The notes under the pieces: generated by a model | Databases searched by the model: none | The model's input: only the letters and a program-made list of their open reading frames with translations | What the model was told of the DNA's origin: nothing | Program-made: the position numbers and the translations under genes | Shown here: in pieces, positions 1 through 64,000 of the stretch | Position numbering within the stretch: the stretch's first letter is position 1 | How the letters are laid out: the number at the start of each line of letters is the position of its first letter | Source: Deltaproteobacteria bacterium | GTDB taxonomy: Bacteria > Myxococcota_A > UBA796 > GCA-2862545 | Direction: 5' to 3' | NCBI GenBank assembly: GCA_007693595.1 | Contig: REDI01000050.1 | Span: 186,001 to 250,000, forward strand | DNA length: 64,000 nt

Positions 1-266
1 GCATCCGCGAAGAGCTCCGCATGGGGCAGAACGCGCGAAAAGCGGTTGATACGGGCTTCAAGAAGGCCGCCGTCGCCGTGCTCGATGCCAACGTCACCAC
101 CGCCATCGCCGGCGTCGTGCTGTTCTCCTACGGAGACATCACCTTGCAGGGCTTCGCCGTCACCTTGCTCATGGGTATTGGCACCACGCTGTTCACCGCG
201 CTCTTTGTGACCCGCTCCCTCCTTGAGCTGGTCACCCGCCGGGCGACCGCCCGACTGCGGATCTGA
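1..266 (+). CDS. secD: Protein translocase subunit SecD, C-terminal end (partial)
   Basis: Only the last 87 or so residues are in the window; the reading frame is open from base 3 and stops at 264-266. The segment has the last membrane helices of the SecD RND-type fold, including the stretch DANVTTAIAGVVLF and a final helix before the basic tail TRRATARLRI. SecD works with SecF in the inner membrane, using the proton gradient to help release proteins after SecA-driven export. Eight bases separate the stop from secF, so the two are almost surely one transcript. The identity follows from sequence and from the secF neighbour. Confidence 0.93.
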   Translation, partial: IREELRMGQNARKAVDTGFKKAAVAVLDANVTTAIAGVVLFSYGDITLQGFAVTLLMGIGTTLFTALFVTRSLLELVTRRATARLRI

Positions 267-274
267 GGTCTTCG

Positions 275-1603
275 ATGCACTGGATCAAGAACTGGCTCGA
301 CAGCCTCCACATCGACTTCATCAAGCCTTGGAGAGTCTTCGCCACGCTGAGTGTCATCGCGGTTCTCTCGAGCTGGGTGCTCTTCTTCGGCTGGCCTGGG
401 CCCCAGTGGGGTATCGACTTCCAAGGCGGTACCGAGATCCATCTCCAGTTCAACGTCGACGAGCAAGGCAACCGCCTCGAAGACGCCGAGCCCGTGACCA
501 TCGAGCAGATCCGCGAAGCGCTCGCGGTGATCGGCCTCGGCGATGACGTCGTGCAGTCGGTCGGCGCGCCAGATCGCCAAGAGTTTCAGATCCGGATCCG
601 CGACACCACGAGCGGCTCCGAGGAGATCCAGGCTACGATCCTTGATAAGCTGCGCAGTGCCTATGGCGAGGACGCCCTCGGCGAGGTCAAGGTTGACGCC
701 GAGGTCGGCACCCGCATGGAGATCTCCTTCGCATCGGGGCGCGCGCCACCGATCGTCGAGGCCGGGGAACATCTTGCCGACATCGAGGGTCTCAAAGTTA
801 CTGAAGGCACGGAACGAGGAGAGATCACCGTGAGGCTACCGGGGCTCGCCGACATCGTCTTGCGCGACCTCGAGGCCGAGATCGACCGACCCTTCCGCAC
901 CCTCTCGCTCGACGCGGTCGGTCCGAAGGTCGGTGGAGATCTGCGGACTCAGGGCATGATCTCGGTGCTCATCACCCTGGGCTTGGTCCTGGTCTACATC
1001 GCCTTCCGCTTCGACATCGCCTTCGCCCCTGGTGCGATCCTGGCTCTGCTGCACGATGTCTCGCTCACCCTTGGCGTCTTCGTCCTCCTCGGGCTCGAGA
1101 TCAACCTGCCTACGGTGGGCGCCCTGCTCACCATCGTTGGCTACTCTCTTAACGACACGATCGTCATCTTCGATCGGATCCGCGAGAACCAGGACCGCTA
1201 CCGCCGACAGGATCTAGCGGAGCTGATCAACACCTCGATCAACGAGACCATGACCCGCACGGTCGCGACCTCGGTCACGACCTTCCTGGCGGTGCTGCCC
1301 TTCCTGCTCTTCGGTGGCTCTCTGTTGCCTGAGCTGCTCGGTATGCCCAGCGCCGGCGACGTGATCTGGTCCTTCGCCTTCGCCATGCTCCTCGGCATCG
1401 TGTTCGGTACTTACTCCACGGTATACGTCGCCAGCCCCACGATCCTGGTCATGCAGCGCGTGATGCCCTATCTGCGCAAGCTCATGCCCGACTTCAGCGA
1501 CGAGGTCGACGGCGAGGAAGGCGTGGGCGAGGCTGCGCTCACCGCCAGCGCACGTCGTCGGCAAGAGCGGGCCGAGGCCGCGAAGGGCGGTGGGGAGCGA
1601 TGA
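275..1603 (+). CDS. secF: Protein translocase subunit SecF
   Basis: 442 residues. One N-terminal membrane helix (about residues 22-44) is followed by the SecF signature GIDFQGGTE, a periplasmic domain, the GPKVGGDL motif near residue 213 and a five-helix bundle that includes NDTIVIFDRIREN. The family is usually about 300-400 residues. The extra length lies in the periplasmic domain and in a charged, Arg-rich C-terminal tail that probably sits in the cytoplasm. It starts with ATG eight bases after secD. It is expected to form the SecDF complex that couples proton flow to late steps of Sec export. Confidence 0.96.
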   Translation: MHWIKNWLDSLHIDFIKPWRVFATLSVIAVLSSWVLFFGWPGPQWGIDFQGGTEIHLQFNVDEQGNRLEDAEPVTIEQIREALAVIGLGDDVVQSVGAPDRQEFQIRIRDTTSGSEEIQATILDKLRSAYGEDALGEVKVDAEVGTRMEISFASGRAPPIVEAGEHLADIEGLKVTEGTERGEITVRLPGLADIVLRDLEAEIDRPFRTLSLDAVGPKVGGDLRTQGMISVLITLGLVLVYIAFRFDIAFAPGAILALLHDVSLTLGVFVLLGLEINLPTVGALLTIVGYSLNDTIVIFDRIRENQDRYRRQDLAELINTSINETMTRTVATSVTTFLAVLPFLLFGGSLLPELLGMPSAGDVIWSFAFAMLLGIVFGTYSTVYVASPTILVMQRVMPYLRKLMPDFSDEVDGEEGVGEAALTASARRRQERAEAAKGGGER

Positions 1604-1629
1604 GCCCGAGTCCAAGTTAGGAGGTAGAC

Positions 1630-2265
1630 ATGTGGATGCTCTTGCTCGCACTGGCTTGGGCCGAGGGCCCCGACCTCACCCTCAACGGGGTCGACATCAG
1701 CGCGGTCCGCGACCAGCGATTCAAGAGCGTCGACGTCTACGTCGACGACCGGGGCGCCGTACACATCTCCTCGGATCGCTACAAGGTCCAGGGCGAGGTC
1801 AGCGACGAGGCTCCGGGGGCCGAGGTGGAGCGCGCTCGACCCGCAGATCGGCCGACCCGCGTCGCTCCCCAGCCCGGCAAGGAGTCGGCGGAAGCGATGG
1901 CGCAAGCCGATCGGGAGCGCCCAGTCGGGGCCCCGCCCCGGGGGAGCTACTGGCTCGCCTCCGAAGATAACGGTACTTCGGGGCACGAGGTCACCATCGA
2001 GATCAACGGGGTCGCGGTACGCACGGTGCGATCGGGTGAGCCCCAGGTCATCGAAGACATCAGTCATCACCTGCGGCGGGGCGATAACGAGGTCCTCATC
2101 CACAGCAACTCTGTCGATCCTCAAGGCCGCACCTTCTTCGTCTACATCGGTCCCGGCTCCAACGAAGGGGGAACCGTCACCCTCGCCAAACCCGAGATCC
2201 AGCTCGGACTGGGGCCGACCCGCCGGGGCCAGCACAGCCGTCCCTTTCGGCTCTTGGTGGAGTAG
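1630..2265 (+). CDS. Small exported protein of unknown function
   Basis: 211 residues with ATG start behind a strong Shine-Dalgarno (TAGGAGGTAGAC then ATG). The first 11 residues, MWMLLLALAWA, look like a minimal signal peptide. The mature protein starts acidic and beta-rich (LTLNGVDISAVRDQ), has a charged low-complexity middle (about residues 55-105), and a second beta-rich domain (about 115-211) containing HEVTIEINGVAVRTV and GDNEVLIHSNS, which suggests an immunoglobulin-like or jelly-roll fold. It lies 26 bases after secF and may be co-transcribed. I do not recognise a family; periplasmic location is inferred. Confidence 0.8.
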   Translation: MWMLLLALAWAEGPDLTLNGVDISAVRDQRFKSVDVYVDDRGAVHISSDRYKVQGEVSDEAPGAEVERARPADRPTRVAPQPGKESAEAMAQADRERPVGAPPRGSYWLASEDNGTSGHEVTIEINGVAVRTVRSGEPQVIEDISHHLRRGDNEVLIHSNSVDPQGRTFFVYIGPGSNEGGTVTLAKPEIQLGLGPTRRGQHSRPFRLLVE

Positions 2266-2343
2266 GGGGCGCAACGCTCCCTTCCTCTATCGATCAAACG
2301 GGGAGGGCTCCGGTAGAGAGCGGTGGGGACGGTCGGGATCATC

Positions 2344-2441
2344 CATGATTTGAACCTAGGCTGTGCCTGCTCTGGCCGGTACCGAACCTCGCGATCGGGG
2401 ATCTTGCTCGACCTCAGACGCTCCGTTGAGCTACACTCTGG
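2344..2441 (-). pseudogene. tRNA-like remnant (degenerate)
   Basis: Read on the minus strand, a D-arm-like sequence (TAGCTCAACGGAGC, 2421-2434) is followed about 70 bases later by a T-arm-like sequence (CTAGGTTCAAATCATGG, 2344-2360). The order is right for a tRNA, but the separation is too long, the T stem has a mismatch, no 7-bp acceptor stem can be formed and no anticodon arm with a U33 is visible. It is therefore most likely a decayed or rearranged tRNA, or chance similarity. No function is claimed. Confidence 0.25.
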
Positions 2442-2493
2442 TCGAGGCTGTTTCCCCTGCCTCAACCCTAGCCGTCCGGCTCCCCGTCCTTTC

Positions 2494-2519
2494 TCCCCTC
2501 CCTCCCTCCCTCCCTCCCT
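2494..2519. repeat. CCCT tetranucleotide microsatellite; G-quadruplex-capable on minus strand
   Basis: Six runs of three or four C are separated by single T residues. The minus strand therefore reads GGGA repeated, which fits the classic intramolecular G-quadruplex pattern with one-base loops. It sits 57 bases before the GTG start of the PhoH-like gene. A tetranucleotide tract like this can also vary in copy number by slippage. Confidence 0.8.
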
Positions 2520-2576
2520 GCTGCCGCCCGCACTCCCCTTGGGCTTCGCTCGCCCCGCGGGTCGAGGAGTCTCGCC

Positions 2577-3935
2577 GTGACCCCGCCTCCCCCCGTCTCT
2601 GACGACCAGCCGCGCTGCATCTTTGTGCTCGACACCAACGTGCTCCTCTACGATCCGGGTGCGCTCTACGTCTTCGACGAGCACGACGTCGTGATCCCCA
2701 TGACCGTGATCGAGGAGATCGACCGCTTCAAGAAGGATCTGAACGAGACGGGTCGCAACGCCCGGACCGTCTCGCGCTACCTCGATGAGCTCCGCAACCG
2801 CGGCTCGCTGCGCGATGGCGTTGAGCTTCAGCACGGGGGGGAGCTGCGGGTCGACTTCGCGATCGATGCAGACCTCATCCCTGCCTCGTGGGGGGGAGAC
2901 ACCAACGACAACCGGATCCTTCGCTGTGCGATCCAGCTCGCTCGCACCCACGGCGATCGCGTTCGCCTGATCACCCGCGACACGAACATGCGCTTGAAGT
3001 GCGACGCGCTGGGGGTCACGGCCGAGGACTACGAGCACAGCCATGTCGAGGTCGAAGAGCAGTATAGTGGGGTGGTGGAGCGCACCGTCTCCGCCACTTT
3101 CATCGACGATCTCTACCAGCAGGGCACCGCTGAGGCACAAGAGATCGGTGAGTTTTATCCGCACCAGTTCGTTGTTCTCATGGCTGAGGATGGCAGCGGC
3201 AAGAGCGCGATGGTGCGGGTTGATGGCCGGAAGGGTCGCTTTCGTCTGGTCAATCGCCACAAGGAAGGAGTTTGGGGGATCTTCGCCCGGAACAAGGAGC
3301 AGCTCTTCGCGATGGAGTTGCTCCTCGACAACAACGTCAAGCTCGTCACCCTCAACGGCGTCGCGGGCACGGGCAAGACCTTGCTTGCGTTAGCGTGTGG
3401 ACTCAAGCTCGTCGCCGACGATGAGGCCTACCGCCGCTTGCTCGTCAGTCGCCCCATCTTTCCTATGGGCCGCGACATCGGCTTCCTGCCAGGTGATCTC
3501 GAAGAGAAGCTCAACCCATGGATGAAGCCCGTCTTTGACAATCTGGAGCTGGTCGTCAACACCCCGCGCGAGAACGGCCGGGGCAAGTCGCAGCGCGATC
3601 CGCAGTATCAATACCTTCTCGACCAGAAGATCATCGTCGTCGAGCCGCTGACCTACATCCGTGGGCGCAGCATCCCGCGCCAGTTCATGATCATCGACGA
3701 AGCCCAGAACTTGACCCCGCACGAGGTCAAGACGGTGCTCACGCGCGCGGGTGAAGATACGAAGATCGTGATGACCGGGGACCCCTACCAGATTGACAAC
3801 CCTTACGTCGACGCGCTGTCGAATGGGCTCACCCACGTCGTCGAGCGCTTTAAGGGCGCGCCCATCGCGGGGCATGTCACCCTTCGCAAGGGGGAGCGCA
3901 GCCAGCTCGCCGAGCTCGCCGCGAACCTGCTCTGA
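2577..3935 (+). CDS. PIN domain-PhoH-type ATPase (YlaK-like)
   Basis: 452 residues from a GTG start. The N-terminal third is a PIN nuclease-like domain opening with FVLDTNVLLYDP (near residue 16) and with further acidic residues at TVIEEID, DTNDNR and TRDTN. The C-terminal half is a PhoH ATPase: Walker A GVAGTGKT at residues 261-268 and Walker B-like FMIIDEAQNLTPHE. This architecture is seen in PhoH2/YlaK proteins, which are linked to RNA cleavage or unwinding. It is followed by rlmB after 12 bases, an RNA-processing context. The substrate is not known. Confidence 0.9.
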   Translation: MTPPPPVSDDQPRCIFVLDTNVLLYDPGALYVFDEHDVVIPMTVIEEIDRFKKDLNETGRNARTVSRYLDELRNRGSLRDGVELQHGGELRVDFAIDADLIPASWGGDTNDNRILRCAIQLARTHGDRVRLITRDTNMRLKCDALGVTAEDYEHSHVEVEEQYSGVVERTVSATFIDDLYQQGTAEAQEIGEFYPHQFVVLMAEDGSGKSAMVRVDGRKGRFRLVNRHKEGVWGIFARNKEQLFAMELLLDNNVKLVTLNGVAGTGKTLLALACGLKLVADDEAYRRLLVSRPIFPMGRDIGFLPGDLEEKLNPWMKPVFDNLELVVNTPRENGRGKSQRDPQYQYLLDQKIIVVEPLTYIRGRSIPRQFMIIDEAQNLTPHEVKTVLTRAGEDTKIVMTGDPYQIDNPYVDALSNGLTHVVERFKGAPIAGHVTLRKGERSQLAELAANLL

Positions 3936-3947
3936 GGGCCTGGAACC

Positions 3948-4691
3948 ATGCTCGATCAGATCGAAGGACGAAACCCGGTGGTCGAGGCGCTCGCGCGCCG
4001 GCGTCGACGGGTGGTTCGGATCTGGGTCGACGAGCGGGCCGGTGCGGATCCCCGACTGGAGCGGATCGCTTCGCTCGCTCGGCAAGCAGGGGTGCAGGTC
4101 CAGGGCAAGCCGCGCCGCGCCCTCGACGAGAAGGCCGAGGGACGGGTCCATAACGGCGTCATCGCCTGGGCGGAGCCGCTTCCGCAGCTCACCGTCGCCC
4201 AGCTCATCGATCGGGCCTTCGCCTCGGGGTCTCCGCCCTTCTTTCTGCTGTGCGCCGAGCTGGCATATGAGCACAACCTTGGGGCGATTCTTCGCTCGGC
4301 CCTCGGCTTTGGTGCGCACGGCGTCATCGTGCCTACCCGCCGGGGGGCAGCCTTGTCCCCGGTCGTACAGCGGGTCGCGATGGGAGCGGCCGAAGAGATC
4401 CCCGTCGTGCGCGAGAGCTTTCACTCCGCCGCCAAGCACCTGCAGAGGGCAGGGATCCCGCTGGTGGCGGCCGATCTCGGTGGACAGTCCATCGGTGAGG
4501 CCGATCTTCGGGGGCCGATCGCCCTGGTCATGGGCGGCGAGGGGGCCGGGCTGAGCTCCAGTCAGCGAGGGCGATGCGATCGGGTGGTCTCGATCCCGCT
4601 CGAAGGCGAGCTGGAGTCGCTGAACGTCAGTGTGGCCGCCGCCGTTCTCATGTACGAGAAACACAGGCAAGACCGCGCTGAGCCTTCCTGA
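3948..4691 (+). CDS. rlmB: 23S rRNA (guanosine-2'-O-)-methyltransferase RlmB (TrmH/SpoU family)
   Basis: 247 residues, the usual size. The N-terminal substrate-binding domain starts with IEGRNPVVEAL. The SPOUT knot domain carries the three family motifs: NLGAILRSA (motif 1), VMGGEGAGLS (motif 2) and IPLEGELESLNVSVAAAV (motif 3). RlmB-type enzymes methylate a ribose in domain V of 23S rRNA using S-adenosylmethionine. A different RNA target within the TrmH family cannot be excluded from sequence alone. It is probably co-transcribed with the PhoH-like gene 12 bases upstream. Confidence 0.9.
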   Translation: MLDQIEGRNPVVEALARRRRRVVRIWVDERAGADPRLERIASLARQAGVQVQGKPRRALDEKAEGRVHNGVIAWAEPLPQLTVAQLIDRAFASGSPPFFLLCAELAYEHNLGAILRSALGFGAHGVIVPTRRGAALSPVVQRVAMGAAEEIPVVRESFHSAAKHLQRAGIPLVAADLGGQSIGEADLRGPIALVMGGEGAGLSSSQRGRCDRVVSIPLEGELESLNVSVAAAVLMYEKHRQDRAEPS

Positions 4692-4729
4692 GCCTGTATG
4701 GGGCTCGTCGGGTCTCCGCCATGGGCTTG

Positions 4730-4747
4730 AGGGGCCGCTTGGTCCCT
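4730..4747 (+). terminator. Weak hairpin between convergent genes
   Basis: AGGGGCC and GGTCCCT can pair (one G-T pair) around the loop GCTT, between the convergent rlmB and the helix-hairpin-helix-like gene. There is no T-run, so factor-independent termination is uncertain. Confidence 0.3.
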
Positions 4748-4758
4748 TGATCAGGCGC

Positions 4759-5340
4759 TCAGAGGAGGGCCTCCAGCCGTCGCCGAACTTCAGGAAGGGC
4801 CTTGCGAAGTCGCTTGAGGTGCTTCTTTTTTAGGGCCTTTTTGCGGTCGATCAACGCGCTGAGGTGGCCGTCGGTCTCGTCGAGGGAGGCGCGCAGCTCG
4901 CGCGCGAAGGCCTTGCTCGCCCCCAACGCGAGCACGTCGTGCTCAATGCCTTGCACGACGCTGAAGATCCGATCGATTCGGGCGAGGGTCTTGCGCCGGC
5001 CATTGGCTTCGCACCCCTCGACCCGAAGGCGCGCCTGACGGAGGAGGTCCGCGGTCCGCTCTAAGCGTCGCGCGAGCTTCAGACCGCGGCCTCGGTCGCG
5101 ATCGTCGAGATGGGGGGTGGAGTGCAGGGCGACCACCTCGGCTTGCTGCGGCTCGGTCTGAGCGCGGGCGGCTTGTAAGAGCGCCTTGGCTAGCTCGGTC
5201 TCGAGCTGAATGGTGCCGACCAGATCCCGCTCGGAGAGATCGGCGATCTGCTCTGCGGTCTCGTAGCCAGCCAGCTGGAGGCGCTCGAGATGAGCCGGGA
5301 GCAAGCCCGGGACGTCAAGCTCGGTCACATGGCAAGACAT
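4759..5340 (-). CDS. Helix-hairpin-helix-like protein with coiled-coil tail, unknown function
   Basis: 193 residues, ATG start with GGAG six bases upstream. The first 55 residues (LLPAHLERLQLAGYETAEQI and LSERDLVGTIQL) resemble the helix-hairpin-helix unit found in topoisomerase- or DUF4332-like proteins. The rest is a long, Arg- and Glu-rich helical region, probably coiled coil, ending in a very basic stretch (KKALKKKHLKRLRKAL). A nucleic-acid role would fit but is only inference. It lies 76 bases downstream of gshA on the same strand. Confidence 0.75.
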   Translation of the reverse strand: MSCHVTELDVPGLLPAHLERLQLAGYETAEQIADLSERDLVGTIQLETELAKALLQAARAQTEPQQAEVVALHSTPHLDDRDRGRGLKLARRLERTADLLRQARLRVEGCEANGRRKTLARIDRIFSVVQGIEHDVLALGASKAFARELRASLDETDGHLSALIDRKKALKKKHLKRLRKALPEVRRRLEALL

Positions 5341-5416
5341 CGGGGACTCCAGCCGGCCGCGTACACGCGCCTGAGGGGGCTGTATCGTGCTCGGGAGTTG
5401 CTGGCGAGCCTCATGA

Positions 5417-6724
5417 TCAGCCTCGAAATCGGAGTCGATCGATCAGCGCTGCGGGGCGAGGGTCGGCATCGAAGGTATCCAGCAGGTCTTGAGCGGGACA
5501 GACCCCCCGATCGAGCTGATCTTCGAGGGGGAAGAGCAGGTGGCGATCCCAGGGCGCGCAGGCGTCGAGGGCCCGACCGGCCAGGCCCACGACCTCCCGC
5601 GCCCAGTCCAGCATGGGCCTTCCCGCGATCTCCCCTTGAAACCCCTGGCGGCACGCAACGTCAAAACGCTCTTCTTTTGTGCCGCATCGACTAAAATCTG
5701 AAGCGATTTCTAGGGTCTCCCGCAGCGTAGCTTGGCAGTAGAACAGGCCCTCCCACAAGGCGCAGAAGGCACCGGCCAGGGGGAGCGGGACGGCGTCGGC
5801 TCCGCGGACCTCGATCTGTTTCTTGGCCCGGACCTCGGGGAAGACCTGCGTGAGGTGGAGGTCCCAGTCGTCCCAGGTGGGGTGCCTCCCGTCGATCCCG
5901 TCATCCATCCACTGCCGGAAGGTCAAGTCGCGTCCCGAGACGTAGCGATCATCGAGCTTGACGAACATCATCGGCACATCGAGCAAGTAGTCGATCCATC
6001 CTTCGTAGGAGAAGGCACGGTCGTTGGGGACGCCGGTACGTGCGGGGTCGGTTCGCGTCCAGATATGGCCTCGATAGCTATGAAATCCGGTGCGTTGGCC
6101 TTGAGAGATGGGGGAGTTGGCGAAGAGCGCGACGGTCAGGGGGGCGAGCTGGCTGGCGAGGGTCATCTTGCGTGCGCAGTCTTCTTCGTCGAGAAAATCG
6201 AAGCTGACCTGAACCGCACAGGTCCCCTTCATCATATGATGAGCGAGGTCGCCGACCTTGATGAGGAAGTTGCGCATCTGCTCATAGCGGCCCTTGGGCA
6301 CCCATGGGATCTGCTGAATGTCGGCGAAGGGCGTAAAGCCGATCAAGATCTGGTGCGCTCCTGAAGAGCCCTGCCGCAGGACGGCCTCGACCTCCTTGGA
6401 GAAGCGGGTAGCCTCGTCGAGCACCTCGACGACCCGCTGACGGGGAGAGCCGGAGAGCTCGAACTGACAGCCGGGTTCGAGGGTGATCGAGGCGCCGTCG
6501 CGGAGGGCGGCGATGGGATGCTCGCCCTCGTACTGAAGGCTCCACCCGCGCTGCTCGAAGGTCTCGAGCATCCATTTCACCCCGAAGGGCTCGAAGTAGG
6601 TGAGGGGGGTGGCGTCGGGCTTGAGCAGGTGCCGTTCAAACTCTGCGCCGACGAGCCAGGACTCCCGTGGGCGCCCATAGGTAGCGAAGGTGCGAAGGAT
6701 CTCGTCTCGGGTCAGCGCGTGCAT
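5417..6724 (-). CDS. gshA: Glutamate-cysteine ligase, plant/alphaproteobacterial-type
   Basis: 435 residues. The ATG at 6724 is preferred because AGGAG lies five bases before it; an in-frame upstream start lacks such a signal. The protein has the GCS2-type features: VGAEFERHLL near residue 22, ALRDGASITLEPGCQFELSG, the stretch FDFLDEEDCARKM and a conserved RGADAVPLPLAGAFCALWEG. It ligates L-glutamate and L-cysteine with ATP to give gamma-glutamylcysteine, the first step of glutathione synthesis. A glutathione synthetase gene is not in the window. A related gamma-glutamyl ligase with another acceptor is possible. Confidence 0.9.
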   Translation of the reverse strand: MHALTRDEILRTFATYGRPRESWLVGAEFERHLLKPDATPLTYFEPFGVKWMLETFEQRGWSLQYEGEHPIAALRDGASITLEPGCQFELSGSPRQRVVEVLDEATRFSKEVEAVLRQGSSGAHQILIGFTPFADIQQIPWVPKGRYEQMRNFLIKVGDLAHHMMKGTCAVQVSFDFLDEEDCARKMTLASQLAPLTVALFANSPISQGQRTGFHSYRGHIWTRTDPARTGVPNDRAFSYEGWIDYLLDVPMMFVKLDDRYVSGRDLTFRQWMDDGIDGRHPTWDDWDLHLTQVFPEVRAKKQIEVRGADAVPLPLAGAFCALWEGLFYCQATLRETLEIASDFSRCGTKEERFDVACRQGFQGEIAGRPMLDWAREVVGLAGRALDACAPWDRHLLFPLEDQLDRGVCPAQDLLDTFDADPRPAALIDRLRFRG

Positions 6725-6928
6725 CGTGGCTCCTACGGTCCCTCGGGAGGCGCGAGGTCGTGACGTGGCGACGGGCGGCTCGTCGAGCGTTCGCACCCGA
6801 CGCGCGCCCCTCTAGCCTGATGGGGGTGGGAGGACAGGGAGGCCTGGTCAGCTTGTGTTGCCTTCGGGTGGACCTCTACCTCGCGGAGGGCGGAGGGATC
6901 GGTTAGTTTAGGCTACCGGGAGAGGGTC

Positions 6929-7585
6929 ATGCGCGTTGTGGGCTTCATCGCTATCTGCTTGGGTTCGGGCTGTGTGCCCGAGCTTCAGTCACCCGGTCCG
7001 CCCGATCTCTCCGACTGGGCCTGTCCCGAGAACTCTTGGGACTGCGACATCCCGCCCGCCACGCTCCAAGACTCGAGCATCCGCTACGGCTTCTTTCCGG
7101 GCGACACGTTGCCGCGCGGGCTCATGGTGGACCAGCACGGCGACATGGTCGATCCCTGGCAGTTCTTCGGCCAGGTCGTCGTGGTCGACATCAGCACGAT
7201 GTGGTGTAGCCCCTGCCGGCAGATCGCCTGCTACGTGCAACATACCCACGAGAGCTACGTCGATCATGGCGTGACCTACCTTACGGTCCTCCCGCAGAAC
7301 ACCCACGGGGAGCCTCCGTCGGTGAGCGATCTGCAGGACTGGGCCCGAGACTTCAAGATCACCGCTCCGATCCTTTCGGACCCCGAGCACGGTTGGTCTC
7401 GCCCAGGCACGCCCACCAATAGCTATCCGGCTCTCGTGGTGGTCGACCGCGAGATGAAGGTCTACGCCCGCATCGAGGTGGGTGGTCCACCCGATGCCGT
7501 CGACATGGCGGTGCGTCGCGCGGTCGAAGAGGTGGGGGGGCTACCTCCCAACTCCGAAGCCCCGAAGAGCTACTGCGATCGTTAG
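6929..7585 (+). CDS. Thioredoxin-like redox lipoprotein
   Basis: 218 residues with start ATG after GAGAGGG. A short hydrophobic N-terminus ends in LGSGC, a lipobox with Cys at residue 15. The thioredoxin-fold domain (about residues 65-205) holds the motif WCSPCRQI and the cis-proline region TNSYPALVVVDR. It should be anchored to the periplasmic side of a membrane, where it may reduce or isomerise disulfides in the manner of TlpA/ResA proteins. Four extra Cys outside the motif (for example at ACPENSWDCD) are unusual and could form a structural disulfide. Confidence 0.85.
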   Translation: MRVVGFIAICLGSGCVPELQSPGPPDLSDWACPENSWDCDIPPATLQDSSIRYGFFPGDTLPRGLMVDQHGDMVDPWQFFGQVVVVDISTMWCSPCRQIACYVQHTHESYVDHGVTYLTVLPQNTHGEPPSVSDLQDWARDFKITAPILSDPEHGWSRPGTPTNSYPALVVVDREMKVYARIEVGGPPDAVDMAVRRAVEEVGGLPPNSEAPKSYCDR

Positions 7586-7630
7586 CGGCGCGACAGGCAA
7601 GCCGTGCAATGAGGCGGTCGCGGTCGAAAG

Positions 7631-8422
7631 CTAGCGCTCCCGCAAGAGGAGGTGCCAACCCCAAGGGGTGCGCACCGGCTGACTCACCTGACCTGGCTCG
7701 AGCTCGAAGATGGCGCGCTCTAGATCGGGGACGAGCTGACCCCGCCCGATGAGGCCTAACTGACCCCCTTCGGACCGGGTGGCCTGGTGTTCACTGTGGG
7801 CTCGTGCGAGCGAATCGAAGGACTCTCCCTGGATGTGTCGGTGTCGAAGCGCTCGGATGGCCGCGAGCGCTTCTGCATCGGATCGGCCCTTGCCTACCTG
7901 GAGGAGGAGGTGTCGGGCCTCGGCTTCGACGACGGGCTCGCGGCGGACGATGTGGACGCCGTGCGTCGTCTCGGCCAGCGGGCCGATCGAGCCAGGAGGC
8001 ACGCTGGCGACCGCCGCCTCGAACTCGGGGAGGTAGGTCCCCGTGGCGTAGGTGCCGAGCCAGCCGCCACGACCGCGGCTGGGATCGTCGGAGTGTCGCC
8101 GCGCGAGGGCCGCGAAGTCTTCGCCTCGCTCAAGGTGATCGAGGAGCTGCTCGGCCAGCGATCGAGCCTCGTCGAGGCTGCGGTCGTGTCGGTGATGACT
8201 GGCGTCGCGGTGAGAGATGAGGATGTGGGAGACCCCGTAGCGCGGCTCGGTAGGGGTTGGGAGCGGCTTGGGCGCTGGATCGGACCTGGGCTCCGAGGGC
8301 GCGTCCTCTGCGGCGTCTGCGATGTCTGAGGCGCGCAGGGTCGAAAGCTCAGCGCCGGGCTCCGGGTTGGAGGGGGGGCGCTCGGTACAGGCGAGCAGCA
8401 GGAGGATCGAAGCCAGACGCAT
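7631..8422 (-). CDS. Lipoprotein with two parvulin-type (PpiC) peptidyl-prolyl isomerase domains
   Basis: 263 residues. The N-terminus ends in the lipobox-like LLLLAC. Two rotamase domains follow: about residues 60-160 (VSHILISHRD, FAALARRHSDDPS, GGWLGTY) and about 165-262 (ARHLLLQVGKGRSD, FDSLARAHSEH, GGQLGLIGRGQLVPDLE). Parvulins speed cis-trans isomerisation of proline bonds; as a lipoprotein it probably helps fold exported or outer-membrane proteins, in the manner of PrsA or SurA. The stop lies 46 bases from the stop of the convergent thioredoxin-like gene. Confidence 0.88.
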   Translation of the reverse strand: MRLASILLLLACTERPPSNPEPGAELSTLRASDIADAAEDAPSEPRSDPAPKPLPTPTEPRYGVSHILISHRDASHHRHDRSLDEARSLAEQLLDHLERGEDFAALARRHSDDPSRGRGGWLGTYATGTYLPEFEAAVASVPPGSIGPLAETTHGVHIVRREPVVEAEARHLLLQVGKGRSDAEALAAIRALRHRHIQGESFDSLARAHSEHQATRSEGGQLGLIGRGQLVPDLERAIFELEPGQVSQPVRTPWGWHLLLRER

Positions 8423-8580
8423 GGGGCCCTCTTAGCCTCCTGAGGGGCGGAGCACACCCGCTAGGCCGGGGTCCTGGGTCCACGGCGAACATCCCAGATC
8501 CTCGCCGTCGCGAGGTCCGATCCTAAGCGCGCTGTGCGGGTGGAGGAAGCGCGATATGCCTCCCGCCCGGAGGGTGCGCG

Positions 8581-9696
8581 ATGTGGCGATGGATCTTGGG
8601 CGTTGCGATCGCGTTTCATGCTGGCTCGGCCCGTGCTGCTTGTTGCGAGCAAGGCGATGGCCCTTGTACCACCGGCGGGGTGGATCCCGGCGCCGCCGTG
8701 GTCTTCTTGCGCCAGGGAGCCACCGCCTGTGCCGGCAGCTTCATCGACGGCGATGGGACGATTCTCACGTCCTATCACTGTGTGGCCGACGGTGGGCGGG
8801 TCCGGGTCGAGACCCGCGATGGCCGTCGGGGCGTCGCCACCGTGCGCCGACGCCTCCCTCGTCAGGATCTCGCGCTCCTCGACGCGCCCGACTTCGCAGG
8901 AGAACCGACGCTGGCGCTCTCGCCAAGCCCTCCGACGCAAGGCACCGCCATCGAGGCGTGGGGGCACCCTCTCGGATCTCAGCTCCCCGGCGGTTTTCTT
9001 CAGGGCACGCTGCGCTGGTCCGTCTCGCAAGGGGTGGTGGCAGCGGTCGGAGCGACCAGCCTACAGATCACCGCTGCGGTGAACGCAGGCAATAGCGGTG
9101 GGCCCGTGGTCGATGCGCGGGGTTGCCAGGTCGGAGTCGTGAGCCGGCGTCTTCGCGCGGAGGCTCTGGGCTTTGCGACGCGATCGGATCACGCCCTTGA
9201 GCTGGTGGACTCGGCTCGACGGGGCCCTGTCCTGGGGGGCTCCCTCCGCGCCGAGGTTCTGGGCAGTCTGTGGGAAGGACAGGGTGGCGCCATCGCTCTG
9301 GGTGGGAACCTCGAGCTGGCGGTGAGGGACCGGATCGTTGTGCGTGGCTCCTACGCGAGAGCGCTTCAGCCCACCCTCAGCGCCTTGCGCTTCGGGGTGT
9401 CGAGCTGGGTCGGACCCGAGGGGGTGATCGGGCTTCGTCAGCGCGTCGGCCACGGGATCTTCAGCGCACGGCTCGACCTGTACGGCGGGCTGGCGGGGGT
9501 CCAGCAGATCGTGCGGGTGGGTGAACCGGGCGATCTCCGAACGACCCAGACCATGCTCGCTTCACCGATCCTTGGCGCACGGGTGGGGCTCGTCAACGTG
9601 GTGCTCGATGGCGCCATGGTCCGCGATGTCGACGGTGCGCTACGCGGTCGCTTCCAGCTCGGCTTGCAGTGGCCTGGCCGGCTGACGGTCTACTGA
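8581..9696 (+). CDS. Trypsin-like serine protease with barrel-like C-terminal domain
   Basis: 371 residues with a signal peptide cleaved near SARAA (residue 20). The protease domain carries a full S1 triad: His66 in TSYHC, Asp96 in QDLALLD and Ser172 in AGNSGGPV, as in DegP/HtrA-like enzymes, but no PDZ domain follows. Instead residues 215-371 are made of alternating hydrophobic/polar strands (for example GGNLELAVRDRIVVRGSYAR and GIFSARLDLYGG) and end in an aromatic residue (LTVY), as many outer-membrane barrels do. About eight strands can be counted. The barrel is inference; the triad is seen directly. Confidence 0.85.
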   Translation: MWRWILGVAIAFHAGSARAACCEQGDGPCTTGGVDPGAAVVFLRQGATACAGSFIDGDGTILTSYHCVADGGRVRVETRDGRRGVATVRRRLPRQDLALLDAPDFAGEPTLALSPSPPTQGTAIEAWGHPLGSQLPGGFLQGTLRWSVSQGVVAAVGATSLQITAAVNAGNSGGPVVDARGCQVGVVSRRLRAEALGFATRSDHALELVDSARRGPVLGGSLRAEVLGSLWEGQGGAIALGGNLELAVRDRIVVRGSYARALQPTLSALRFGVSSWVGPEGVIGLRQRVGHGIFSARLDLYGGLAGVQQIVRVGEPGDLRTTQTMLASPILGARVGLVNVVLDGAMVRDVDGALRGRFQLGLQWPGRLTVY

Positions 9697-11372
9697 GCGA
9701 CACGCGGAACCTGATCGGGGCGATGGCCCGTCAACATCTCGAAGCGTTGCTCGATCAGTCGCAGCTCGTCGGGCGTGATGGTGCCGTCGGACGCCGCATC
9801 GACGAGGGTCGCGTTGAAGAAGGCCAGGGAGAAGAGGTGAAACTCGACGGCGACATGGGGCTCTTTGGCCAGCTCGATGAGCGCGAGGGTGCGATCTCGC
9901 TCGGGACCGGGCATGCACGTCATCACGTCTTGGGCTGCCTCATCCATGGACTCCTCGACCGAGTTGATCCAGGCCGCCGTCATGATGCCGCTTGAGCTGA
10001 GCATGGAGTAGATGGCGGCCGGCACGGCGACGATCGTGACGGCTCCAACCCCGAGGAGCAGCAGTCCGACGATCGCCCCCAGCAGGCAGGTTCGGGGTCC
10101 GATCGAGGACGCTTTGGAGCGGGGAGCCGGCGGCGGGTCGCGGGGAGCGGTCGAGGAGACCGTCGCTGGCGCGGAACCTCGGGAGTCTTCGCGAAGCGCG
10201 GAGTCGGGGAAGCCCGAGGGCTGGGGCTCTTTCGGGGGGGCGCGGTGCGGCGCGGCCTCGGCGAAATCCAGGGTCGGGATCTCGGAGGGGAGAGGGGTCT
10301 GCCCGGGCGCGGGAGGGAGGGGTGGCGCGCCGATGGAGGGCTCCTCCGAAGGGCGGGGATCCGGCGTGGGCTCGGTCGAGAGCGAGAAGCCCTCGAGGTC
10401 GAGGGTCTTGGGGCTGCCGGAGCCCGTACCGGAGTCCTCGCTCAGGCGAGATCCTGACCAGCCATCGGTGATCGTCGGTCGAGCTGCCACGATACCCGGC
10501 ACCACCTCTTCGGCCCAGTCTCGGAGCCAAGGCTCCCCGTGCCTCCGACGCAGGGATCGGAGGCGTCGGGCGAGGGAGCCGGCGTCGGGGCGATCGGCTG
10601 GCTCGAACGCGAGGCAAGCGGCGAGCACGTCGACGACGGCTTGGTCTTGGACCGCCTGAGGCAGCCACGTGATCCGGTCGTGGAGTCGGGCCTGGTGCTT
10701 TTGGGGGTTCGCGGAGGTGCGTCCGAAGGGCTCTCCGGTGAGGATCTCAAAGAGGGTGGCGCCGAGTGCGTAGACGTCGCCTCTGTGGGTGTCGTGGGCG
10801 TCGAGGCGCTCCGGGGCCAGGTAGGCGAGGGATCCCAGCAGGAGCGAGCGTGTCTCGGACTCTCTTCCCGCGAAGTGCGCTTTGGCGACACCGAAGTCGA
10901 GGAGCTTCACGTCGCCCGTCGCGGTGATCTGCACGTTGCTCGGCTTGATGTCTCGATGAAGCAGCGAGAGGACCTGCCCCGTGTGACAAGGGCGTGCGTA
11001 GGCCACCTCGAGTGCCGCCGCGACCTCCTCGCCGATCTCTAGCGCACAGGAGAGCGGGACGGTCGTGGTGGGGAGCAGCTCCGCGAGGGAGACACCCTCG
11101 ACCAGCTCCATGACCACCGCCCACTGATCCTGCAGCTTGACCAAGCCCTCGACCTGAACGATGGCGCGATGCTTCAGGAGTCCGAGCATACGGGCCTCGT
11201 CGCGGAGGCGCTGGATGACGTCGATCGAGCTGGCGACCTCGGGCTTGAGCACCTTGAGCGCGACTTGCTTGGAGAACCCTCCCGCTCCTACCATTCTCGC
11301 GGCGTAGACCGTGCCGAAGCCCCCCTCGCCCAGGACGTAGTCGATCTGGTAGTTGCGAGAAGAGAGTTCCAT
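9690..11372 (-). CDS. Membrane-anchored eukaryote-like Ser/Thr protein kinase
   Basis: 560 residues. The kinase domain spans about residues 8-270: glycine loop GEGGFGTVY, catalytic Lys40 in VALKVL, catalytic loop HRDIKPSN with Asp141, DFG at 159-161 and the APE-type LAPERL. A Pro/Ser/Glu-rich linker leads to one membrane helix (about 428-458). The C-terminal 100 residues would lie outside the cytoplasm and include an EF-hand- or TerB-like stretch, DAASDGTITPDE. Its ATG overlaps the stop of the upstream gene by one base (TGATG), so the two are translationally coupled. The substrate is unknown. Confidence 0.92.
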   Translation of the reverse strand: MELSSRNYQIDYVLGEGGFGTVYAARMVGAGGFSKQVALKVLKPEVASSIDVIQRLRDEARMLGLLKHRAIVQVEGLVKLQDQWAVVMELVEGVSLAELLPTTTVPLSCALEIGEEVAAALEVAYARPCHTGQVLSLLHRDIKPSNVQITATGDVKLLDFGVAKAHFAGRESETRSLLLGSLAYLAPERLDAHDTHRGDVYALGATLFEILTGEPFGRTSANPQKHQARLHDRITWLPQAVQDQAVVDVLAACLAFEPADRPDAGSLARRLRSLRRRHGEPWLRDWAEEVVPGIVAARPTITDGWSGSRLSEDSGTGSGSPKTLDLEGFSLSTEPTPDPRPSEEPSIGAPPLPPAPGQTPLPSEIPTLDFAEAAPHRAPPKEPQPSGFPDSALREDSRGSAPATVSSTAPRDPPPAPRSKASSIGPRTCLLGAIVGLLLLGVGAVTIVAVPAAIYSMLSSSGIMTAAWINSVEESMDEAAQDVMTCMPGPERDRTLALIELAKEPHVAVEFHLFSLAFFNATLVDAASDGTITPDELRLIEQRFEMLTGHRPDQVPRVAQ

Positions 11373-12130
11373 CAGGCGTCGGGGGCCATCGAAATCCGAA
11401 CGAGCTGGACCAGCGGCTCGGGGAGAGAGAGGGTGAGGCGCTCTTGGACAGGCTGCACGCGAAAGCGCGCGCTGTGACCGTCGTTGAAGGTCGCGCCGGG
11501 GCTGAGGGGGAGGCCGAGGGCCCCCGCCTGGGCGATAGAGCGGAGAAGGGCGTGGAAGAAGCGCTTCTCGGCGGGGCTCGAGGCGAAGCAGAGCAGATCG
11601 GGCTGGCCGAACTTGGCCAGACCTTGGGTATAACAGGGGTATCCCGTCTGTGGATCCGCGGTGTGCGAGAAGGTCGTCGAGATCTCAAGGCCGATGTCGA
11701 GATCCTCTGGGAGCGGCCCTTTGGGGAGCCAGGCTCCCGAGATCAGGTCCAAGTGGGCACGGGCACCCAGAGCTTCGGCCGCAGCGCGAAAGGCCCACTG
11801 AAGTTGGATGTGGCTAAGGTCGACGGGGGTGGCTCGGTCGATCCTGAGGAGCACGCCTCCCGTCGCGGTCCCGAGGTCCTTCGCGGCCGCGGTGCCGAGG
11901 GTCTGTGCCGCGCGGCGTAGGGAGCGATCCGAGAGCCAGTCTTGGAGGGCGGGGTGTTGTCCGCGGTGAAGGGCCTCGATCCGCACCGAATCAGGGAGGT
12001 CTTCGGGAGGGGGGAAGCCGAGATCCAGCCCGATCGTCTCGGGCACTCTCCCCGAGAAGAGGGCGAGGGAGGCGACCCTTGCGGCGTGAGGGCCGGGGGT
12101 GTAGTGCGGTCGGGTCCAGAGCTGTGCCAT
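11372..12130 (-). CDS. Unknown protein coupled to the Ser/Thr kinase
   Basis: 252 residues from the ATG at 12130 (MAQLWTRPHYTPG); an open frame continues upstream but would run into the divergent hydrolase gene. No signal peptide or membrane helix is visible. The sequence is mixed alpha/beta with motifs such as GVLLRIDRATPVDLSH, DLDIGLEISTTFSHT and PDLLCFASSPAEKRFFHALL. I do not recognise a family. Because it precedes and overlaps the kinase by one base, a role as regulator or substrate of the kinase is a reasonable guess only. Confidence 0.75.
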   Translation of the reverse strand: MAQLWTRPHYTPGPHAARVASLALFSGRVPETIGLDLGFPPPEDLPDSVRIEALHRGQHPALQDWLSDRSLRRAAQTLGTAAAKDLGTATGGVLLRIDRATPVDLSHIQLQWAFRAAAEALGARAHLDLISGAWLPKGPLPEDLDIGLEISTTFSHTADPQTGYPCYTQGLAKFGQPDLLCFASSPAEKRFFHALLRSIAQAGALGLPLSPGATFNDGHSARFRVQPVQERLTLSLPEPLVQLVRISMAPDA

Positions 12131-12199
12131 AGGCGACTCGTACCACGTGGCTGGCAAACTGCATGCGGATGGGACATACAGGGGGACCTGGAGGCACGA

Positions 12200-13144
12200 A
12201 TGCGCGACAGACCCTTCTCGCTGGCTACGGTCGATCAGATGCAGATCAACGTCCACGGTTGGCTGCCCGACGACGACGTAGGCGCGGTGCTGATTATCGC
12301 CCATGGCATGGCCGAACATGGGGGGCGATACCGGCGCCTGGCCGAGGCCCTCACGGCGCAGGGCTATGCGGTCTATGCCCCGGACCACCGTGGGCATGGC
12401 CTCACCGCTCGAACGGTGCAAGACTTGGGCTTTTTCGCTGAGGAGGGGGGGTTCGCCAAGGTGGTCTCGGACCTGAGAGCGCTGACCGAGCATGTACGTG
12501 CCGAGCACCCTGGCTGTCCGCTGGTGCTTCTGGGGCACAGCATGGGCTCGTACCTTACCCAAGCCTACCTCATGGAGCACGACGACCTCGCAGGGGCGGC
12601 CATGACGGGCTCCTCACTCAACACGGGCTTGTTGCCAGCTCTCGGGCGTAAGATCGCTCGTATCGAGCGGATCCGTCGCGGGCCGCGCAGGTCGAGCTGG
12701 CTGCTCACGCGGCTCTCCTTCGGCGCCTTCGCGCGCACGATCCCAAAGCGCCGCACCGACTACGACTGGCTCTCGCGCGATCCGGCCGAGGTCGACACGT
12801 ATATCGAAGATCCGCTCTGTGGCTTCAGCGCGACGACTCAGCTCTGGATCGATCTGCTCGACAGCTTCCCGCGCCTCGCCGATCCTTCCAGAGTCGCCCG
12901 GATCCGGGCCGACCTGCCGCTGTGGATCGCAAGCGGCTCCGAGGACCCCGTCCACGACGGGGGTAAGGGCTTCGACGCGCTTCGAGATCTCTACGTCGGC
13001 CGAGGCTTTACCGACGCACAGTTCACCCTCTACGACGGCGCTCGTCACGAGCTCTTCAACGAGACCAACCGCGAGGAGGTCACCGCCGATCTGTTGGCCT
13101 GGCTCCACCGCGTCACAGGGATGGGTGGAACGAGCGAGGAGTAG
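12200..13144 (+). CDS. Alpha/beta hydrolase, monoacylglycerol lipase-like
   Basis: 314 residues from the ATG at 12200, chosen because GGAGG precedes it by five bases and the conserved fold begins here. The sequence shows the MGL-type oxyanion motif IAHGMAEHGGRY, the PDHRGHG signature and the nucleophile elbow GHSMGS with Ser114. The remaining triad members are probably the Asp in GSEDPVHDG and the His in GARHELFNE. Relatives cleave monoacylglycerols or lysophospholipids. No signal peptide is present, so the enzyme is probably cytoplasmic. It is divergent from the kinase-linked gene with a 69-base gap. Confidence 0.9.
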   Translation: MRDRPFSLATVDQMQINVHGWLPDDDVGAVLIIAHGMAEHGGRYRRLAEALTAQGYAVYAPDHRGHGLTARTVQDLGFFAEEGGFAKVVSDLRALTEHVRAEHPGCPLVLLGHSMGSYLTQAYLMEHDDLAGAAMTGSSLNTGLLPALGRKIARIERIRRGPRRSSWLLTRLSFGAFARTIPKRRTDYDWLSRDPAEVDTYIEDPLCGFSATTQLWIDLLDSFPRLADPSRVARIRADLPLWIASGSEDPVHDGGKGFDALRDLYVGRGFTDAQFTLYDGARHELFNETNREEVTADLLAWLHRVTGMGGTSEE

Positions 13145-13150
13145 GGGGGG

Positions 13151-13534
13151 TCAGCCCGGGAACGCCGGGGTCTTGCTGTCGTCGTCGGGCATGGGGACGC
13201 GGACGTTGCCGTAGCGCTGGACAATGTCGGGCGGAGGAGCGCTCCGGCTTGGTTCTGGGACCGGGGTGACGCCCTCGACGAAGGTGCGCTCGCCAGTCGG
13301 GGACTTCTTGATTTGGACCTTCTGGATCTCTTTCTCGGAGGGCATGCGGTAGTTGTGCCCCATGCTGAGCATGAGATCCGCCATCCAGACGATCACGAGC
13401 CCGATCGCGGTGCTCCCGACCCCAACCAGTGGGCTTGAGAGGATCTCCTGGTATTGGGCGGGCCAGTACCCAAAGAAGGTAACGATACCCCAGGCTGCGG
13501 GGACGAGTATGGGCAGCAGTAGCCATGGACGCAA
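13151..13534 (-). CDS. Small membrane protein of unknown function
   Basis: 127 residues. The TTG at 13534 (MRPWLLLPILV) is preferred because GGAGG lies five bases upstream; another TTG at 13546 overlaps that ribosome site. Two membrane helices are predicted by eye (about residues 4-22 and 34-54), followed by a polar, Pro-rich tail of about 70 residues. A very good sigma-70 promoter lies just upstream (13563-13590). The gene ends six bases from the convergent hydrolase stop. No family is recognised. Confidence 0.75.
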   Translation of the reverse strand: MRPWLLLPILVPAAWGIVTFFGYWPAQYQEILSSPLVGVGSTAIGLVIVWMADLMLSMGHNYRMPSEKEIQKVQIKKSPTGERTFVEGVTPVPEPSRSAPPPDIVQRYGNVRVPMPDDDSKTPAFPG

Positions 13535-13562
13535 GATGGCCTCCAATCGCCGTTCACCCTCT

Positions 13563-13590
13563 ATTCTACATGATTACAGGGGCCTGTCAA
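13563..13590 (-). promoter_or_regulatory. Sigma-70-type promoter for the small membrane protein
   Basis: On the minus strand a perfect -35 box TTGACA (13585-13590) is separated by 16 bases from TAGAAT (13563-13568), a five-of-six match to the -10 box. Transcription would start near 13556, leaving a short leader before the TTG start at 13534. This is the clearest housekeeping promoter seen in the window. Confidence 0.65.
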
Positions 13591-13617
13591 CACCGACGCG
13601 TCGGAGCGAGCGAGGGA

Positions 13618-14100
13618 TCAGGAGCGTTGGTAGTCGAGGGTCCACCGCATCGGCTGGCTCATGTGAGGGCTGAAGATCTCTTGGGTGACCCGCAGACCGC
13701 CGTCGTCGCCGAACCGATAGAGCCAGCGCTTGCCACCTTGATCCCCTTCGATGACGACCGTGTATGCGCCGTCGTCTTCGGTGACCTCGGCCGTGACTTG
13801 GTTGCCTCGCTCGTCGGTGAAGGTGTCTCGCTTTCCGAGCGGCCACTCGAAGGGGTCTCGGCCATCGCACTGGACGCGGAACTCGTCGCCAGCGGGCTCG
13901 AAGATGTAGCGCTCGCAAGCGGTGGCGTGTTTCGCCAGGCGAGGCCTGGCCATGCCGCGGAAGGCCCACGCGACGCCCTTGGCCGCTTCGTCGACAGCAC
14001 GTTCGATCTCTGCCTTCGCCTGGGCCTCGGGGGTAGCCTTGAGGTAGGTACCCTGGGGTGGGGTGGCGGTGGCGGCGAGAGTGAGGAGAAGCGTCATCAA
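13618..14100 (-). CDS. Small exported protein of unknown function
   Basis: 160 residues. The N-terminus MMTLLLTLAATATPP looks like a short signal peptide. The mature part has one helix (residues 22-45) followed by a beta-rich domain with alternating pattern, for example DAYTVVIEGDQGGKRW-like strands, and a Cys pair at ACERYIF and RVQCDG that could form a disulfide. No family recognised; periplasmic location is inferred. It lies upstream of, and may run into, the promoter region of the small membrane protein on the same strand. Confidence 0.75.
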   Translation of the reverse strand: MMTLLLTLAATATPPQGTYLKATPEAQAKAEIERAVDEAAKGVAWAFRGMARPRLAKHATACERYIFEPAGDEFRVQCDGRDPFEWPLGKRDTFTDERGNQVTAEVTEDDGAYTVVIEGDQGGKRWLYRFGDDGGLRVTQEIFSPHMSQPMRWTLDYQRS

Positions 14101-14218
14101 GGTCCTGAAGTCTCCGTCGAGGTGGCGAAGAAGAATGTAGCGGATCCAGAGGGGGCCAGGGTGTCAATCCTTGTCGCGCGTGGTGGGCGCAGGAGAGGTG
14201 CGCTCGTAGACGATCTCT

Positions 14219-15112
14219 ATGAACACATACCTGGTTCAGACGTCCGACGGTTGGACCCTCGGTGTGCGCGAGATCACCCACCAAGGCCCGCGTCGGGGGG
14301 CGGCCTTGCTGCTCCACGCCATGATGGTGGACGGTCGTTCGTTGGATCGGCCGAGGGGTAAGGGCTTTGGGTCTACCCTCGCCGCGCTGGGTTTTGACGT
14401 ACACATCGCCGATCTCCGAGGCCGGGGGCTCTCTGGGCCGACGACCGGGGAAGGCGCCCAGTGGTCGTACGATGATCTGGTTCTGCGCGATGTTCCCAGC
14501 CTGGTCGACGCCGTGCGGGAGCGCTCGGGGGGGCCACTGTGGTTGGTGGGGCACAGCCTCGGAGGGCACGTCGCCTTGGCGACCGCCGGGGTTGGGGCCA
14601 GCACCATTCCACCGGATGGTCACGTCCTTTTGGGCGTCAACGTGTGGATGCCTCGCCTCGAAGGCTCTCGCAGGCGTCGGATCTCCAAGGCGCTCGCCCT
14701 CCAGGTCTTCTCTCGGATCTCCACTATCACAGGTCGGTTTCCTGCCCGTCGCCTCCGGTGGGGTCCGGTCGATGAGGCGGCAGCCTACGTAGAGGACCTC
14801 CATCGCGCGTGGCGGAGTGATGCCTGGCTCAGTGCCGACGGTCGGCACGACTACCTGTCCTGCTTGACCTACGTTCAAGGACCCGTGTTGAGCGTGGTGG
14901 GAGCGCGCGATCGTTTATTCTCCCACGTGGAAGGGGCTCGGGCCTTCGTGGAGCAGCTGGGCCCTGGACGCGCAGAGTTCTGGTACGTGCGAGACGGAGA
15001 TTACGGCTTGGCTCGGGCTCCTGACCACATGGGCTTGGTGACCACCTCCGAAATGCAGCCGCTCTGGGAGGCCATCGGGGCGTGGATGGTCGAGCATGAC
15101 CCCCGCACATGA
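14219..15112 (+). CDS. Alpha/beta hydrolase
   Basis: 297 residues, ATG start. The fold markers are HAMMVDGRS (oxyanion region), ADLRGRGLSGP and the nucleophile elbow GHSLGG with Ser113. The acid is probably the Asp in VVGARDRLFSH and the base the His in APDHMGLV. It resembles the esterase/lipase group of alpha/beta hydrolases that includes uncharacterised lipase-like proteins; the substrate cannot be told. There is no signal peptide. It is divergent from the small exported protein, with 118 bases between the two starts. Confidence 0.85.
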   Translation: MNTYLVQTSDGWTLGVREITHQGPRRGAALLLHAMMVDGRSLDRPRGKGFGSTLAALGFDVHIADLRGRGLSGPTTGEGAQWSYDDLVLRDVPSLVDAVRERSGGPLWLVGHSLGGHVALATAGVGASTIPPDGHVLLGVNVWMPRLEGSRRRRISKALALQVFSRISTITGRFPARRLRWGPVDEAAAYVEDLHRAWRSDAWLSADGRHDYLSCLTYVQGPVLSVVGARDRLFSHVEGARAFVEQLGPGRAEFWYVRDGDYGLARAPDHMGLVTTSEMQPLWEAIGAWMVEHDPRT

Positions 15113-15190
15113 GTTGGACGACGGTGGGAGCCTGGACCCGACGTGCCCGGTCCTGCACCTCGTGCTACGTTGAGACGCTAGGAGGTTCCG

Positions 15191-16198
15191 TTGCTGCAAC
15201 AGAACGAAAACTGGCCCGAGATCGCCAAAGATCTCAAGTCTCTCTCCCTCACCGAGGTCGCCGCCAAGTACGGGGTGCCTGTCTCTGAGATCGCCTTGGC
15301 GGCCGTCGGCACGAACTTGACGCGGGATCCGGTCCGGCACGACACGACCGAGAAGCCGAAGGGCAGGGGTGCCAAGGCTGCCGCGTCACCCAAGAAAGGC
15401 AAGACGAAAAGTTCTTCTTCAGCGACTCCTGCCGACTCCGGTGACGTCGTGATGGTCAACGGCATCCCGTGTCGTCCAAACACCCGCGATACCGCCATCG
15501 CGGAGCACATCGACCAGCTCGGTAAGATCTCCGACCCGGATTTCGGAAAGCTCGTGGGCGCCAGTCCACGCGTCGTGGGGGCCTTCCGTCGCAAGCACGG
15601 TATCGAACCGTACAAGGTCCCGACCTCGGCCGAGGCCGGTCCCGCCAAGTCCCGTAAGGGTGGCAAGCCTTCCAAGATCGATGCGTACTTCGATCTGCTG
15701 GGCACGGTGCCCGACTCCCAGGTGGCGGAGCTCGCTGGGGTCACCGTCAACGCGGTGTCGAACTACCGTCGCCGCAGGAGCATCCCAGCCTTCGATCCCT
15801 CGGCCGACGGCTCATCCAAGGGCCCTGCAAAGTCGACGGGTCGTCGCCGTTCCAAGATCGAAGACTACCGTGAGCTTCTCGGTACCGTTCCGGACCGGGT
15901 CGTCGCCAAGAAGGCCGGAGTCACCCTCAACGCGGTCTCGAACTACCGTCGCCGTCGCAACATCCCGGCCTTCGATCCCAGCGAGCCACCGGCCGCTGGG
16001 GCCCCCAAGGCCGCTGCCGCAGCGTCGTTGTCCAAGGTCTCCGCCTCACCGAGCAGCGGGAGCAAGGTGTTCAAGGTGAACCGTACCGATGGCTCGAAGG
16101 TCTACGTGGTCGCGGGCTCCTTCGTCGAGGCGGCCCAGCGATTGGAAGGCATCGAGGATGTGCTAGGATTGACCCTGCTCGGAGACGTCTTGGCCTGA
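15191..16198 (+). CDS. Protein of repeated helix-turn-helix-like units
   Basis: 335 residues from TTG, set by a strong AGGAGG five bases upstream. Two near-identical 43-residue units at 161-203 and 221-263 (period 60) share the pattern GTVPD, VAxxAGVT, NAVSNYRRRRxIPAFDPS. A diverged copy lies at 105-141 (VGAFRRKHGIEPYK) and a possible further one at 17-42. Each unit looks like a helix-turn-helix with an Arg-rich recognition helix. The linkers are Lys-, Ser- and Pro-rich, and a separate beta-rich domain closes the protein (about 292-335). A DNA-binding, possibly nucleoid-associated, role is inferred. No named family is recognised. Confidence 0.82.
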   Translation: MLQQNENWPEIAKDLKSLSLTEVAAKYGVPVSEIALAAVGTNLTRDPVRHDTTEKPKGRGAKAAASPKKGKTKSSSSATPADSGDVVMVNGIPCRPNTRDTAIAEHIDQLGKISDPDFGKLVGASPRVVGAFRRKHGIEPYKVPTSAEAGPAKSRKGGKPSKIDAYFDLLGTVPDSQVAELAGVTVNAVSNYRRRRSIPAFDPSADGSSKGPAKSTGRRRSKIEDYRELLGTVPDRVVAKKAGVTLNAVSNYRRRRNIPAFDPSEPPAAGAPKAAAAASLSKVSASPSSGSKVFKVNRTDGSKVYVVAGSFVEAAQRLEGIEDVLGLTLLGDVLA

Positions 16199-16204
16199 TC
16201 GGCG

Positions 16205-16232
16205 TTGACGGCGCCACCGCGCGGGATATGAG
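16205..16232 (+). promoter_or_regulatory. Sigma-70-like promoter for tRNA-Thr
   Basis: TTGACG (16205-16210) is followed after 16 bases by TATGAG (16227-16232), a five-of-six and four-of-six match. Transcription would start near 16239, five bases before the tRNA. The tRNA position agrees with this placement. Confidence 0.5.
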
Positions 16233-16243
16233 CGTCGGCGTCA

Positions 16244-16315
16244 GCCGGGGTAGCTCAGTGGTAGAGCAGCTGATTCGTAATCAGCAGGTCGTGGGTTCAA
16301 CTCCCATCCTCGGCT
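16244..16315 (+). tRNA. tRNA-Thr(CGT)
   Basis: 72 bases. The acceptor arms GCCGGGG and CCTCGGC pair with one G-T pair. The D arm GCTCAGTGGTAGAGC, anticodon stem CTGAT/ATCAG with loop TCGTA context giving anticodon CGT, and T arm GTGGGTTCAACTCCCAT are all standard. The 3' CCA is not encoded: the next bases are CCG. A tandem repeat starts inside the 3' acceptor strand. Confidence 0.93.
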
Positions 16316-16390
16316 CCGCTTCGCTCGGGTCGGCTCCGCTTCGCTCCGCTTCGCTCGGGTCGGCTCCGCTTCGCTCGGGTCGGCTCCGGT
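16311..16390 (+). repeat. 20-bp tandem repeat starting inside tRNA-Thr
   Basis: The unit CGGCTCCGCTTCGCTCGGGT occurs at 16311-16330, split by a 10-base partial duplication within 16331-16360, and again at 16361-16380, with a decaying copy from 16381. The first five bases of the first copy are the 3' acceptor strand of tRNA-Thr, and the array ends at the stop codon of def. Confidence 0.85.
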
Positions 16391-16995
16391 CAGCCCCGGT
16401 TGGCTCCGAGGGGTGTCGGGGCGGGGCGGGTGTTGGCTTGGATCTCGGGTAAGGTCTCGAGGAACGGTTCGCGGTAGAAGCGCTCCCAGTTCTGCCAGGT
16501 GGTGAGGCGGGTGGGGTCGGTGACGCGGTCGACGAAGAGGATGCCGTCGAGGTGGTCGCACTCGTGCTGCCAGGTCCCGGCGGTCAGGCCGTGGGTCTGG
16601 ATCTCGTGGGTTTGGCCGTGGGGGTCGAGGTAGCGCACCGCGAGGTGCTGGTGCCGGGTGACGGGGCCGCGGAGGCCGGGCACCGAGAGGCAGCCCTCCC
16701 AGTTCTCGAAGGTCTGATCGCTCAGAGGGGTCAACACCGGGTTGATGGCGACGGTGAGAGGGATGCGAGGTTTGTAAGGATACCTTGGGTTATCGCCTAC
16801 CTCCAAGGCGGCGACTCGGACGGTCTCGCCGACTTGGATCGCGGCGAGGCCAGCGCCGTTGGCGTGGCGCATCGTGGCGACCAGATCCTCGATGAAGTCC
16901 CGCCACGCGGGCAGGGCGATCTCGTCGGGGCGTAGGGGGCGGGCGGACTTCCGTAGGGTGGGGTGTCCGATCTCCAGGATGGTGCGAAGTGGCAT
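16390..16995 (-). CDS. def: Peptide deformylase
   Basis: 201 residues with all three metal-site motifs: GAGLAAIQVG, EGCLSVPG (metal Cys) and the HExxH-type WQHECDHLDG (two metal His and the catalytic Glu). It removes the formyl group from the N-terminal methionine of new proteins at the ribosome. The length is about 20 residues above the usual, due to a basic, Pro-rich tail (TRPAPTPLGANRG) that runs up to the tandem repeat. No methionyl-tRNA formyltransferase gene is adjacent. Confidence 0.96.
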   Translation of the reverse strand: MPLRTILEIGHPTLRKSARPLRPDEIALPAWRDFIEDLVATMRHANGAGLAAIQVGETVRVAALEVGDNPRYPYKPRIPLTVAINPVLTPLSDQTFENWEGCLSVPGLRGPVTRHQHLAVRYLDPHGQTHEIQTHGLTAGTWQHECDHLDGILFVDRVTDPTRLTTWQNWERFYREPFLETLPEIQANTRPAPTPLGANRG

Positions 16996-17028
16996 GTCGT
17001 CTCCGTGGAAAAGCGGGCCAATCGTCGG

Positions 17029-17385
17029 CTATGGGGTTCGCCACGCCGGCTCGCTCCAGCCGATGGCGCGGTAGGACGCGCAGCTCGGTTCGAGGTTGAG
17101 CGCCTCGACGTGCGCGAGACAAGCCTCGGCGAGAGCCCGATCGCCCTCTCGTCGCAGCGGGGAGTGCGAACTCCGTGCCAGGCGCCGTTGACTCCAGATC
17201 CAAGTCTGGCATGACGCGGCGAAGGCTTCGGCGCTGCCCCACCGGCTCTGCTCCCAGGTCAGCCCCTCCTCGACGAGGCACTGCTCCTGAAGAGGCTCTG
17301 CGACGTAGCAGAGCTCCGCGCAGGCGAGCTCCGCCTGGGGCACACAGCCGCTTAGGAGGATGAGCCAGGGTAGAGGAGTTTGCAT
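17029..17385 (-). CDS. Small Cys-rich lipoprotein
   Basis: 118 residues from the ATG at 17385; the frame is open further upstream but the signal sequence starts here. MQTPLPWLILLSGC is a lipoprotein signal peptide with Cys at residue 14. The mature part holds several more Cys (ACAELCYVAEPLQEQCL, ASCQTW, EACLAH, PSCASY), enough for three disulfides, and is mostly helical. No family recognised. It ends 33 bases from the def start on the same strand, so def could be read through from it. Confidence 0.75.
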   Translation of the reverse strand: MQTPLPWLILLSGCVPQAELACAELCYVAEPLQEQCLVEEGLTWEQSRWGSAEAFAASCQTWIWSQRRLARSSHSPLRREGDRALAEACLAHVEALNLEPSCASYRAIGWSEPAWRTP

Positions 17386-17462
17386 GGCTTCCGACTCACC
17401 CGGAACGACTTCGGTCGCAAGCCTTGTGGTCACTACCGCTCGGGGGTGGTAGAGAAGGCGCC

Positions 17463-18842
17463 GTGATTCATCGACTGCCCGCGTTGCTCTTAGGTCTGCT
17501 CGCGCCGCTCCTCGCGGTTGCGGGGGAGCCGGTGTTCCTCCCGGACTTCACGCCGACGACTACGTCGGACTTTAGCCTTGCCATGCTCCTGCAGCAGGCC
17601 GCGGTCGACGAGCTGAACAAGTCGGGCCATGTGGTGCTCCAGTCCGAAGCGGTCGAGTCCATCGTTGGGCCGACCTTCGGCTGCATCGACGATGCCGACT
17701 GTCCGATTCCCCAGCTCAAGCAGCTCCCCGCGCGGTTCGCGGTGGTCGTGGGGGTCCGGCGAACCAGCGGGGGCCGCATCATCACCGACATCGAACTGCA
17801 CGAGGTCGCGGCCGAAGCGGTCCTCGAGCGTCGAACGGTCGAGATCGTCGATGGCCGCGAGGGCTTGTTGGGGCGCGAGATCGCCGACATGGTCACGGAT
17901 CTGGCCAGCGTCATGGGGCCTGCGGATGGGTCTGCGCTCGTCAAGGCGGGCCGGATCCTCGCAGACTTTGAGGCGGCCTCTGCGCCCGCGCCTTCCAAGG
18001 AGCCCGCCGACACTCGCCCCGCCCGCCCTCGGCCCAACTCCGAACCCCTCAGCGACGACGCGCGGATCGAGCAAGCCCTCGACGAGACCGACTTCGAGCT
18101 GCGCCACCTAGAAGGCGTGCGGCAGCACTTCCTCGATCGGGATCTCGACATCCGAGACTGGAACTACCAATACGCCCCTCACGCAGGTCGAGTCATCATC
18201 GAGGTCCGAGGCGGCTTTGGGATCGGGGACGCCGATCGTATCGCCTTCGTCCGCACGCGCTACGACGATCAGGATCAGGAATTCCTCTGGTTCCTCGAAG
18301 GTCCCGCCCAGTCGCAGCGGCTCCGAGGGGAGCTCTACGTCGGCTATGCCCCGAGCGCTTGGGTCGACATCGGGGTCTTGATGGGGCTTCAGTACGGGGA
18401 GCGTGAGCTAAACTCGGGCTGGAACACCCCGGCCGAGTCCGACTCGGGCGTCGATCGGGCGCAGGCGGTGCAGTTCCACGTTCAGCCCAGAGTGCGCTTC
18501 TACCCCGTGCGCACCGGACCCTTCAAGCCATACCTCGTGGGAGGGGTCGATGTTCGCTTCTTCGACCGCTGGCGTCTCCGGCCTCCGCCGAACGTGCGCT
18601 ATCAGCCTCCTCCGGGGGGCGTGGCGGTCGGGCCTTCGGGTGGGCTGGGCTTCTTGATCGATCCGAGCCCGATCGTGGGCTTCTTCGTCGAGGGCACGAT
18701 CACCTCTCACCTCACCGAGCGCGGCTACTACTTCGAGTTTGAGCCTCCAAACCAGCCCGCGAACGCGGATGACCTCGTCGCGGGTCGCTACCCAGCAGGC
18801 TACTTGATCGTGCTCGCGGCCGGAGTGCAGTTCCGACTGTGA
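17463..18842 (+). CDS. Outer-membrane barrel-like protein coupled to mlaE
   Basis: 459 residues from GTG at 17463, with GAGAAGG five bases upstream. A signal peptide ends near LLAVAGE. Residues about 22-170 form an alpha/beta domain (PVFLPDF, VLQSEAVESIVG, FAVVVGVRRT) that recalls the TolB-N/CsgG-like fold. After a Pro-rich linker, residues about 235-459 have the alternating strands of an outer-membrane barrel (LYVGYAPSAWVDIGVLMGL, FKPYLVGGVDVRFF, LIVLAAGVQF). Its stop overlaps the ATG of mlaE (TGATG), so translation is coupled. A role in the lipid-transport system is inferred from position only. Confidence 0.82.
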   Translation: MIHRLPALLLGLLAPLLAVAGEPVFLPDFTPTTTSDFSLAMLLQQAAVDELNKSGHVVLQSEAVESIVGPTFGCIDDADCPIPQLKQLPARFAVVVGVRRTSGGRIITDIELHEVAAEAVLERRTVEIVDGREGLLGREIADMVTDLASVMGPADGSALVKAGRILADFEAASAPAPSKEPADTRPARPRPNSEPLSDDARIEQALDETDFELRHLEGVRQHFLDRDLDIRDWNYQYAPHAGRVIIEVRGGFGIGDADRIAFVRTRYDDQDQEFLWFLEGPAQSQRLRGELYVGYAPSAWVDIGVLMGLQYGERELNSGWNTPAESDSGVDRAQAVQFHVQPRVRFYPVRTGPFKPYLVGGVDVRFFDRWRLRPPPNVRYQPPPGGVAVGPSGGLGFLIDPSPIVGFFVEGTITSHLTERGYYFEFEPPNQPANADDLVAGRYPAGYLIVLAAGVQFRL

Positions 18843-19609
18843 TGGGGATCGTGCGCCAGGTAGGCCGCAACACGTTCGGCCTCATCGAAGAGTTCGGCCG
18901 CGTCTCCCGGGTCACAGGCCTGGGTGTTCTCAACATCCTGCTTCCCCCCTTTCGCTTTCGGCTCATCATCCGGCAGATGGCCTTCATCGGGGTGCAGAGC
19001 ATCCCGATCATCGCGCTGACGTCCTTCTTCACGGGGGCCGTGTTCACCCTGCAGTCCTTCCGGGCCTTCAGCCTGTTTGGGGCCGAGGGTTATGTTGGTG
19101 GAACTGTCGGAATCAGCTTGGCTAAAGAGCTGGGGCCGACCCTCACGGGCCTGCTCGTCGCCGGTCGCGCGGGCTCGGCGATGGCGGCGGAGATCGGCTC
19201 GATGCGGGTGAGTGAACAGATCGACGCCCTCGAGGCCATGGCGGTGGATCCCATCAACTTCCTGGTCAAGCCTCGCCTCGTCGCGGCCGTCCTCGTCACG
19301 CCGCTGCTGACCGCCATCTTCGTGGTCGTCGGGGTCTTCGGAAGCTGGGTGGTCGGGACCTTCGTTCTGGGCATGGACTGGCCCATGTTCTCGGTACGTC
19401 TTCGGCAGTGGGTCGACTGGGAGGATGTCGGAGGAGGCCTTCTTAAGGGCGCGGTCTTCGGCGCGATTATCGCGATCGTGGCCTGCTATAAGGGCCTGTA
19501 TACCACGGGTGGCGCCAAAGGGGTCGGGATCGCCACGACGACCAGCGTGGTCGTCGCGAGCGTGACGCTGCTCGTCAGCAACTACTTCATGTCGGCCCTG
19601 CTGCCATGA
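18842..19609 (+). CDS. mlaE: MlaE-type ABC transporter permease (phospholipid transport)
   Basis: 255 residues. It shows the MlaE family traits: an amphipathic N-terminal segment, five or so membrane helices, and the conserved stretch AKELGPTLTGLLVAGRAG followed by AAEIGSMRVSEQIDALEAM. MlaE is the inner-membrane permease of the MCE/Mla system that moves lipids between membranes. The ATG at 18842 overlaps the upstream stop by one base; a GTG three bases earlier is also possible. It overlaps mlaF by four bases (ATGA). Confidence 0.94.
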   Translation: MGIVRQVGRNTFGLIEEFGRVSRVTGLGVLNILLPPFRFRLIIRQMAFIGVQSIPIIALTSFFTGAVFTLQSFRAFSLFGAEGYVGGTVGISLAKELGPTLTGLLVAGRAGSAMAAEIGSMRVSEQIDALEAMAVDPINFLVKPRLVAAVLVTPLLTAIFVVVGVFGSWVVGTFVLGMDWPMFSVRLRQWVDWEDVGGGLLKGAVFGAIIAIVACYKGLYTTGGAKGVGIATTTSVVVASVTLLVSNYFMSALLP

Positions 19610-20526
19610 CGTCCACCGAGCCCGTCCCTGGGTCCGGTCCCGAGACGGCCCCCGATGACCGCCCGCCCTCCCAGGGGGGGCGGAGCGCTCTCGTCGAAGA
19701 AGGGGCAGGGGTGGTCGAGGTCGATCCCGATCATTCCGGCGTGCATGAGCTGAGCTGTGCCGTCACGGGCGCCCCGATCGTGATCCGATACGCCGACGTC
19801 CACAAGGCCTTTGGCACCTTCAAGGTGCTGCGCGGCCTCAACCTGGCGATCCCAGAGGGAAAGATCACCGCGATCATCGGTCGTTCGGGCACGGGAAAGT
19901 CCGTGACCATCAAGCACGTCATGGGCCTCCTTCGCCCTGACCGAGGGCGGATCTGGGTGGGGCCTGACGAGCTCACCGCCATGCCCGACCGTCGCCTTCG
20001 TGCGGTCCGAAACCGCTTCGGACTGGTCTTTCAGAACGCAGCCCTCTTCGACTCCATGACCGTCTTCGAGAACGTGGCCTTCCCGCTGGTCGAGCATGGA
20101 CGAGACAGCCGCGCTCAGGTGAGGAAGAAGGTAGGCCAACTCTTAGCCCAGGTGGGGCTGTCGGGCTCCGACGACAAGGTCCCAAGCGAGCTCTCGGGAG
20201 GAATGCGCAAGCGGGTAGGGCTCGCTCGGGCGCTGATCCGCGATCCGGCGTTTCTCTTTTATGATGAGCCCACCACGGGCTTGGATCCGATCCTCGCCGC
20301 CGCCATGGACGAGCTCATCGTGCAGACCCAAAACGCGCGCCCTGGGATCACGAGCGTCGTGATCAGCCACGATATGTCGGCCGTCCTCCGTACCGCGGAC
20401 AAGATCTGCATGATCGTGGATGGGGTGGTCCTGCATCAAGGGCCGCCGTCCTACTTCGTTCAGAGCACCGACCCGCTCGTACGTCAGTTCGTCGAAGGAA
20501 ACGTCGACGGGCCCATGAAGGTCTGA
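19606..20526 (+). CDS. mlaF: MlaF-type ABC transporter ATPase
   Basis: 306 residues. The ABC motifs are complete: Walker A GRSGTGKS, Q-loop VFQNAALFDSM, signature LSGGMRKRVGLARAL, Walker B FLFYDEPTTGLDP and H-loop VISHDM. About 60 residues of acidic, low-complexity N-terminus precede the usual start of the domain, and the ATG is fixed by the four-base overlap with mlaE. It powers the MlaE permease. A shorter start further in, near the IVIRYADVHKAF stretch, would fit the family length but lacks a clear ribosome site. Confidence 0.94.
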   Translation: MTSTEPVPGSGPETAPDDRPPSQGGRSALVEEGAGVVEVDPDHSGVHELSCAVTGAPIVIRYADVHKAFGTFKVLRGLNLAIPEGKITAIIGRSGTGKSVTIKHVMGLLRPDRGRIWVGPDELTAMPDRRLRAVRNRFGLVFQNAALFDSMTVFENVAFPLVEHGRDSRAQVRKKVGQLLAQVGLSGSDDKVPSELSGGMRKRVGLARALIRDPAFLFYDEPTTGLDPILAAAMDELIVQTQNARPGITSVVISHDMSAVLRTADKICMIVDGVVLHQGPPSYFVQSTDPLVRQFVEGNVDGPMKV

Positions 20527-20683
20527 GGGTCCCCCGCGCAGCGCGAGTCCGACGCCTCACCCTCGAAGGGTCTGCGACCCAGCGTCGCCTTGTGCTGGAT
20601 CATCTGGGGCTAAGGTCCGGCCTCGGTCGCCGAGCCCGCCAGAGCGGTGTTGGCGCAAGCCGGGCGTCCAGTCTTGCGTTAGC

Positions 20684-22216
20684 ATGCCGGGCATGGCTGG
20701 TCGGTTCAACGATGAGTTCAAGGTCGGGCTGTTCGTCATCGTCGTTATCGCGGCGTTGGTGGGGGTATATTTCTTTACCTACGACGGTCTTTTCGCCGGG
20801 CCTGGCACCTACTCGGTCACGCTCCGGGCCCCGCGAGCCGATGGCTTGAACCAAGGCACTGCGGTCAAGCTCGCTGGGGTCAACATCGGCAGTGTCCGTC
20901 GGATCGGTCTCGCGGGCGGCGAGGCCGAGGTGGAGCTCATCCTCGACAAGCGCTACCAGCTCCCGATCGACAGTATCGCCGAGCTCAAGGCTACGGGTTT
21001 GCTGGGGGATACCTTCGTCATGGTGACCCTCGGCGATGACGAGATGGCCTTCCTTCAAGACGGGGATCGGATCCGTTTTGGGCGTGCGGCGGGCGATCTC
21101 GACAACATCACCCGTCAGATCGAGGAGGTCTCTACCGACGTCGCTGCGATCACCAAGGTCCTCCGTGAGATGGTCGAGGATCGACAGAATCGCGACAACG
21201 TCGAGGCCACCCTTGAGAACACCAGCGCCCTCACCGAGGAGCTCCGCCGCATGGCCGAGAGCAACCAGCGCGACATTCGAGCGATCGTTCAGAGCATCCG
21301 TCGGCTATCCGAGTCCCTCGAAGGGGTCGTCGAAGAGACCGGGCGCGACCTCGACGAAGAGTTCGACAAGATCAAGCTCGCCACCGACACACTTCAAGAG
21401 AGCCTCGACAATATGTCGTCGATCACGGGCAAGGTCGATCGAGGCGAAGGCACCGTCGGCGCTCTGATCAACGAACGCGACACCGTCGACTCCATCAACG
21501 ACGCCTTCGATGGCGTGACCGAGATCGTCGAGAGCTGGACCGGCCTTCAGGCGGATGTCTACAACTGGAACCGCTTCTACTTTGGCACCAACCCCTCGCG
21601 GGGGCCTGGGGGCGTGGCCCTCACCGATGAGATGGCGCGCGAGCTCTTTCCGCCGTTTGGCGACAACCGCTACAACATGATCTCGGGGCACGCCATCGGG
21701 GTTGACCTTCGTCCCCAAGAAGACTTCTGGTACACCTTCGAGCTCATCGCTCACCCCATCGGGAGCATCACTCACAACGAGTACCAACTCCCTTCGCGCT
21801 TTGGCGGTGGCGAGAGTACCTTCTTCCAAGAGTGGCGCGTAACTCAGGCCTTCCGGTACTCTTTCATGATCAATAAGCGCTGGTACGACTTCGCCTTCCG
21901 TGTCGGCGTCAAGGAGAGCAGCGGTGGAGCGGGGCTGACCTACTTCGCGGCCCAGGATCGGCTCCAGTTCCACGCCGATCTCTTCGACTGGACCTACGGC
22001 GGCTACCCTGCCATCAATGATCCCGATCTACTCGGGTTCAACACGCGCTTTCTCGTCCGCTACGAACCCCGCCGCGGTCTCTTCTTCGAGGCTGGTACCG
22101 AGAACATCGTGCCCGGTCTTCGATATGGCTACTTTACGGGTTTCGCAGGTGCGGGCTTCCACTTCAACGACAATGACATCAAGCTGCTCCTCGCTGCGTT
22201 GCCGATCGGGCGATAG
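20684..22216 (+). CDS. mlaD: MCE-domain protein (MlaD-like) with barrel-like C-terminal domain
   Basis: 510 residues. One membrane helix at about 13-32 (FKVGLFVIVVIAALVGVYFF) is followed by a single MCE domain (about 40-118; GTAVKLAGVNIGSVRRIGL, LKATGLLGDTFV). Residues about 125-270 are helical and likely coiled coil. The last 200 residues are beta-rich with aromatic girdles (DFWYTFELIAHPIG, RWYDFAFRVGVKES, GLFFEAGTENIVPGL), like an outer-membrane barrel. E. coli MlaD is about 180 residues, so the tail is a large addition. The gene follows mlaF after 157 bases. It may bridge inner and outer membranes; that is inference. Confidence 0.88.
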   Translation: MPGMAGRFNDEFKVGLFVIVVIAALVGVYFFTYDGLFAGPGTYSVTLRAPRADGLNQGTAVKLAGVNIGSVRRIGLAGGEAEVELILDKRYQLPIDSIAELKATGLLGDTFVMVTLGDDEMAFLQDGDRIRFGRAAGDLDNITRQIEEVSTDVAAITKVLREMVEDRQNRDNVEATLENTSALTEELRRMAESNQRDIRAIVQSIRRLSESLEGVVEETGRDLDEEFDKIKLATDTLQESLDNMSSITGKVDRGEGTVGALINERDTVDSINDAFDGVTEIVESWTGLQADVYNWNRFYFGTNPSRGPGGVALTDEMARELFPPFGDNRYNMISGHAIGVDLRPQEDFWYTFELIAHPIGSITHNEYQLPSRFGGGESTFFQEWRVTQAFRYSFMINKRWYDFAFRVGVKESSGGAGLTYFAAQDRLQFHADLFDWTYGGYPAINDPDLLGFNTRFLVRYEPRRGLFFEAGTENIVPGLRYGYFTGFAGAGFHFNDNDIKLLLAALPIGR

Positions 22217-22392
22217 ACTCTGCGTTGGTCATGTCGGGTCAGGGGCTCCTGCTGGGGCCGCTCGTCACAAGTCGGTGAGATCCCAGGGGTACCGGGTGTG
22301 CCGCGCTTGTGCCGCCCCCCCTATCGGTGGTATCGAGAAGGTCCGAGTGGCGTCGCACTTAGCTGTGGCATGACGGTTCAGGAGATTGACCC

Positions 22393-25300
22393 GTGGGCGG
22401 AAAGAACGAGAACGATCCGATCGCCGACTTCTTCGGCGAAGATACCGACTGGCTCGACGACGAGACGGGGAGCGTGCCCAAACAGCCCGATCCCGCGCCC
22501 ACGTTACCGCCCCAACCCGCACCCGAGCTCAAGGGAGCGGCACCAGAGCGCAGGGAGCCTCCGGTGCGCCCGCCTGTCCCTCCACCGCCTCCTCCTCCGC
22601 TCAAGCCCGCCACCGAGGCCTTCCGAGCGGCCCCGACCGAGCCGCGGGGCGTGACCCTCGAAGAGCGGCAGCCGCCCTCCAAGGACCCAGCCCCTCACAA
22701 CGTGGCAGACGACACCGTTGGCTCCTTCTTGGAGCCTGTTTCCGAGGGCCCCCCCGTCTCGGCGCCCGACGATCAAGCCACGCTCACCGACGACGAGCCC
22801 GGTCCCTTCCCCGACGTGGTGGTCGAAGAAGATCGCGCCGAAGACATTGCTGATCTATCGAATCCTGGTTCCCCTTCGCCCCTCTCCCGCGACGAGCCCT
22901 CCGAAGAGATCGTGATCTCGGCCCAGCCGGTCGAGGCGCCCGAGCCCGAGCCCGACGAGGGCCCGGCCCCGGTCCGTGACGACCGAGTCTCCTGGTCCCC
23001 CTCCGACGAAGAGACCACCTGGCGCGAGCTCTGTGAGCCGGTGGAGCGACTCGCGAGATCGGTGAGCGATGAGCAGGTCGCCGCGGCTTTGCTCATCGAG
23101 GCGGCTCGGATCCGTCGTGACCGCCTTGGGGAGCCCGACGAGGCCCTGAGCCTCCTCGAGCAGGCCAAGGAGAAGGGGGCCACCGGGCCTGAGTTCCACG
23201 CCCTTCTCTCCGAGACGGCGGTTCGTCTGGCCGACTATGACTACGCGGCGAGGGCCATGGCCGATCGCGCCGAGAGGCTCACCGGCGCCGCCGCGGCCGA
23301 GGCCTGGCAAGCGGCGGGCATGATCGCCCGGCGACGACTGCGCGACTTGGAGATGTCTGAGCGTCACCTGCGACGCGCCGTCAAGGCCGATCCGTCGGAC
23401 TATGCCTCTCTCTCGCTCCTTCGGGACCAACTCGCGGTCAAGGGGCGAGAGGCCGAGCGGGCCGAGGTGCTCCAGGACCTGAGCAAGCTGGCATCGGGTC
23501 GGGTCGCGGCCGAGGCCTGGTGGGAGCTCGGGCGCCTCTACCTGGGACTCGACGAGATTAACGCCGCCCGAGCGGCCTTCGAGCAGGGGCGGGCCGCGGA
23601 TCCCTCCCAGGCGCAGTGCTTCTTGTCGCTGCAGACCCTCTACCAACACCTGGGCGACGACATGGCCCTCGGCCAGCTCTACATGGTTGAGAGCAAACGA
23701 GCTGAGGGACCGGATGCGGGCCAGTGGGCGATCGAGGCCGCCCGAGCCTTCGTCGACGCCCGCGAGGTTGACGCGGCGGACGAGGCCTTCGGCATCGCTG
23801 TCGAGCACGGCCACCCCTTGGCGCGGCGGGAGCAGCAGGCCTGGTTCGTCGCGACCCAGCGCCACAGGGACTACGAGCGTGCCCTGGTCGCCGAAATCGA
23901 GGAGCTCGAAGGCGAAGAAGGGGTCGCTCACGCCTGGTATCGCCTGGGCTGGCTCCGCGAGCATGAGCTCGAAGACCTTCAGGGGGCACTGACCGCCTAC
24001 CGCAGCGCGGTCGACCTCGACGCGGCCGCAGGACCTGCGGCCGAGTCGGTCGCGAGGGTCCTCTTGGCGGATGGGCAGTACGAAGAGCTCATCAAGTTCT
24101 GGCAACGGCGGGTCGAAGCCGCCGACGATCCCGACCTTCGGTGCTCGGTGCTGCTCCGTATGGCCGAGATCTCCGAGGCCCACCTCAGCGATGATCACCG
24201 GGCGCGGGCCTACCTTGAGCAGCTCTTGGGGATCAAGCCCGAGGAAAGAACGGCGCTCGAGTCGCTGCGGCGGATCTACCGTCGCCTCAAGTCATGGGCG
24301 GAGTTGGCTGTCGTCTACGAGACCCTCGCCTCCATCGAGTCCGCGCCCGAGGCACGGGCTCAACACCTCGCCCGTGCCGGCAACGTCTGGCGGTACGAAG
24401 CCAAGGATCCTGCGCAGGCGCGCGACTGTTACGGGCGGGCTCTCGAGCTTCAGCCGGGTCACGCCATCGCCCTCGACGAGCAGGTGGATCTTCTCGAAGA
24501 CGCGCAAGAGTGGGAGGAGCAGGCCAGGGTTCTCCGATCGGCGGCAGACGCCGTTCTCCTCGACGACGACAAGGTTCGACTGAGCTATCGATCGGGGCGA
24601 GTCTGGCTCGACCGGGTGGGGGATCCCCAGCGTGCTGGCGAGGCGTTCCGTAACTGCCTCCGCTACAATAGCGGCTTTCTTCCAGCCCTGGGCATGCTCA
24701 AGCAGATCGCCGCACGATCCGACCAAGGCCAAGAGATCTACCGGCTCTACCTTCAGCAAGCCCAAGCCCTCGAAGAACCCAGTGCACGCCACTGGCGTCT
24801 GCTCGCGGCAGCGAACCTGGCGGATCGGCTCACGGGGGGGGACCCCGGCCGAGATCTCGGCGCGATCTTGGAGCGCGACCCCACCCATCCCGGCGCGGTC
24901 GCAGCGCAGGAGCTGCGCTTGCTGAGCCTGGGCGCAAAGGTCGGGCTCCTCAACCTCTATCGACGGGTCTTGCAGTCGACCCCCGACAGCCCGCGTCGAG
25001 TCGTCTTGAACGCCCGGGTGGCGGGCTTGTTCGAAGCCCTCGGCGACGACGCTGGCTCCCACGCGCCACTCACCGAGGCGATCCAGAGCGCGGCCGAGGG
25101 AACCCCCTTTCGCGCTTTGGCTCGTCTCGCCGAGAGCCGCCGGTTGTGGGACCTCGCCGTCCACGCACTCGAGAAGTCGGACTCCGCGGAGGACCGGCTG
25201 GAGCGGGCGCGTCTACTCACGGTACGCCTCAAGCGTCCCGACGAGGCGCTCGAGCTCTACAAGGCCCTGCTGAGCCTCCCCGAGACGGCGCTCGGTGCCG

Positions 25301-27720
25301 CGCTCGGTACGGCAGCGTTGGCCCAGAGAACCGGCGATACCGAGTTGCTTGCTCGTGCGCACGGGATCCTCTCGGAGCACGTGGACGCCGAGCCGGTCAG
25401 CGCGGCGCACGCGCTGTGGTCTGGACAGCTCGCCGAGGCAGCGGGCCTCCACGACGAAGCCCTCACCCAGTACCATCGCGCCCTCGAGCTTCGTCCGGTC
25501 TCGGTCGCAGCCTTCGATGGGGCGCGGCGTCTGCTCTTGAACGCGTCCGATGCCGAGGGCCTCAAGGAGCTCTGGTCCAAGGCGCGCCCGGACCAGGCCT
25601 ATGGCTTGGCGCTGGATCTAGAGCAGGTCGAGGCCTACGAGGCGGCGGTCGAGGTCTGGAGGTCCTTGGACCGAGGGGACACGTCCAATCTCGGGATCTG
25701 GTCGCAGCTCGAGGTCGCCTTGTCGCGGGTCGACGCGTGGCGCGAGGTCTACGACATCGCCACCCGGCGCGCCGAGACGGTCGTCGATGAGGACGAGCGC
25801 GAGGTGATCCACGCCAAGCGTCGCTGGCTCCTCGCGCAGAAGCTGGCCGAGACCGACGAGGCCTGGTCTCTCTACCAGTCGCTCCACGAAGAGAACTCCG
25901 ATGACCGCGACGTGACCTCGGCCTTGGCGCGGATCGCGATGGCCCGCGGCGAGACCCGGATGGCGATCGGCTTTCTCGAGAACCTCGCCCAGGGGGCGTC
26001 GGATCCCAAGGAATCTGCTGCGCTTCAAGTCCGCATCGCTGAGGTCCATGAACACGCTCAGAACGTCGCCGATGCGCGTCAGGCGCTCTTCGATGCGCTC
26101 GACTACGTGCCCGACTATCAGCCGGCCCTCGAGGGCCTCAAGAAGCTGGCAGCGACGCAGGACGACTGGAAGGCCATGCTCGATGTGCTCAAGCTGGAGC
26201 AGGGGCGCGTCAAGGGGGATCGCAAGATCGAAGTCCTGCGCGAGATCGCTCGCCTCAATGCTGAGCACGTCGATGACGACGGGGTGGTCCTCGAGGCCTG
26301 GCGCTCGGTGCTCGACGCGGCCCCTGACGATGTCGAGGCGCTACGAGCCAGTTTGGAGCTCGCCGAGAAGAAGAAGAGCTGGGAATCTTATCTGGATCTC
26401 GCCGTCCATCTCGCGGAGCATCTCTCCGGGGCAGAACGAACCGAGGTCCTGGGGCGGGCGGGGCTCGTAGGTCTCGACGAGCTGGAACGGGCCTCGAGTG
26501 TCGACCTGCTCGAGCGAGCGATCTCCGAGGGGCCCTCCTACGGACCCGCCGCGGATCGCCTCGTCTCGTGGTACCGAGGCCGTGGCGAGAGAGATCAGGT
26601 GGTCCGCGTCCTGTCCTCGCAGGCCGACGGGGTCGCCGATCCCGAAAAGAAGGGATCCTTGTACGCGGATGCTGCGGAGATCCTCCAGGAGGCGCGGCAG
26701 ACGGATAAGGCGATCGAGCTATACAAAAAGGCGATCCACATCCGGCCGGACGAGCCCAGAGCGCTCAGGTATCTGGCGGATCATCTCTTTGAGCGGGGCG
26801 AGATCGCCGAAGCCTTACCTGTCTTCGAGCGCCTCGCACCGACGGTCGCCGAGGGGCAGGATCTCGACGACTTCGACGTGCGGATGGAGCTCTCGACCTT
26901 CTTCCACCGGCTGGCTCGCATGTTGATCGACAAGGATCGTGCGGGCGAGGCCCTGAGCTACGCGGAGAGAGCGCTCGAGTTCAATCCCTCGCATCAGCCC
27001 ACCCTCGAGATGGCCGCCCCGTTGCTGATCGCCAATGAGTCTTGGGATCGAGCCTACGATGTGCTCCGACAGCTCCTCCAGCTCTCGGGAGGCCAAGGTG
27101 AGCCCAAAAAGGTCGCGCGCATGTACGCCCAACTCGGGCTTGTGGAGCGGGCTCTGGGCCGCTCCGACAAGGCGCGCAAGCACTTCGATAAAGCGCTCTC
27201 GCGGGTGCCGCACCACGTCGATGCGCTCAAAGGGCTCGCCCTGCTCCACGAAGACCACCAAGAGTGGACGCAGCTCCTCGATATCTACAACGGTGTGATC
27301 GGACACGCGACCGAGCCCTCCGATGTGACGGCCGCTTACCTGACCAAGGGGCGGATCCTCGACGATCAGATGGGTCGGGCCGATAAGGCTGCCCAGCACT
27401 ACGAGCGGAGCCTCGCGTACGACGCGAACCAGCCGCAGGTCCTCCTCCGATTGGCCGAGCTGGCTTGGCGACGGAACGACTGGGACGAGACGGCGGCTCA
27501 GGCCCAGCGAGGGCTTGACCTGATCTTCAACCCGAGCCCGCTCCGCGCCGATCTCTGGCTCTGCCTGGCTGCGGCCCGTCACGGGCTGGGACAGCGGGCT
27601 CGGGCCCATCAGGCCCTCGACAGGGCGCGGTCCGACGCGCCGGATCTCGACCTTGGCGAGCAGCCTCTGGTGGACCTTGAGGCCCTTCGAGTTCGCGTGC
27701 GGAGCAGGTTACCCAAGTAG
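22393..27720 (+). CDS. Giant TPR-repeat protein
   Basis: 1775 residues from GTG. The first 200 are Pro-, Glu- and Asp-rich low complexity, starting NDPIADFFGEDTDWLDD. The rest is a run of degenerate and canonical tetratricopeptide repeats, for example CYGRALELQPGHAIALDEQ, YRKAIHIRPDEP-like KAIELYKKAIHIRPDEPRAL, and YAERALEFNPSHQPTLEM. No signal peptide or membrane helix is visible, so it is probably cytoplasmic and acts as a scaffold. Very large TPR proteins occur in Myxococcota polarity and motility systems, but nothing here ties it to one. The next gene, 48 bases on, also has TPR-like repeats. Confidence 0.88.
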   Translation: MGGKNENDPIADFFGEDTDWLDDETGSVPKQPDPAPTLPPQPAPELKGAAPERREPPVRPPVPPPPPPPLKPATEAFRAAPTEPRGVTLEERQPPSKDPAPHNVADDTVGSFLEPVSEGPPVSAPDDQATLTDDEPGPFPDVVVEEDRAEDIADLSNPGSPSPLSRDEPSEEIVISAQPVEAPEPEPDEGPAPVRDDRVSWSPSDEETTWRELCEPVERLARSVSDEQVAAALLIEAARIRRDRLGEPDEALSLLEQAKEKGATGPEFHALLSETAVRLADYDYAARAMADRAERLTGAAAAEAWQAAGMIARRRLRDLEMSERHLRRAVKADPSDYASLSLLRDQLAVKGREAERAEVLQDLSKLASGRVAAEAWWELGRLYLGLDEINAARAAFEQGRAADPSQAQCFLSLQTLYQHLGDDMALGQLYMVESKRAEGPDAGQWAIEAARAFVDAREVDAADEAFGIAVEHGHPLARREQQAWFVATQRHRDYERALVAEIEELEGEEGVAHAWYRLGWLREHELEDLQGALTAYRSAVDLDAAAGPAAESVARVLLADGQYEELIKFWQRRVEAADDPDLRCSVLLRMAEISEAHLSDDHRARAYLEQLLGIKPEERTALESLRRIYRRLKSWAELAVVYETLASIESAPEARAQHLARAGNVWRYEAKDPAQARDCYGRALELQPGHAIALDEQVDLLEDAQEWEEQARVLRSAADAVLLDDDKVRLSYRSGRVWLDRVGDPQRAGEAFRNCLRYNSGFLPALGMLKQIAARSDQGQEIYRLYLQQAQALEEPSARHWRLLAAANLADRLTGGDPGRDLGAILERDPTHPGAVAAQELRLLSLGAKVGLLNLYRRVLQSTPDSPRRVVLNARVAGLFEALGDDAGSHAPLTEAIQSAAEGTPFRALARLAESRRLWDLAVHALEKSDSAEDRLERARLLTVRLKRPDEALELYKALLSLPETALGAALGTAALAQRTGDTELLARAHGILSEHVDAEPVSAAHALWSGQLAEAAGLHDEALTQYHRALELRPVSVAAFDGARRLLLNASDAEGLKELWSKARPDQAYGLALDLEQVEAYEAAVEVWRSLDRGDTSNLGIWSQLEVALSRVDAWREVYDIATRRAETVVDEDEREVIHAKRRWLLAQKLAETDEAWSLYQSLHEENSDDRDVTSALARIAMARGETRMAIGFLENLAQGASDPKESAALQVRIAEVHEHAQNVADARQALFDALDYVPDYQPALEGLKKLAATQDDWKAMLDVLKLEQGRVKGDRKIEVLREIARLNAEHVDDDGVVLEAWRSVLDAAPDDVEALRASLELAEKKKSWESYLDLAVHLAEHLSGAERTEVLGRAGLVGLDELERASSVDLLERAISEGPSYGPAADRLVSWYRGRGERDQVVRVLSSQADGVADPEKKGSLYADAAEILQEARQTDKAIELYKKAIHIRPDEPRALRYLADHLFERGEIAEALPVFERLAPTVAEGQDLDDFDVRMELSTFFHRLARMLIDKDRAGEALSYAERALEFNPSHQPTLEMAAPLLIANESWDRAYDVLRQLLQLSGGQGEPKKVARMYAQLGLVERALGRSDKARKHFDKALSRVPHHVDALKGLALLHEDHQEWTQLLDIYNGVIGHATEPSDVTAAYLTKGRILDDQMGRADKAAQHYERSLAYDANQPQVLLRLAELAWRRNDWDETAAQAQRGLDLIFNPSPLRADLWLCLAAARHGLGQRARAHQALDRARSDAPDLDLGEQPLVDLEALRVRVRSRLPK

Positions 27721-27768
27721 TCGACCCCCGCGCCTTGGGGGGATGGGAGTTCCAGGTGGTCGACTTCG

Positions 27769-29160
27769 GTGCTACACTGCATAGGGAAGCCCCTGTGCCG
27801 TGGACAGACCGCCTTGGATAAGCAGAGCAAACTCCACCGATACAGTCATAAGGACTACACCGAGGTCGTCGACTTTCCGGTCGAGATTGTAGGTCGAGAC
27901 GGGGTCATCCGTCGCTATTGCTTCGAAGACGCGGTTCGGCTCTACCAGCGTCGGGTCACCTTTGCCCCCATCCGGTACCGCGACCGCGATCTGGTCGATG
28001 CCGAGATCAGCCACTGTCGAAGTCGTATTGATCAGCTACGTCGGTCCTTCTTCTACCGTTTCGGGTGGGGTACGCCCGAAGGCGAGCCCGAGCCCGAACA
28101 GGTCTTCGGCGACCTCGCAGGCGAGATCGCAGCCTTCATCTGTCGGGTCCTGCGGGTCGAAGGCCGCCCCGACGTTCGGCTCGATCCCGTCGAAGAGGGG
28201 AGCGACGGTGTTGGGACATGGTATCTGAGCCCACGCGGATCGGATCAGGGCATGATGTTGTACGTCTACCGCTTCGACCGGCAAGATCGCGACACGGTCC
28301 GGGAGCGGTTCTTCGCCGTTCTCAAGCGCTACGAGGCCTCCGACCCCGAGGAGCAACTGCTCGCCTTCCACCACGCGGCGGACTGTGGCTTCATCCTTAC
28401 GGCCCAAGAGGGGCACTTCGACGGCCTGGTCAGCCTCCAAGCCGACGACGGCATCATCCGCGATGTCGCGCCGTCCAACTGGGAGCGCGCCGTCGACTTC
28501 GTCCGCCTCGGCCGCTACCAAGACGCCCTTCGAGCGGTCCACGAGGTGGTAGAGGCCCAGCCAATGGACCGTAGAGCCTACATCTTGGGGGCGGTCCTGG
28601 CCGATCATCTCGATCGCGAAGCGGAGCTGCTCGCGTTGGCTCAGGTAGGCTCCATGTACTTTCCCAGCGATCCTGATCTTCAGCTCTGGCTTGGGGTGGC
28701 CTTGTCCCGTGCGGGCCAGTGGTCCCAGGCCGCGGCACCTCTCAGAGCCCTGCTCGCTTCACGGCCCGGTGCGGCCAACGCCCGCCTCGCCTTGCTCGAC
28801 ATCTACCTGCGTCGAGGTCAGGTCATCGATGGGCTCAAGCTCTTGCTTCAGCCGATGGTCGATGACTCTGACGAGGCGCAGACGGCCCACGCATTGCGCA
28901 TGGTGGCGCGGGCGACTCGACTCACAGCGATCGTGCTCCTGTGTGGGCTCATCGTGCAGGCGGTCGGCGTGGCGCTGGTCTGGATCGTCGGTCTTGCCGG
29001 TCTGATCGTCAACGGCCTTGGGGTCTTGCTGATGATCCTGGCGCTGTTGGGCCTCTTCGTCGAGGCTGCGCGCCAACTCGAGGCTGCTTCTTTCGGCGAG
29101 GTCGCTTGGTGGTCCCGCCGCGTGAATAAGTCCCCACGCCTATCCCCACCGCTCGTCTAG
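27769..29160 (+). CDS. TPR-like protein with C-terminal membrane helices
   Basis: Up to 463 residues from GTG at 27769. The start is uncertain: a TTG at 27814 (LDKQSKLHRYSHKDY) is the next candidate, and the sequence at 27771-27780 looks like a -10 box. The N-terminal half is an unrecognised alpha/beta region (VVDFPVEIVGRDGVIRRYCF). About residues 245-375 are TPR-like (AVDFVRLGRYQDALRAVHEV, LWLGVALSRAGQWSQAAAPL). Two membrane helices follow at about 388-432 (AIVLLCGLIVQAVGVALVW and LIVNGLGVLLMILALLGLF). It is likely an inner-membrane partner of the giant TPR protein; that is inference from position. Confidence 0.78.
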   Translation: MLHCIGKPLCRGQTALDKQSKLHRYSHKDYTEVVDFPVEIVGRDGVIRRYCFEDAVRLYQRRVTFAPIRYRDRDLVDAEISHCRSRIDQLRRSFFYRFGWGTPEGEPEPEQVFGDLAGEIAAFICRVLRVEGRPDVRLDPVEEGSDGVGTWYLSPRGSDQGMMLYVYRFDRQDRDTVRERFFAVLKRYEASDPEEQLLAFHHAADCGFILTAQEGHFDGLVSLQADDGIIRDVAPSNWERAVDFVRLGRYQDALRAVHEVVEAQPMDRRAYILGAVLADHLDREAELLALAQVGSMYFPSDPDLQLWLGVALSRAGQWSQAAAPLRALLASRPGAANARLALLDIYLRRGQVIDGLKLLLQPMVDDSDEAQTAHALRMVARATRLTAIVLLCGLIVQAVGVALVWIVGLAGLIVNGLGVLLMILALLGLFVEAARQLEAASFGEVAWWSRRVNKSPRLSPPLV

Positions 29161-29162
29161 AA

Positions 29163-29182
29163 GGCTGACGGGAAGGTCAGCC
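29163..29182. terminator. Hairpin between convergent genes
   Basis: GGCTGAC and GTCAGCC form a perfect 7-bp stem around a six-base loop, right between the stops of the TPR membrane protein and grpE. It could act in both directions. No clear T-run follows on either strand. Confidence 0.45.
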
Positions 29183-29191
29183 GAGCGCCGA

Positions 29192-29878
29192 TCAGGCCTC
29201 TGCAGGCTCCTCGTACTTGCCGATCACGACCTGGGCTGGTTGGATGACCCGGTCGCCCACGCACCACCCGGTGCTGTGTACGGTGACGATCTTGCCGTCC
29301 TGCTCGGGGTCGGTCACGGGCAGGATCGCCAGCGCGTCGTGCACTCTGGGATCGAAGGCGGCGCCTTCGCCTGGAACTTCGCTCAGTCCGAGCTCCTTCA
29401 TCTGACGGCCGAACTGCTGCAGGACCATCCGGACCCCACCGCGGAGATCGTCGGCGGTACCTCCTGCGTCGAGGGCACGCTTGAGGTTCTGGACTGGCTC
29501 GAAGAATCGCTCCACGACCTCTCCAGCTTTGCGCTCGGCCTTGGCTTCGGCGAGGACCTGTTGACGTTTCCGAAAGGCGTCCATCTCTTTTTGAAGATCG
29601 GTGTACGCCTTGCTCACGGTGCGCAGGCGCGCGGACTGTTCTTCGAGCTGCGCGCGCAGGCGCTCGAGCTCCCCGGAGTTTGCGGAGGGAAGGGGCTCGG
29701 GATCCGCGGCGGGCTCGATGACCTCGGGTTCGAGGGCCTCGGCCTTGTCTGGGGGGTCGCCCTCGGGCTGGGGCGGGGAGGGGGACTCGGACTCGCTATC
29801 GGAGGCTTCGGAGGTCTCGGACTCGAGGTTCTCGTCGGTCGGCTCTTCGGGGTTTGTAGACTCGTCGCGCTCGATCAT
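29192..29878 (-). CDS. grpE: Nucleotide exchange factor GrpE
   Basis: 228 residues from the ATG at 29878, which has GAGG six bases upstream. The first 85 residues are a very acidic, Ser- and Pro-rich extension; then comes a coiled coil (LERLRAQLEEQSARLR) and the GrpE head, with FRKRQQVLAEAKAE, VERFFEPVQNLKRAL and the C-terminal signature VHSTGWCVGDRVIQPAQVVI. GrpE drives ADP release from DnaK in protein folding and heat shock. Neither dnaK nor dnaJ is in the window, and no CIRCE element was seen upstream. Confidence 0.93.
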   Translation of the reverse strand: MIERDESTNPEEPTDENLESETSEASDSESESPSPPQPEGDPPDKAEALEPEVIEPAADPEPLPSANSGELERLRAQLEEQSARLRTVSKAYTDLQKEMDAFRKRQQVLAEAKAERKAGEVVERFFEPVQNLKRALDAGGTADDLRGGVRMVLQQFGRQMKELGLSEVPGEGAAFDPRVHDALAILPVTDPEQDGKIVTVHSTGWCVGDRVIQPAQVVIGKYEEPAEA

Positions 29879-30018
29879 GGCTTGCCTCGGGAGGGGAAGA
29901 CGGCTCGGGTTGGATGTGGGGGAGGGTAACCGCGGTTGGTGTTCGGGCAAGACCTCGCCGCTAGGGCTCCTGCGCATTAGGGCTTCGCCCCGGCCCAGGT
30001 GCCCGGCAAGGAGGAGCG

Positions 30019-31296
30019 GTGGACGATCGACAGGTGCGCATCTTGGTGGTGCTCACGGCGATGGTGGCGGTTCTGGGGCTGATCTACGCGCTCGCCCCCC
30101 GCCAAGGCGCCGAGGAGCCCTGGGCCCAGGAAGCGACCCATCGTGTCTGGACCCTGGAGCCTGATCAGGTCCAGACGCTGTCGGTGACCCGAGGCCAGGG
30201 CCCGCCGGCACTCCTTCGCCGGAAGGGCCGAACCTGGCAGATGGTCGAACCCGAAGCTCGCGAGGCGGACCCGCGGGTGGTGGATAGGGTGCTACGGGAG
30301 CTCGGTCGTATCGAGCTTGGCGTGCCGCTGGAGCGGACCGACCCTCGTGAGCTGGGTCTGGGCGAGCCACCTCGGGGAAAGGTCCAGGTCGAGCTGCGAA
30401 GTGGCGAGCAGCTCGAGCTCGATCTCGGGGACATCGCGCCGGTCGGGTGGCACACCTACGCCCGCGCCCCCGACGGCACCCTGGTGGTGCTCCCGGGACA
30501 CTTCGACGACGAAGTTCTGCTTCCTCCAAGTGCCTTTCGTGAGTCCAGCGTGCTTCGTTACGAGCTGACGTCCGTGGTCGGGGTCGAGCTGCACAGCCCG
30601 CGCGGGGTGCTGCGCGTCCAGCGCGACGAGGCGGGGGAGTGGTGGCTCGTCGACTGGGGGCGCGCCGATCTCGACGCCCTCGAGAACCTGGTGGTATCTC
30701 TGCTCGATCTTCGAGTTCAGGCCTTTCACGATGAGCTCGTGCCCGGGGGGCTGACCGATCCCAAGCATCGCGCGGTGGTGCGGCTCGCCGACGGCGCGGC
30801 CGTCGAGGCCCGCTTCGGAGATGACTTGCCCATGGGACGAATGGTCCAGACCTATGCCGGTGACATCGGGGTGCTTCCGAGCGAGATGCTCGCCCTGCTC
30901 GACCAGGGGCCCACCGATCTCATGGATGGGGCGGCCTTCCCAATCCGTCGTGACGGCATCGATGGCATCGATCTGTCGATCGACGGCCAGCGGGCTGAGC
31001 TCCGCGGAGGACAAGGCCGCTGGCAAGCCAAGGGCCTCTCGGGTGCCGACGCGATCCGCCTCGTCGAGGCCGTCCGTCGAGCGCGACTCGACCTGCCGCC
31101 GAAAGAGCGGCTGGAGTCGCTGGGGGAGCGGACCGGGCAGGTGCGCATCCGCCAGGGGGATCGCGGCACGCGCGTCATCGAGATCGGGTCAGTCGAAGGG
31201 GGAAAGCGACGGCTGCGCGATGTATCGGGCGGCCCGATCACGACCCTCGACGAGTCCTGGATCCAGACGATCGTCGAGCGCTTTCCCAAGGACTGA
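30019..31296 (+). CDS. DUF4340-like membrane-anchored protein
   Basis: 425 residues from GTG behind GGAGGAGC. One N-terminal membrane helix (about 7-26, ILVVLTAMVAVLGLIYAL) anchors a large beta-rich periplasmic region with the repeated DUF4340 pattern: Trp/Leu-rich strands such as RRKGRTWQMVEPEAREAD and DEAGEWWLVDWGRADLDAL each followed by a helix. DUF4340 proteins often sit next to an ABC transporter with a GldG-like subunit; here the gene stands alone. Function is unknown. It is divergent from grpE and convergent with the M50-type protease. Confidence 0.8.
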   Translation: MDDRQVRILVVLTAMVAVLGLIYALAPRQGAEEPWAQEATHRVWTLEPDQVQTLSVTRGQGPPALLRRKGRTWQMVEPEAREADPRVVDRVLRELGRIELGVPLERTDPRELGLGEPPRGKVQVELRSGEQLELDLGDIAPVGWHTYARAPDGTLVVLPGHFDDEVLLPPSAFRESSVLRYELTSVVGVELHSPRGVLRVQRDEAGEWWLVDWGRADLDALENLVVSLLDLRVQAFHDELVPGGLTDPKHRAVVRLADGAAVEARFGDDLPMGRMVQTYAGDIGVLPSEMLALLDQGPTDLMDGAAFPIRRDGIDGIDLSIDGQRAELRGGQGRWQAKGLSGADAIRLVEAVRRARLDLPPKERLESLGERTGQVRIRQGDRGTRVIEIGSVEGGKRRLRDVSGGPITTLDESWIQTIVERFPKD

Positions 31297-31309
31297 GCCG
31301 TTCCTACCC

Positions 31310-31978
31310 TCAGACGAGCAGCTTCCGTCCGACGATCAAGATCCCGATCCCGAGTACCACCCATCCCATGCCCCATACGAGCGAGGGCACGCCGGTGAGC
31401 TGCTCGAGCTTGGCCGCGTCGCTGAGGAGCTCCTGCTCGGAAGCCATGACGAGCACGTCGCTCCACACGTCGTAGATCCCGTACACCACGCTGAAGACCC
31501 CGAGCGCGCGCAGGCCCCACCGGAGGGCGATCGAAGGGAGGAAGAGCGCGAGGGGGAGCAGCACGAGGCCGCTGATCAACGTAAAGATCTGCCCGAAGCT
31601 CAGCCACGCCATCAGCGGAAAGGGCAGGGCGATCAAGAGTCCGGCGAGAAAGAGCGCGACCCCTCGGCTCGTCATGGTGTCGCGGCTGAAGAGCAGAAAG
31701 GCCATGCCCGTGAGCATCGATCCCAGGTAGCCCGCGTTCAGGATGACCAGCGGGTTGCCACCTCGCGTGACGGTATACCCCCCTTCTTGGGGGCTCAGCC
31801 CGATCTCGAGCACCTCGCCGCCGGTGAGCCATGCCGCCGTCGCGTGGCCGAGCTCATGAAAGAGCACCACGATGATCTTCAGCGGCCACAAGGCCCAGTG
31901 ATGCCACGCCCAGCCGAAGCCGACTGCGATGGCGAGCAGGATGATCAGCCGTAACCACGGGGTTCGATGTTCAGACAG
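31310..31978 (-). CDS. M50-type membrane zinc metalloprotease (M50B-like)
   Basis: 222 residues if started at CTG 31978. The HELGH zinc motif lies in the second hydrophobic segment, with the AGYLGSM stretch and four further membrane helices, as in M50B-like site-2 proteases. A TTG at 31891 is the first ordinary start codon, but it would remove the first membrane helix (LRLIILLAIAVGFGWAW), which family members have. No ATG, GTG or TTG lies between the upstream in-frame stop (32003-32005) and 31891, while GGAGGG sits four bases before the CTG. The substrate is unknown. Confidence 0.82.
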   Translation of the reverse strand: MSEHRTPWLRLIILLAIAVGFGWAWHHWALWPLKIIVVLFHELGHATAAWLTGGEVLEIGLSPQEGGYTVTRGGNPLVILNAGYLGSMLTGMAFLLFSRDTMTSRGVALFLAGLLIALPFPLMAWLSFGQIFTLISGLVLLPLALFLPSIALRWGLRALGVFSVVYGIYDVWSDVLVMASEQELLSDAAKLEQLTGVPSLVWGMGWVVLGIGILIVGRKLLV

Positions 31979-32044
31979 ACGTCCCTCCGGTGTTAGACTC
32001 TTCTACCCCGTTGCGACCCTCCGACATCCCCTCCCGAGTCTGCC

Positions 32045-34387
32045 ATGGCCTTGCACGCCCTTCGACCCTTGGTGGTCGCCCTCATGATCGCGCCGTTCGG
32101 TCCTTGTGCCGATGGCCTCGATGATCCCGCCGAGGCGGCCCCCTCGGTGGCCGAGGCCGAAGACGTCGCCGAGCCCTCAACGCCCGAGCTCCACGGGGTG
32201 ACTCCCTCCGATCGAGAGCCCTTGCTCGACCTGCCCGATCCCGTTCGCACCGCGCTCCGTGAGCGCCAGTGGGACAAGGCGGCCGAGGCGCTCGAAGAGA
32301 TCTCCTTCGATGACATCACGGGTCGCCGCCGCGGCACGCTGGCCTTCTTGCGTGGTTGGGCGCTCATCCACGCGGGTCGGGCGGAAGAGGTGGAGCCCCT
32401 CCTCGATCGCATCACGCGCGGCGAGGGGGTGCCCGAGCCGCACGCCGCCTTGGTTCGGGCTGAGGTAAGGTCCGCCCTGGGGAACCACCGCGAGGCGATC
32501 GAGGCCCTCGACGCGATCCCCGAGTCCAGCGCCGTCTGGCTCCGGGGGCAGGTGATTCGGGCCGAGTCTCTCCGAAAGCTAGATCGCACCAAGGAGGCTT
32601 TCGAGATCTATCGTCAGCTCATCGAGCAGCCGGATCCAACACCCGGTGTCCCCGAGGCCCTGCTCGCCCTCGCACAGCGCGCGGGACATGGCTCCGATGA
32701 AGCCTACCCGCTGCTCCGCAGAGTGTGGGTCCGCTACCCCAAGTCCGACGCCTCCCGCGAGGGCTGGCCTGCCCTCAAGGCCTACGGGCGGAACCCGACC
32801 TGGCAAGAGCGGGCGCAGCGGGCCTATATCATGATGCGCAAGGGCTGGATTGCCGAAGCGCATGCCGAGACGCTCAACCTGTCGCCCCCCGCGGGCGACA
32901 CCTCCGACGAGGCGTGCATGCTCCTCTTCACGAAGGGGCGCACCACCTACCGCAAGAACCAACTCGCCAACTCCGTCTCCGCCTTCGGGGACATCGGCGA
33001 GCGCTGCCCCGCGGCCTCCGAAGACTGGGGCGCCCGCGGGCTGTACCTGATCGGGATGGCCCAGTTTCGTCGCGGGCTGCACAAGCAGGCGGCGGCCGCC
33101 TTTGCCAAGATCCCTGAACTCTACCCCGCCAGCACCTACGCCGATGATGGGTGGCTTCACGCAGGCATCGCTCTTCAAGAGGCTGGGCAGCTCGAGTCGG
33201 CCCGTGAACACTGGCTCAAGGCCCTCGAGGAGCAGCCCGACGGCGACACGACCCCCGAGTCCACCTGGAGGCTGGCCTGGTCGTGGTACCTCGACGGCGA
33301 CGCAGAGCAGGCGATCGCCATCGCCGAGCGTCTAGGTGCCTTGTCGCTTCACGGCGATCGCCGCCACGTCGAGTCGGGGCGATATTGGGCCGCGCGGTGG
33401 CAGCTCTACCCCGACGTCGACCATCCGACGGTACCCAGCGAGCTACCGGGCGCGCGCGAGCGTGCGGTCGAAGGCTGGGAGGCCCTGTGTCGCGAGCTTC
33501 CCCACAGCTACTATTCCGTGCTCGCCTTCAGCCGGCTCGTCGAGGTCGCACCGGAGCGCGCCCAGGCGCTCAGGGCGCGCCCCGAGGATCATGTGCGTGG
33601 GATCTCGCCTCCTCCTTGGCAAGTCCGCCCCGAGTTCTACCGCGATCCGGCCATACGAGCGGGGGTGGACCTCGCGCGGATGGGCCTGGTCCGCGAAGCC
33701 CGAGAGTCTTGGGCGCGTGCGGAGCATGGGCCGGAGAGTCCCGATGAGCACGCCTGGCTCTTTGAGCTCCAGATCCTCACCGGCGACTGGCTGATGACCC
33801 ACGACGCCATGCGCTCCTGGCTCGAGCACAACCCTCCTGGCACCTTGGGCGAGCGTCAGCCTTGGGTGATCCGAGTGGGCTACCCGGACCGCTACTGGGC
33901 CGAGGTCCAGGAAGCCACCGAGGGCTATAGCTACGATCCCCGCCTCTTTCACGCGTTGGTGCGAGAGGAGTCAAACTTCAATCGTAAGATCCGCTCTCAT
34001 GCGGGCGCGATCGGGCTCAGTCAGCTCATGCCGGCGACCGCCAAACAGACCGCGGGATGGATGCGGATCCCCGTGGGAGATCTCGATGATCCCTCCAACA
34101 ATCTCAAGATCGGGGCGCGCTACCTCGAGTCGGTCCTCAAGAGCTCCTCGGGCAGCCCCTTTCTGGCGCTCGCCGGGTACAACGCGGGCCCGGGTCGGGT
34201 GAGACAGTGGCTCACCGCCTGGGGTAACGTGCCGACCGACGAGTATGTGGAGCGCATTCCCTTCCGTGAGACCCGGGGCTACGTGCGTCGGGTCACGACC
34301 ACCTGGCAGACCTATCGCTTCCAGTTCGACGAGAGCGAGGCCTTCCCGGATCTCTCCGAGTTCAATCATCAGGCCAAACCCGAGTGA
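32045..34387 (+). CDS. Lytic transglycosylase, Slt70-like with TPR-type superhelix
   Basis: 780 residues with an N-terminal signal-like segment (LVVALMIAPFGPC, possibly a lipobox). A long alpha-helical repeat region (about 60-610) precedes the catalytic domain at about 625-770, with the family motifs HALVREESNFNRKI (catalytic Glu), GAIGLSQLMPATA, NLKIGARYL and LAGYNAGPGRVRQW. It cleaves the MurNAc-GlcNAc bond of peptidoglycan with formation of anhydro ends. The layout matches soluble lytic transglycosylase Slt. The stop overlaps the next start (GTGA), so the haemoglobin gene is coupled to it. Confidence 0.93.
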   Translation: MALHALRPLVVALMIAPFGPCADGLDDPAEAAPSVAEAEDVAEPSTPELHGVTPSDREPLLDLPDPVRTALRERQWDKAAEALEEISFDDITGRRRGTLAFLRGWALIHAGRAEEVEPLLDRITRGEGVPEPHAALVRAEVRSALGNHREAIEALDAIPESSAVWLRGQVIRAESLRKLDRTKEAFEIYRQLIEQPDPTPGVPEALLALAQRAGHGSDEAYPLLRRVWVRYPKSDASREGWPALKAYGRNPTWQERAQRAYIMMRKGWIAEAHAETLNLSPPAGDTSDEACMLLFTKGRTTYRKNQLANSVSAFGDIGERCPAASEDWGARGLYLIGMAQFRRGLHKQAAAAFAKIPELYPASTYADDGWLHAGIALQEAGQLESAREHWLKALEEQPDGDTTPESTWRLAWSWYLDGDAEQAIAIAERLGALSLHGDRRHVESGRYWAARWQLYPDVDHPTVPSELPGARERAVEGWEALCRELPHSYYSVLAFSRLVEVAPERAQALRARPEDHVRGISPPPWQVRPEFYRDPAIRAGVDLARMGLVREARESWARAEHGPESPDEHAWLFELQILTGDWLMTHDAMRSWLEHNPPGTLGERQPWVIRVGYPDRYWAEVQEATEGYSYDPRLFHALVREESNFNRKIRSHAGAIGLSQLMPATAKQTAGWMRIPVGDLDDPSNNLKIGARYLESVLKSSSGSPFLALAGYNAGPGRVRQWLTAWGNVPTDEYVERIPFRETRGYVRRVTTTWQTYRFQFDESEAFPDLSEFNHQAKPE

Positions 34388-34767
34388 GTAGGAGCAGCGA
34401 CTACCACGCACTCGGCGGGCGCGAGGCCATCCGTGCTCACGTCACGGCCTTCGTTCAGCGCTTCGCCCAAGACTTCATCATCGGCTATCTCTTCGAGGGG
34501 CGGGACCTGGAGCGCATCATCGTCCACGAGACGGCGCACGCCTGCGAGCACCTGGGGGGGAGCGAGACCTACCAAGGGCGTCCGATCGCGAAGGTTCATC
34601 GTCCGCTTCGGATCAACGCCGGGCACTTCCGGCGCCGGCTGGCGATCGTGCGGACGGTGCTCGCCGAGCGTGGGGTGGCCGAGCCTATCATCGAGCGCTG
34701 GATCGCCGCGGACGCGCGGCTGCAAGCTGCGGTCGTCGACGGGACGGACTGCGCACCGCCCGGCTGA
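34384..34767 (+). CDS. Truncated haemoglobin-like protein
   Basis: 127 residues, a typical size for the 2-over-2 globins. The start GTG overlaps the transglycosylase stop by three bases. The sequence follows the family: an N-terminal helix pair, ETAHACEHLGGSETYQGRPI, then VHRPLRINAGHFRRRL, where His72 is the likely proximal haem ligand (F8). It would bind haem and oxygen or nitric oxide in the cytoplasm. Distal residues typical of a subgroup cannot be assigned with certainty. The coupling to a cell-wall enzyme is odd and may only reflect compact gene order. Confidence 0.82.
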   Translation: MSRSSDYHALGGREAIRAHVTAFVQRFAQDFIIGYLFEGRDLERIIVHETAHACEHLGGSETYQGRPIAKVHRPLRINAGHFRRRLAIVRTVLAERGVAEPIIERWIAADARLQAAVVDGTDCAPPG

Positions 34768-34840
34768 GGGAGCGGACGGGTGAGACGGACAGAACTTGGC
34801 GCATCGATGGGATAAGCGATCCGAAGGAGGCCAGCTCCCG

Positions 34841-38422
<3,582 letters not shown>

Positions 38423-38486
38423 ACCTCGTCGCACCTCCGCATGAGCTGGGCTAAGATCGTCACCCCGCCTAAGCCCCCGTGATCCC

Positions 38487-39263
38487 ATGCGTCACGTCAC
38501 CCTCCTCTTCGTCGTGCTGTCTTCGGTCGCCCTGGCTGGGCCACCCGAGCCCGTCGATGTTCGCCGTGCGGTGGCCGGGGGGGGATGGATCAACTGGACG
38601 ACCATGGAGCTCGAAGCTTCGGCCTCCGTCGTGGGAACCGGGGTCGGGGGTAGCCAAGAAGCGACGGAGCAGCAGGCACGTCGGCGGATCAGTCCGGCCA
38701 TGGTGGCGGCGGTGCGCGCGATCCCGGTCACGAGTGCCGTCCACTCCTCGGAGCTGCTCGATCGCGGGGAGCTCGCCGAGGTCCTCCACAACCGTATCAA
38801 GCTGTGGGCCGTGACGGAGGCCCGTTACCATACATCGGGCAAGGTGCACCTCGAAGGAAGGCTCTCGCTATCGGTTTATCTCAGGCCCTGGAGCCTACAG
38901 CGTGCCTCGCACCGCCCAGGTACCCCCACGGTCTCGGAGTTTTCGGGCCTGGTGGTCGATGCCCGAGGCTCGGGTGTGAGCTTCGCCTTCGCACCTCGCA
39001 TCCTCGACGACGAGGGGGGCGAGCTGTGGGATGGACAGGTCTGGCGGGATCGGGTGCTCGAGGTCACGCCGGTGGTCTACGTCGCGGACCCAGCGCACCC
39101 CGTCGCCGCGAGGGCAGGGGAGCGACCGCTGGTGGTTCGGGCGCAGCGCGCGACTGGACCGGACCTGATCCTGTCGGGTCCCGACGTCCACGCGGTGCGG
39201 CGTCATGTGCTGGGCTCGCCCGCCCTGCATGAGGGCAGGGTCGTGGTCTTGGTCGATCCGTGA
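38487..39263 (+). CDS. Exported protein of unknown function
   Basis: 258 residues with a signal peptide MRHVTLLFVVLSSVALAG. Early in the mature part, WINWTTMELEASASVVG and EATEQQARRRISPAMV resemble the repeat-free N-terminal domain of LPP20/FlgT-like envelope proteins, where a strand is followed by a helix of this type. The rest is beta-rich (LEGRLSLSVYLRPW, VVDARGSG, ITPVVYVADP-like). The stop overlaps the lipB start (GTGA). Function is not known; the LPP20/FlgT resemblance is weak and only by eye. Confidence 0.72.
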   Translation: MRHVTLLFVVLSSVALAGPPEPVDVRRAVAGGGWINWTTMELEASASVVGTGVGGSQEATEQQARRRISPAMVAAVRAIPVTSAVHSSELLDRGELAEVLHNRIKLWAVTEARYHTSGKVHLEGRLSLSVYLRPWSLQRASHRPGTPTVSEFSGLVVDARGSGVSFAFAPRILDDEGGELWDGQVWRDRVLEVTPVVYVADPAHPVAARAGERPLVVRAQRATGPDLILSGPDVHAVRRHVLGSPALHEGRVVVLVDP

Positions 39264-39919
39264 GCGACTGGAGCGACTTGCCCCCCATCGTTCCTCGTCA
39301 CTGGGGGTGCGTGCCGTATCGGCAGGCGCTTCTGGCGCAGCGTCAACATCGCGAGGCCATGCTCGAAGACCCTGTGCTGTCCGAGGTGATCTGGACCATG
39401 GAGCACCCCTCGGTGGTCACCACCGGCCGGCGAGTGCCACGGGGCCTCCCGTCGGCCAGAGCTCTTCGCCGACTCGGGACAGAGCTCGTGTCGACGGAGC
39501 GCGGCGGGCTCGCGACCTGGCATGGACCTGGGCAGATCGTGGCCTATGTGCTGCTCCGACTTCGATCTCGTGGACTGAGTGTGCCGGCCTTCATCGAGGG
39601 GCTCGAAGAGGGCATGGCGTCGTTTCTGCGCGGGCGAGGAGTCGAGGCGGAGCGGGTCCCTGCGCGGCCAGGGCTCTGGGTTGAGGGCGCCAAGATCGCT
39701 TCCGTCGGTGTACATGTTCGAAAGGGGGTGACCCTCCACGGCTGCGCGTTGAACCTCACGTGCGATCTCGAGCCGTTCGACTGGTTTCCACCCTGTGGCC
39801 TTCAAAACGGGAGAGTGACGAGCGTCCTTCAGCTTCAGGGGATCGCGATCGATCCAGCGCAGGCGGCTCCGGCGCTCCAAGAGGCCTTGCTGTGGTCGCT
39901 GTACCAAGCCACGTCCTAG
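39260..39919 (+). CDS. lipB: Octanoyl-[acyl-carrier-protein] transferase LipB
   Basis: 219 residues. The LipB signatures are present: MEHPSVVTTGRR, the substrate motif RGGLATWHGPGQIVAYVLL, Lys and the nucleophile region in KIASVGVHVRKGVTLHG, and the catalytic Cys in PPCGLQNG. It moves the octanoyl group from acyl carrier protein to lipoyl domains in the first step of lipoic acid synthesis. The GTG start overlaps the exported protein's stop by three bases. No lipA lies next to it in the window. Confidence 0.94.
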   Translation: MSDWSDLPPIVPRHWGCVPYRQALLAQRQHREAMLEDPVLSEVIWTMEHPSVVTTGRRVPRGLPSARALRRLGTELVSTERGGLATWHGPGQIVAYVLLRLRSRGLSVPAFIEGLEEGMASFLRGRGVEAERVPARPGLWVEGAKIASVGVHVRKGVTLHGCALNLTCDLEPFDWFPPCGLQNGRVTSVLQLQGIAIDPAQAAPALQEALLWSLYQATS

Positions 39920-40023
39920 CCGGCCGAAGGTGAACGCGACCGTGCCATGGAGAGCTCGCGGAGGGCAAGAGGAGTGTGGGCCCGGCCTTCTCGATGGATG
40001 ACCGAGCCCTGCACATTGAGGTG

Positions 40024-40052
40024 TTGACACCGCTGTGCAGCCCCGATACACA
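40024..40052 (+). promoter_or_regulatory. Promoter-like sequence for tRNA-Val
   Basis: A perfect -35 box TTGACA (40024-40029) is followed by TACACA (40047-40052) at 17 bases or GATACA (40045-40050) at 15 bases; either is a weak -10 box. Transcription would start near 40060, about 43 bases before the tRNA. Confidence 0.45.
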
Positions 40053-40102
40053 CGGTGCGCTCGATGCGGGCGCGTTCGTGCGCGCGTCGCGTCTTAGGCT
40101 CT

Positions 40103-40177
40103 AGGAACGTAGCTCAGTGGGAGAGCACTGCCCTGACACGGCAGGGGTCGGCGGTTCAAATCCGCCCGTTCCTACCA
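40103..40177 (+). tRNA. tRNA-Val(GAC)
   Basis: 75 bases including an encoded CCA. AGGAACG pairs fully with CGTTCCT. The anticodon arm CTGCC-CTGACAC-GGCAG gives anticodon GAC, and the T arm is GGCGGTTCAAATCCGCC. The two other tRNAs of the window lack an encoded CCA, so CCA encoding is mixed in this genome. Confidence 0.95.
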
Positions 40178-40184
40178 TTTTCCT

Positions 40185-40215
40185 TGAGGCCGAGGCCCGA
40201 TGGGTCCCGGCCTCA
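40185..40215 (+). other. Strong hairpin after tRNA-Val, before infC
   Basis: TGAGGCCG (40185-40192) pairs with CGGCCTCA (40208-40215); inside, GGCCC pairs with GGGTC around loop GAT, with one A-C mismatch. It starts eight bases after the tRNA. There is no T-run, so it may serve tRNA 3' processing, pausing or the infC leader rather than simple termination. Confidence 0.5.
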
Positions 40216-40252
40216 GCCCGTTGTGGGTTCCGCCAAGAACGCCCTTGCGCGC

Positions 40253-40281
40253 TTGACAGCCCGCCACGTCAACGCCATGAT
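40253..40281 (+). promoter_or_regulatory. Promoter-like sequence for infC
   Basis: A perfect TTGACA (40253-40258) is followed after 17 bases by CATGAT (40276-40281), a four-of-six match to the -10 box. The predicted start of transcription near 40288 would lie after the first in-frame ATG (40277), which argues that infC starts further downstream. Confidence 0.4.
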
Positions 40282-40339
40282 AGACAGGCGGCCTCCTAGG
40301 GGGGTCGCTCCATCGTTCCCCAAAGCCCCGAGAGTTAAT

Positions 40340-40948
40340 TTGCGTAGAGGTCCCCGTCGTCGTCGTCCCGTAGAGCCAGAAAAAGATGAGCTTCGCGTCA
40401 ACCGGCGCATCCGCGTGCCGCGCGTCCTCCTGATCGACGAACGGGGTCAGAAGCTCGGTGAGTTCCTCACGCAAGATGCGATTCGCCTCGCAGAAGAGCG
40501 GGGACTGGACTTGGTCGAGGTCGCGCCCAACGCGCGGCCGCCCGTGTGCCGGATCGCCGATCACGGCCGCATGAAGTACGAAAAAAAGAAGCGCGAAGCC
40601 GCAGCTCGCAAGAATCAGGTTCAGCAGCAGCTCAAGGAAGTCAAGCTCCGCCCCAAGACCGACGATCACGACATGAACGTCAAGGTCGGTCATGCCATGC
40701 GCTTCTTGGAGCAGGGCAACAAGGTCAAGGTGACCGTTCGCTTTCGCGGGCGCGAGATGGCGCACCGAGACATCGGTGCAGACCAGTGTATGCGTATCGC
40801 TCAAGCGGTTGGTGATCTCGGTACCATCGAGAGCCACCCTCGTATGGAGGGGCGCCAGATGTTCATGATCCTCGCTCCAACCCGCCGACCGACCCCCAAG
40901 AAGGCTCGCGAAACGCGCGCCGATGGCGAAGAAGACGGCGAGGAGTGA
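40340..40948 (+). CDS. infC: Translation initiation factor IF-3
   Basis: 202 residues from TTG 40340, with GAGAG six bases upstream. The family starts near LRVNRRIRVPRVLLIDE; motifs LDLVEVAPNARPPVCRIADHGRMKYE and KEVKLRPKTDDHD mark the two IF-3 domains and linker. The C-terminus is an acidic tail (ETRADGEEDGEE) beyond the usual end. An in-frame ATG at 40277 would give a longer basic leader, but it lies on a promoter-like sequence. E. coli infC is known to use a rare start codon for autoregulation; the weak start here fits that habit, by analogy only. Confidence 0.92.
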   Translation: MRRGPRRRRPVEPEKDELRVNRRIRVPRVLLIDERGQKLGEFLTQDAIRLAEERGLDLVEVAPNARPPVCRIADHGRMKYEKKKREAAARKNQVQQQLKEVKLRPKTDDHDMNVKVGHAMRFLEQGNKVKVTVRFRGREMAHRDIGADQCMRIAQAVGDLGTIESHPRMEGRQMFMILAPTRRPTPKKARETRADGEEDGEE

Positions 40949-41085
40949 GCCGGACTTCAAGAGGGCATCGACCGTCTCCGTGGCGCCCATCTCACGCTAG
41001 GGTTGGCGCCGAGCGCGCGTCACGTTAGGGGCGCGGGACTCATTATCCGGTCGGCGATTCCGGCCAGAGCCTCCTGGAGTTTCTC

Positions 41086-41283
41086 ATGCCCAAGATGAAG
41101 ACCCACCGGGGTGCGGCCAAGCGTTTCTCGCGCACCGGCTCCGGTAAGATCAAGTTCAAGCACGCCAACATGCAGCACAACTTCGGCCATATGTCCAAGG
41201 TCCAGAAGAAGCGCCTCATCAAGACGGGCTACCTCAAGTCGGTCGATGCCAAGGTGGTCGACCGGGTCCTCAACGGGGGCTGA
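41086..41283 (+). CDS. rpmI: 50S ribosomal protein L35
   Basis: 65 residues, full length. The typical N-terminus [14 protein letters not shown] and the basic middle [15 protein letters not shown] identify it. It lies in the standard infC-rpmI-rplT order, 137 bases after infC and 81 before rplT, and binds 23S rRNA in the large subunit. Confidence 0.97.
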
Positions 41284-41364
41284 GAGCCTCCGACTATCCC
41301 TCACGCTCGCCGCTACCGGCTCTTCACCCGATGAGCTTGGGACCCGGCCTATCAAGGAGTTCCC

Positions 41365-41718
41365 ATGGCACGCGTCAAGCGCGCACAGATCCGTCACACC
41401 CGTAAGAAGAAGCTCTTTCGCCGCGCGAAGGGCTTCTTCCTGGGCCGTCAACGCTACCGTCAGGCGCTCGAGCACGTCCTGCGGGCGCAGTCGCAGGAGT
41501 TCGTCGGTCGCAAGCATCGCAAGCGTCACTTCCGCCGGCTCTGGACCCAGCGAATCAATGCGGCGTCCCGTCAACACGGCCTATCCTACAGCCGGCTCAT
41601 TCACGGCCTTAAGCTCGCCGAGATCGACCTGAACCGCAAGGTTCTCGCCGATCTCGCGATCCACGATCCCGCTGCTTTCGGCTCGATCGTCGAGAGGGCC
41701 AAGGCCGCGCTCGCGTAG
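41365..41718 (+). CDS. rplT: 50S ribosomal protein L20
   Basis: 117 residues, the normal size. It opens MARVKRAQIRHTRKKKLFRRAKG and has the helical L20 body RRLWTQRINAASRQHGLSYS. L20 is needed early in 50S assembly. In E. coli L20 represses this operon by binding its mRNA; a matching leader was not identified by eye here. GGAG precedes the ATG by five bases. Confidence 0.97.
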   Translation: MARVKRAQIRHTRKKKLFRRAKGFFLGRQRYRQALEHVLRAQSQEFVGRKHRKRHFRRLWTQRINAASRQHGLSYSRLIHGLKLAEIDLNRKVLADLAIHDPAAFGSIVERAKAALA

Positions 41719-41747
41719 CGGTTCGCCCCATCAGGGGTGGCGAACCG
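41719..41747 (+). terminator. Hairpin after rplT
   Basis: CGGTTCGCC (41719-41727) and GGCGAACCG (41739-41747) form a perfect 9-bp stem, with further pairing possible inside the loop. It begins right after the stop codon. There is no T-run, so termination may be partial or need a factor. Confidence 0.55.
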
Positions 41748-41816
41748 GGCGGCGTCGAAGTACCTCTTGGGGTGCTTGTGCGCCGCCCGCGCTCATGTTG
41801 ACCAGGAGCCTCCAGC

Positions 41817-42314
41817 ATGCGCATGCCTTCGACCGTCACTGCGCTCAGCCTCGTGTTCGGCGTGGCCCTGGGGCTCATGGGCTGCGACAGCGACGACACC
41901 ATCGCGCTCAAGCGGTTCAACAACCCCGACGATCGCCTCACGCTCCGGGTGACGGCGAGCGAAGAGCTCGGAGATCCCCTTGAGATCCCGCTCCGCTCGA
42001 ACACGGGCGCGATCGTGGTGGGCGAGGCCGAGGTCAGCCCTGGCAGCGGGCCCGTGGGCACGGATCATCAGGTCCTGATCTGGGTCGAGCCCGACTACAA
42101 GGATGCGGTTATCCGAGCGCGGGTCGTCACGGTGGGCGAGCGAGGCGAGCAGGTACACAACCTGGTGCGCGATAGCGCCGAGCCCAGCTTGTGGGAGCTC
42201 AAGCTGCGCTCCTACGGCGAGGTCGGCGAAGAGCGAGAAGATACCTTCCGTGTCGAGCTCTGGCGTGCGGCGGACGTCGACGAAGACGCCGACTTCGAAG
42301 AAGATCTGGACTGA
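41817..42314 (+). CDS. Small lipoprotein of unknown function
   Basis: 165 residues. The signal peptide ends in the lipobox LMGC with Cys at residue 23, and Asp follows at +4 of a DSDD stretch. The mature part is a single beta-rich domain, immunoglobulin-like in its alternation (LIWVEPDYKDAVIRARVVTV, SLWELKLRSYGEV, DTFRVELWRAA), with an acidic tail DEDADFEEDLD. AGGAG lies eight bases before the ATG. Three bases separate its stop from the MerR-type regulator, so the two form an operon. No family recognised. Confidence 0.8.
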   Translation: MRMPSTVTALSLVFGVALGLMGCDSDDTIALKRFNNPDDRLTLRVTASEELGDPLEIPLRSNTGAIVVGEAEVSPGSGPVGTDHQVLIWVEPDYKDAVIRARVVTVGERGEQVHNLVRDSAEPSLWELKLRSYGEVGEEREDTFRVELWRAADVDEDADFEEDLD

Positions 42315-42317
42315 GCT

Positions 42318-42701
42318 GTGTCCCATCCGTCGATCCCCGACAAGCTCTTCTTTCGTATCGGCGAGGTCGGACGGATCGTCGGGGTTGAGAACCATGTGCT
42401 GCGGTACTGGGAGTCCGAGTTCCGGATGCGACCTCAGCGCTCGTCGTCGGGTCATCGCATGTACCGACGGCGCGACGTCGAGAAGTTCTTGCGCATCCAG
42501 CAGCTCGTGCACGAGCGGGGCTTTACCATCCAGGGGGCCCGCAAGGCCCTCTCGGAGGGGGTGGAGCCCATGGCGGAGGGGGTCGATCCCGATCGGGTGG
42601 CCGAGGCCCTCATCCAGCTTAGCAAGGTTCAGAGGCAGATCCGTACGCTGCGCCGCGACTTGCTGGTTCCCTCGCTACCCGATCTGCCCGCTTCGCGTTG
42701 A
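42318..42701 (+). CDS. MerR-family transcriptional regulator
   Basis: 127 residues from GTG. The winged HTH at residues 10-80 reads [24 protein letters not shown], then a wing [19 protein letters not shown], as in MerR proteins. There is no Cys cluster for metal sensing, and the C-terminus is a short dimerisation helix without an effector domain. Myxococcota and other Deltaproteobacteria often carry a MerR protein like this after ihfA in the pheST operon; here it follows rplT and a lipoprotein instead. The target is unknown. Confidence 0.88.
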
Positions 42702-42765
42702 CGCCCTGATCCTGTTTGGTTACCCCGTGGGGGCTTCGGGACACCCCCAGCCCGTTGCAGACCAT

Positions 42766-42839
42766 CGGGGCGTAGCGCAGTCTGGTAGCGCACCAGACTG
42801 GGGGTCTGGTGGTCGCTGGTTCGAATCCAGTCGCCCCGA
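42766..42839 (+). tRNA. tRNA-Pro(GGG)
   Basis: 74 bases. CGGGGCG pairs with CGCCCCG. The anticodon arm CAGAC-TGGGGGT-GTCTG gives anticodon GGG, and the T arm is GCTGGTTCGAATCCAGT. The 3' CCA is not encoded. A possible -35 (TTGACG, 42698-42703) lies upstream, with only a weak -10 (TACCCC) after 17 bases. Confidence 0.95.
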
Positions 42840-42844
42840 TCATG

Positions 42845-42883
42845 GAGCCCGTCGATCGCAAGATCGGCGGGCTCTCTTGTTTT
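42845..42883 (+). terminator. Rho-independent terminator of tRNA-Pro
   Basis: GAGCCCGTCGATC (42845-42857) and GATCGGCGGGCTC (42862-42874) form a 13-bp stem with one G-T pair around the loop GCAA, followed by TCTTGTTTT. It starts five bases after the tRNA and is the best terminator in the window. Confidence 0.9.
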
Positions 42884-42975
42884 GAAGTGTCTTGGACCCA
42901 GCCCGCCCCCCCGTGCAGGTTGGTCCGAGCGCGATAGCAACGCTCAGCGTTGGCCAGCCCGGCCTTGGAGGGAGC

Positions 42976-43272
42976 ATGTCCGATACTTGTCATGGCCTCA
43001 TCGTGCTCATGAGCGCGCTGCCGTCCGCCCAGAGGGCGGAGCTCAGCACGGAGCAGCTCGTGCGCGAAGCTGGAGGGGAGCGCCTCGACGAGACCGAGCA
43101 CAGTCTGACCCTCGCCTTCGAGTCGGCCGACGCGCAGGGGCGCGCCGTCGAGGCCTTGGTCCAAAGAGGGCTGGTCGAAGGCGAACACCTCTTCGCGGTG
43201 CAGGTCGGGGTTCCTACGTGGCTCCCAGCCTTCCGCGACGCCTCCTCTGCGATGGTCGAGCACGGCGGCTGA
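42976..43272 (+). CDS. Small protein of unknown function
   Basis: 98 residues from the ATG at 42976, which has a strong GGAGGG just upstream (an in-frame extension lacks one). The sequence SDTCHGLIVLMSALPSAQRAELSTEQLVREAGGERLDE is mixed alpha/beta, followed by SLTLAFESADAQGRAVEALVQRGL, which looks like a small ferredoxin-like or ACT-like fold. No signal peptide or membrane helix is present. The gene is convergent with ppk1, with 22 bases between stops. Function is unknown. Confidence 0.65.
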   Translation: MSDTCHGLIVLMSALPSAQRAELSTEQLVREAGGERLDETEHSLTLAFESADAQGRAVEALVQRGLVEGEHLFAVQVGVPTWLPAFRDASSAMVEHGG

Positions 43273-43294
43273 TCGACCCGCCCGCTCTCCGGCG

Positions 43295-45388
43295 CTACTC
43301 TTCGTCCAAGAAGGCCTGCTGCACGTCGAGGTTGGGCTTCCCGTTGCCCGGGGTGCGGGAGTACCGCCCGTCAGGATGCATGATCCAGCTCCGACCCTCG
43401 TCCGTCAGGTAGCGCTCCAGAAAGACCTCGCGGAGCCAGTCCGCTTGCCCTGCGTGTAGGACGGGGACGAGCACCTCGATTCGGTTCTTGAGGTTCCGGT
43501 CCATCAGGTCGGCAGAGCCTAAATAGACCCTCGGTTCTCCACCGTTTCGGAACCAGTAGACTCGACTGTGCTCCAAGAAGCGCCCGAGGACGCTGCGGAC
43601 GGTGATGTTCTCGGAGAGACCAGCGACGCCGGGGCGCAGGCAGCAGATCCCGCGCACGAGCAGATCGACCCTTACCCCGGCTTCGCTCGCCTCATAGAGC
43701 GCGTCGATCACCCGCTGCTCCGCGATGGCGTTGCACTTGAAGATCAGGTGAGCGGGCCGCCCGGCGCGGGCGTGCGCGATCTCGTCGGCGATCATCTCGA
43801 GCAGCCGATCGTGCATGAAGCGCCAGGCGACCAGGAGCCGACGGTACCCGACGGGCTCGCTGAAGCCGGTGAGTCGGTTGAACAGATCGGCGACATCCCC
43901 CGTGATCTCGGGGTTGCAGGTGAAGAGACTCAGGTCGGTGTAGATCCGCGCGGTGGTTGGGTTGTAGTTGCCGGTTCCGATGTGGGCGTAGCGTCGGAGC
44001 TCGCCCTGCTCGCTGCGGACCACCAAGGACATCTTGGCGTGGACCTTCCTTCGGATCTCACCGAAGATGACATGGACCCCGCTCTCTTCGAGCATCTGAG
44101 CCCAGGTGATGTTGTTCTCTTCGTCGAAACGGGCCTTCAGCTCGACCACGGCGGCGACTTGCTTACCGTTCTGAACGGCCTCGAGCAGGGCTTTGATGAC
44201 GGGACTGTCGCCGCTGGTTCGGTAGAGTGTCTGCTTGATGGCCCGGACGTGAGGGTCGCGTGCGGCGGACTCGAGGAACTCCACGACGGGGGTGAAGGCC
44301 TCGTAGGGGTGATGAAAGAGCAGGTCATCGCGTTGGATCTCGGCGAAGATGTCCTCGATGGGCTGGGGGCGAGGTACGAAGGGGGGGAACTTGTCGGCAG
44401 GTACGTCGAGGTTGAGAAGCTGCTTGAGGCCAGGCACATCGAGGGGGTCTCGACTGAGGTAGACATCCTCGGGATCTAGTTCCAGGCCCTTGCGGAGCGC
44501 CTCGCGGAGGTCCTCGGGCATGGTCCGCTGGACCTCGATGCGAACCGCGCGTCCGAAGCGGCGATTTCGGACCTCTTCGCGGATGGCGGTCAGGAGGTCG
44601 TCGGCCTCATCCTCTTTGATCTCCAGATCCGCGTCGCGGGTGACTCGGAAGATCCAGGGTTTTTCAACCTCCATGGAAGGAAAGAGGGTGTGGAGGTTCG
44701 AGGCGATGAGCTCCTCGAGGGGAAGCAGCTGGACCGGAGGTCGTAGCTCGAGGGGGTTTCCGCTGTCGATTCGGACCAGGCGCGGCAGCATGGAAGGGAT
44801 CTTCAGCCGAGCCAGGCGTCGCTCGCCGGTCGAGGGAGATCGGACGTAGACGGCGATGTTGAGGGAGAGGTTGCTGATGAAGGGGAAGGTCTTGGTCGGC
44901 CCCACCGCGAGGGGCGTCAGCACGGGGTGTACCTTTCGACGATAGAAGGTATCGGCCCGCTCCCGAAGCTCGGGGCTGAGATCCGCATAGTGCACGATGT
45001 CGACGCCTCGCTCACGGAGCTCGGGCAGGAGATCCCGATCGAGACAGTCCTGGCAGTCGTCGAGGATGGGGAGGAGCTGCTCGCGGATGCAGTGGAGCTG
45101 GCTTCGTGCCGAGAGGCCATCCATCGACACAACCTCGACCCCTGAGTGCACCTGCTGCTTGAGCCCGCTCACCCGCACCATGAAGAACTCGTCGAGGTTG
45201 GTGTGGAAGATCGTGAGGAAGCGCAGTCGCTCGATCAGGGGGTTGCGAGCGTCGCGCGCCTCGGCGAGCACGCGCTGGTTGAAGGCGATCCAGGTCGTCT
45301 CGCGGTTGAGGTAGCGCTCATCCGGCGCGGTGGCGTCTTCGGAGGTGGACTGGGTGGGGCGGGCGAGGGGGGTCGGCTCAGCGTTCAC
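43295..45388 (-). CDS. ppk1: Polyphosphate kinase 1
   Basis: 697 residues from GTG 45388, with GGAG five bases upstream; the open frame extends further but that part is not conserved. It shows the PPK1 pattern: YLNRETTWIAFNQRVLAEA at the start, the Arg-rich QTLYRTSGDSPVI and the phosphohistidine region RKVHAKMSLVVRSEQGEL, with IGTGNYNPTTARIYTDLSLF. PPK1 makes long polyphosphate from ATP reversibly and phosphorylates one of its own His residues. It is divergent from surE with 124 bases between them. No ppx gene is adjacent. Confidence 0.96.
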   Translation of the reverse strand: MNAEPTPLARPTQSTSEDATAPDERYLNRETTWIAFNQRVLAEARDARNPLIERLRFLTIFHTNLDEFFMVRVSGLKQQVHSGVEVVSMDGLSARSQLHCIREQLLPILDDCQDCLDRDLLPELRERGVDIVHYADLSPELRERADTFYRRKVHPVLTPLAVGPTKTFPFISNLSLNIAVYVRSPSTGERRLARLKIPSMLPRLVRIDSGNPLELRPPVQLLPLEELIASNLHTLFPSMEVEKPWIFRVTRDADLEIKEDEADDLLTAIREEVRNRRFGRAVRIEVQRTMPEDLREALRKGLELDPEDVYLSRDPLDVPGLKQLLNLDVPADKFPPFVPRPQPIEDIFAEIQRDDLLFHHPYEAFTPVVEFLESAARDPHVRAIKQTLYRTSGDSPVIKALLEAVQNGKQVAAVVELKARFDEENNITWAQMLEESGVHVIFGEIRRKVHAKMSLVVRSEQGELRRYAHIGTGNYNPTTARIYTDLSLFTCNPEITGDVADLFNRLTGFSEPVGYRRLLVAWRFMHDRLLEMIADEIAHARAGRPAHLIFKCNAIAEQRVIDALYEASEAGVRVDLLVRGICCLRPGVAGLSENITVRSVLGRFLEHSRVYWFRNGGEPRVYLGSADLMDRNLKNRIEVLVPVLHAGQADWLREVFLERYLTDEGRSWIMHPDGRYSRTPGNGKPNLDVQQAFLDEE

Positions 45389-45512
45389 GATGACTCCAGG
45401 TATGACGTTATGATCGTCGGTTTGGGCTCCAAGGTCAATGGGGTCCCCCGAGCCGGCTGAACCAGGCAACGCTCCACGCGAAGGCAGGTTACGCACGGAG
45501 GCTGGAGGCGTC

Positions 45513-46262
45513 GTGGAGCTTCTTCTGACCAATGATGACGGCATCGACGCGGCGGGCTTGCACGCCCTTGAGCGGGCCATGGCGCGTCTGGGCACGGTCT
45601 ACACGGTGGCCCCTCAGATCGAGCAGTCCAGCAAGGGGCATGGCTTCAGCCTCCACGCGCCGGTTCGGGTAGAGCCCAAGGGAGAGCGCCGTTGGGCGGT
45701 CACCGGCACGCCGGCCGACTGCGCCTACGTCGCGCTCCACGGGATCCTCCCGGTTCGGCCCCATGCGGTGATTAGTGGGGTGAACCACGGCTCGAACCTC
45801 GGCGGTGACGTGTTCTACTCGGGCACCGTGGCAGCCGCCATGGAGGCCACCTTTCAGGGCTTCCCCGCCCTGGCGGTCAGCCTCCACCGCACGGGCGATA
45901 CGCCCTATACGAACTTCGACGCTGCGGCCGAGCTCGCGGCGACGCTGATCGAGCGGCTGATCTCCGAGGATCTCCCCGGTCGCACCTGTCTCAACTTGAA
46001 TGTCCCCGATCTACCCGCCACCGAGATCCGCGGTATCCGCATCGCCGCGCAGGGGTGGCGGCACTACGAAGCCTCGGTCGATGTGCGCACCGATCCAAGG
46101 GGCAAGGCGTATTACTGGCTTGGGGGTGCCCACTCCAGCTTCGAAGACCTGCCCGACACCGATGGCCCCTTGGTGGAGCGCGGCTGGGCCACGCTCACGC
46201 CCTTGCACGCAGACCTGACCCGCTATGATCTCCTTCCGGGTCTTCGCCGATGGCTGGAGTAA
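45513..46262 (+). CDS. surE: 5'-nucleotidase SurE
   Basis: 249 residues from GTG, with GGAGG four bases before it. The metal site is at MELLLTNDDGIDA (Asp8, Asp9), with SSKGHGFSLH and GVNHGSNLGGDVFYSGTVAAAMEA further on, as in SurE. It removes phosphate from nucleoside monophosphates and may also act on short polyphosphate. That it sits next to ppk1 is suggestive, but on the other strand. Its end overlaps the start of the YqaA-like gene by 13 bases. Confidence 0.95.
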   Translation: MELLLTNDDGIDAAGLHALERAMARLGTVYTVAPQIEQSSKGHGFSLHAPVRVEPKGERRWAVTGTPADCAYVALHGILPVRPHAVISGVNHGSNLGGDVFYSGTVAAAMEATFQGFPALAVSLHRTGDTPYTNFDAAAELAATLIERLISEDLPGRTCLNLNVPDLPATEIRGIRIAAQGWRHYEASVDVRTDPRGKAYYWLGGAHSSFEDLPDTDGPLVERGWATLTPLHADLTRYDLLPGLRRWLE

Positions 46263-46885
46263 ACGCCAACGTCTTCCAGCGCGCCTGGCGAACGGTCTTC
46301 GCCCCCTTGCGCCGGCTCTACAACTGGATCCTGGCTTGGGCCAAGACTCCCTGGGGCCCCCTCGTGCTCTTTGTCGTGGCGATCGCCGAGGCGAGCTTCT
46401 TGCCGATCCCCGCCGATCCTCTGCTCATCGCGCTCTGCTTGGGAAATCGTCGCAAGAGCCTCTACTTCGCCGGCCTCTGCACCGTGGGCAGCGTGATCGG
46501 CGGGCTCCTAGGATACCTCGTAGGCATGCTCGCTTTCGAGACCCTCGCGATGCCGATCCTCGAGATCTACGGCAAAGGCGACGCCTTTGAGCCCCTAGCC
46601 GAGGGCTTCCGAGACCAAGGGGCCATCGCGGTGCTCTTGGCCGCGATCACGCCGGTACCCTACAAGCTCGTCACCCTCACAGCGGGCGCCGTTGGGGTTG
46701 ATCTCATGGTCTTCACCGGCGCCTCGCTCTTGGGGCGCGGCGTAAGATTCTTGGCGGTTGCAGCCTTGATCTACTGGCTTGGTGAGCGCATGGCGCGCTT
46801 CATCGAGCGCTGGTTCGAGCTCCTCGCGGTGAGCTTTGCTGTGCTCGTGGTTGGCGGATTGCTCTTGTTCCGCTACCTGCTCTGA
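46250..46885 (+). CDS. YqaA/DedA-type (SNARE-associated) membrane protein
   Basis: 211 residues with several membrane helices: WGPLVLFVVAIAEASFLPIPADPLLIAL contains the conserved DedA-type entry motif, followed by GLCTVGSVIGGLLGYLVGM and the re-entrant stretch AITPVPYKLVTLTAGAVGVD. This VTT-domain family is thought to move lipids across membranes. It overlaps the surE stop by 13 bases, so it is probably translated from the same mRNA. The substrate cannot be told. Confidence 0.9.
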   Translation: MAGVNANVFQRAWRTVFAPLRRLYNWILAWAKTPWGPLVLFVVAIAEASFLPIPADPLLIALCLGNRRKSLYFAGLCTVGSVIGGLLGYLVGMLAFETLAMPILEIYGKGDAFEPLAEGFRDQGAIAVLLAAITPVPYKLVTLTAGAVGVDLMVFTGASLLGRGVRFLAVAALIYWLGERMARFIERWFELLAVSFAVLVVGGLLLFRYLL

Positions 46886-46923
46886 CCAAGGCCCTCGCGG
46901 CCCCCACCCTCCGGAGGCACTCC

Positions 46924-47445
46924 ATGGGCGATCTCGCCGACGACGTACGCAACACGATCCGCGATGTGCCGGACTTTCCGAAGCCTGGCATCCTGTTCAA
47001 AGACATCACCCCCGTCCTGATGGACACGGCGCTCTTCGGCCGAGTGATCGACTGGATGGCCGTCGAGTACGCCAACATCGACAAGATCATCGCCATCGAG
47101 AGCCGCGGTTTCATCTTCGGGGCCCCGATGGTCGAGCCTACCGGGGCGGGGCTCGTGTTGGCGCGAAAGCCGGGCAAGCTGCCCCATACCGTCGAGACGG
47201 TGAGCTATGACCTGGAGTATGGCTCGTCGAGCTTGAACATCCACACCGACGCCATCTCGCCTGGCGACCGCTGCGTGATCGTCGATGACCTTCTCGCGAC
47301 GGGGGGGACAGCCTGTGCGGCCCTCGATCTCGTCCAGCGGCTCGGCGGCGAGGTCGTCGGTGCGCTCTTCTTGGTCGAGCTCGGCTTTCTGGATGGTCGC
47401 CGAAAGCTGCACGGCACCCCGGTCACCAGTCTGGTTCGCTACTGA
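46924..47445 (+). CDS. apt: Adenine phosphoribosyltransferase
   Basis: 173 residues, full length. It begins with DDVRNTIRDVPDFPKPGILFKDITPV, has the GPMVE hood region (ESRGFIFGAPM) and the PRPP motif CVIVDDLLATGGT. It converts adenine and PRPP to AMP in purine salvage. GGAGG lies six bases before the ATG. It overlaps the convergent coaE by seven bases at the stop codons. Confidence 0.96.
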   Translation: MGDLADDVRNTIRDVPDFPKPGILFKDITPVLMDTALFGRVIDWMAVEYANIDKIIAIESRGFIFGAPMVEPTGAGLVLARKPGKLPHTVETVSYDLEYGSSSLNIHTDAISPGDRCVIVDDLLATGGTACAALDLVQRLGGEVVGALFLVELGFLDGRRKLHGTPVTSLVRY

Positions 47446-48047
47446 GCCCCTGCCTTGGGGGCGATCCGGTCGACTTGGGCGCGCAGGGCCTCCAGATCGC
47501 CGTGGTTCCAGAGGATCGCGTCGGCGATGGCTTCTTTCTGCGCGAGGGGGAGCTGGGCTGCGATGAGCGCGCGGGCCTGGGCTTCTTCCATCCCGTCGCG
47601 CGCCTGGAGCCGCATGAGTTGGGTCACAGGGTCAGAGCTGACGACCCACACCTCGTCGTAGAGCTTGTAGGAGCCGGTCTCGACCATGAGGGCGGCCTCG
47701 ACCACCGCGACGCGGTGGCCTTGTGCGTGCAGCTCGGCCAGCGCTTCGCGGAGGTGCGCGAAGATCGCCGGGTGGGTGATCGCCTCGAGGGTGCGCCTCG
47801 CGCCCGGATCTTCGATGATCCGCGCGCGCATGGCGGGGCGATCGAGGGCGCCTTGGGTGTCGAGCACCTCGGGGCCGAACGAGGCCACGATCTGGGCGAG
47901 GGCTGGCGCGCCGGGCGCCACGACCGCGCGGGCCGCCTGGTCGGCGTCGAGGACGGGGATACCCCGTTCGCGGAGGAGGCGGGCTACCGTCGACTTTCCC
48001 GAGGCGATGCCGCCGGTCAGGCCGATCACCTTCATGCCTTCGATCAC
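47439..48047 (-). CDS. coaE: Dephospho-CoA kinase
   Basis: 202 residues. The P-loop GLTGGIASGKST and the conserved LDADQAARAVVAPG, DRPAMRARI and VVEAALMVETGSYKLYDEVWVV segments are typical. It phosphorylates the 3'-OH of dephospho-CoA, the last step of CoA synthesis. The GTG at 48047 overlaps the HEAT-protein stop (GTGA), which argues for that start over the ATG four codons later, which has no room for a ribosome site. Confidence 0.95.
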   Translation of the reverse strand: MIEGMKVIGLTGGIASGKSTVARLLRERGIPVLDADQAARAVVAPGAPALAQIVASFGPEVLDTQGALDRPAMRARIIEDPGARRTLEAITHPAIFAHLREALAELHAQGHRVAVVEAALMVETGSYKLYDEVWVVSSDPVTQLMRLQARDGMEEAQARALIAAQLPLAQKEAIADAILWNHGDLEALRAQVDRIAPKAGAQ

Positions 48048-49138
48048 AGGCTGACGCCGGCTGTGGCCACGGCGTGCAACACGTCAGGATCCTGCTCATC
48101 GCCAAGCGCCTTCAGCCAGCGCGAGAGCTCGGCGGGGCCGCACAAGTTCGCAAGCGCGCGAACAGCGGCGGCGCGGACCTCGGGCTGATGGGCATCGAGG
48201 AGCTGCGCGAGCCCCGTGAGTACGGTGGCGCCTCCGATCTCGGCTAGGCACTCGGCGACGGCGATGCGCACCCCTGGGTCGTCGTCGGGGAGGAGCCGTC
48301 GCAGCGGCACGACCCAGTCCCCGCGGGCCCATGCCTTGCCGAGCCGTGCCGCACCGATGTTGAGGGCGCGATCCCCATTGGGGCGCGCCTTTCTGACGAC
48401 AAAGCCCATCTTGGAGGGGCCCATCGGCTCGAGGTGCGCCACGACCTCGTCGATGTGGTCCGCCTTGATCCTTCCAAGGAGCCGGATGAGCTCCAAGGGA
48501 TCTTCGGGCCACTCCTGAGGAAGATCTTCGCCTTCGACGGCGATGTAGTGCTCGTCTTCTTCGAGATCCCACCAGGGGTCCGGCTCGTCTTTGGCGAGCT
48601 TGCCGTCGAGTCGATCGATGGCTTCCCGGGCTGCTTCGGCGACCTCGGGCTCGGGATCGTCGAGGAGCGACCGCAGGGCGATCACCAAGCCGGGGCCCGC
48701 GACGTGTCCGATGAGCTCGGCTGCCTGCGCCCGAAGCTCCGGCTCGGAGCGTCTCAGCACCTTGCGAAGCGCGCCCGCGCAGCCGGGGTCCAGCGCCCGC
48801 CGGAGCCAGGGGAGCGCCAGCGCCACGACCTCGGGATCCTCGTCTTCGATGGCGTGTCGGAGAACCATGATCCCGTGCTCGCCCCCCTCGACGGCCTTCT
48901 CGATGCAGTGCCGTCGCACCGCAGGGGAGGGATCCTTAAGGAAGAGCCGCACCACCCCCATGCCGCGATCCCGTCCGACCGCCGCTCCGACATCGACGGC
49001 CAGAAGGCGCTCTCCTTCGTCTTCGGCGCTGGTCGCCTTTCGAGCTTTGGCGAGCAGCCGCTTGTACTCGTTGTAGTCGACCGGCGCGGGAACCCGGCCG
49101 CGGCCTACGTCTTCGTAGATCTCAAGGATGGGATCCAT
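48044..49138 (-). CDS. HEAT-repeat protein of unknown function
   Basis: 364 residues made of HEAT-like helical pairs, for example PSPAVRRHCIEKAVEGGEH, EPELRAQAAELIGHVAGPG, EPEVAEAAREAIDRL and QPEVRAAAVRALANL. A Trp/Asp-rich break (DEPDPWWDLEEDEHY) splits the repeats into two blocks. There is no signal peptide or membrane helix. It starts one base after the stop of the sigma-54 activator and overlaps coaE, so it belongs to that operon. It may be a scaffold for signalling; that is inference. Confidence 0.82.
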   Translation of the reverse strand: MDPILEIYEDVGRGRVPAPVDYNEYKRLLAKARKATSAEDEGERLLAVDVGAAVGRDRGMGVVRLFLKDPSPAVRRHCIEKAVEGGEHGIMVLRHAIEDEDPEVVALALPWLRRALDPGCAGALRKVLRRSEPELRAQAAELIGHVAGPGLVIALRSLLDDPEPEVAEAAREAIDRLDGKLAKDEPDPWWDLEEDEHYIAVEGEDLPQEWPEDPLELIRLLGRIKADHIDEVVAHLEPMGPSKMGFVVRKARPNGDRALNIGAARLGKAWARGDWVVPLRRLLPDDDPGVRIAVAECLAEIGGATVLTGLAQLLDAHQPEVRAAAVRALANLCGPAELSRWLKALGDEQDPDVLHAVATAGVSL

Positions 49139-49139
49139 C

Positions 49140-50930
<1,791 letters not shown>

Positions 50931-51001
50931 CGGGCCTCCTACAGATGGCTACCCTAGCAGGACTCGACCGGCTGGCCACCCTCCTGGACAAGGCCGAGGG
51001 A

Positions 51002-51895
51002 TCAAGGCTTGGAGCGCCTGCCCTCCGAGACGGCGAGGGGGGGCAGAGGCAGAGGTACAGAGGAGCGCGCCTCTTGGGCTCTCGACCACTCCTCGAGCTT
51101 TCGTTCGCGCTGGGACTTGCGCCAGCGCCGCGTCGCGTCGAGCTGGGAGACGGCGTAGGTCGAGAGGAGTCCGAGCAAGGCTCCATAGTTGAGGCTGCGG
51201 AGCAGGGTGGCGCGGCGGAGCTCCCCAGGTCCTTCGGCGGGCCCCCCTGAGGGGAACTGGCGATCGAAGATCTGGTGGGTGACGATCATGGTCGATCCGA
51301 GCGCGATCTGCGCTCCCCCGTAGCCTAGAGCGCGCCGCTTGTCCCCGAGCAGCAGATGACCCACGCCGTAGGGGGCGTAGGTGAGGGCCCCGCGCGCTGG
51401 CAGGTCACGGTTCGAGAACTGGGGCGGGGTCGGAGGTGGAGCGGGCTCCTGGGGGGGCGGAGGGGGACGACTCGCCTTGACCCCATCGAAGAGGTCGATC
51501 GCGTCGGGGTCGTGTTCGAGGAGGTTGGGGGAGGCGTTCGGCACCAAGTTCAGCAGGGACTCAAAGATGGCTCGGGCCTCCTCTCGGCGACCCAGCACGA
51601 GCTCCACCTCGCCCAGGTAGAAGAGCGTACGCACGAGCTGTCGCTCGGGGACGCGCTCAAGGCGGCGGCGGAGGTCCAGGGCGCGCAGCAGATCGAGGGC
51701 GTGGTCGTGGCAGCCGCGCCGGTACAGGGATCGCGCTCGCTCCAGCTCGGACTCGAAGGGGGCGGATGCGTCGGGGGGGCTGGCGGCACAGGGGGCGGAC
51801 TCGTTGGACGGCACGCCCGCGCTCGGGGCATCCTCACCCTCGGGAGAGGCCGAAGCGCCATACAGCCAACCTGCCAGAATCCACCACATGGGCAC
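51002..51895 (-). CDS. Exported TPR protein with hydrophobic tail segments
   Basis: 297 residues from GTG 51895 (an ATG two codons later is also possible). A weak signal peptide (MWWILAGWLYGASAS) is followed by a TPR-like region (about 48-115: LERARSLYRRGCHDHALDLL, LGEVELVLGRREEARAIFESL), a Pro-rich linker and hydrophobic segments ALTYAPYGVGHLLLGDKRRALGYGG and LLGLLSTYAVSQLDA that recall DUF5683-like proteins. A charged C-terminus closes it. It is likely inserted in the inner membrane. No function is recognised. Confidence 0.75.
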   Translation of the reverse strand: MPMWWILAGWLYGASASPEGEDAPSAGVPSNESAPCAASPPDASAPFESELERARSLYRRGCHDHALDLLRALDLRRRLERVPERQLVRTLFYLGEVELVLGRREEARAIFESLLNLVPNASPNLLEHDPDAIDLFDGVKASRPPPPPQEPAPPPTPPQFSNRDLPARGALTYAPYGVGHLLLGDKRRALGYGGAQIALGSTMIVTHQIFDRQFPSGGPAEGPGELRRATLLRSLNYGALLGLLSTYAVSQLDATRRWRKSQRERKLEEWSRAQEARSSVPLPLPPLAVSEGRRSKP

Positions 51896-51966
51896 CCGTG
51901 CATTAGGCTCGCAGGCTACCGCCGGATGGTCTGGACCGCAACGAGGGATCCGAGACTCATTGCTTA

Positions 51967-53484
51967 TCAGCGAGCGATCCGGATCTGAAAGGCCCCGGTT
52001 GAGCTGGTGACGCTCGAACCCAGCAGTCGGTCGTTACCGTCTCGGACCTCGACCAAGGCGGCGGGCAGCCCCTCGATGTCGGTGGAGGTCAGCTCGGGAG
52101 CGAGTCGGCTGGAGACCACGCCGCGCACCACGACTCCCTCGACCAGCTGAAAGGTCCAAGAACCCTCGGGGTCTTCGAGCAGGCTCTCACCGATGGCCTG
52201 CCGCGTCGTCGCGAGATCTCTGCGGCCCCCCGGTGGGCTGACCGAGCAGGACATAGGGACCTCGGGGCTGGTAATCAGGACCTGGCCGCTGGGGTCGGAG
52301 GAAGAAGACCAGGTCCTACGGGAGAAGCCCTGCTCGGTGCAGGTGACGACAGCTCCGCTCACCGGCAGACCGCCCGGGTCGATCACCTCGGCGAAGCGCT
52401 GGGTGAGTGGGCGAAGGTTGAGGGTTCCAACGTCGGTGACCACCCCGTCGTTGCGGATCGCTTGGACGGCGAGAGGTGCAGGGCCTTCCACGTCTTGAGG
52501 GAGGACTTCGACCCGATAGGTGCCGGGGGGTACGACGGCGGTGAAGATGCCATCGTCCGTGCCGATCTCGCGCTGAAAGCTGTAGACTGCGCCATCGAGG
52601 TCGCGTAGCTCGGTCGCGACCACCCGGACCCGAACCGCGCTGTCGCTCACGAGGTTGCCCCCTGGACCTCGCACGGTGCCGGTCACGGTGCCCCGCGGCT
52701 GAAGCTGGCCTGCGGGGATGTCGACGCGAGCCCCTTCGGGCGCGATGACCCCCGCATCGATACGCACCGTAGGGTCCAGAGGACCGCGGCCGGTCGAGAC
52801 CACCGTGTAGCGCTGGTCGGCCTGCACCGCGATCAGGAAGCGCCCCTCGGCATCCGTGGAGGTCGAGGCGCTGCGTAGTCCGCCCGAGCCCGTCACATAG
52901 ACGTTGGCCGAGACCATGGGATCGCCCCGCGCATCGCGCACGAAGCCCCACAGGGGTGCGGGGCTCTGCAGCTCGATGTCGGCCTCCGGGGTGGCGCGGC
53001 CGATGGTCATTCGGGTGCGATAGAGGGGGATCGTGGCGGTGGCCGGCGTGATCGTGACCTCGTACTCCTCGGTCGACGGTACGACCAAGAGGTCGAAGAG
53101 CCCGTCCTCGTCGGTGGTGGTGCGCGGTTGCTGGATGGTCGAGGCCAGCCCGAAGCCCACCGTCGCGCCTGCGACCACGACCTCGCGCTCGGGAAGGTCC
53201 TGGGCGGACCAAGGGGTGAGCTCGGAGCCCGAAACCCGGCCGGTCACCGGCACAGCGGGGGTGAGGACCAGATCCAGCGTGCTCGAGGCGTCGGCCTCGA
53301 TGTAGAAGGTCTGGGGGCGAAGGGTGAGGAGCTCGCCCGCCTCGTCGCGCAGGTTGGCGTCGACGGGAGGGTGCACGTCGATCCGAAGGAGGCTCTCGAG
53401 CCCCTCCGAGGAGGTCTCGGTGTCGAGCTCTTCCAAGCCGCCGCACGCGCTCAGAGCCAGCCACAGGGGGAGGAGCCGGCTCAT
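51967..53484 (-). CDS. Lipoprotein with carboxypeptidase-regulatory-like beta domains
   Basis: 505 residues. The signal peptide MSRLLPLWLALSAC ends in a lipobox. The body is a series of beta-sandwich units of the kind found in carboxypeptidase regulatory or big proteins: TGRVSGSELTP, TTTDEDGLFDLLVVP, STSTDAEGRFLIAV, GTVTGTVRGPGGN, TYRVEVLPQDVE, GTLNLRPLTQRF. Four or five units can be counted. It is probably a surface-exposed or periplasmic binding or structural protein. ATGA overlap with the upstream small lipoprotein couples the two. Function is unknown. Confidence 0.82.
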   Translation of the reverse strand: MSRLLPLWLALSACGGLEELDTETSSEGLESLLRIDVHPPVDANLRDEAGELLTLRPQTFYIEADASSTLDLVLTPAVPVTGRVSGSELTPWSAQDLPEREVVVAGATVGFGLASTIQQPRTTTDEDGLFDLLVVPSTEEYEVTITPATATIPLYRTRMTIGRATPEADIELQSPAPLWGFVRDARGDPMVSANVYVTGSGGLRSASTSTDAEGRFLIAVQADQRYTVVSTGRGPLDPTVRIDAGVIAPEGARVDIPAGQLQPRGTVTGTVRGPGGNLVSDSAVRVRVVATELRDLDGAVYSFQREIGTDDGIFTAVVPPGTYRVEVLPQDVEGPAPLAVQAIRNDGVVTDVGTLNLRPLTQRFAEVIDPGGLPVSGAVVTCTEQGFSRRTWSSSSDPSGQVLITSPEVPMSCSVSPPGGRRDLATTRQAIGESLLEDPEGSWTFQLVEGVVVRGVVSSRLAPELTSTDIEGLPAALVEVRDGNDRLLGSSVTSSTGAFQIRIAR

Positions 53485-53861
53485 GGCTGCACCGTTCGCC
53501 AGCTGACCCGCACCGCGTCTTGACCGTCCGTCACGATCACCTCGATGAGCTGCCCATGGTTGAGGACGGCGCGCCGGGCGCGAAAGGTGCTGTAGTGCAG
53601 CAGGGGGTCATTGGTGTCGATAAAGGAGGTCACGTCGCTTGGATCGGCGGGGTTCCCGTCGATGATCCAGGTGAAGAACAAGGGGTCCCCGTCGTCGTCG
53701 CGGAAGCCGACGATGACGCTCTGGACCTCGTTGTCGAGCCTGATCTCGTCGCGGGGGTTGATCATGAACTCCTCGGGAGGGCTGTTGGTGCGCACCGTCC
53801 AAGGACCCTTGGTGATCAGACAGCCCGTCGTCAAGAGGAGAATGCAAGCGGCGCGCCACAT
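53481..53861 (-). CDS. Small lipoprotein of unknown function
   Basis: 126 residues from the ATG at 53861; upstream in-frame codons are not supported. MWRAACILLLTTGC is a lipoprotein signal with Cys at residue 14. The rest is one beta-rich domain (SVIVGFRDDDGDPLFFTWII and VLNHGQLIEVIVTDG) resembling a fibronectin/PKD-like sandwich. It overlaps the next lipoprotein by four bases (ATGA) and lies 98 bases after the PEGA kinase on the same strand. Confidence 0.8.
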   Translation of the reverse strand: MWRAACILLLTTGCLITKGPWTVRTNSPPEEFMINPRDEIRLDNEVQSVIVGFRDDDGDPLFFTWIIDGNPADPSDVTSFIDTNDPLLHYSTFRARRAVLNHGQLIEVIVTDGQDAVRVSWRTVQP

Positions 53862-53959
53862 GGGCCTGGAGCGTAAAAAAAACTGTTTGTACGCGCTCTT
53901 GGGTGGACGTCTCGACGGGGAGGGTGTGTCGGGGGAGGGACTGAAGTGCGGCACGGGGA
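53862..53959 (-). other. Gap with AT-rich patch between kinase and lipoprotein genes
   Basis: The 98 bases include a run of eight T (minus strand) inside an imperfect hairpin (GAGCG...CGCTC). It is unusually AT-rich for this genome and may hold a promoter or a weak terminator for the downstream lipoprotein pair. Confidence 0.35.
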
Positions 53960-55819
53960 TCACGGTGTCCCCTCGGGCTCGAAGGACCACTCGAGCGGAG
54001 CATCGGAGCGCACCTGGGCCACATGCTCACGGTCCGCGCAGCGGAGCGAGATCTGGTGGTTCACGTTCGGGTTGCGATCCAGCTCGAGGACTCGACCGAG
54101 CTCGGCCAGGGTTCCCCGACGCCGCTCTCCGACGGTCAAGGTGCATTCTTCGGCATAGTGATCATCGAAGAGCACGCGGATGGGTCGGAAGCGCAGGGTC
54201 GGCTCGACGCGCTGGGTCTCGCCTGCGGCGATCGTGACGTGGAGCTCTAAGTCCTCGGCGAGTGGCGAACCGCCGAGGTGCACGGTGTGGGTGCCGGCTG
54301 GGACCTCGATACAGCCAGGGGCGTTGGTCTTTCGCCCGGTCGGCTCCCCATTCAGCCAGATGTAGGCCCACCCGTTCCGGGGACGGACCTCGAGGCAGCC
54401 TTGGGAGGGCGGCGAGGGAGGAGGAGCTGGATTTCGGAGCTCACGGAGGGCATCGGCGCGTCGACGGGGTGGGGGAGTGGTCCGCGGTGTCTCGGCTGTG
54501 GACCGTGGCGCCGGCTGGGGAGGTGGATCAGAAGGCTCGGGAGAAGGCGGAGCCGGATCGGTGGCGTCGCTCTGGTCGAGGGAGGGGTCTTCGACAGCCT
54601 CCGACGGGTTCGCCGAGACGTCGGGCGGCGCCCGATCCGCCCGCGCCGTGGGCTGAGTGGGCTCCGACGTGCCCCACCACCCCGCCATGAAGCTGAGCAC
54701 GAAGAAGGCTGCCAGCGCGAGTCCAGCCGCACCGAGCACCACGGCGATCGCGCGGCTGCGCTGCTTGGGCGGTGGAGGGTGTAGGCTCTGGACGAGGGCG
54801 AGCACCTCGGGGTTGTCTTCGTCGATGGCGAGCAGTCGGTTGAGCAGGCGCAGGGCGGTGAGGGCGTCGCCTTGTTGGAGGAGCCTTCGGCCCTCGCGGA
54901 GCAGGACCTCGCGGAGGTGATGATCGAGGCGCCTGGCGTAGGCCTGGGGATCTTCGAGCCAGGCGGTGAGGGTCCACCGGCTCTCGGTGGGATCAATGTC
55001 GACCTCGGCGAGGCAGGTCCTGAGCGCTTCACAGACCTCGTCGGCCGAGGTGCATCGGGTCTCGCGGTCGGTCTGGAGCAATCGCTCGACCAGCTCCGCC
55101 AGGGTGCCCGAGACCGAGGGGGCGATCTCGCTCAGCTCGGGACGGTTTCCCTCGATGATGTTCTTGAGGATAATGCTTGGGTTAGAGCCTGCGAAGGGGA
55201 GGTGCCCGCTCGCAAGGTAGAAGAGCAGCGTGCCCAGGCTGAACAGGTCGCTTCGATGATCGAGCTCATGTTCGTAGGCCTGCTCAGGGCTCATGAAAGC
55301 CGGGCTGCCCACCAGCGCGCCGGTCATCGTGACCTGCGATTCGTCGAGGAAGCGCGCGATGCCGAAGTCCATCAGCTTGATCGTGCCGTCGAAGCGCAAC
55401 ATGACGTTGTCGGGCTTCAGATCTCGGTGCAGGACCCCCGCGTCGTGGGCATAGGAGAGCGCCTTGGCGAGGGCGAATCCGATGATCGCGGCGACCTCAC
55501 TGGGGAGCTTGCCGTGCTCGTCGAGGAGCGAGGTCAGGGTTCTGCCCCCGACGAACTCGGTGACGATGTAGCAGTCTTCCGCGTCGGCCCCCGAATAGTC
55601 GAAGATCTCCAAGATGTTGTCGTGGCGCAGGTGCTCGATCGCACGCGCCTCGCGCGCGAAACGCTTCCGGTTGCGGGTCGAGGAGGACAGGTGCGGATGA
55701 AGCACCTTGATGGCCACGTCGCGGCCGAGCGTGGTGTGCCGTCCGCGGTAGACGGTGGCCATACCACCCTCTCCGACCTTCTGCAGGACCTCGTACTTGT
55801 CCAGGGTGGTGCCGATCAA
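53960..55819 (-). CDS. Membrane-anchored Ser/Thr protein kinase with PEGA-like ectodomain
   Basis: 619 residues from TTG, with GGAGGG six bases upstream. The kinase domain (about 8-270) is complete: GEGGMATVY, Lys38 in VAIKVL, HRDLKPDN with Asp133, DFG at 151-153 and the MSPEQ activation motif. A helical region (about 280-345) leads to one membrane helix (about 357-382). Outside, a Pro-rich linker carries a PEGA-like domain (GWAYIWLNGEPTGRKT, PAGTHTVHLGG) and a small C-terminal domain. PEGA domains are thought to bind the cell surface. It heads a minus-strand block with the FHA activator. Confidence 0.94.
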   Translation of the reverse strand: MIGTTLDKYEVLQKVGEGGMATVYRGRHTTLGRDVAIKVLHPHLSSSTRNRKRFAREARAIEHLRHDNILEIFDYSGADAEDCYIVTEFVGGRTLTSLLDEHGKLPSEVAAIIGFALAKALSYAHDAGVLHRDLKPDNVMLRFDGTIKLMDFGIARFLDESQVTMTGALVGSPAFMSPEQAYEHELDHRSDLFSLGTLLFYLASGHLPFAGSNPSIILKNIIEGNRPELSEIAPSVSGTLAELVERLLQTDRETRCTSADEVCEALRTCLAEVDIDPTESRWTLTAWLEDPQAYARRLDHHLREVLLREGRRLLQQGDALTALRLLNRLLAIDEDNPEVLALVQSLHPPPPKQRSRAIAVVLGAAGLALAAFFVLSFMAGWWGTSEPTQPTARADRAPPDVSANPSEAVEDPSLDQSDATDPAPPSPEPSDPPPQPAPRSTAETPRTTPPPRRRADALRELRNPAPPPSPPSQGCLEVRPRNGWAYIWLNGEPTGRKTNAPGCIEVPAGTHTVHLGGSPLAEDLELHVTIAAGETQRVEPTLRFRPIRVLFDDHYAEECTLTVGERRRGTLAELGRVLELDRNPNVNHQISLRCADREHVAQVRSDAPLEWSFEPEGTP

Positions 55820-55876
55820 GGCCAGCCCTCCAACGTGCGGCCGATTCGAGGGTAACGCGGTTTACGCCCTTGTGTG

Positions 55877-56734
55877 TCAGAGCTGTCCGACGTCGCCTGC
55901 CGATTGCAGGACGCCTCGGGCCTGAAAGGTGCGAAGGATAATGGAGGCGGTCTCTTCGACGGCTCGGTTGGTGACGTCGATGATCGGCCACTCCGGGTTG
56001 CCCCGAAAGAGGTTCTGGGCCTGCTCGAGCTCGGCGAGAATGTAGCCCATGTCAGAGTAGTTCGTGTTGCTGCTCAGGCCCATGGCGGCGAGGCGGGCGT
56101 GCCGGATCTCGCGCAGGACCTCGGCCTCGATGATGAGGCCGAAGACCCGAAAGGGCTCGACCTCGAAGAGAGAGGGTGGGGGGGGCCGCTCGAGGACGAG
56201 GGGCACGTTGGCGACCTTGTAGCCCTTGTGGGCCAGAAAGGTCGACAGCGGGGTCTTGGAGGTGCGGCTCACCCCCACGAGCACGATGTCGGCCCGGCGA
56301 AGCATACGAGGGTCTTTGCCATCGTCGGCCTTGACAGTAAACTCTACGGCCTCGATCCGTTGGAAGTAGCGCTCGTCAACCTCGTGGAGGAGGCCTGGGA
56401 CCTCGGCGGGGGTGTGGCCGAAGTAGGACTCGAGCTGGTCGAGGAGGGCTCCGAGGAGATCGAGATGACGGAACTTGTGGGTGCGGGAGCGGTTCTGCAC
56501 GACTTGGCGCATCTCGCTCGAGACGAGGGTTGTGACGACCATGGCCTTGTTCCGCGAGGCTTGGCGCAGCAGCTCGTTGAGTCGATCGGGATCGGTGATG
56601 TTCGGGAAGGTGTGAACGTGGACGAGCTGACCCCGGAACTGGCGGAGGGCTGCGCGGACCACCTTCTCGGCCGTCTCTCCGGTGCCATCGGAGATGACGT
56701 AGACGGGCATGGGGCGGGGGCTCTCGGGGCTCAA
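55877..56734 (-). CDS. ppsR: PEP synthase/PPDK regulatory kinase-phosphorylase (DUF299 family)
   Basis: 285 residues from TTG 56734, set by AAGGTGA a few bases upstream; an ATG 24 bases in has no such signal. The protein begins VYVISDGTGETAEKVVRAAL and carries the P-loop-like GVSRTSKTPLST, with IRHARLAAMGLSSNTNYSD near the end, as in DUF299 proteins. Members phosphorylate a Thr of PEP synthase or pyruvate phosphate dikinase using ADP and remove it with phosphate. Neither target gene is in the window, so which enzyme it controls is not known. Confidence 0.9.
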   Translation of the reverse strand: MSPESPRPMPVYVISDGTGETAEKVVRAALRQFRGQLVHVHTFPNITDPDRLNELLRQASRNKAMVVTTLVSSEMRQVVQNRSRTHKFRHLDLLGALLDQLESYFGHTPAEVPGLLHEVDERYFQRIEAVEFTVKADDGKDPRMLRRADIVLVGVSRTSKTPLSTFLAHKGYKVANVPLVLERPPPPSLFEVEPFRVFGLIIEAEVLREIRHARLAAMGLSSNTNYSDMGYILAELEQAQNLFRGNPEWPIIDVTNRAVEETASIILRTFQARGVLQSAGDVGQL

Positions 56735-56866
56735 GGCTCACCTTCCTGATCCGTCCCTTAGCCCGAGGCGCGAGAGGGGGCTCGTCTACGACGGGCCTTC
56801 CTTGGCACATAGATTGCAGCGACGTCTTGGGATTGGGGCGCGTCGGCCGGCTCCAGGAGGTGCGAG

Positions 56867-57337
56867 ATGATTCAGGAGGGAAGGGAACCTCTGTGGGGAT
56901 CCCTGGAGTCTTTTGTCGGGCTCTCGTGGCCATCGGGTGTGCTGCTGCCCGACAGCGAGCCTGTGGTCGCACCCGACATCGGGATCGATGCGCCTCAGGG
57001 CCTAGGAGCCTTCATCGAAGGCCTCGCCGAGCTCGCCGGTCGTTCGCTTCCGGTTGGGGTGCGCTTCATCCTGAGCCTTCGCGGGCACGAGCCCATGGTT
57101 TGGACGGTGGATGCGGCGTCGACGGGGGCCGTGGTTCGACGAGGGGATGCGCCTTGGTTCGACGGCAAACTAGACTGCACGGCCGATTCCCTCACGTCGA
57201 TGCTCGAAGGCCGCGCCTGCCCCATGGCCTTACTGGATGGGAGGCAGATCCACATGGAAGGCGATGTGGGGCTCTGGCTGAGGCTGTGCGCTGCGTGGCG
57301 TGAGCAGGTGTGTCATGGTGCCCCGGCTGCTGTGTGA
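56867..57337 (+). CDS. SCP2-like sterol/lipid-binding domain protein
   Basis: 156 residues from ATG; GGAGGTG lies just before it. About residues 55-150 match the SCP2 pattern: PVGVRFILSLRGHEPMVWTVDAA, LDCTADSLTSMLEGRACPMALLDG and RQIHMEGDVGLW. SCP2 domains bind sterols or fatty acyl chains. The first 50 residues are not similar to anything I recognise. It is followed after 51 bases by an AMACR-type racemase on the same strand, which suggests a shared lipid pathway, though that is inference. Confidence 0.8.
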   Translation: MIQEGREPLWGSLESFVGLSWPSGVLLPDSEPVVAPDIGIDAPQGLGAFIEGLAELAGRSLPVGVRFILSLRGHEPMVWTVDAASTGAVVRRGDAPWFDGKLDCTADSLTSMLEGRACPMALLDGRQIHMEGDVGLWLRLCAAWREQVCHGAPAAV

Positions 57338-57388
57338 TACGTCTCCCCCGTCGCGTTGAGGCCCCGAGCCAGGGGCGAGGAGGAGCGG

Positions 57389-58489
57389 GTGGGTGATCTG
57401 GACGACGTGCGGATTTTGGACTTGTCCAGGCTCTTACCGGGGCCTGCCTGCGCGTGGCACCTCGCGGGTATGGGAGCCTCCGTCGACCGGGTCGAGCCCC
57501 TGAGGTCGGGCGACCCCTCCCGCTCCATGCCCCCCTTCTCCGAGGGGATAGGGGTCTTCTTCCAGGCCTTGTGCGCCGGCCAGAGGAGCTTGGCTGTCGA
57601 TCTCCGGCACGGGGCAGCGCTAGCGCTGCTCACCGCGCTGCTCGACCGCTACGACGTGCTGATCGAGGGCTTTCGGCCCGGCGTCCTCGAGGCGATCGGG
57701 CTCACCCCCGAGTACCTTGAGGCGCGCTTCCCTCGGCTCATCGTCGCGCGGCTCTCAGGATACGGGCAGACGGGACCCTGGCGCGATCGACCGGGGCACG
57801 ACATCAACTATGCGGGCCTGGCCGGCGTGCTCTCGGGTGCTGCGGGCCCCGAGGATGGCCCCCGCCCCTTGCCGGTCCAGGTGGCCGACATCGGGGGCGC
57901 GTTGGTCGCAGCGATGGGGATCTGCGCGGCCCTCTACTCCCGGGAGCGGACGGGTCGGGGCGCAGTCCTCGACGTCTCGCTCACCGAGGGCGCGCTGGCG
58001 ATGCTGAGCCCTCATGTCTCGTGTTTTAGCGCGGAGTCCCGTGATCCAAGGCCCGAAGGTGAGCTTCTGACGGGTGGTTTGCCGATTTATGGCACCTATC
58101 GCTGCGCGGATGGGCGGTATCTGACGGTCGGAGCGCTCGAGCCCAAGTTTCAGCAGAGGCTTCGACAGGAGCTCGGGGACGTCGATCGTGCCTCCCTGCG
58201 CCAGGCCTTCGCCACCCAGGATCGGGACACCTGGGTCGATCGGCTGGCGACGGCCTGTGTTGGGCCGGTCCTGGGGCCGACCGAGCTGGTCGATCATCCT
58301 CAGCATCGGGCGCGAAGCGCGCTGGTGCGTGCCGGAGCCAGAACCTTCGTGCGTCCCCCCCTCGCGGACCGGGACTGGGCCCCAGGGCCTGTCCCCAAGG
58401 TCGGGGAGCACACCGCCACGATCGTGCAGGACGCGGGGATCGAAGCGGCGCGCCTTGACGCTTGGCGCGCCGAAGGGCTGTTCGGTTGA
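57389..58489 (+). CDS. CoA-transferase family III protein, AMACR-type 2-methylacyl-CoA racemase
   Basis: 366 residues from GTG 57389, behind GAGGAG; the frame is open 33 bases further upstream. The N-terminal Rossmann-like region opens VRILDLSRLLPGPACAWHLAGMGA, then VDLRHG and the catalytic segment with His137 (GHDINYAG) and Asp167 (QVADIGG), 30 residues apart as in alpha-methylacyl-CoA racemases. Such enzymes invert 2-methyl-branched acyl-CoA. The alternative is another family III CoA-transferase. Its stop overlaps the start of a 44-residue microprotein gene by one base. Confidence 0.88.
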   Translation: MGDLDDVRILDLSRLLPGPACAWHLAGMGASVDRVEPLRSGDPSRSMPPFSEGIGVFFQALCAGQRSLAVDLRHGAALALLTALLDRYDVLIEGFRPGVLEAIGLTPEYLEARFPRLIVARLSGYGQTGPWRDRPGHDINYAGLAGVLSGAAGPEDGPRPLPVQVADIGGALVAAMGICAALYSRERTGRGAVLDVSLTEGALAMLSPHVSCFSAESRDPRPEGELLTGGLPIYGTYRCADGRYLTVGALEPKFQQRLRQELGDVDRASLRQAFATQDRDTWVDRLATACVGPVLGPTELVDHPQHRARSALVRAGARTFVRPPLADRDWAPGPVPKVGEHTATIVQDAGIEAARLDAWRAEGLFG

Positions 58490-58623
58490 TGGATCTGGTG
58501 CTCGGGCTGCCCGAGCTGGTGGCGATCCTGCTCGCGGTCAGCATCATCCTCGACGTCGCGGCCTGGCGAACCTTTGGCGCGAGCCCCGCAGAGCCCGCTG
58601 GCACACCCGCCTCGAAGTCGTGA
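58489..58623 (+). CDS. 44-residue membrane microprotein coupled to the racemase
   Basis: The ATG overlaps the racemase stop (TGATG) and the frame runs 44 codons to a TGA at 58621-58623. Residues 3-24 form one hydrophobic segment (LVLGLPELVAILLAVSIILDV), followed by a short polar tail. Single-helix proteins like this can help assemble or hold a partner at the membrane. It is too short to assign a family, and conservation is needed to prove that it is real. Confidence 0.55.
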   Translation: MDLVLGLPELVAILLAVSIILDVAAWRTFGASPAEPAGTPASKS

Positions 58624-58735
58624 ACTGTCATGGTTGTTGGCGCTTGTCACGCCTGCCGCTTGCCCGGTGGCTCGCAGCGACTACGGTCTGACCGAACGGC
58701 CCGCGTGCTGGGCTCCCTCCTTCCCGAGAGTGAAC

Positions 58736-61177
58736 ATGGCCTTCGACACCCCCCCCTCGAGCGACGGTGGCACCCTGCCCGAGTCGCTCGACATCCCCGT
58801 CCTCGCAATCCGCAACACCGTCATCTTCCCCGTCCTGGCCCGCCCCATCAATGTGGGGCGTCCCAAGTCGGTCAAGGCGGTCGAAGAGGCCCTGGCCACC
58901 GACGAGCGTCTCCTGGGCATTGTCGCCCAGCGCAACCCCAAGACCGACGACCCCGGACCCGACGAGCTCTACGAGGTCGGCACCGTGGTCAAGATCCTCA
59001 AGATGGTGAAGGTTCCAGGAAATAAGCTCAACGTCATCATCCAGGGTGTCGCTCGGGTCAAGGTCGAGCGCTGGCTCGATGCCGACGGCTCGATGCGCGC
59101 GCGGGTCCGAACCTTCCCCAACCAGCCCGACGAGACGGACGACGTCTCCGACCTGCTGCGCAACCTGCGAGAGCTGGCCCAGAAGATCATCGATCTCTCG
59201 CCGCAGATCCCCTCCGAGGCGAGCTTCCTGGTCCGCAGTATCGACGAGCCCGAGGTTCTGGCCGATATCGTCGCGAGTAACCTCAGCATCTCCTCCGAAG
59301 ACAAGCAGGAGCTGCTCGAGACCTTCGACACCCGAGAGCGTATCGAGAAGGTCATCACGATCCTCAACAAAGAGCTCCAGGTGCTCGAGCTGTCCAACAA
59401 GATCCAGACCGAGGTCAAGGGCGAGATGGACAAGGCCCAGCGCGAGTATTTCTTGCGCGAGCAGCTCAAGGCCATCCAAAAGGAGCTCGGCGAGGTCGAT
59501 GAGCGCCAAGAAGAGTTCGAAGAGCTCAAGCGCAACATCAAGAAGGCCGGCATGCCGCGCGAGGTCGAGAAAGTCGCCTTCAAGGAGCTCAAGCGCATGG
59601 CGCGTATGAGCCCTGGTGCGGCCGAGTATACCGTGGCTCGCACCTACCTCGACTGGCTCTGTGAGCTCCCTTGGAACAAGTCGTCGACCGACCGACTCGA
59701 TGTCAACGAGGCCGAAGAGATCCTCGAGTCCGATCACTACGGCCTTGAGAAAGTCAAACAGCGTATCCTCGAGTTCTTGGCGGTGCGCAAGCTCAAGCAA
59801 GACATGAAGGGTCCGATCCTCTGTCTCGTCGGTCCCCCAGGTGTGGGTAAGACCTCGCTCGCCAAGTCGGTGGCGCGGGCGCTGCACCGCGAGATGGTCC
59901 GCATCTCGCTCGGTGGGGTGCGCGATGAAGCCGAGATCCGAGGGCACCGTCGGACCTATATCGGCTCCATGCCCGGCAAGGTCATCAAGGGCATCAAGAA
60001 GGCCGGCACCAACAACCCCGTCTTTGTGCTCGACGAGATCGACAAGCTCGGCAGTGACTACCGCGGTGATCCCTCCAGCGCCCTGCTCGAGGTCCTCGAT
60101 CCTGAGCAGAATGACACCTTCCAGGACCACTACCTCGACGTGACCTTCGACCTGTCCAAGGTCATGTTCATCGCGACCGCCAACGTGCCCGACACCATCC
60201 CCGGACCGCTGCGCGACCGCATGGAGATCATCCGGGTCGCTGGCTACACCCATGAAGAGAAGCGGCAGATCGCGATCAAGTACCTCATCCCCGAGGTCCT
60301 CGAGGAGCACGGCCTCACCGACGAGATGCTCACCATCGGCTCCGAGGCTCTCGACAAGGTCATCGAGTCCTATACGCGCGAGGCAGGGGTGCGCTCCCTC
60401 AAGCGAGAGCTCGCCGCCATCGCCCGCTGGACCGCCAAAGAGATCGCCAGCGAAGACCGCGAGCCGCCGGTCAACGTCGACCCCGCGATGGTCGAGACCA
60501 TCCGCGGGCCGATCCACTTCTTCAAAGAAGTGGCAGAGCGTACCAGCGTGCCCGGCGTCGCGACCGGGCTGGCCTGGACCGCGGTAGGCGGTGACATCCT
60601 CTTTATCGAGGCGACCAAGATGAAGGGCAAGGGCGGGCTGACCCTCACTGGCTCGCTCGGCGATGTCATGAAGGAGTCGGTCAGCGTCGCGCGGTCCTTC
60701 GTTCGCTCGACGGCCATCGATCTCGGGATCCCCGAGAGCGCCTTCGAGACCCTCGACCTGCACGTACACGTGCCCTCGGGGGCCATCCCCAAGGATGGTC
60801 CGTCGGCCGGGGTGACGATGATCACCGCCATGACCTCCTTGCTCACGGGGCTCAAGGTCGATCCCACGGTCGCGATGACCGGGGAGATCACCTTGCGTGG
60901 GGCCGTTCTGCCGGTCGGAGGCATCAAAGAGAAAGTCCTCGCCGCCCACCGGGCGGGCATCCGCAAGGTGCTGCTCCCCAGCCGCAACCAGAAGGATCTG
61001 ATCGAGGTCCCCGACGAGATCCAAGACGAGCTCGAGTTCGTCTTCGTCTCCCGCATGGAAGAGGTCCTCCATGAGACCCTGGGCAAAGACAACCTCGACC
61101 GGCTGCGCGAAGAGCTCAGCCTGGTGCGTCAGGCCGAGTCGACCGTCAAGGCGACCGGGGGCGAGGCCCAGGCGTGA
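58736..61177 (+). CDS. lon: ATP-dependent protease Lon
   Basis: 813 residues from ATG 58736; an in-frame extension upstream has no homology. The N-terminal substrate domain starts IPVLAIRNTVIFPVLARP; the AAA+ module has Walker A GPPGVGKT, Walker B FVLDEIDKLG and sensor residues; the protease domain carries the Ser-Lys dyad Ser690 (DGPSAG) and Lys733 (IKEKVLAA), 43 residues apart as in E. coli Lon. It degrades misfolded and some regulatory proteins. Length matches bacterial Lon. It is followed by the GNAT gene with a four-base overlap. Confidence 0.97.
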   Translation: MAFDTPPSSDGGTLPESLDIPVLAIRNTVIFPVLARPINVGRPKSVKAVEEALATDERLLGIVAQRNPKTDDPGPDELYEVGTVVKILKMVKVPGNKLNVIIQGVARVKVERWLDADGSMRARVRTFPNQPDETDDVSDLLRNLRELAQKIIDLSPQIPSEASFLVRSIDEPEVLADIVASNLSISSEDKQELLETFDTRERIEKVITILNKELQVLELSNKIQTEVKGEMDKAQREYFLREQLKAIQKELGEVDERQEEFEELKRNIKKAGMPREVEKVAFKELKRMARMSPGAAEYTVARTYLDWLCELPWNKSSTDRLDVNEAEEILESDHYGLEKVKQRILEFLAVRKLKQDMKGPILCLVGPPGVGKTSLAKSVARALHREMVRISLGGVRDEAEIRGHRRTYIGSMPGKVIKGIKKAGTNNPVFVLDEIDKLGSDYRGDPSSALLEVLDPEQNDTFQDHYLDVTFDLSKVMFIATANVPDTIPGPLRDRMEIIRVAGYTHEEKRQIAIKYLIPEVLEEHGLTDEMLTIGSEALDKVIESYTREAGVRSLKRELAAIARWTAKEIASEDREPPVNVDPAMVETIRGPIHFFKEVAERTSVPGVATGLAWTAVGGDILFIEATKMKGKGGLTLTGSLGDVMKESVSVARSFVRSTAIDLGIPESAFETLDLHVHVPSGAIPKDGPSAGVTMITAMTSLLTGLKVDPTVAMTGEITLRGAVLPVGGIKEKVLAAHRAGIRKVLLPSRNQKDLIEVPDEIQDELEFVFVSRMEEVLHETLGKDNLDRLREELSLVRQAESTVKATGGEAQA

Positions 61178-61608
61178 GCGTCGAGGCGCTCCGGTGGATC
61201 CATGAACCGGAGCCCCGCTGGGACGAAGCCAAGGCTCGCGTCCTGGGAGGAGCTCCCAAGGGGGCCTTCGATCTGCGTCTGCTCGCCTCGAAGCCGGGGA
61301 CGCTCCTGCCGGGCACGTGGTGGCGCGCGGAGCGTGGGGCTCGGGTGGTGGGCTATGGCTGGATGGACGTCTCTTGGGGCGACGCCGAGATCTTGCTCGC
61401 GGTCGACGCTGCGGAGCAGGGGCGTGGGGTCGGCTCCTACATTCTCGATCAGCTCGAGCTCGAGGCGCGCGCCATGGGCCTCCGCTACCTCACCAACCTG
61501 GTGCGCCCTTCCCACCGTCAGGGCGAGCAGGTCGCGGCGTGGCTGGGGCGTCGGGGTTTTCGTGGCTCCGAAGACGGTCGCTTGCTCCGAGCGGCCTGCC
61601 GGCCCTGA
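61174..61608 (+). CDS. GNAT-family N-acetyltransferase
   Basis: 144 residues from GTG that overlaps the lon stop by four bases (GTGA). The acetyl-CoA loop is EQGRGVGSYILDQLE with the following helix; the strand before it is DVSWGDAEILLAVD. The C-terminal part WLGRRGFRGSEDGRLL matches the family end. The substrate is unknown; a link with Lon, such as marking of targets, is only a guess. Confidence 0.85.
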   Translation: MSVEALRWIHEPEPRWDEAKARVLGGAPKGAFDLRLLASKPGTLLPGTWWRAERGARVVGYGWMDVSWGDAEILLAVDAAEQGRGVGSYILDQLELEARAMGLRYLTNLVRPSHRQGEQVAAWLGRRGFRGSEDGRLLRAACRP

Positions 61609-61721
61609 GGCGCCTGCGGGCCTGGGCGATCGCCTCGAGCGACGAGCCGACCGCGCTGGCCGGAGGAGGCGGGCTGAGGGTGGGCTCCTGGGTTACGGGC
61701 GCCCCTCGCCGAGGTAGCCTG

Positions 61722-63230
61722 ATGAACCTTCGTCCATTTCATCGCGTGCTCGTCGCCAACCGGGGCGAGATCGCCGTACGTATCATCCGAGGCTGCCATG
61801 AGCACGGCCTGGAGGCGGTCGCGATCGCTTCCGATGCGGATCTTCACGCCTTGCCGGCTCGACTCGCCAACGAGGTGGTGCCCATCGGTCCCGCGCCCTC
61901 CTCCCAGAGCTACCTGCTCGCCGATCGGGTCCTGCGGGCGGCCCTCGACACCGGCTGCGACGCCGTGCACCCTGGCTACGGATTCTTGGCAGAAAACGCT
62001 GATTTTGCACAGGCCGTGCTCGACGCTGGGCTGGTGTGGATCGGCCCTCCCCCTTCGGCGATCCGGGCCATGGGAAGCAAGACCGCCGCGCGCCAGACCA
62101 TGTCAAAGGCTGGGGTGCCGGTCGTTCCTGGCACGGTCGAGGCCTTGGCTGACCCCGACGAGGCGATGAAGATCGCCCACGAGATCGGGTTTCCTATCAT
62201 GCTCAAGGCGGCCGCTGGCGGCGGGGGCAAGGGCATGAGGCGGGTCGATCGCCCCGAGGACCTCCACCACGCCCTCTCAGCGGCTCAGTCCGAAGGGGAG
62301 AAGTCCTTTGGCGATGGCGCGGTCTACGTCGAGAAGCTGATCGAGCGCGGTCGTCACGTCGAGATCCAGGTACTGGCGGATGGTGCAGGTCAGGTCGTGC
62401 ATCTCTTCGAGCGCGACTGTTCCATCCAGCGCAGGCATCAAAAGGTCTTCGAAGAGGCCCCCAGCCCCGTCCTCGAACCCGAGACTCGTCGCGCCATGGG
62501 CGAGGTCGCCTGCGAGGCGGCGCGGGCCGTCGGCTACATCGGCGCCGGCACCTGTGAGTTTCTCCTGGCTCAGGATGGCTCGTTCTACTTCCTCGAGATG
62601 AACACCCGGCTCCAGGTCGAGCACCCGATCACCGAGATGATCACCGGAGTCGACCTGGTCGGCGCGCAGCTTCGAGTCGCGGCGGGCGAGCCCTTGGGTC
62701 TGCGCCAAGAGGAGCTGACCTTTCGGGGGCATGCCGTCGAGTGCCGGATCTACGCCGAGGACCCCTACAAGAACTTCATGCCTTCGCCCGGCCCCCTCAA
62801 GGTCTACCGCGAGCCGTCCGGCCCCTGGGTGAGGGTCGATAGCGGCGTAGTCGAAGGCGCGGACGTCCCGATTCACTACGACCCCATGGTGGCCAAGCTC
62901 GTGGTCTGGGGCGAGGATCGCGCCCAGGCCCTCGCGCGGGCAGCCAGGGCGCTCCGAACCTACAAGATTGTTGGTATCCCTACTTCAATCCCATTCTTTC
63001 TTGCGCTCTTCCAAGACCCCTCTTTCATCGAAGGGCGGTACAACACGGGCTTTTTGACTCCAGAGTGGCTCGACGAGAACCTGATCCGATCACCGGAACA
63101 GGAGAAACTCGCCACGATCGCGGCGGCGATCGCCAGCTATCACGAGCAGGCCAAATCCAGGCCGCCCCGTCGGGAGGGGCCGAGTCCTTGGGTGCAGGCG
63201 GGACGGATCACCGCCATGAGGGGGCGCTGA
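61722..63230 (+). CDS. Biotin carboxylase subunit (acetyl/propionyl-CoA carboxylase type)
   Basis: 502 residues from ATG 61722, with GAGGT six bases upstream. The carboxylase domains are complete: HRVLVANRGEIAVRIIRGC, the ATP-grasp glycine loop KAAAGGGGKGMRRV, and the active-site EMNTRLQVEHPITEMITGVDLV. It carboxylates biotin with ATP and bicarbonate. The biotin carrier is a separate gene one base downstream, while most propionyl/methylcrotonyl alpha subunits are one chain of about 660 residues. The carboxyltransferase subunit that would set the substrate is not in the window. Confidence 0.92.
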   Translation: MNLRPFHRVLVANRGEIAVRIIRGCHEHGLEAVAIASDADLHALPARLANEVVPIGPAPSSQSYLLADRVLRAALDTGCDAVHPGYGFLAENADFAQAVLDAGLVWIGPPPSAIRAMGSKTAARQTMSKAGVPVVPGTVEALADPDEAMKIAHEIGFPIMLKAAAGGGGKGMRRVDRPEDLHHALSAAQSEGEKSFGDGAVYVEKLIERGRHVEIQVLADGAGQVVHLFERDCSIQRRHQKVFEEAPSPVLEPETRRAMGEVACEAARAVGYIGAGTCEFLLAQDGSFYFLEMNTRLQVEHPITEMITGVDLVGAQLRVAAGEPLGLRQEELTFRGHAVECRIYAEDPYKNFMPSPGPLKVYREPSGPWVRVDSGVVEGADVPIHYDPMVAKLVVWGEDRAQALARAARALRTYKIVGIPTSIPFFLALFQDPSFIEGRYNTGFLTPEWLDENLIRSPEQEKLATIAAAIASYHEQAKSRPPRREGPSPWVQAGRITAMRGR

Positions 63231-63231
63231 G

Positions 63232-63735
63232 ATGGAGCTCTTGATCACGCTCGAAGGGACCACCACTGCGGTCGAGGTCACGCCGGTAGACGAAGGGCGC
63301 TACCGGATCGCTCTCGAAGGCGCAGAGCCCATCGAGGTCGAAGCCGAGGAGCTGTCGCGGGGCGAGTGGTCCTTGCGGGTCCAGCAGGAACGCGCGGTGG
63401 TCGGGGCGCTGGCGAGCCGTGGCGAGGTGGCGGTTCAGGTCGCGGGTCGCGGCATGGCGGGGACCGCCCTCGATGCGCGCCGGGCCGCGCTGCGCTTGGG
63501 GGGAGCTGGAGGGCTCGGCGATGTCTCGACCCAGATGCCTGGCGTCGTCGTTCGGCTTCTCTGTACCGAAGGCGCGGAGGTGGTCGAAGGCCAGCCCGTC
63601 ATCGTCGTCGAGGCCATGAAGATGGAGAACGAGCTCAAGGCGCCGGTCAGCGGTGTGGTCCGGGCGATCCATGTGACGTCGGGCCAGGCGGTCGAGAGCG
63701 GGGCCTTACTGATCCATATCGAACCCTCTTCCTGA
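63232..63735 (+). CDS. Biotin carboxyl carrier-like protein
   Basis: 167 residues, ATG one base after the biotin carboxylase stop. The C-terminal biotinyl domain holds EAMKMENE with Lys130 as the biotin site and the following ELKAPVSGVVRAIHV. The first 90 residues resemble the bridge region found between carboxylase and carrier in propionyl-CoA carboxylase alpha. So the pair looks like a split form of that subunit. It works as the swinging arm between carboxylase and carboxyltransferase. Confidence 0.9.
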   Translation: MELLITLEGTTTAVEVTPVDEGRYRIALEGAEPIEVEAEELSRGEWSLRVQQERAVVGALASRGEVAVQVAGRGMAGTALDARRAALRLGGAGGLGDVSTQMPGVVVRLLCTEGAEVVEGQPVIVVEAMKMENELKAPVSGVVRAIHVTSGQAVESGALLIHIEPSS

Positions 63736-63842
63736 GTCCGGCGACAGCCGAGCCTACCCCTTGACCCTGGCGGGGTCCCCTTCGACGTCGCCCGAGCGGT
63801 TAGTTACCTCTCCCTCTCAACGACCCCCTCACCAGGAGACGC

Positions 63843-64000
63843 ATGCTCGGGCTCAGCTTCGGCGAGATCCTAGTGATCGGCCTGATCGCGCTGCTGGTCG
63901 TCGGGCCCGACAACCTGCCGCAGTTCGCGCGGAGCATGGGTCGGCTGTACGGTCAGCTACGCCGCACAGCCGATGAGCTTCGCCGGAGCCTCGTCATCGA
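63843..64000 (+). CDS. tatB: Sec-independent translocase protein TatA/TatB (partial)
   Basis: The window ends inside this gene, 52 codons in. AGGAG lies four bases before the ATG. It reads MLGLSFGEILVIGLIALLVV then GPDNLPQFARSMGRLYGQLR: one membrane helix, the Phe-Gly hinge and the amphipathic helix of TatA/TatB. The Pro after the first Gly-Pro and the long charged helix favour TatB, but TatA cannot be ruled out from this part. It would be part of the Tat pathway for folded proteins. Confidence 0.85.
   Translation, partial: MLGLSFGEILVIGLIALLVVGPDNLPQFARSMGRLYGQLRRTADELRRSLVI

Follow-up and report, generated by a model that had tools for sequence, protein, structure and literature searches.

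A long-form MlaD transporter locus and an overlapping gene for a predicted outer-membrane protein in a deltaproteobacterial genome

Genes at the locus and their predicted products

The window, a stretch of 64,000 nucleotides of deltaproteobacterial DNA, carries the genes of an MlaEFD lipid transporter, preceded by a gene that we call X and followed by a gene for a very long TPR-repeat protein. The features, all on the forward strand, are:

17463-18842, + strand: gene X, 459-aa predicted outer-membrane protein, GTG start, TGA stop (open reading frame, AlphaFold2 model, fold match)
17520-17978, + strand: X residues 20-172, TolB-N-like alpha/beta domain (fold match over residues 20-152 to TolB chains, Z about 11-12)
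18174-18839, + strand: X residues 238-459, predicted 8-strand OmpA/OprF/OmpW-like barrel (model strands 244-458, Z 13-15, alternating hydropathy)
18839-18844, + strand: X/mlaE junction, GTGATG (direct read)
18842-19609, + strand: mlaE, lipid ABC-transporter permease (PF02405, E = 5.2e-78; TIGR00056 over its cut-off)
19606-20526, + strand: mlaF, ATPase (ABC_tran), overlapping mlaE by 4 nt
20684-22216, + strand: mlaD, long form, 510 aa (PF02470, E = 1.8e-16; model)
21548-22165, + strand: mlaD residues 289-494, ten predicted strands, likely a barrel (low-confidence model, alternating hydropathy, conserved in alignment A5)
22393-27720, + strand: 1775-aa TPR-repeat protein, the steadiest neighbour of mlaD within the class

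At the junction between X and mlaE (CGACTGTGATGGGG), the TGA of X at 18840-18842 and the ATG of mlaE at 18842-18844 have one A in common. An earlier note on this DNA had stated that the stop codon of a barrel-like gene overlaps the ATG of mlaE, and direct reading of the letters confirms it. Start codons were assigned by inspection; a GTG at 18839 lies in the frame of mlaE and is an alternative start, so that the two genes overlap by 1 or 4 nt. Our own simple gene caller finds overlaps in 8 of the 39 co-directional neighbour pairs of the window, mlaE/mlaF included, and the overlap alone is therefore unremarkable. It is a real arrangement, inherited or repeated, and not a rare kind of junction. 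A scan of positions 16900-20700 found no promoter and a single terminator-like site, which is below the shuffle mean of 1.8.

The N-terminus of X is signal-like, and an in-frame TTG at 17424 lies upstream of the GTG at 17463. The AlphaFold2 model (9-row alignment A6; mean pLDDT 73.4, pTM 0.50) places an alpha/beta domain at about residues 23-172, followed by a poorly ordered helical linker and by eight strands between residues 244 and 458. When this model was compared with the PDB by Foldseek, OmpA was the best match (E = 5e-6), followed by TolB (E = 1e-4). A second structure aligner matched residues 238-459 to OprF (Z 15.2), OmpW (15.0) and OmpA (14.2), and the N-terminal domain (residues 15-152) to TolB chains (Z 10.8-11.8), FlgT (11.4), PelC (9.1) and LpoB (9.0). 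Hydropathy alternates along the predicted barrel strands (p = 0.0008 against within-strand shuffles; p = 0.41 for three strands of the N-terminal domain as a control), on a scale in which we had raised the values of W and Y. The modelling thus gives good support to the earlier description of X as a protein of the outer-membrane-barrel type.

Membership of X in a curated family was rejected, as none of the Pfam or NCBIfam models reached its cut-off on X. Pfam OMP_b-brl matches weakly (E = 0.028; 15 bits against a cut-off of 28.7), and the best E-value for a Pfam barrel among 14 members of the X family is 0.0062. Compared with the sequences of solved structures, a profile built from 14 X proteins had no match, and a literature search, which was not exhaustive, found nothing on X. 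The predicted barrel has the same 8-strand fold as those of OmpA, OprF and OmpW, from which X differs in its low sequence identity (12-17%) and in a periplasmic domain that is N-terminal and of the TolB-N type. That domain shares its fold (residues 20-152) with the N-terminal domain of TolB and with LpoB, PelC and FlgT; unlike these, it carries two cysteines, C74 and C80, that are invariant in alignment A1. In place of the beta-propeller of TolB, the model of X has the helical linker and the eight strands of a membrane barrel.

For the product of mlaF the best NCBIfam model is MlaF, below its cut-off, and the permease encoded by mlaE is the only one of its family in the window's genome. The model of MlaD is of low confidence (mean pLDDT 49, alignment of 5 rows). 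It shows a transmembrane helix at residues 5-33, an MCE domain at 42-132, helices at 139-284 and ten strands at 289-494. Hydropathy alternation in these C-terminal strands exceeds that in all of 5000 shuffles, and the region is kept across 10 relatives (alignment A5). As a query, the MlaD of the window matches 178 of 188 genomes of the phylum; in at least 34 genomes outside its own class the match reaches the barrel region.

This anatomy has a published counterpart. A report on Veillonella parvula (PMC10665443) describes a long MlaD that ends in a ten-strand C-terminal barrel, fractionates with the outer membrane and is proposed to act as a trans-envelope bridge; such long MlaD proteins are, according to its authors, widespread in diderms. 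The minimal MlaEFD set described there, mlaE, mlaF and a long mlaD, is the set found in the window, and the predicted order of transmembrane helix, MCE domain, long helices and strand-rich C-terminus is the same, with ten predicted strands against ten published (PMC10665443). Neither MlaA nor MlaC was matched in any of the 21 genomes of the window's family that were searched (each was matched in 2 of 14 control genomes), which is a further likeness to the Veillonella-type system. The window differs in having an unrelated outer-membrane-type gene, X, upstream of and overlapping mlaE, and its MlaD barrel is a low-confidence prediction. The MlaEFD of the window thus looks like the known Veillonella-type trans-envelope system and adds a lineage to those in which MlaEFD looks trans-envelope. 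Because a long MlaD with a barrel-like C-terminal region matches the Veillonella anatomy, the outer-membrane end of the lipid path would already be encoded in mlaD. The earlier suggestion that X itself forms that end was rejected as the main reading, on the evidence of this region of MlaD together with the co-occurrence, epimerase and purE data that follow.

Gene order and co-occurrence in related genomes

The genomes compared are mostly MAGs, and many are incomplete. The family of the window comprises 21 of them, and X is present in 16. The mlaE orthologue accompanies it in ten, and in all ten at most one gene separates the two. X stands directly before mlaE on the same strand in six (the window's own genome, G000, with G043, G053, G188, G189 and G193). 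An alanine racemase gene lies between them in G029 and a convergent epimerase gene in G196, while G014 and G068 have the pair head to head. Actual overlap is seen in the window, G043 and G053; the latter two are separate species of a different genus, and their overlap is -4 nt by the homology-fitting start. Gaps of 8-19 nt are found in G188 and G189 by their starts. Same-strand contact is kept in four genera, among which X is only about 35-40% identical to that of the window. Conservation of the X/mlaE neighbourhood, which the earlier note had put forward as the check on its proposal, is therefore supported: a lack of any such conservation in related genomes, which by the note would have refuted it, was not the outcome.

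Six genomes of the family carry X without such an mlaE. In four of these (G190, G191, G192 and G194) X is immediately followed by the TPR gene, G096 has X, then an epimerase gene, then the TPR gene and no mla, and in G195, from the window's own genus, the contig stops inside X. Conversely, mlaEFD and the TPR gene occur without an adjoining X in G019, G117, G048, G038 and G151.

In the sister family f4 the partner of X is a different gene. X lies directly before purE on the same strand in all 14 loci fetched, from among the 21 f4 genomes with both X and mlaE, and purE is followed by purK (checked with Pfam in two loci). X and mlaE are on different contigs in this family, and X stands apart from the TPR gene and mlaD. 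An in-frame purE start overlaps the stop of X in 7 of the 14 loci (G136, G165, G108, G104, G058, G179 and G199); two of these, G165 and G108, have CTGTGATGG at the junction, identical to the X/mlaE junction of the window. X overlaps mlaE in the window and purE in f4, and it therefore tends to overlap whichever gene comes next. Several f4 X proteins contain long, low-complexity linkers rich in Lys and Glu and reach a total of 850-960 aa.

A convergent sugar-nucleotide epimerase gene, its class assigned without any model over cut-off, faces X in 11 loci (G096, G196, G213, G087, G024, G077, G214, G009, G211, G212 and G216), which come from the window's family, from three more families of its order and from one additional family of the class. 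In G213, from another family, the order is X, convergent epimerase, mlaE, mlaF, mlaD, TPR; in G038 and G170 the epimerase precedes mlaEFD and the TPR gene, and X is missing. Because the epimerase separates X from mlaE in G196 and G213 and faces X in all 11 loci, the junction in the window looks derived. Most simply, X, epimerase, mlaEFD and TPR would have formed an old cluster, and the window's lineage would have lost the epimerase from it. A clean single origin of the junction was not upheld: in the X tree, on an unresolved backbone and with the X of G096 truncated, G096 is the sister (95/95) of a clade that contains five of the six same-strand junctions, and the window falls outside it. This hints at two origins, a point that the TPR tree does not settle.

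Among 63 genomes of the order, X and mlaE occur together in 34, X alone in 17, mlaE alone in 6 and neither in 6, in a table tallied by hand. X was counted from 150 bits upwards on profile A1, with partial matches included, and mlaE from 330 bits upwards, the next one down scoring 242. The presence or absence of X does not follow that of the transporter (Fisher p = 0.33). Genomes with X alone often keep more distant mlaE paralogues, although a search for MlaE at 1e-40 gave no match in the X-carrying genomes G096, G192, G195 and G210. X was found in 30 of 38 genomes of its own class and in 1 of 150 others, that match being weak. As a predicted outer-membrane protein it is class-restricted and uncharacterised. 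Many genomes of the order also contain a second X-like family, which is more distant (E about 1e-24 and weaker).

Relation of X to the transporter

We believe it likely, with a probability of roughly 0.7, that the window encodes an MlaEFD of a known kind and a separate outer-membrane protein, X, which are neighbours by descent and overlap as a result of compaction. MlaE and MlaF would work in the inner membrane, from where a hexameric long MlaD would cross the periplasm and insert into the outer membrane through a C-terminal barrel of its own; to judge from domain order and the Veillonella system, no further outer-membrane port would be needed. X would be anchored in the outer membrane by its 8-strand barrel, with its TolB-N-like domain hanging in the periplasm. 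To judge from the fold, this domain would most likely bind another envelope protein or one linked to peptidoglycan, as in TolB and LpoB. X and mlaE would owe their proximity to descent from the old cluster, in which the convergent gene between them would have meant two separate transcripts. Once the epimerase gene had been lost, as in the window, X would abut mlaE and its stop codon could overlap the next start. Such an overlap may couple translation, and would reflect compaction of the genome rather than a shared machine.

The earlier note had gone further, proposing that X and MlaE act in one machine. Its reading of X as a barrel and of the X/mlaE neighbourhood as kept has stood; the single machine, like the role of X as outer-membrane end, has not, given that X is kept without mlaEFD, mlaEFD is kept without X, a convergent gene lies between them elsewhere and a junction of the same kind is formed with purE. 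Stated in full, that alternative makes X a dedicated part of MlaEFD which forms or gates the end of the machine in the outer membrane and whose translation is tied to that of MlaE to keep the stoichiometry. It would accommodate the overlap in three genomes, the adjacency in all ten own-family genomes with both genes and the barrel type of X, yet we consider it improbable when MlaD keeps a barrel-like region of its own beside X, when 17 genomes have X without this mlaE and 6 this mlaE without X, and when the two genes are divergent in G014 and G068 and parted by a convergent gene in G196 and G213. A long MlaD is, moreover, found phylum-wide, whereas X has one weak match outside its class, and in f4 a like junction joins X to purE. 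An 8-strand barrel is by itself too narrow to serve as a lipid pore, which also tells against X as the outer-membrane end.

A looser association, in which envelope building would be a common role of X, MlaEFD, the epimerase and the TPR protein while X stands outside the transporter, is unlikely rather than far-fetched: the four occur together across the window's family and in G213, and X, epimerase and TPR go together in G096 and in members of four other families (G087, G024, G077, G214 and G009), but in f4 X keeps company with purE and purK, away from the TPR gene and mlaD, and these purine genes argue that neighbours need not share a function. X might also have become a cofactor of the trans-envelope MlaEFD at the outer membrane in this lineage, its TolB-N-like domain docking onto the helical tube of MlaD and regulating or energising lipid transfer. 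We regard this as a long shot; if true, X would provide a Tol-like input into the Mla bridge, and the ratio of the two would be fixed through the overlap of X and mlaE in translation.

What speaks against the separateness of X that we favour is the constancy of its adjacency to mlaE in the ten own-family genomes and the same-strand contact in four genera. X could also serve the distant mlaE paralogues kept in genomes that have X alone. X genes run into a lipid-permease gene in one family and into a purine gene in the sister family, and a stop/start overlap with a membrane transporter gene is accordingly poor evidence that two products work together.

Judged by gene order, the TPR protein would be the first candidate for a partner of MlaEFD, being better linked to the transporter than X. 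Its gene follows mlaD in 24 of the 27 own-class loci fetched, and in the remaining three (G188, G193 and G196) the contig stops 0.6 to 2.6 kb past mlaD. The protein has no membrane-like segment (the highest 19-residue hydropathy is 1.3), and its N-terminus is acidic and disordered, with a motif resembling DFFGxDxDWLDDE. In G029 and in the f4 loci L082-L090, mlaD and the TPR gene lie apart from mlaE and mlaF, so that MlaEFD is split over two places. Among the records for these loci, a MAG entry titled Klebsiella pneumoniae (L106) shares the G043 contig and its title looks wrong; L104, titled Rhodobacterales, matches G193 in the same way.

Follow-up and report, generated by a model that had tools for sequence, protein, structure and literature searches.

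Can a single bacterial polypeptide start in the inner membrane, end in the outer membrane and so offer lipids a direct path across the envelope? This question is raised by a long mlaD gene at 20684..22216 on the forward strand of the window, by which we mean the whole 64,000-nucleotide stretch of contig REDI01000050.1 that was analysed. The initial annotation read the product as an MlaD-like protein with one membrane helix, one MCE domain, a long helical section and a tail resembling an outer-membrane barrel, and suggested that such a bridge would need no soluble MlaC. Grasekamp et al. (2023; PMC10665443) have described Veillonella MlaD as a transmembrane domain, an MCE domain, a helix of about 150 residues and a predicted ten-stranded outer-membrane barrel. 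The study located the barrel in the outer membrane and the MCE part in the inner one, and proposed a long MlaD bridge dispensing with both MlaA and MlaC (PMC10665443). The idea of an inner-to-outer-membrane polypeptide was thus correct in essence and had been published before, and the long MlaD analysed here is a well-supported further example of the architecture.

Results

Domain organisation of the long MlaD

The gene encodes 510 residues, arranged as a transmembrane helix, an MCE domain, a helical span and a predicted C-terminal beta-barrel, all features being given on the forward strand. The single N-terminal inner-membrane helix covers about residues 10-34 (20711..20785) and appears at residues 5-33 in the AlphaFold2 model. 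Behind it lies a single MCE domain at residues 42-114 (20807..21025), which is matched by Pfam PF02470 (MlaD) with E=1.8e-16; the gene coordinates and both of these parts had been read correctly from the letters alone. Profile matches aligned the protein with structurally solved chains of MlaD and of mycobacterial Mce1, and the NCBIfam profiles OM_asym_MlaD (residues 11-145, E=4.8e-23) and Mtu_fam_mce (residues 15-265, E=3.2e-26) both matched below their cut-offs. A GLLGD motif at residues 107-111 sits at the MlaD pore-loop position, and its GLLG, a segment with a pore-loop role in E. coli MlaD, aligns with the solved MlaD chains.

The long helical section was also borne out, as an extended region of about 150 residues. 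It comprises approximately 148 residues (139-286; 21098..21541), which are mainly helical in the model but broken into several segments, and it carries a heptad-like hydrophobic stripe whose 3.5-residue period over residues 135-286 exceeds that of all 500 shuffles. The same residues are nearly free of indels (gap fraction of 0.003 in an alignment of 20 orthologues), and a GxGTxGxL motif lies within the span near residues 254-261. At 1.5 A per residue, about 150 residues would reach up to ~22 nm if they formed one continuous helix; since the helix is segmented in the model, the true span of this region is uncertain. A like-sized region is present in Veillonella, where the whole tube has a predicted length of 23.5 nm and the periplasm a measured width of 24.2 nm (PMC10665443).

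Evidence for a barrel in the C-terminal tail

The remaining ~220 residues are beta-rich. AlphaFold2 placed ten antiparallel strands at residues 289-494 (21548..22165), followed by a helix, with low confidence (mean pLDDT 54.6, pTM 0.51); the full-length model, which was poor overall (39 and 0.30, respectively), had strands in the same tail region. The low confidence is attributable to the input alignment, which held three sequences, namely the long MlaD and only two relatives. The 50 PDB fold matches listed for the tail were outer-membrane barrels or engineered or designed membrane barrels, and included NalP, EspP, Ail, OmpX, OprF, OmpG and porins. For one of them, 9j9n, the title names just an artificial metalloprotein, and the alignment resembles those of the neighbouring porin matches. 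Among the matches listed, the top target-normalised TM-score (0.60-0.63) belonged to TMB10, a designed ten-stranded membrane barrel. No confident soluble beta fold was produced by structure prediction, and the fold search gave no support to a soluble-fold reading. A search of the PDB by sequence returned no match to the tail. The Pfam search likewise called no barrel family for the tail.

Apolar and polar residues alternate along the predicted strands at 0.67, compared to 0.32 +/- 0.07 for shuffled sequences, and none of 5000 shuffles reached the observed value. When a strand-free measure was used, the tail scored 0.48 and the MCE region 0.45, a gap so small that alternation alone is no proof of a membrane barrel. 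The tail is 19% aromatic and free of cysteine. Its last strand, FAGAGFHF (residues 487-494; 22142..22165), contains an invariant G489 and F494 and a near-invariant F492. Based on C-termini and alignment columns, the strand ends in [FY]xGxx-hydrophobic-x-F in 20 of 20 orthologues and in almost every one of 19 distant relatives. The beta-signal recognised by BAM has a polar residue in its first position; the tail motif starts with an aromatic residue and otherwise fits. Behind the last strand is a C-terminal helix (22166..22213) that is predicted to be periplasmic, with the conserved sequence NDNDIKLLLAALPIGR and a D-x-D-[LIVF]-K pattern that most relatives retain. Both ends of a ten-stranded barrel would face the periplasm, a geometry that fits a helix coming up from the inner membrane. 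The low-confidence model, the fold matches, the alternation and the beta-signal together predict a ten-stranded membrane barrel, as in Veillonella, and, along with conservation of the tail, they support the barrel proposed in the initial annotation.

Gene neighbours at the locus

Upstream on the same strand are mlaE, encoding the sole MlaE permease of the genome (18839..19609; PF02405, 5.2e-78), and the ATPase gene mlaF (19606..20526; ABC_tran, 8.7e-33; best NCBIfam match MlaF, 2.5e-59, below cut-off). The barrel mlaD adjoins mlaE and mlaF in 13 of the 18 loci of the order. In the other five relatives (G013 and four f2 genomes) the pair is not beside it, which is a natural split of the operon. 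G013 carries its mlaE-mlaF pair on another contig, 66-67% identical to that of the window, and the f2 genomes have a pair too, with no MCE gene among the ~650 bases retrieved on its downstream side.

The gene at 17424..18842 (forward strand) overlaps the start of mlaE by 4 nt. Its product is a candidate partner with a barrel-like C-terminus, as judged from synteny and a weak OMP_b-brl match (E=0.03). Of 13 family loci, 8 have it close by, two of these on the divergent strand, and a fragment of it still precedes the mlaE-mlaF pair in G013. No blastp match to it was obtained in the five f2/f5 loci of the order, nor in the majority of the distant loci.

On the 3' side, the barrel mlaD is followed by a gene for a 1775-residue TPR protein (22393-27720) without an obvious signal peptide. 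A very large TPR gene has this position in 17 of the 18 loci of the order, and the contig ends there in the 18th. In one genome, G033, the barrel mlaD falls into two reading frames, of 406 and 124 residues, representing either a broken gene or an assembly error.

Mla content of the genome and distribution across the phylum

The genome is 4.92 Mb in length and 98.4% complete, and it encodes one MCE protein and one MlaE. Searches that were positive in E. coli and Caulobacter controls found neither MlaA nor MlaC in this genome, and a second Mla set was sought elsewhere in it and was absent. The genome accordingly lacks the six-component system of the E. coli type, with its short MlaD, MlaA and MlaC; having a single MCE protein, it also lacks a mycobacterial MCE transporter with six different MCE subunits. 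TamB and LolA are present, indicating a standard diderm envelope. MYXO-CTERM gave twenty matches in the genome and none in 14 control genomes, which suggests a Myxococcota-like lineage.

Twenty orthologues from the same family and order have the tail, with roughly 40-67% identity. Of 284 genomes sampled across the Myxococcota-like phylum, 177 gave a match to a tail-only profile, and at all 19 distant loci checked the tail was in frame with an MCE domain; blastp located mlaE within the stretch retrieved at 12 of these 19. In the same 284 genomes, MlaC was present in 217 and MlaA in 58. The barrel and MlaA never occurred together (0 of 177, with 36 expected; Fisher p = 5e-31, uncorrected for kinship), whereas the barrel and MlaC did so in 135 of 177 genomes, as expected of independent traits (Fisher p = 1.0). 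A serious caveat of kinship applies to the exclusion, as only ten family labels include MlaA and the pattern may stem from few events.

The suggestion that soluble MlaC is unneeded holds for this genome, and no MlaC was found in the barrel-bearing genomes of the family and order to which the window belongs; in the phylum's other families, the barrel MlaD and an MlaC-family protein often coexist. A role for the barrel as a general stand-in for MlaC is weakened by this independence. Barrel MlaDs have been reported to tend to be without both MlaA and MlaC (Grasekamp et al. 2023, PMC10665443), a picture that the phylum sample refines by tying the exclusion to MlaA. A barrel that is never found with MlaA and often found with MlaC looks more like a substitute for the former than for the latter. 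We tentatively suggest, at somewhat less than even odds, that the barrel of the long MlaD replaces MlaA in outer-membrane lipid uptake, and not MlaC, so that one step at the outer membrane would be accomplished either by the barrel or by MlaA.

Discussion

Domain order, gene neighbours, the absence of MlaA and MlaC and the conservation of the fused tail were observed directly. The locus probably encodes a minimal MlaEFD lipid transporter whose MlaD subunit serves as the bridge across the envelope. We infer the barrel fold, hexamer, tube, lipid cargo and direction of transport as follows. Six copies of MlaD would be seated on inner-membrane MlaE2F2, with their MCE domains forming a ring around a hydrophobic pore. 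Together, the heptad-repeat helices of the six chains would make a bundled tube, up to ~22 nm long, that carries lipids, and BAM would insert the ten-stranded barrels at the C-termini into the outer membrane. There, the barrels would anchor the tube and would probably aid the uptake of phospholipids, which is the job of MlaA elsewhere.

Several observations count against this model, namely the low confidence of the predicted structures, the absence of a PDB sequence match and of a Pfam barrel family for the tail, and the five relatives in which the barrel mlaD lies apart from mlaEF. In addition, Grasekamp et al. (PMC10665443) note that the Veillonella barrel does not have the width to let a phospholipid through and that, judging from AlphaFold, six barrels seem unlikely to form a ring, which leaves the outer-membrane step unexplained. 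The barrel might be an outer-membrane anchor only, with lipids passing at the mouth of the tube through another protein, perhaps the product of 17424-18842. This variant is compatible with the envelope bridge, and we regard it as possible but rather unlikely. The narrowness of the barrel speaks for it, as do the overlap of that gene with mlaE, its place near most family loci and its fragment beside mlaEF in G013, from which mlaD has moved away. Its absence from blastp results in the five f2/f5 loci and in the majority of the distant loci speaks against it, along with the weak barrel call for its product.

The tail might instead be a soluble periplasmic beta domain, or part of a multi-subunit beta crown as in Mce1, lying outside of the outer membrane. 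The low confidence of the model leaves room for this reading, soluble beta proteins alternate as well (as the nearly equal strand-free scores of tail and MCE region illustrate), and long MlaDs without barrels exist. We nonetheless consider it very improbable, given ten strands per chain, listed fold matches that are barrels only, the aromatic content, the beta-signal and the mutual exclusion with MlaA in the sample from the phylum. Cargo is a separate matter. Mycobacterial MCE systems take up sterols and fatty acids (PMC9882608), and the cargo is not revealed by sequence; a specialised import of lipids or hydrophobic nutrients, in place of general phospholipid traffic, is improbable, however, for the only MCE system of a genome, kept through most of the phylum in a manner that suits housekeeping. 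The bridging MlaEFD transporter remains our preferred reading.

The minimal MlaEFD bridge is hereby extended to a large Myxococcota-like group in which the fused barrel predominates, and the split between barrel MlaD and MlaA makes testable the purpose of the barrel, left open by the Veillonella work. Compared with known systems, the closest is MlaEFD of Veillonella parvula, which has the same order of parts, mlaE and mlaF as partners and no MlaA or MlaC. The two barrels are likened by part order and architecture, as compared with the published description; the Veillonella protein has 419 residues instead of 510, belongs to another phylum and differs from the long MlaD in that the latter has a conserved helix behind the last strand. 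E. coli MlaD shares the transmembrane helix, the MCE domain, the GLLG pore-loop region and the ABC partners, but has only 183 residues, has neither long helix nor barrel, and functions together with MlaA and MlaC in addition to MlaF, MlaE and MlaB. Mycobacterial Mce1 (8fed-8fef) resembles the long MlaD in having long, tube-forming helices behind its MCE domain, a likeness reflected in the profile match over residues 15-265 and in the match to its chains, and is unlike it in being a hetero-hexamer without a complete barrel in each chain.
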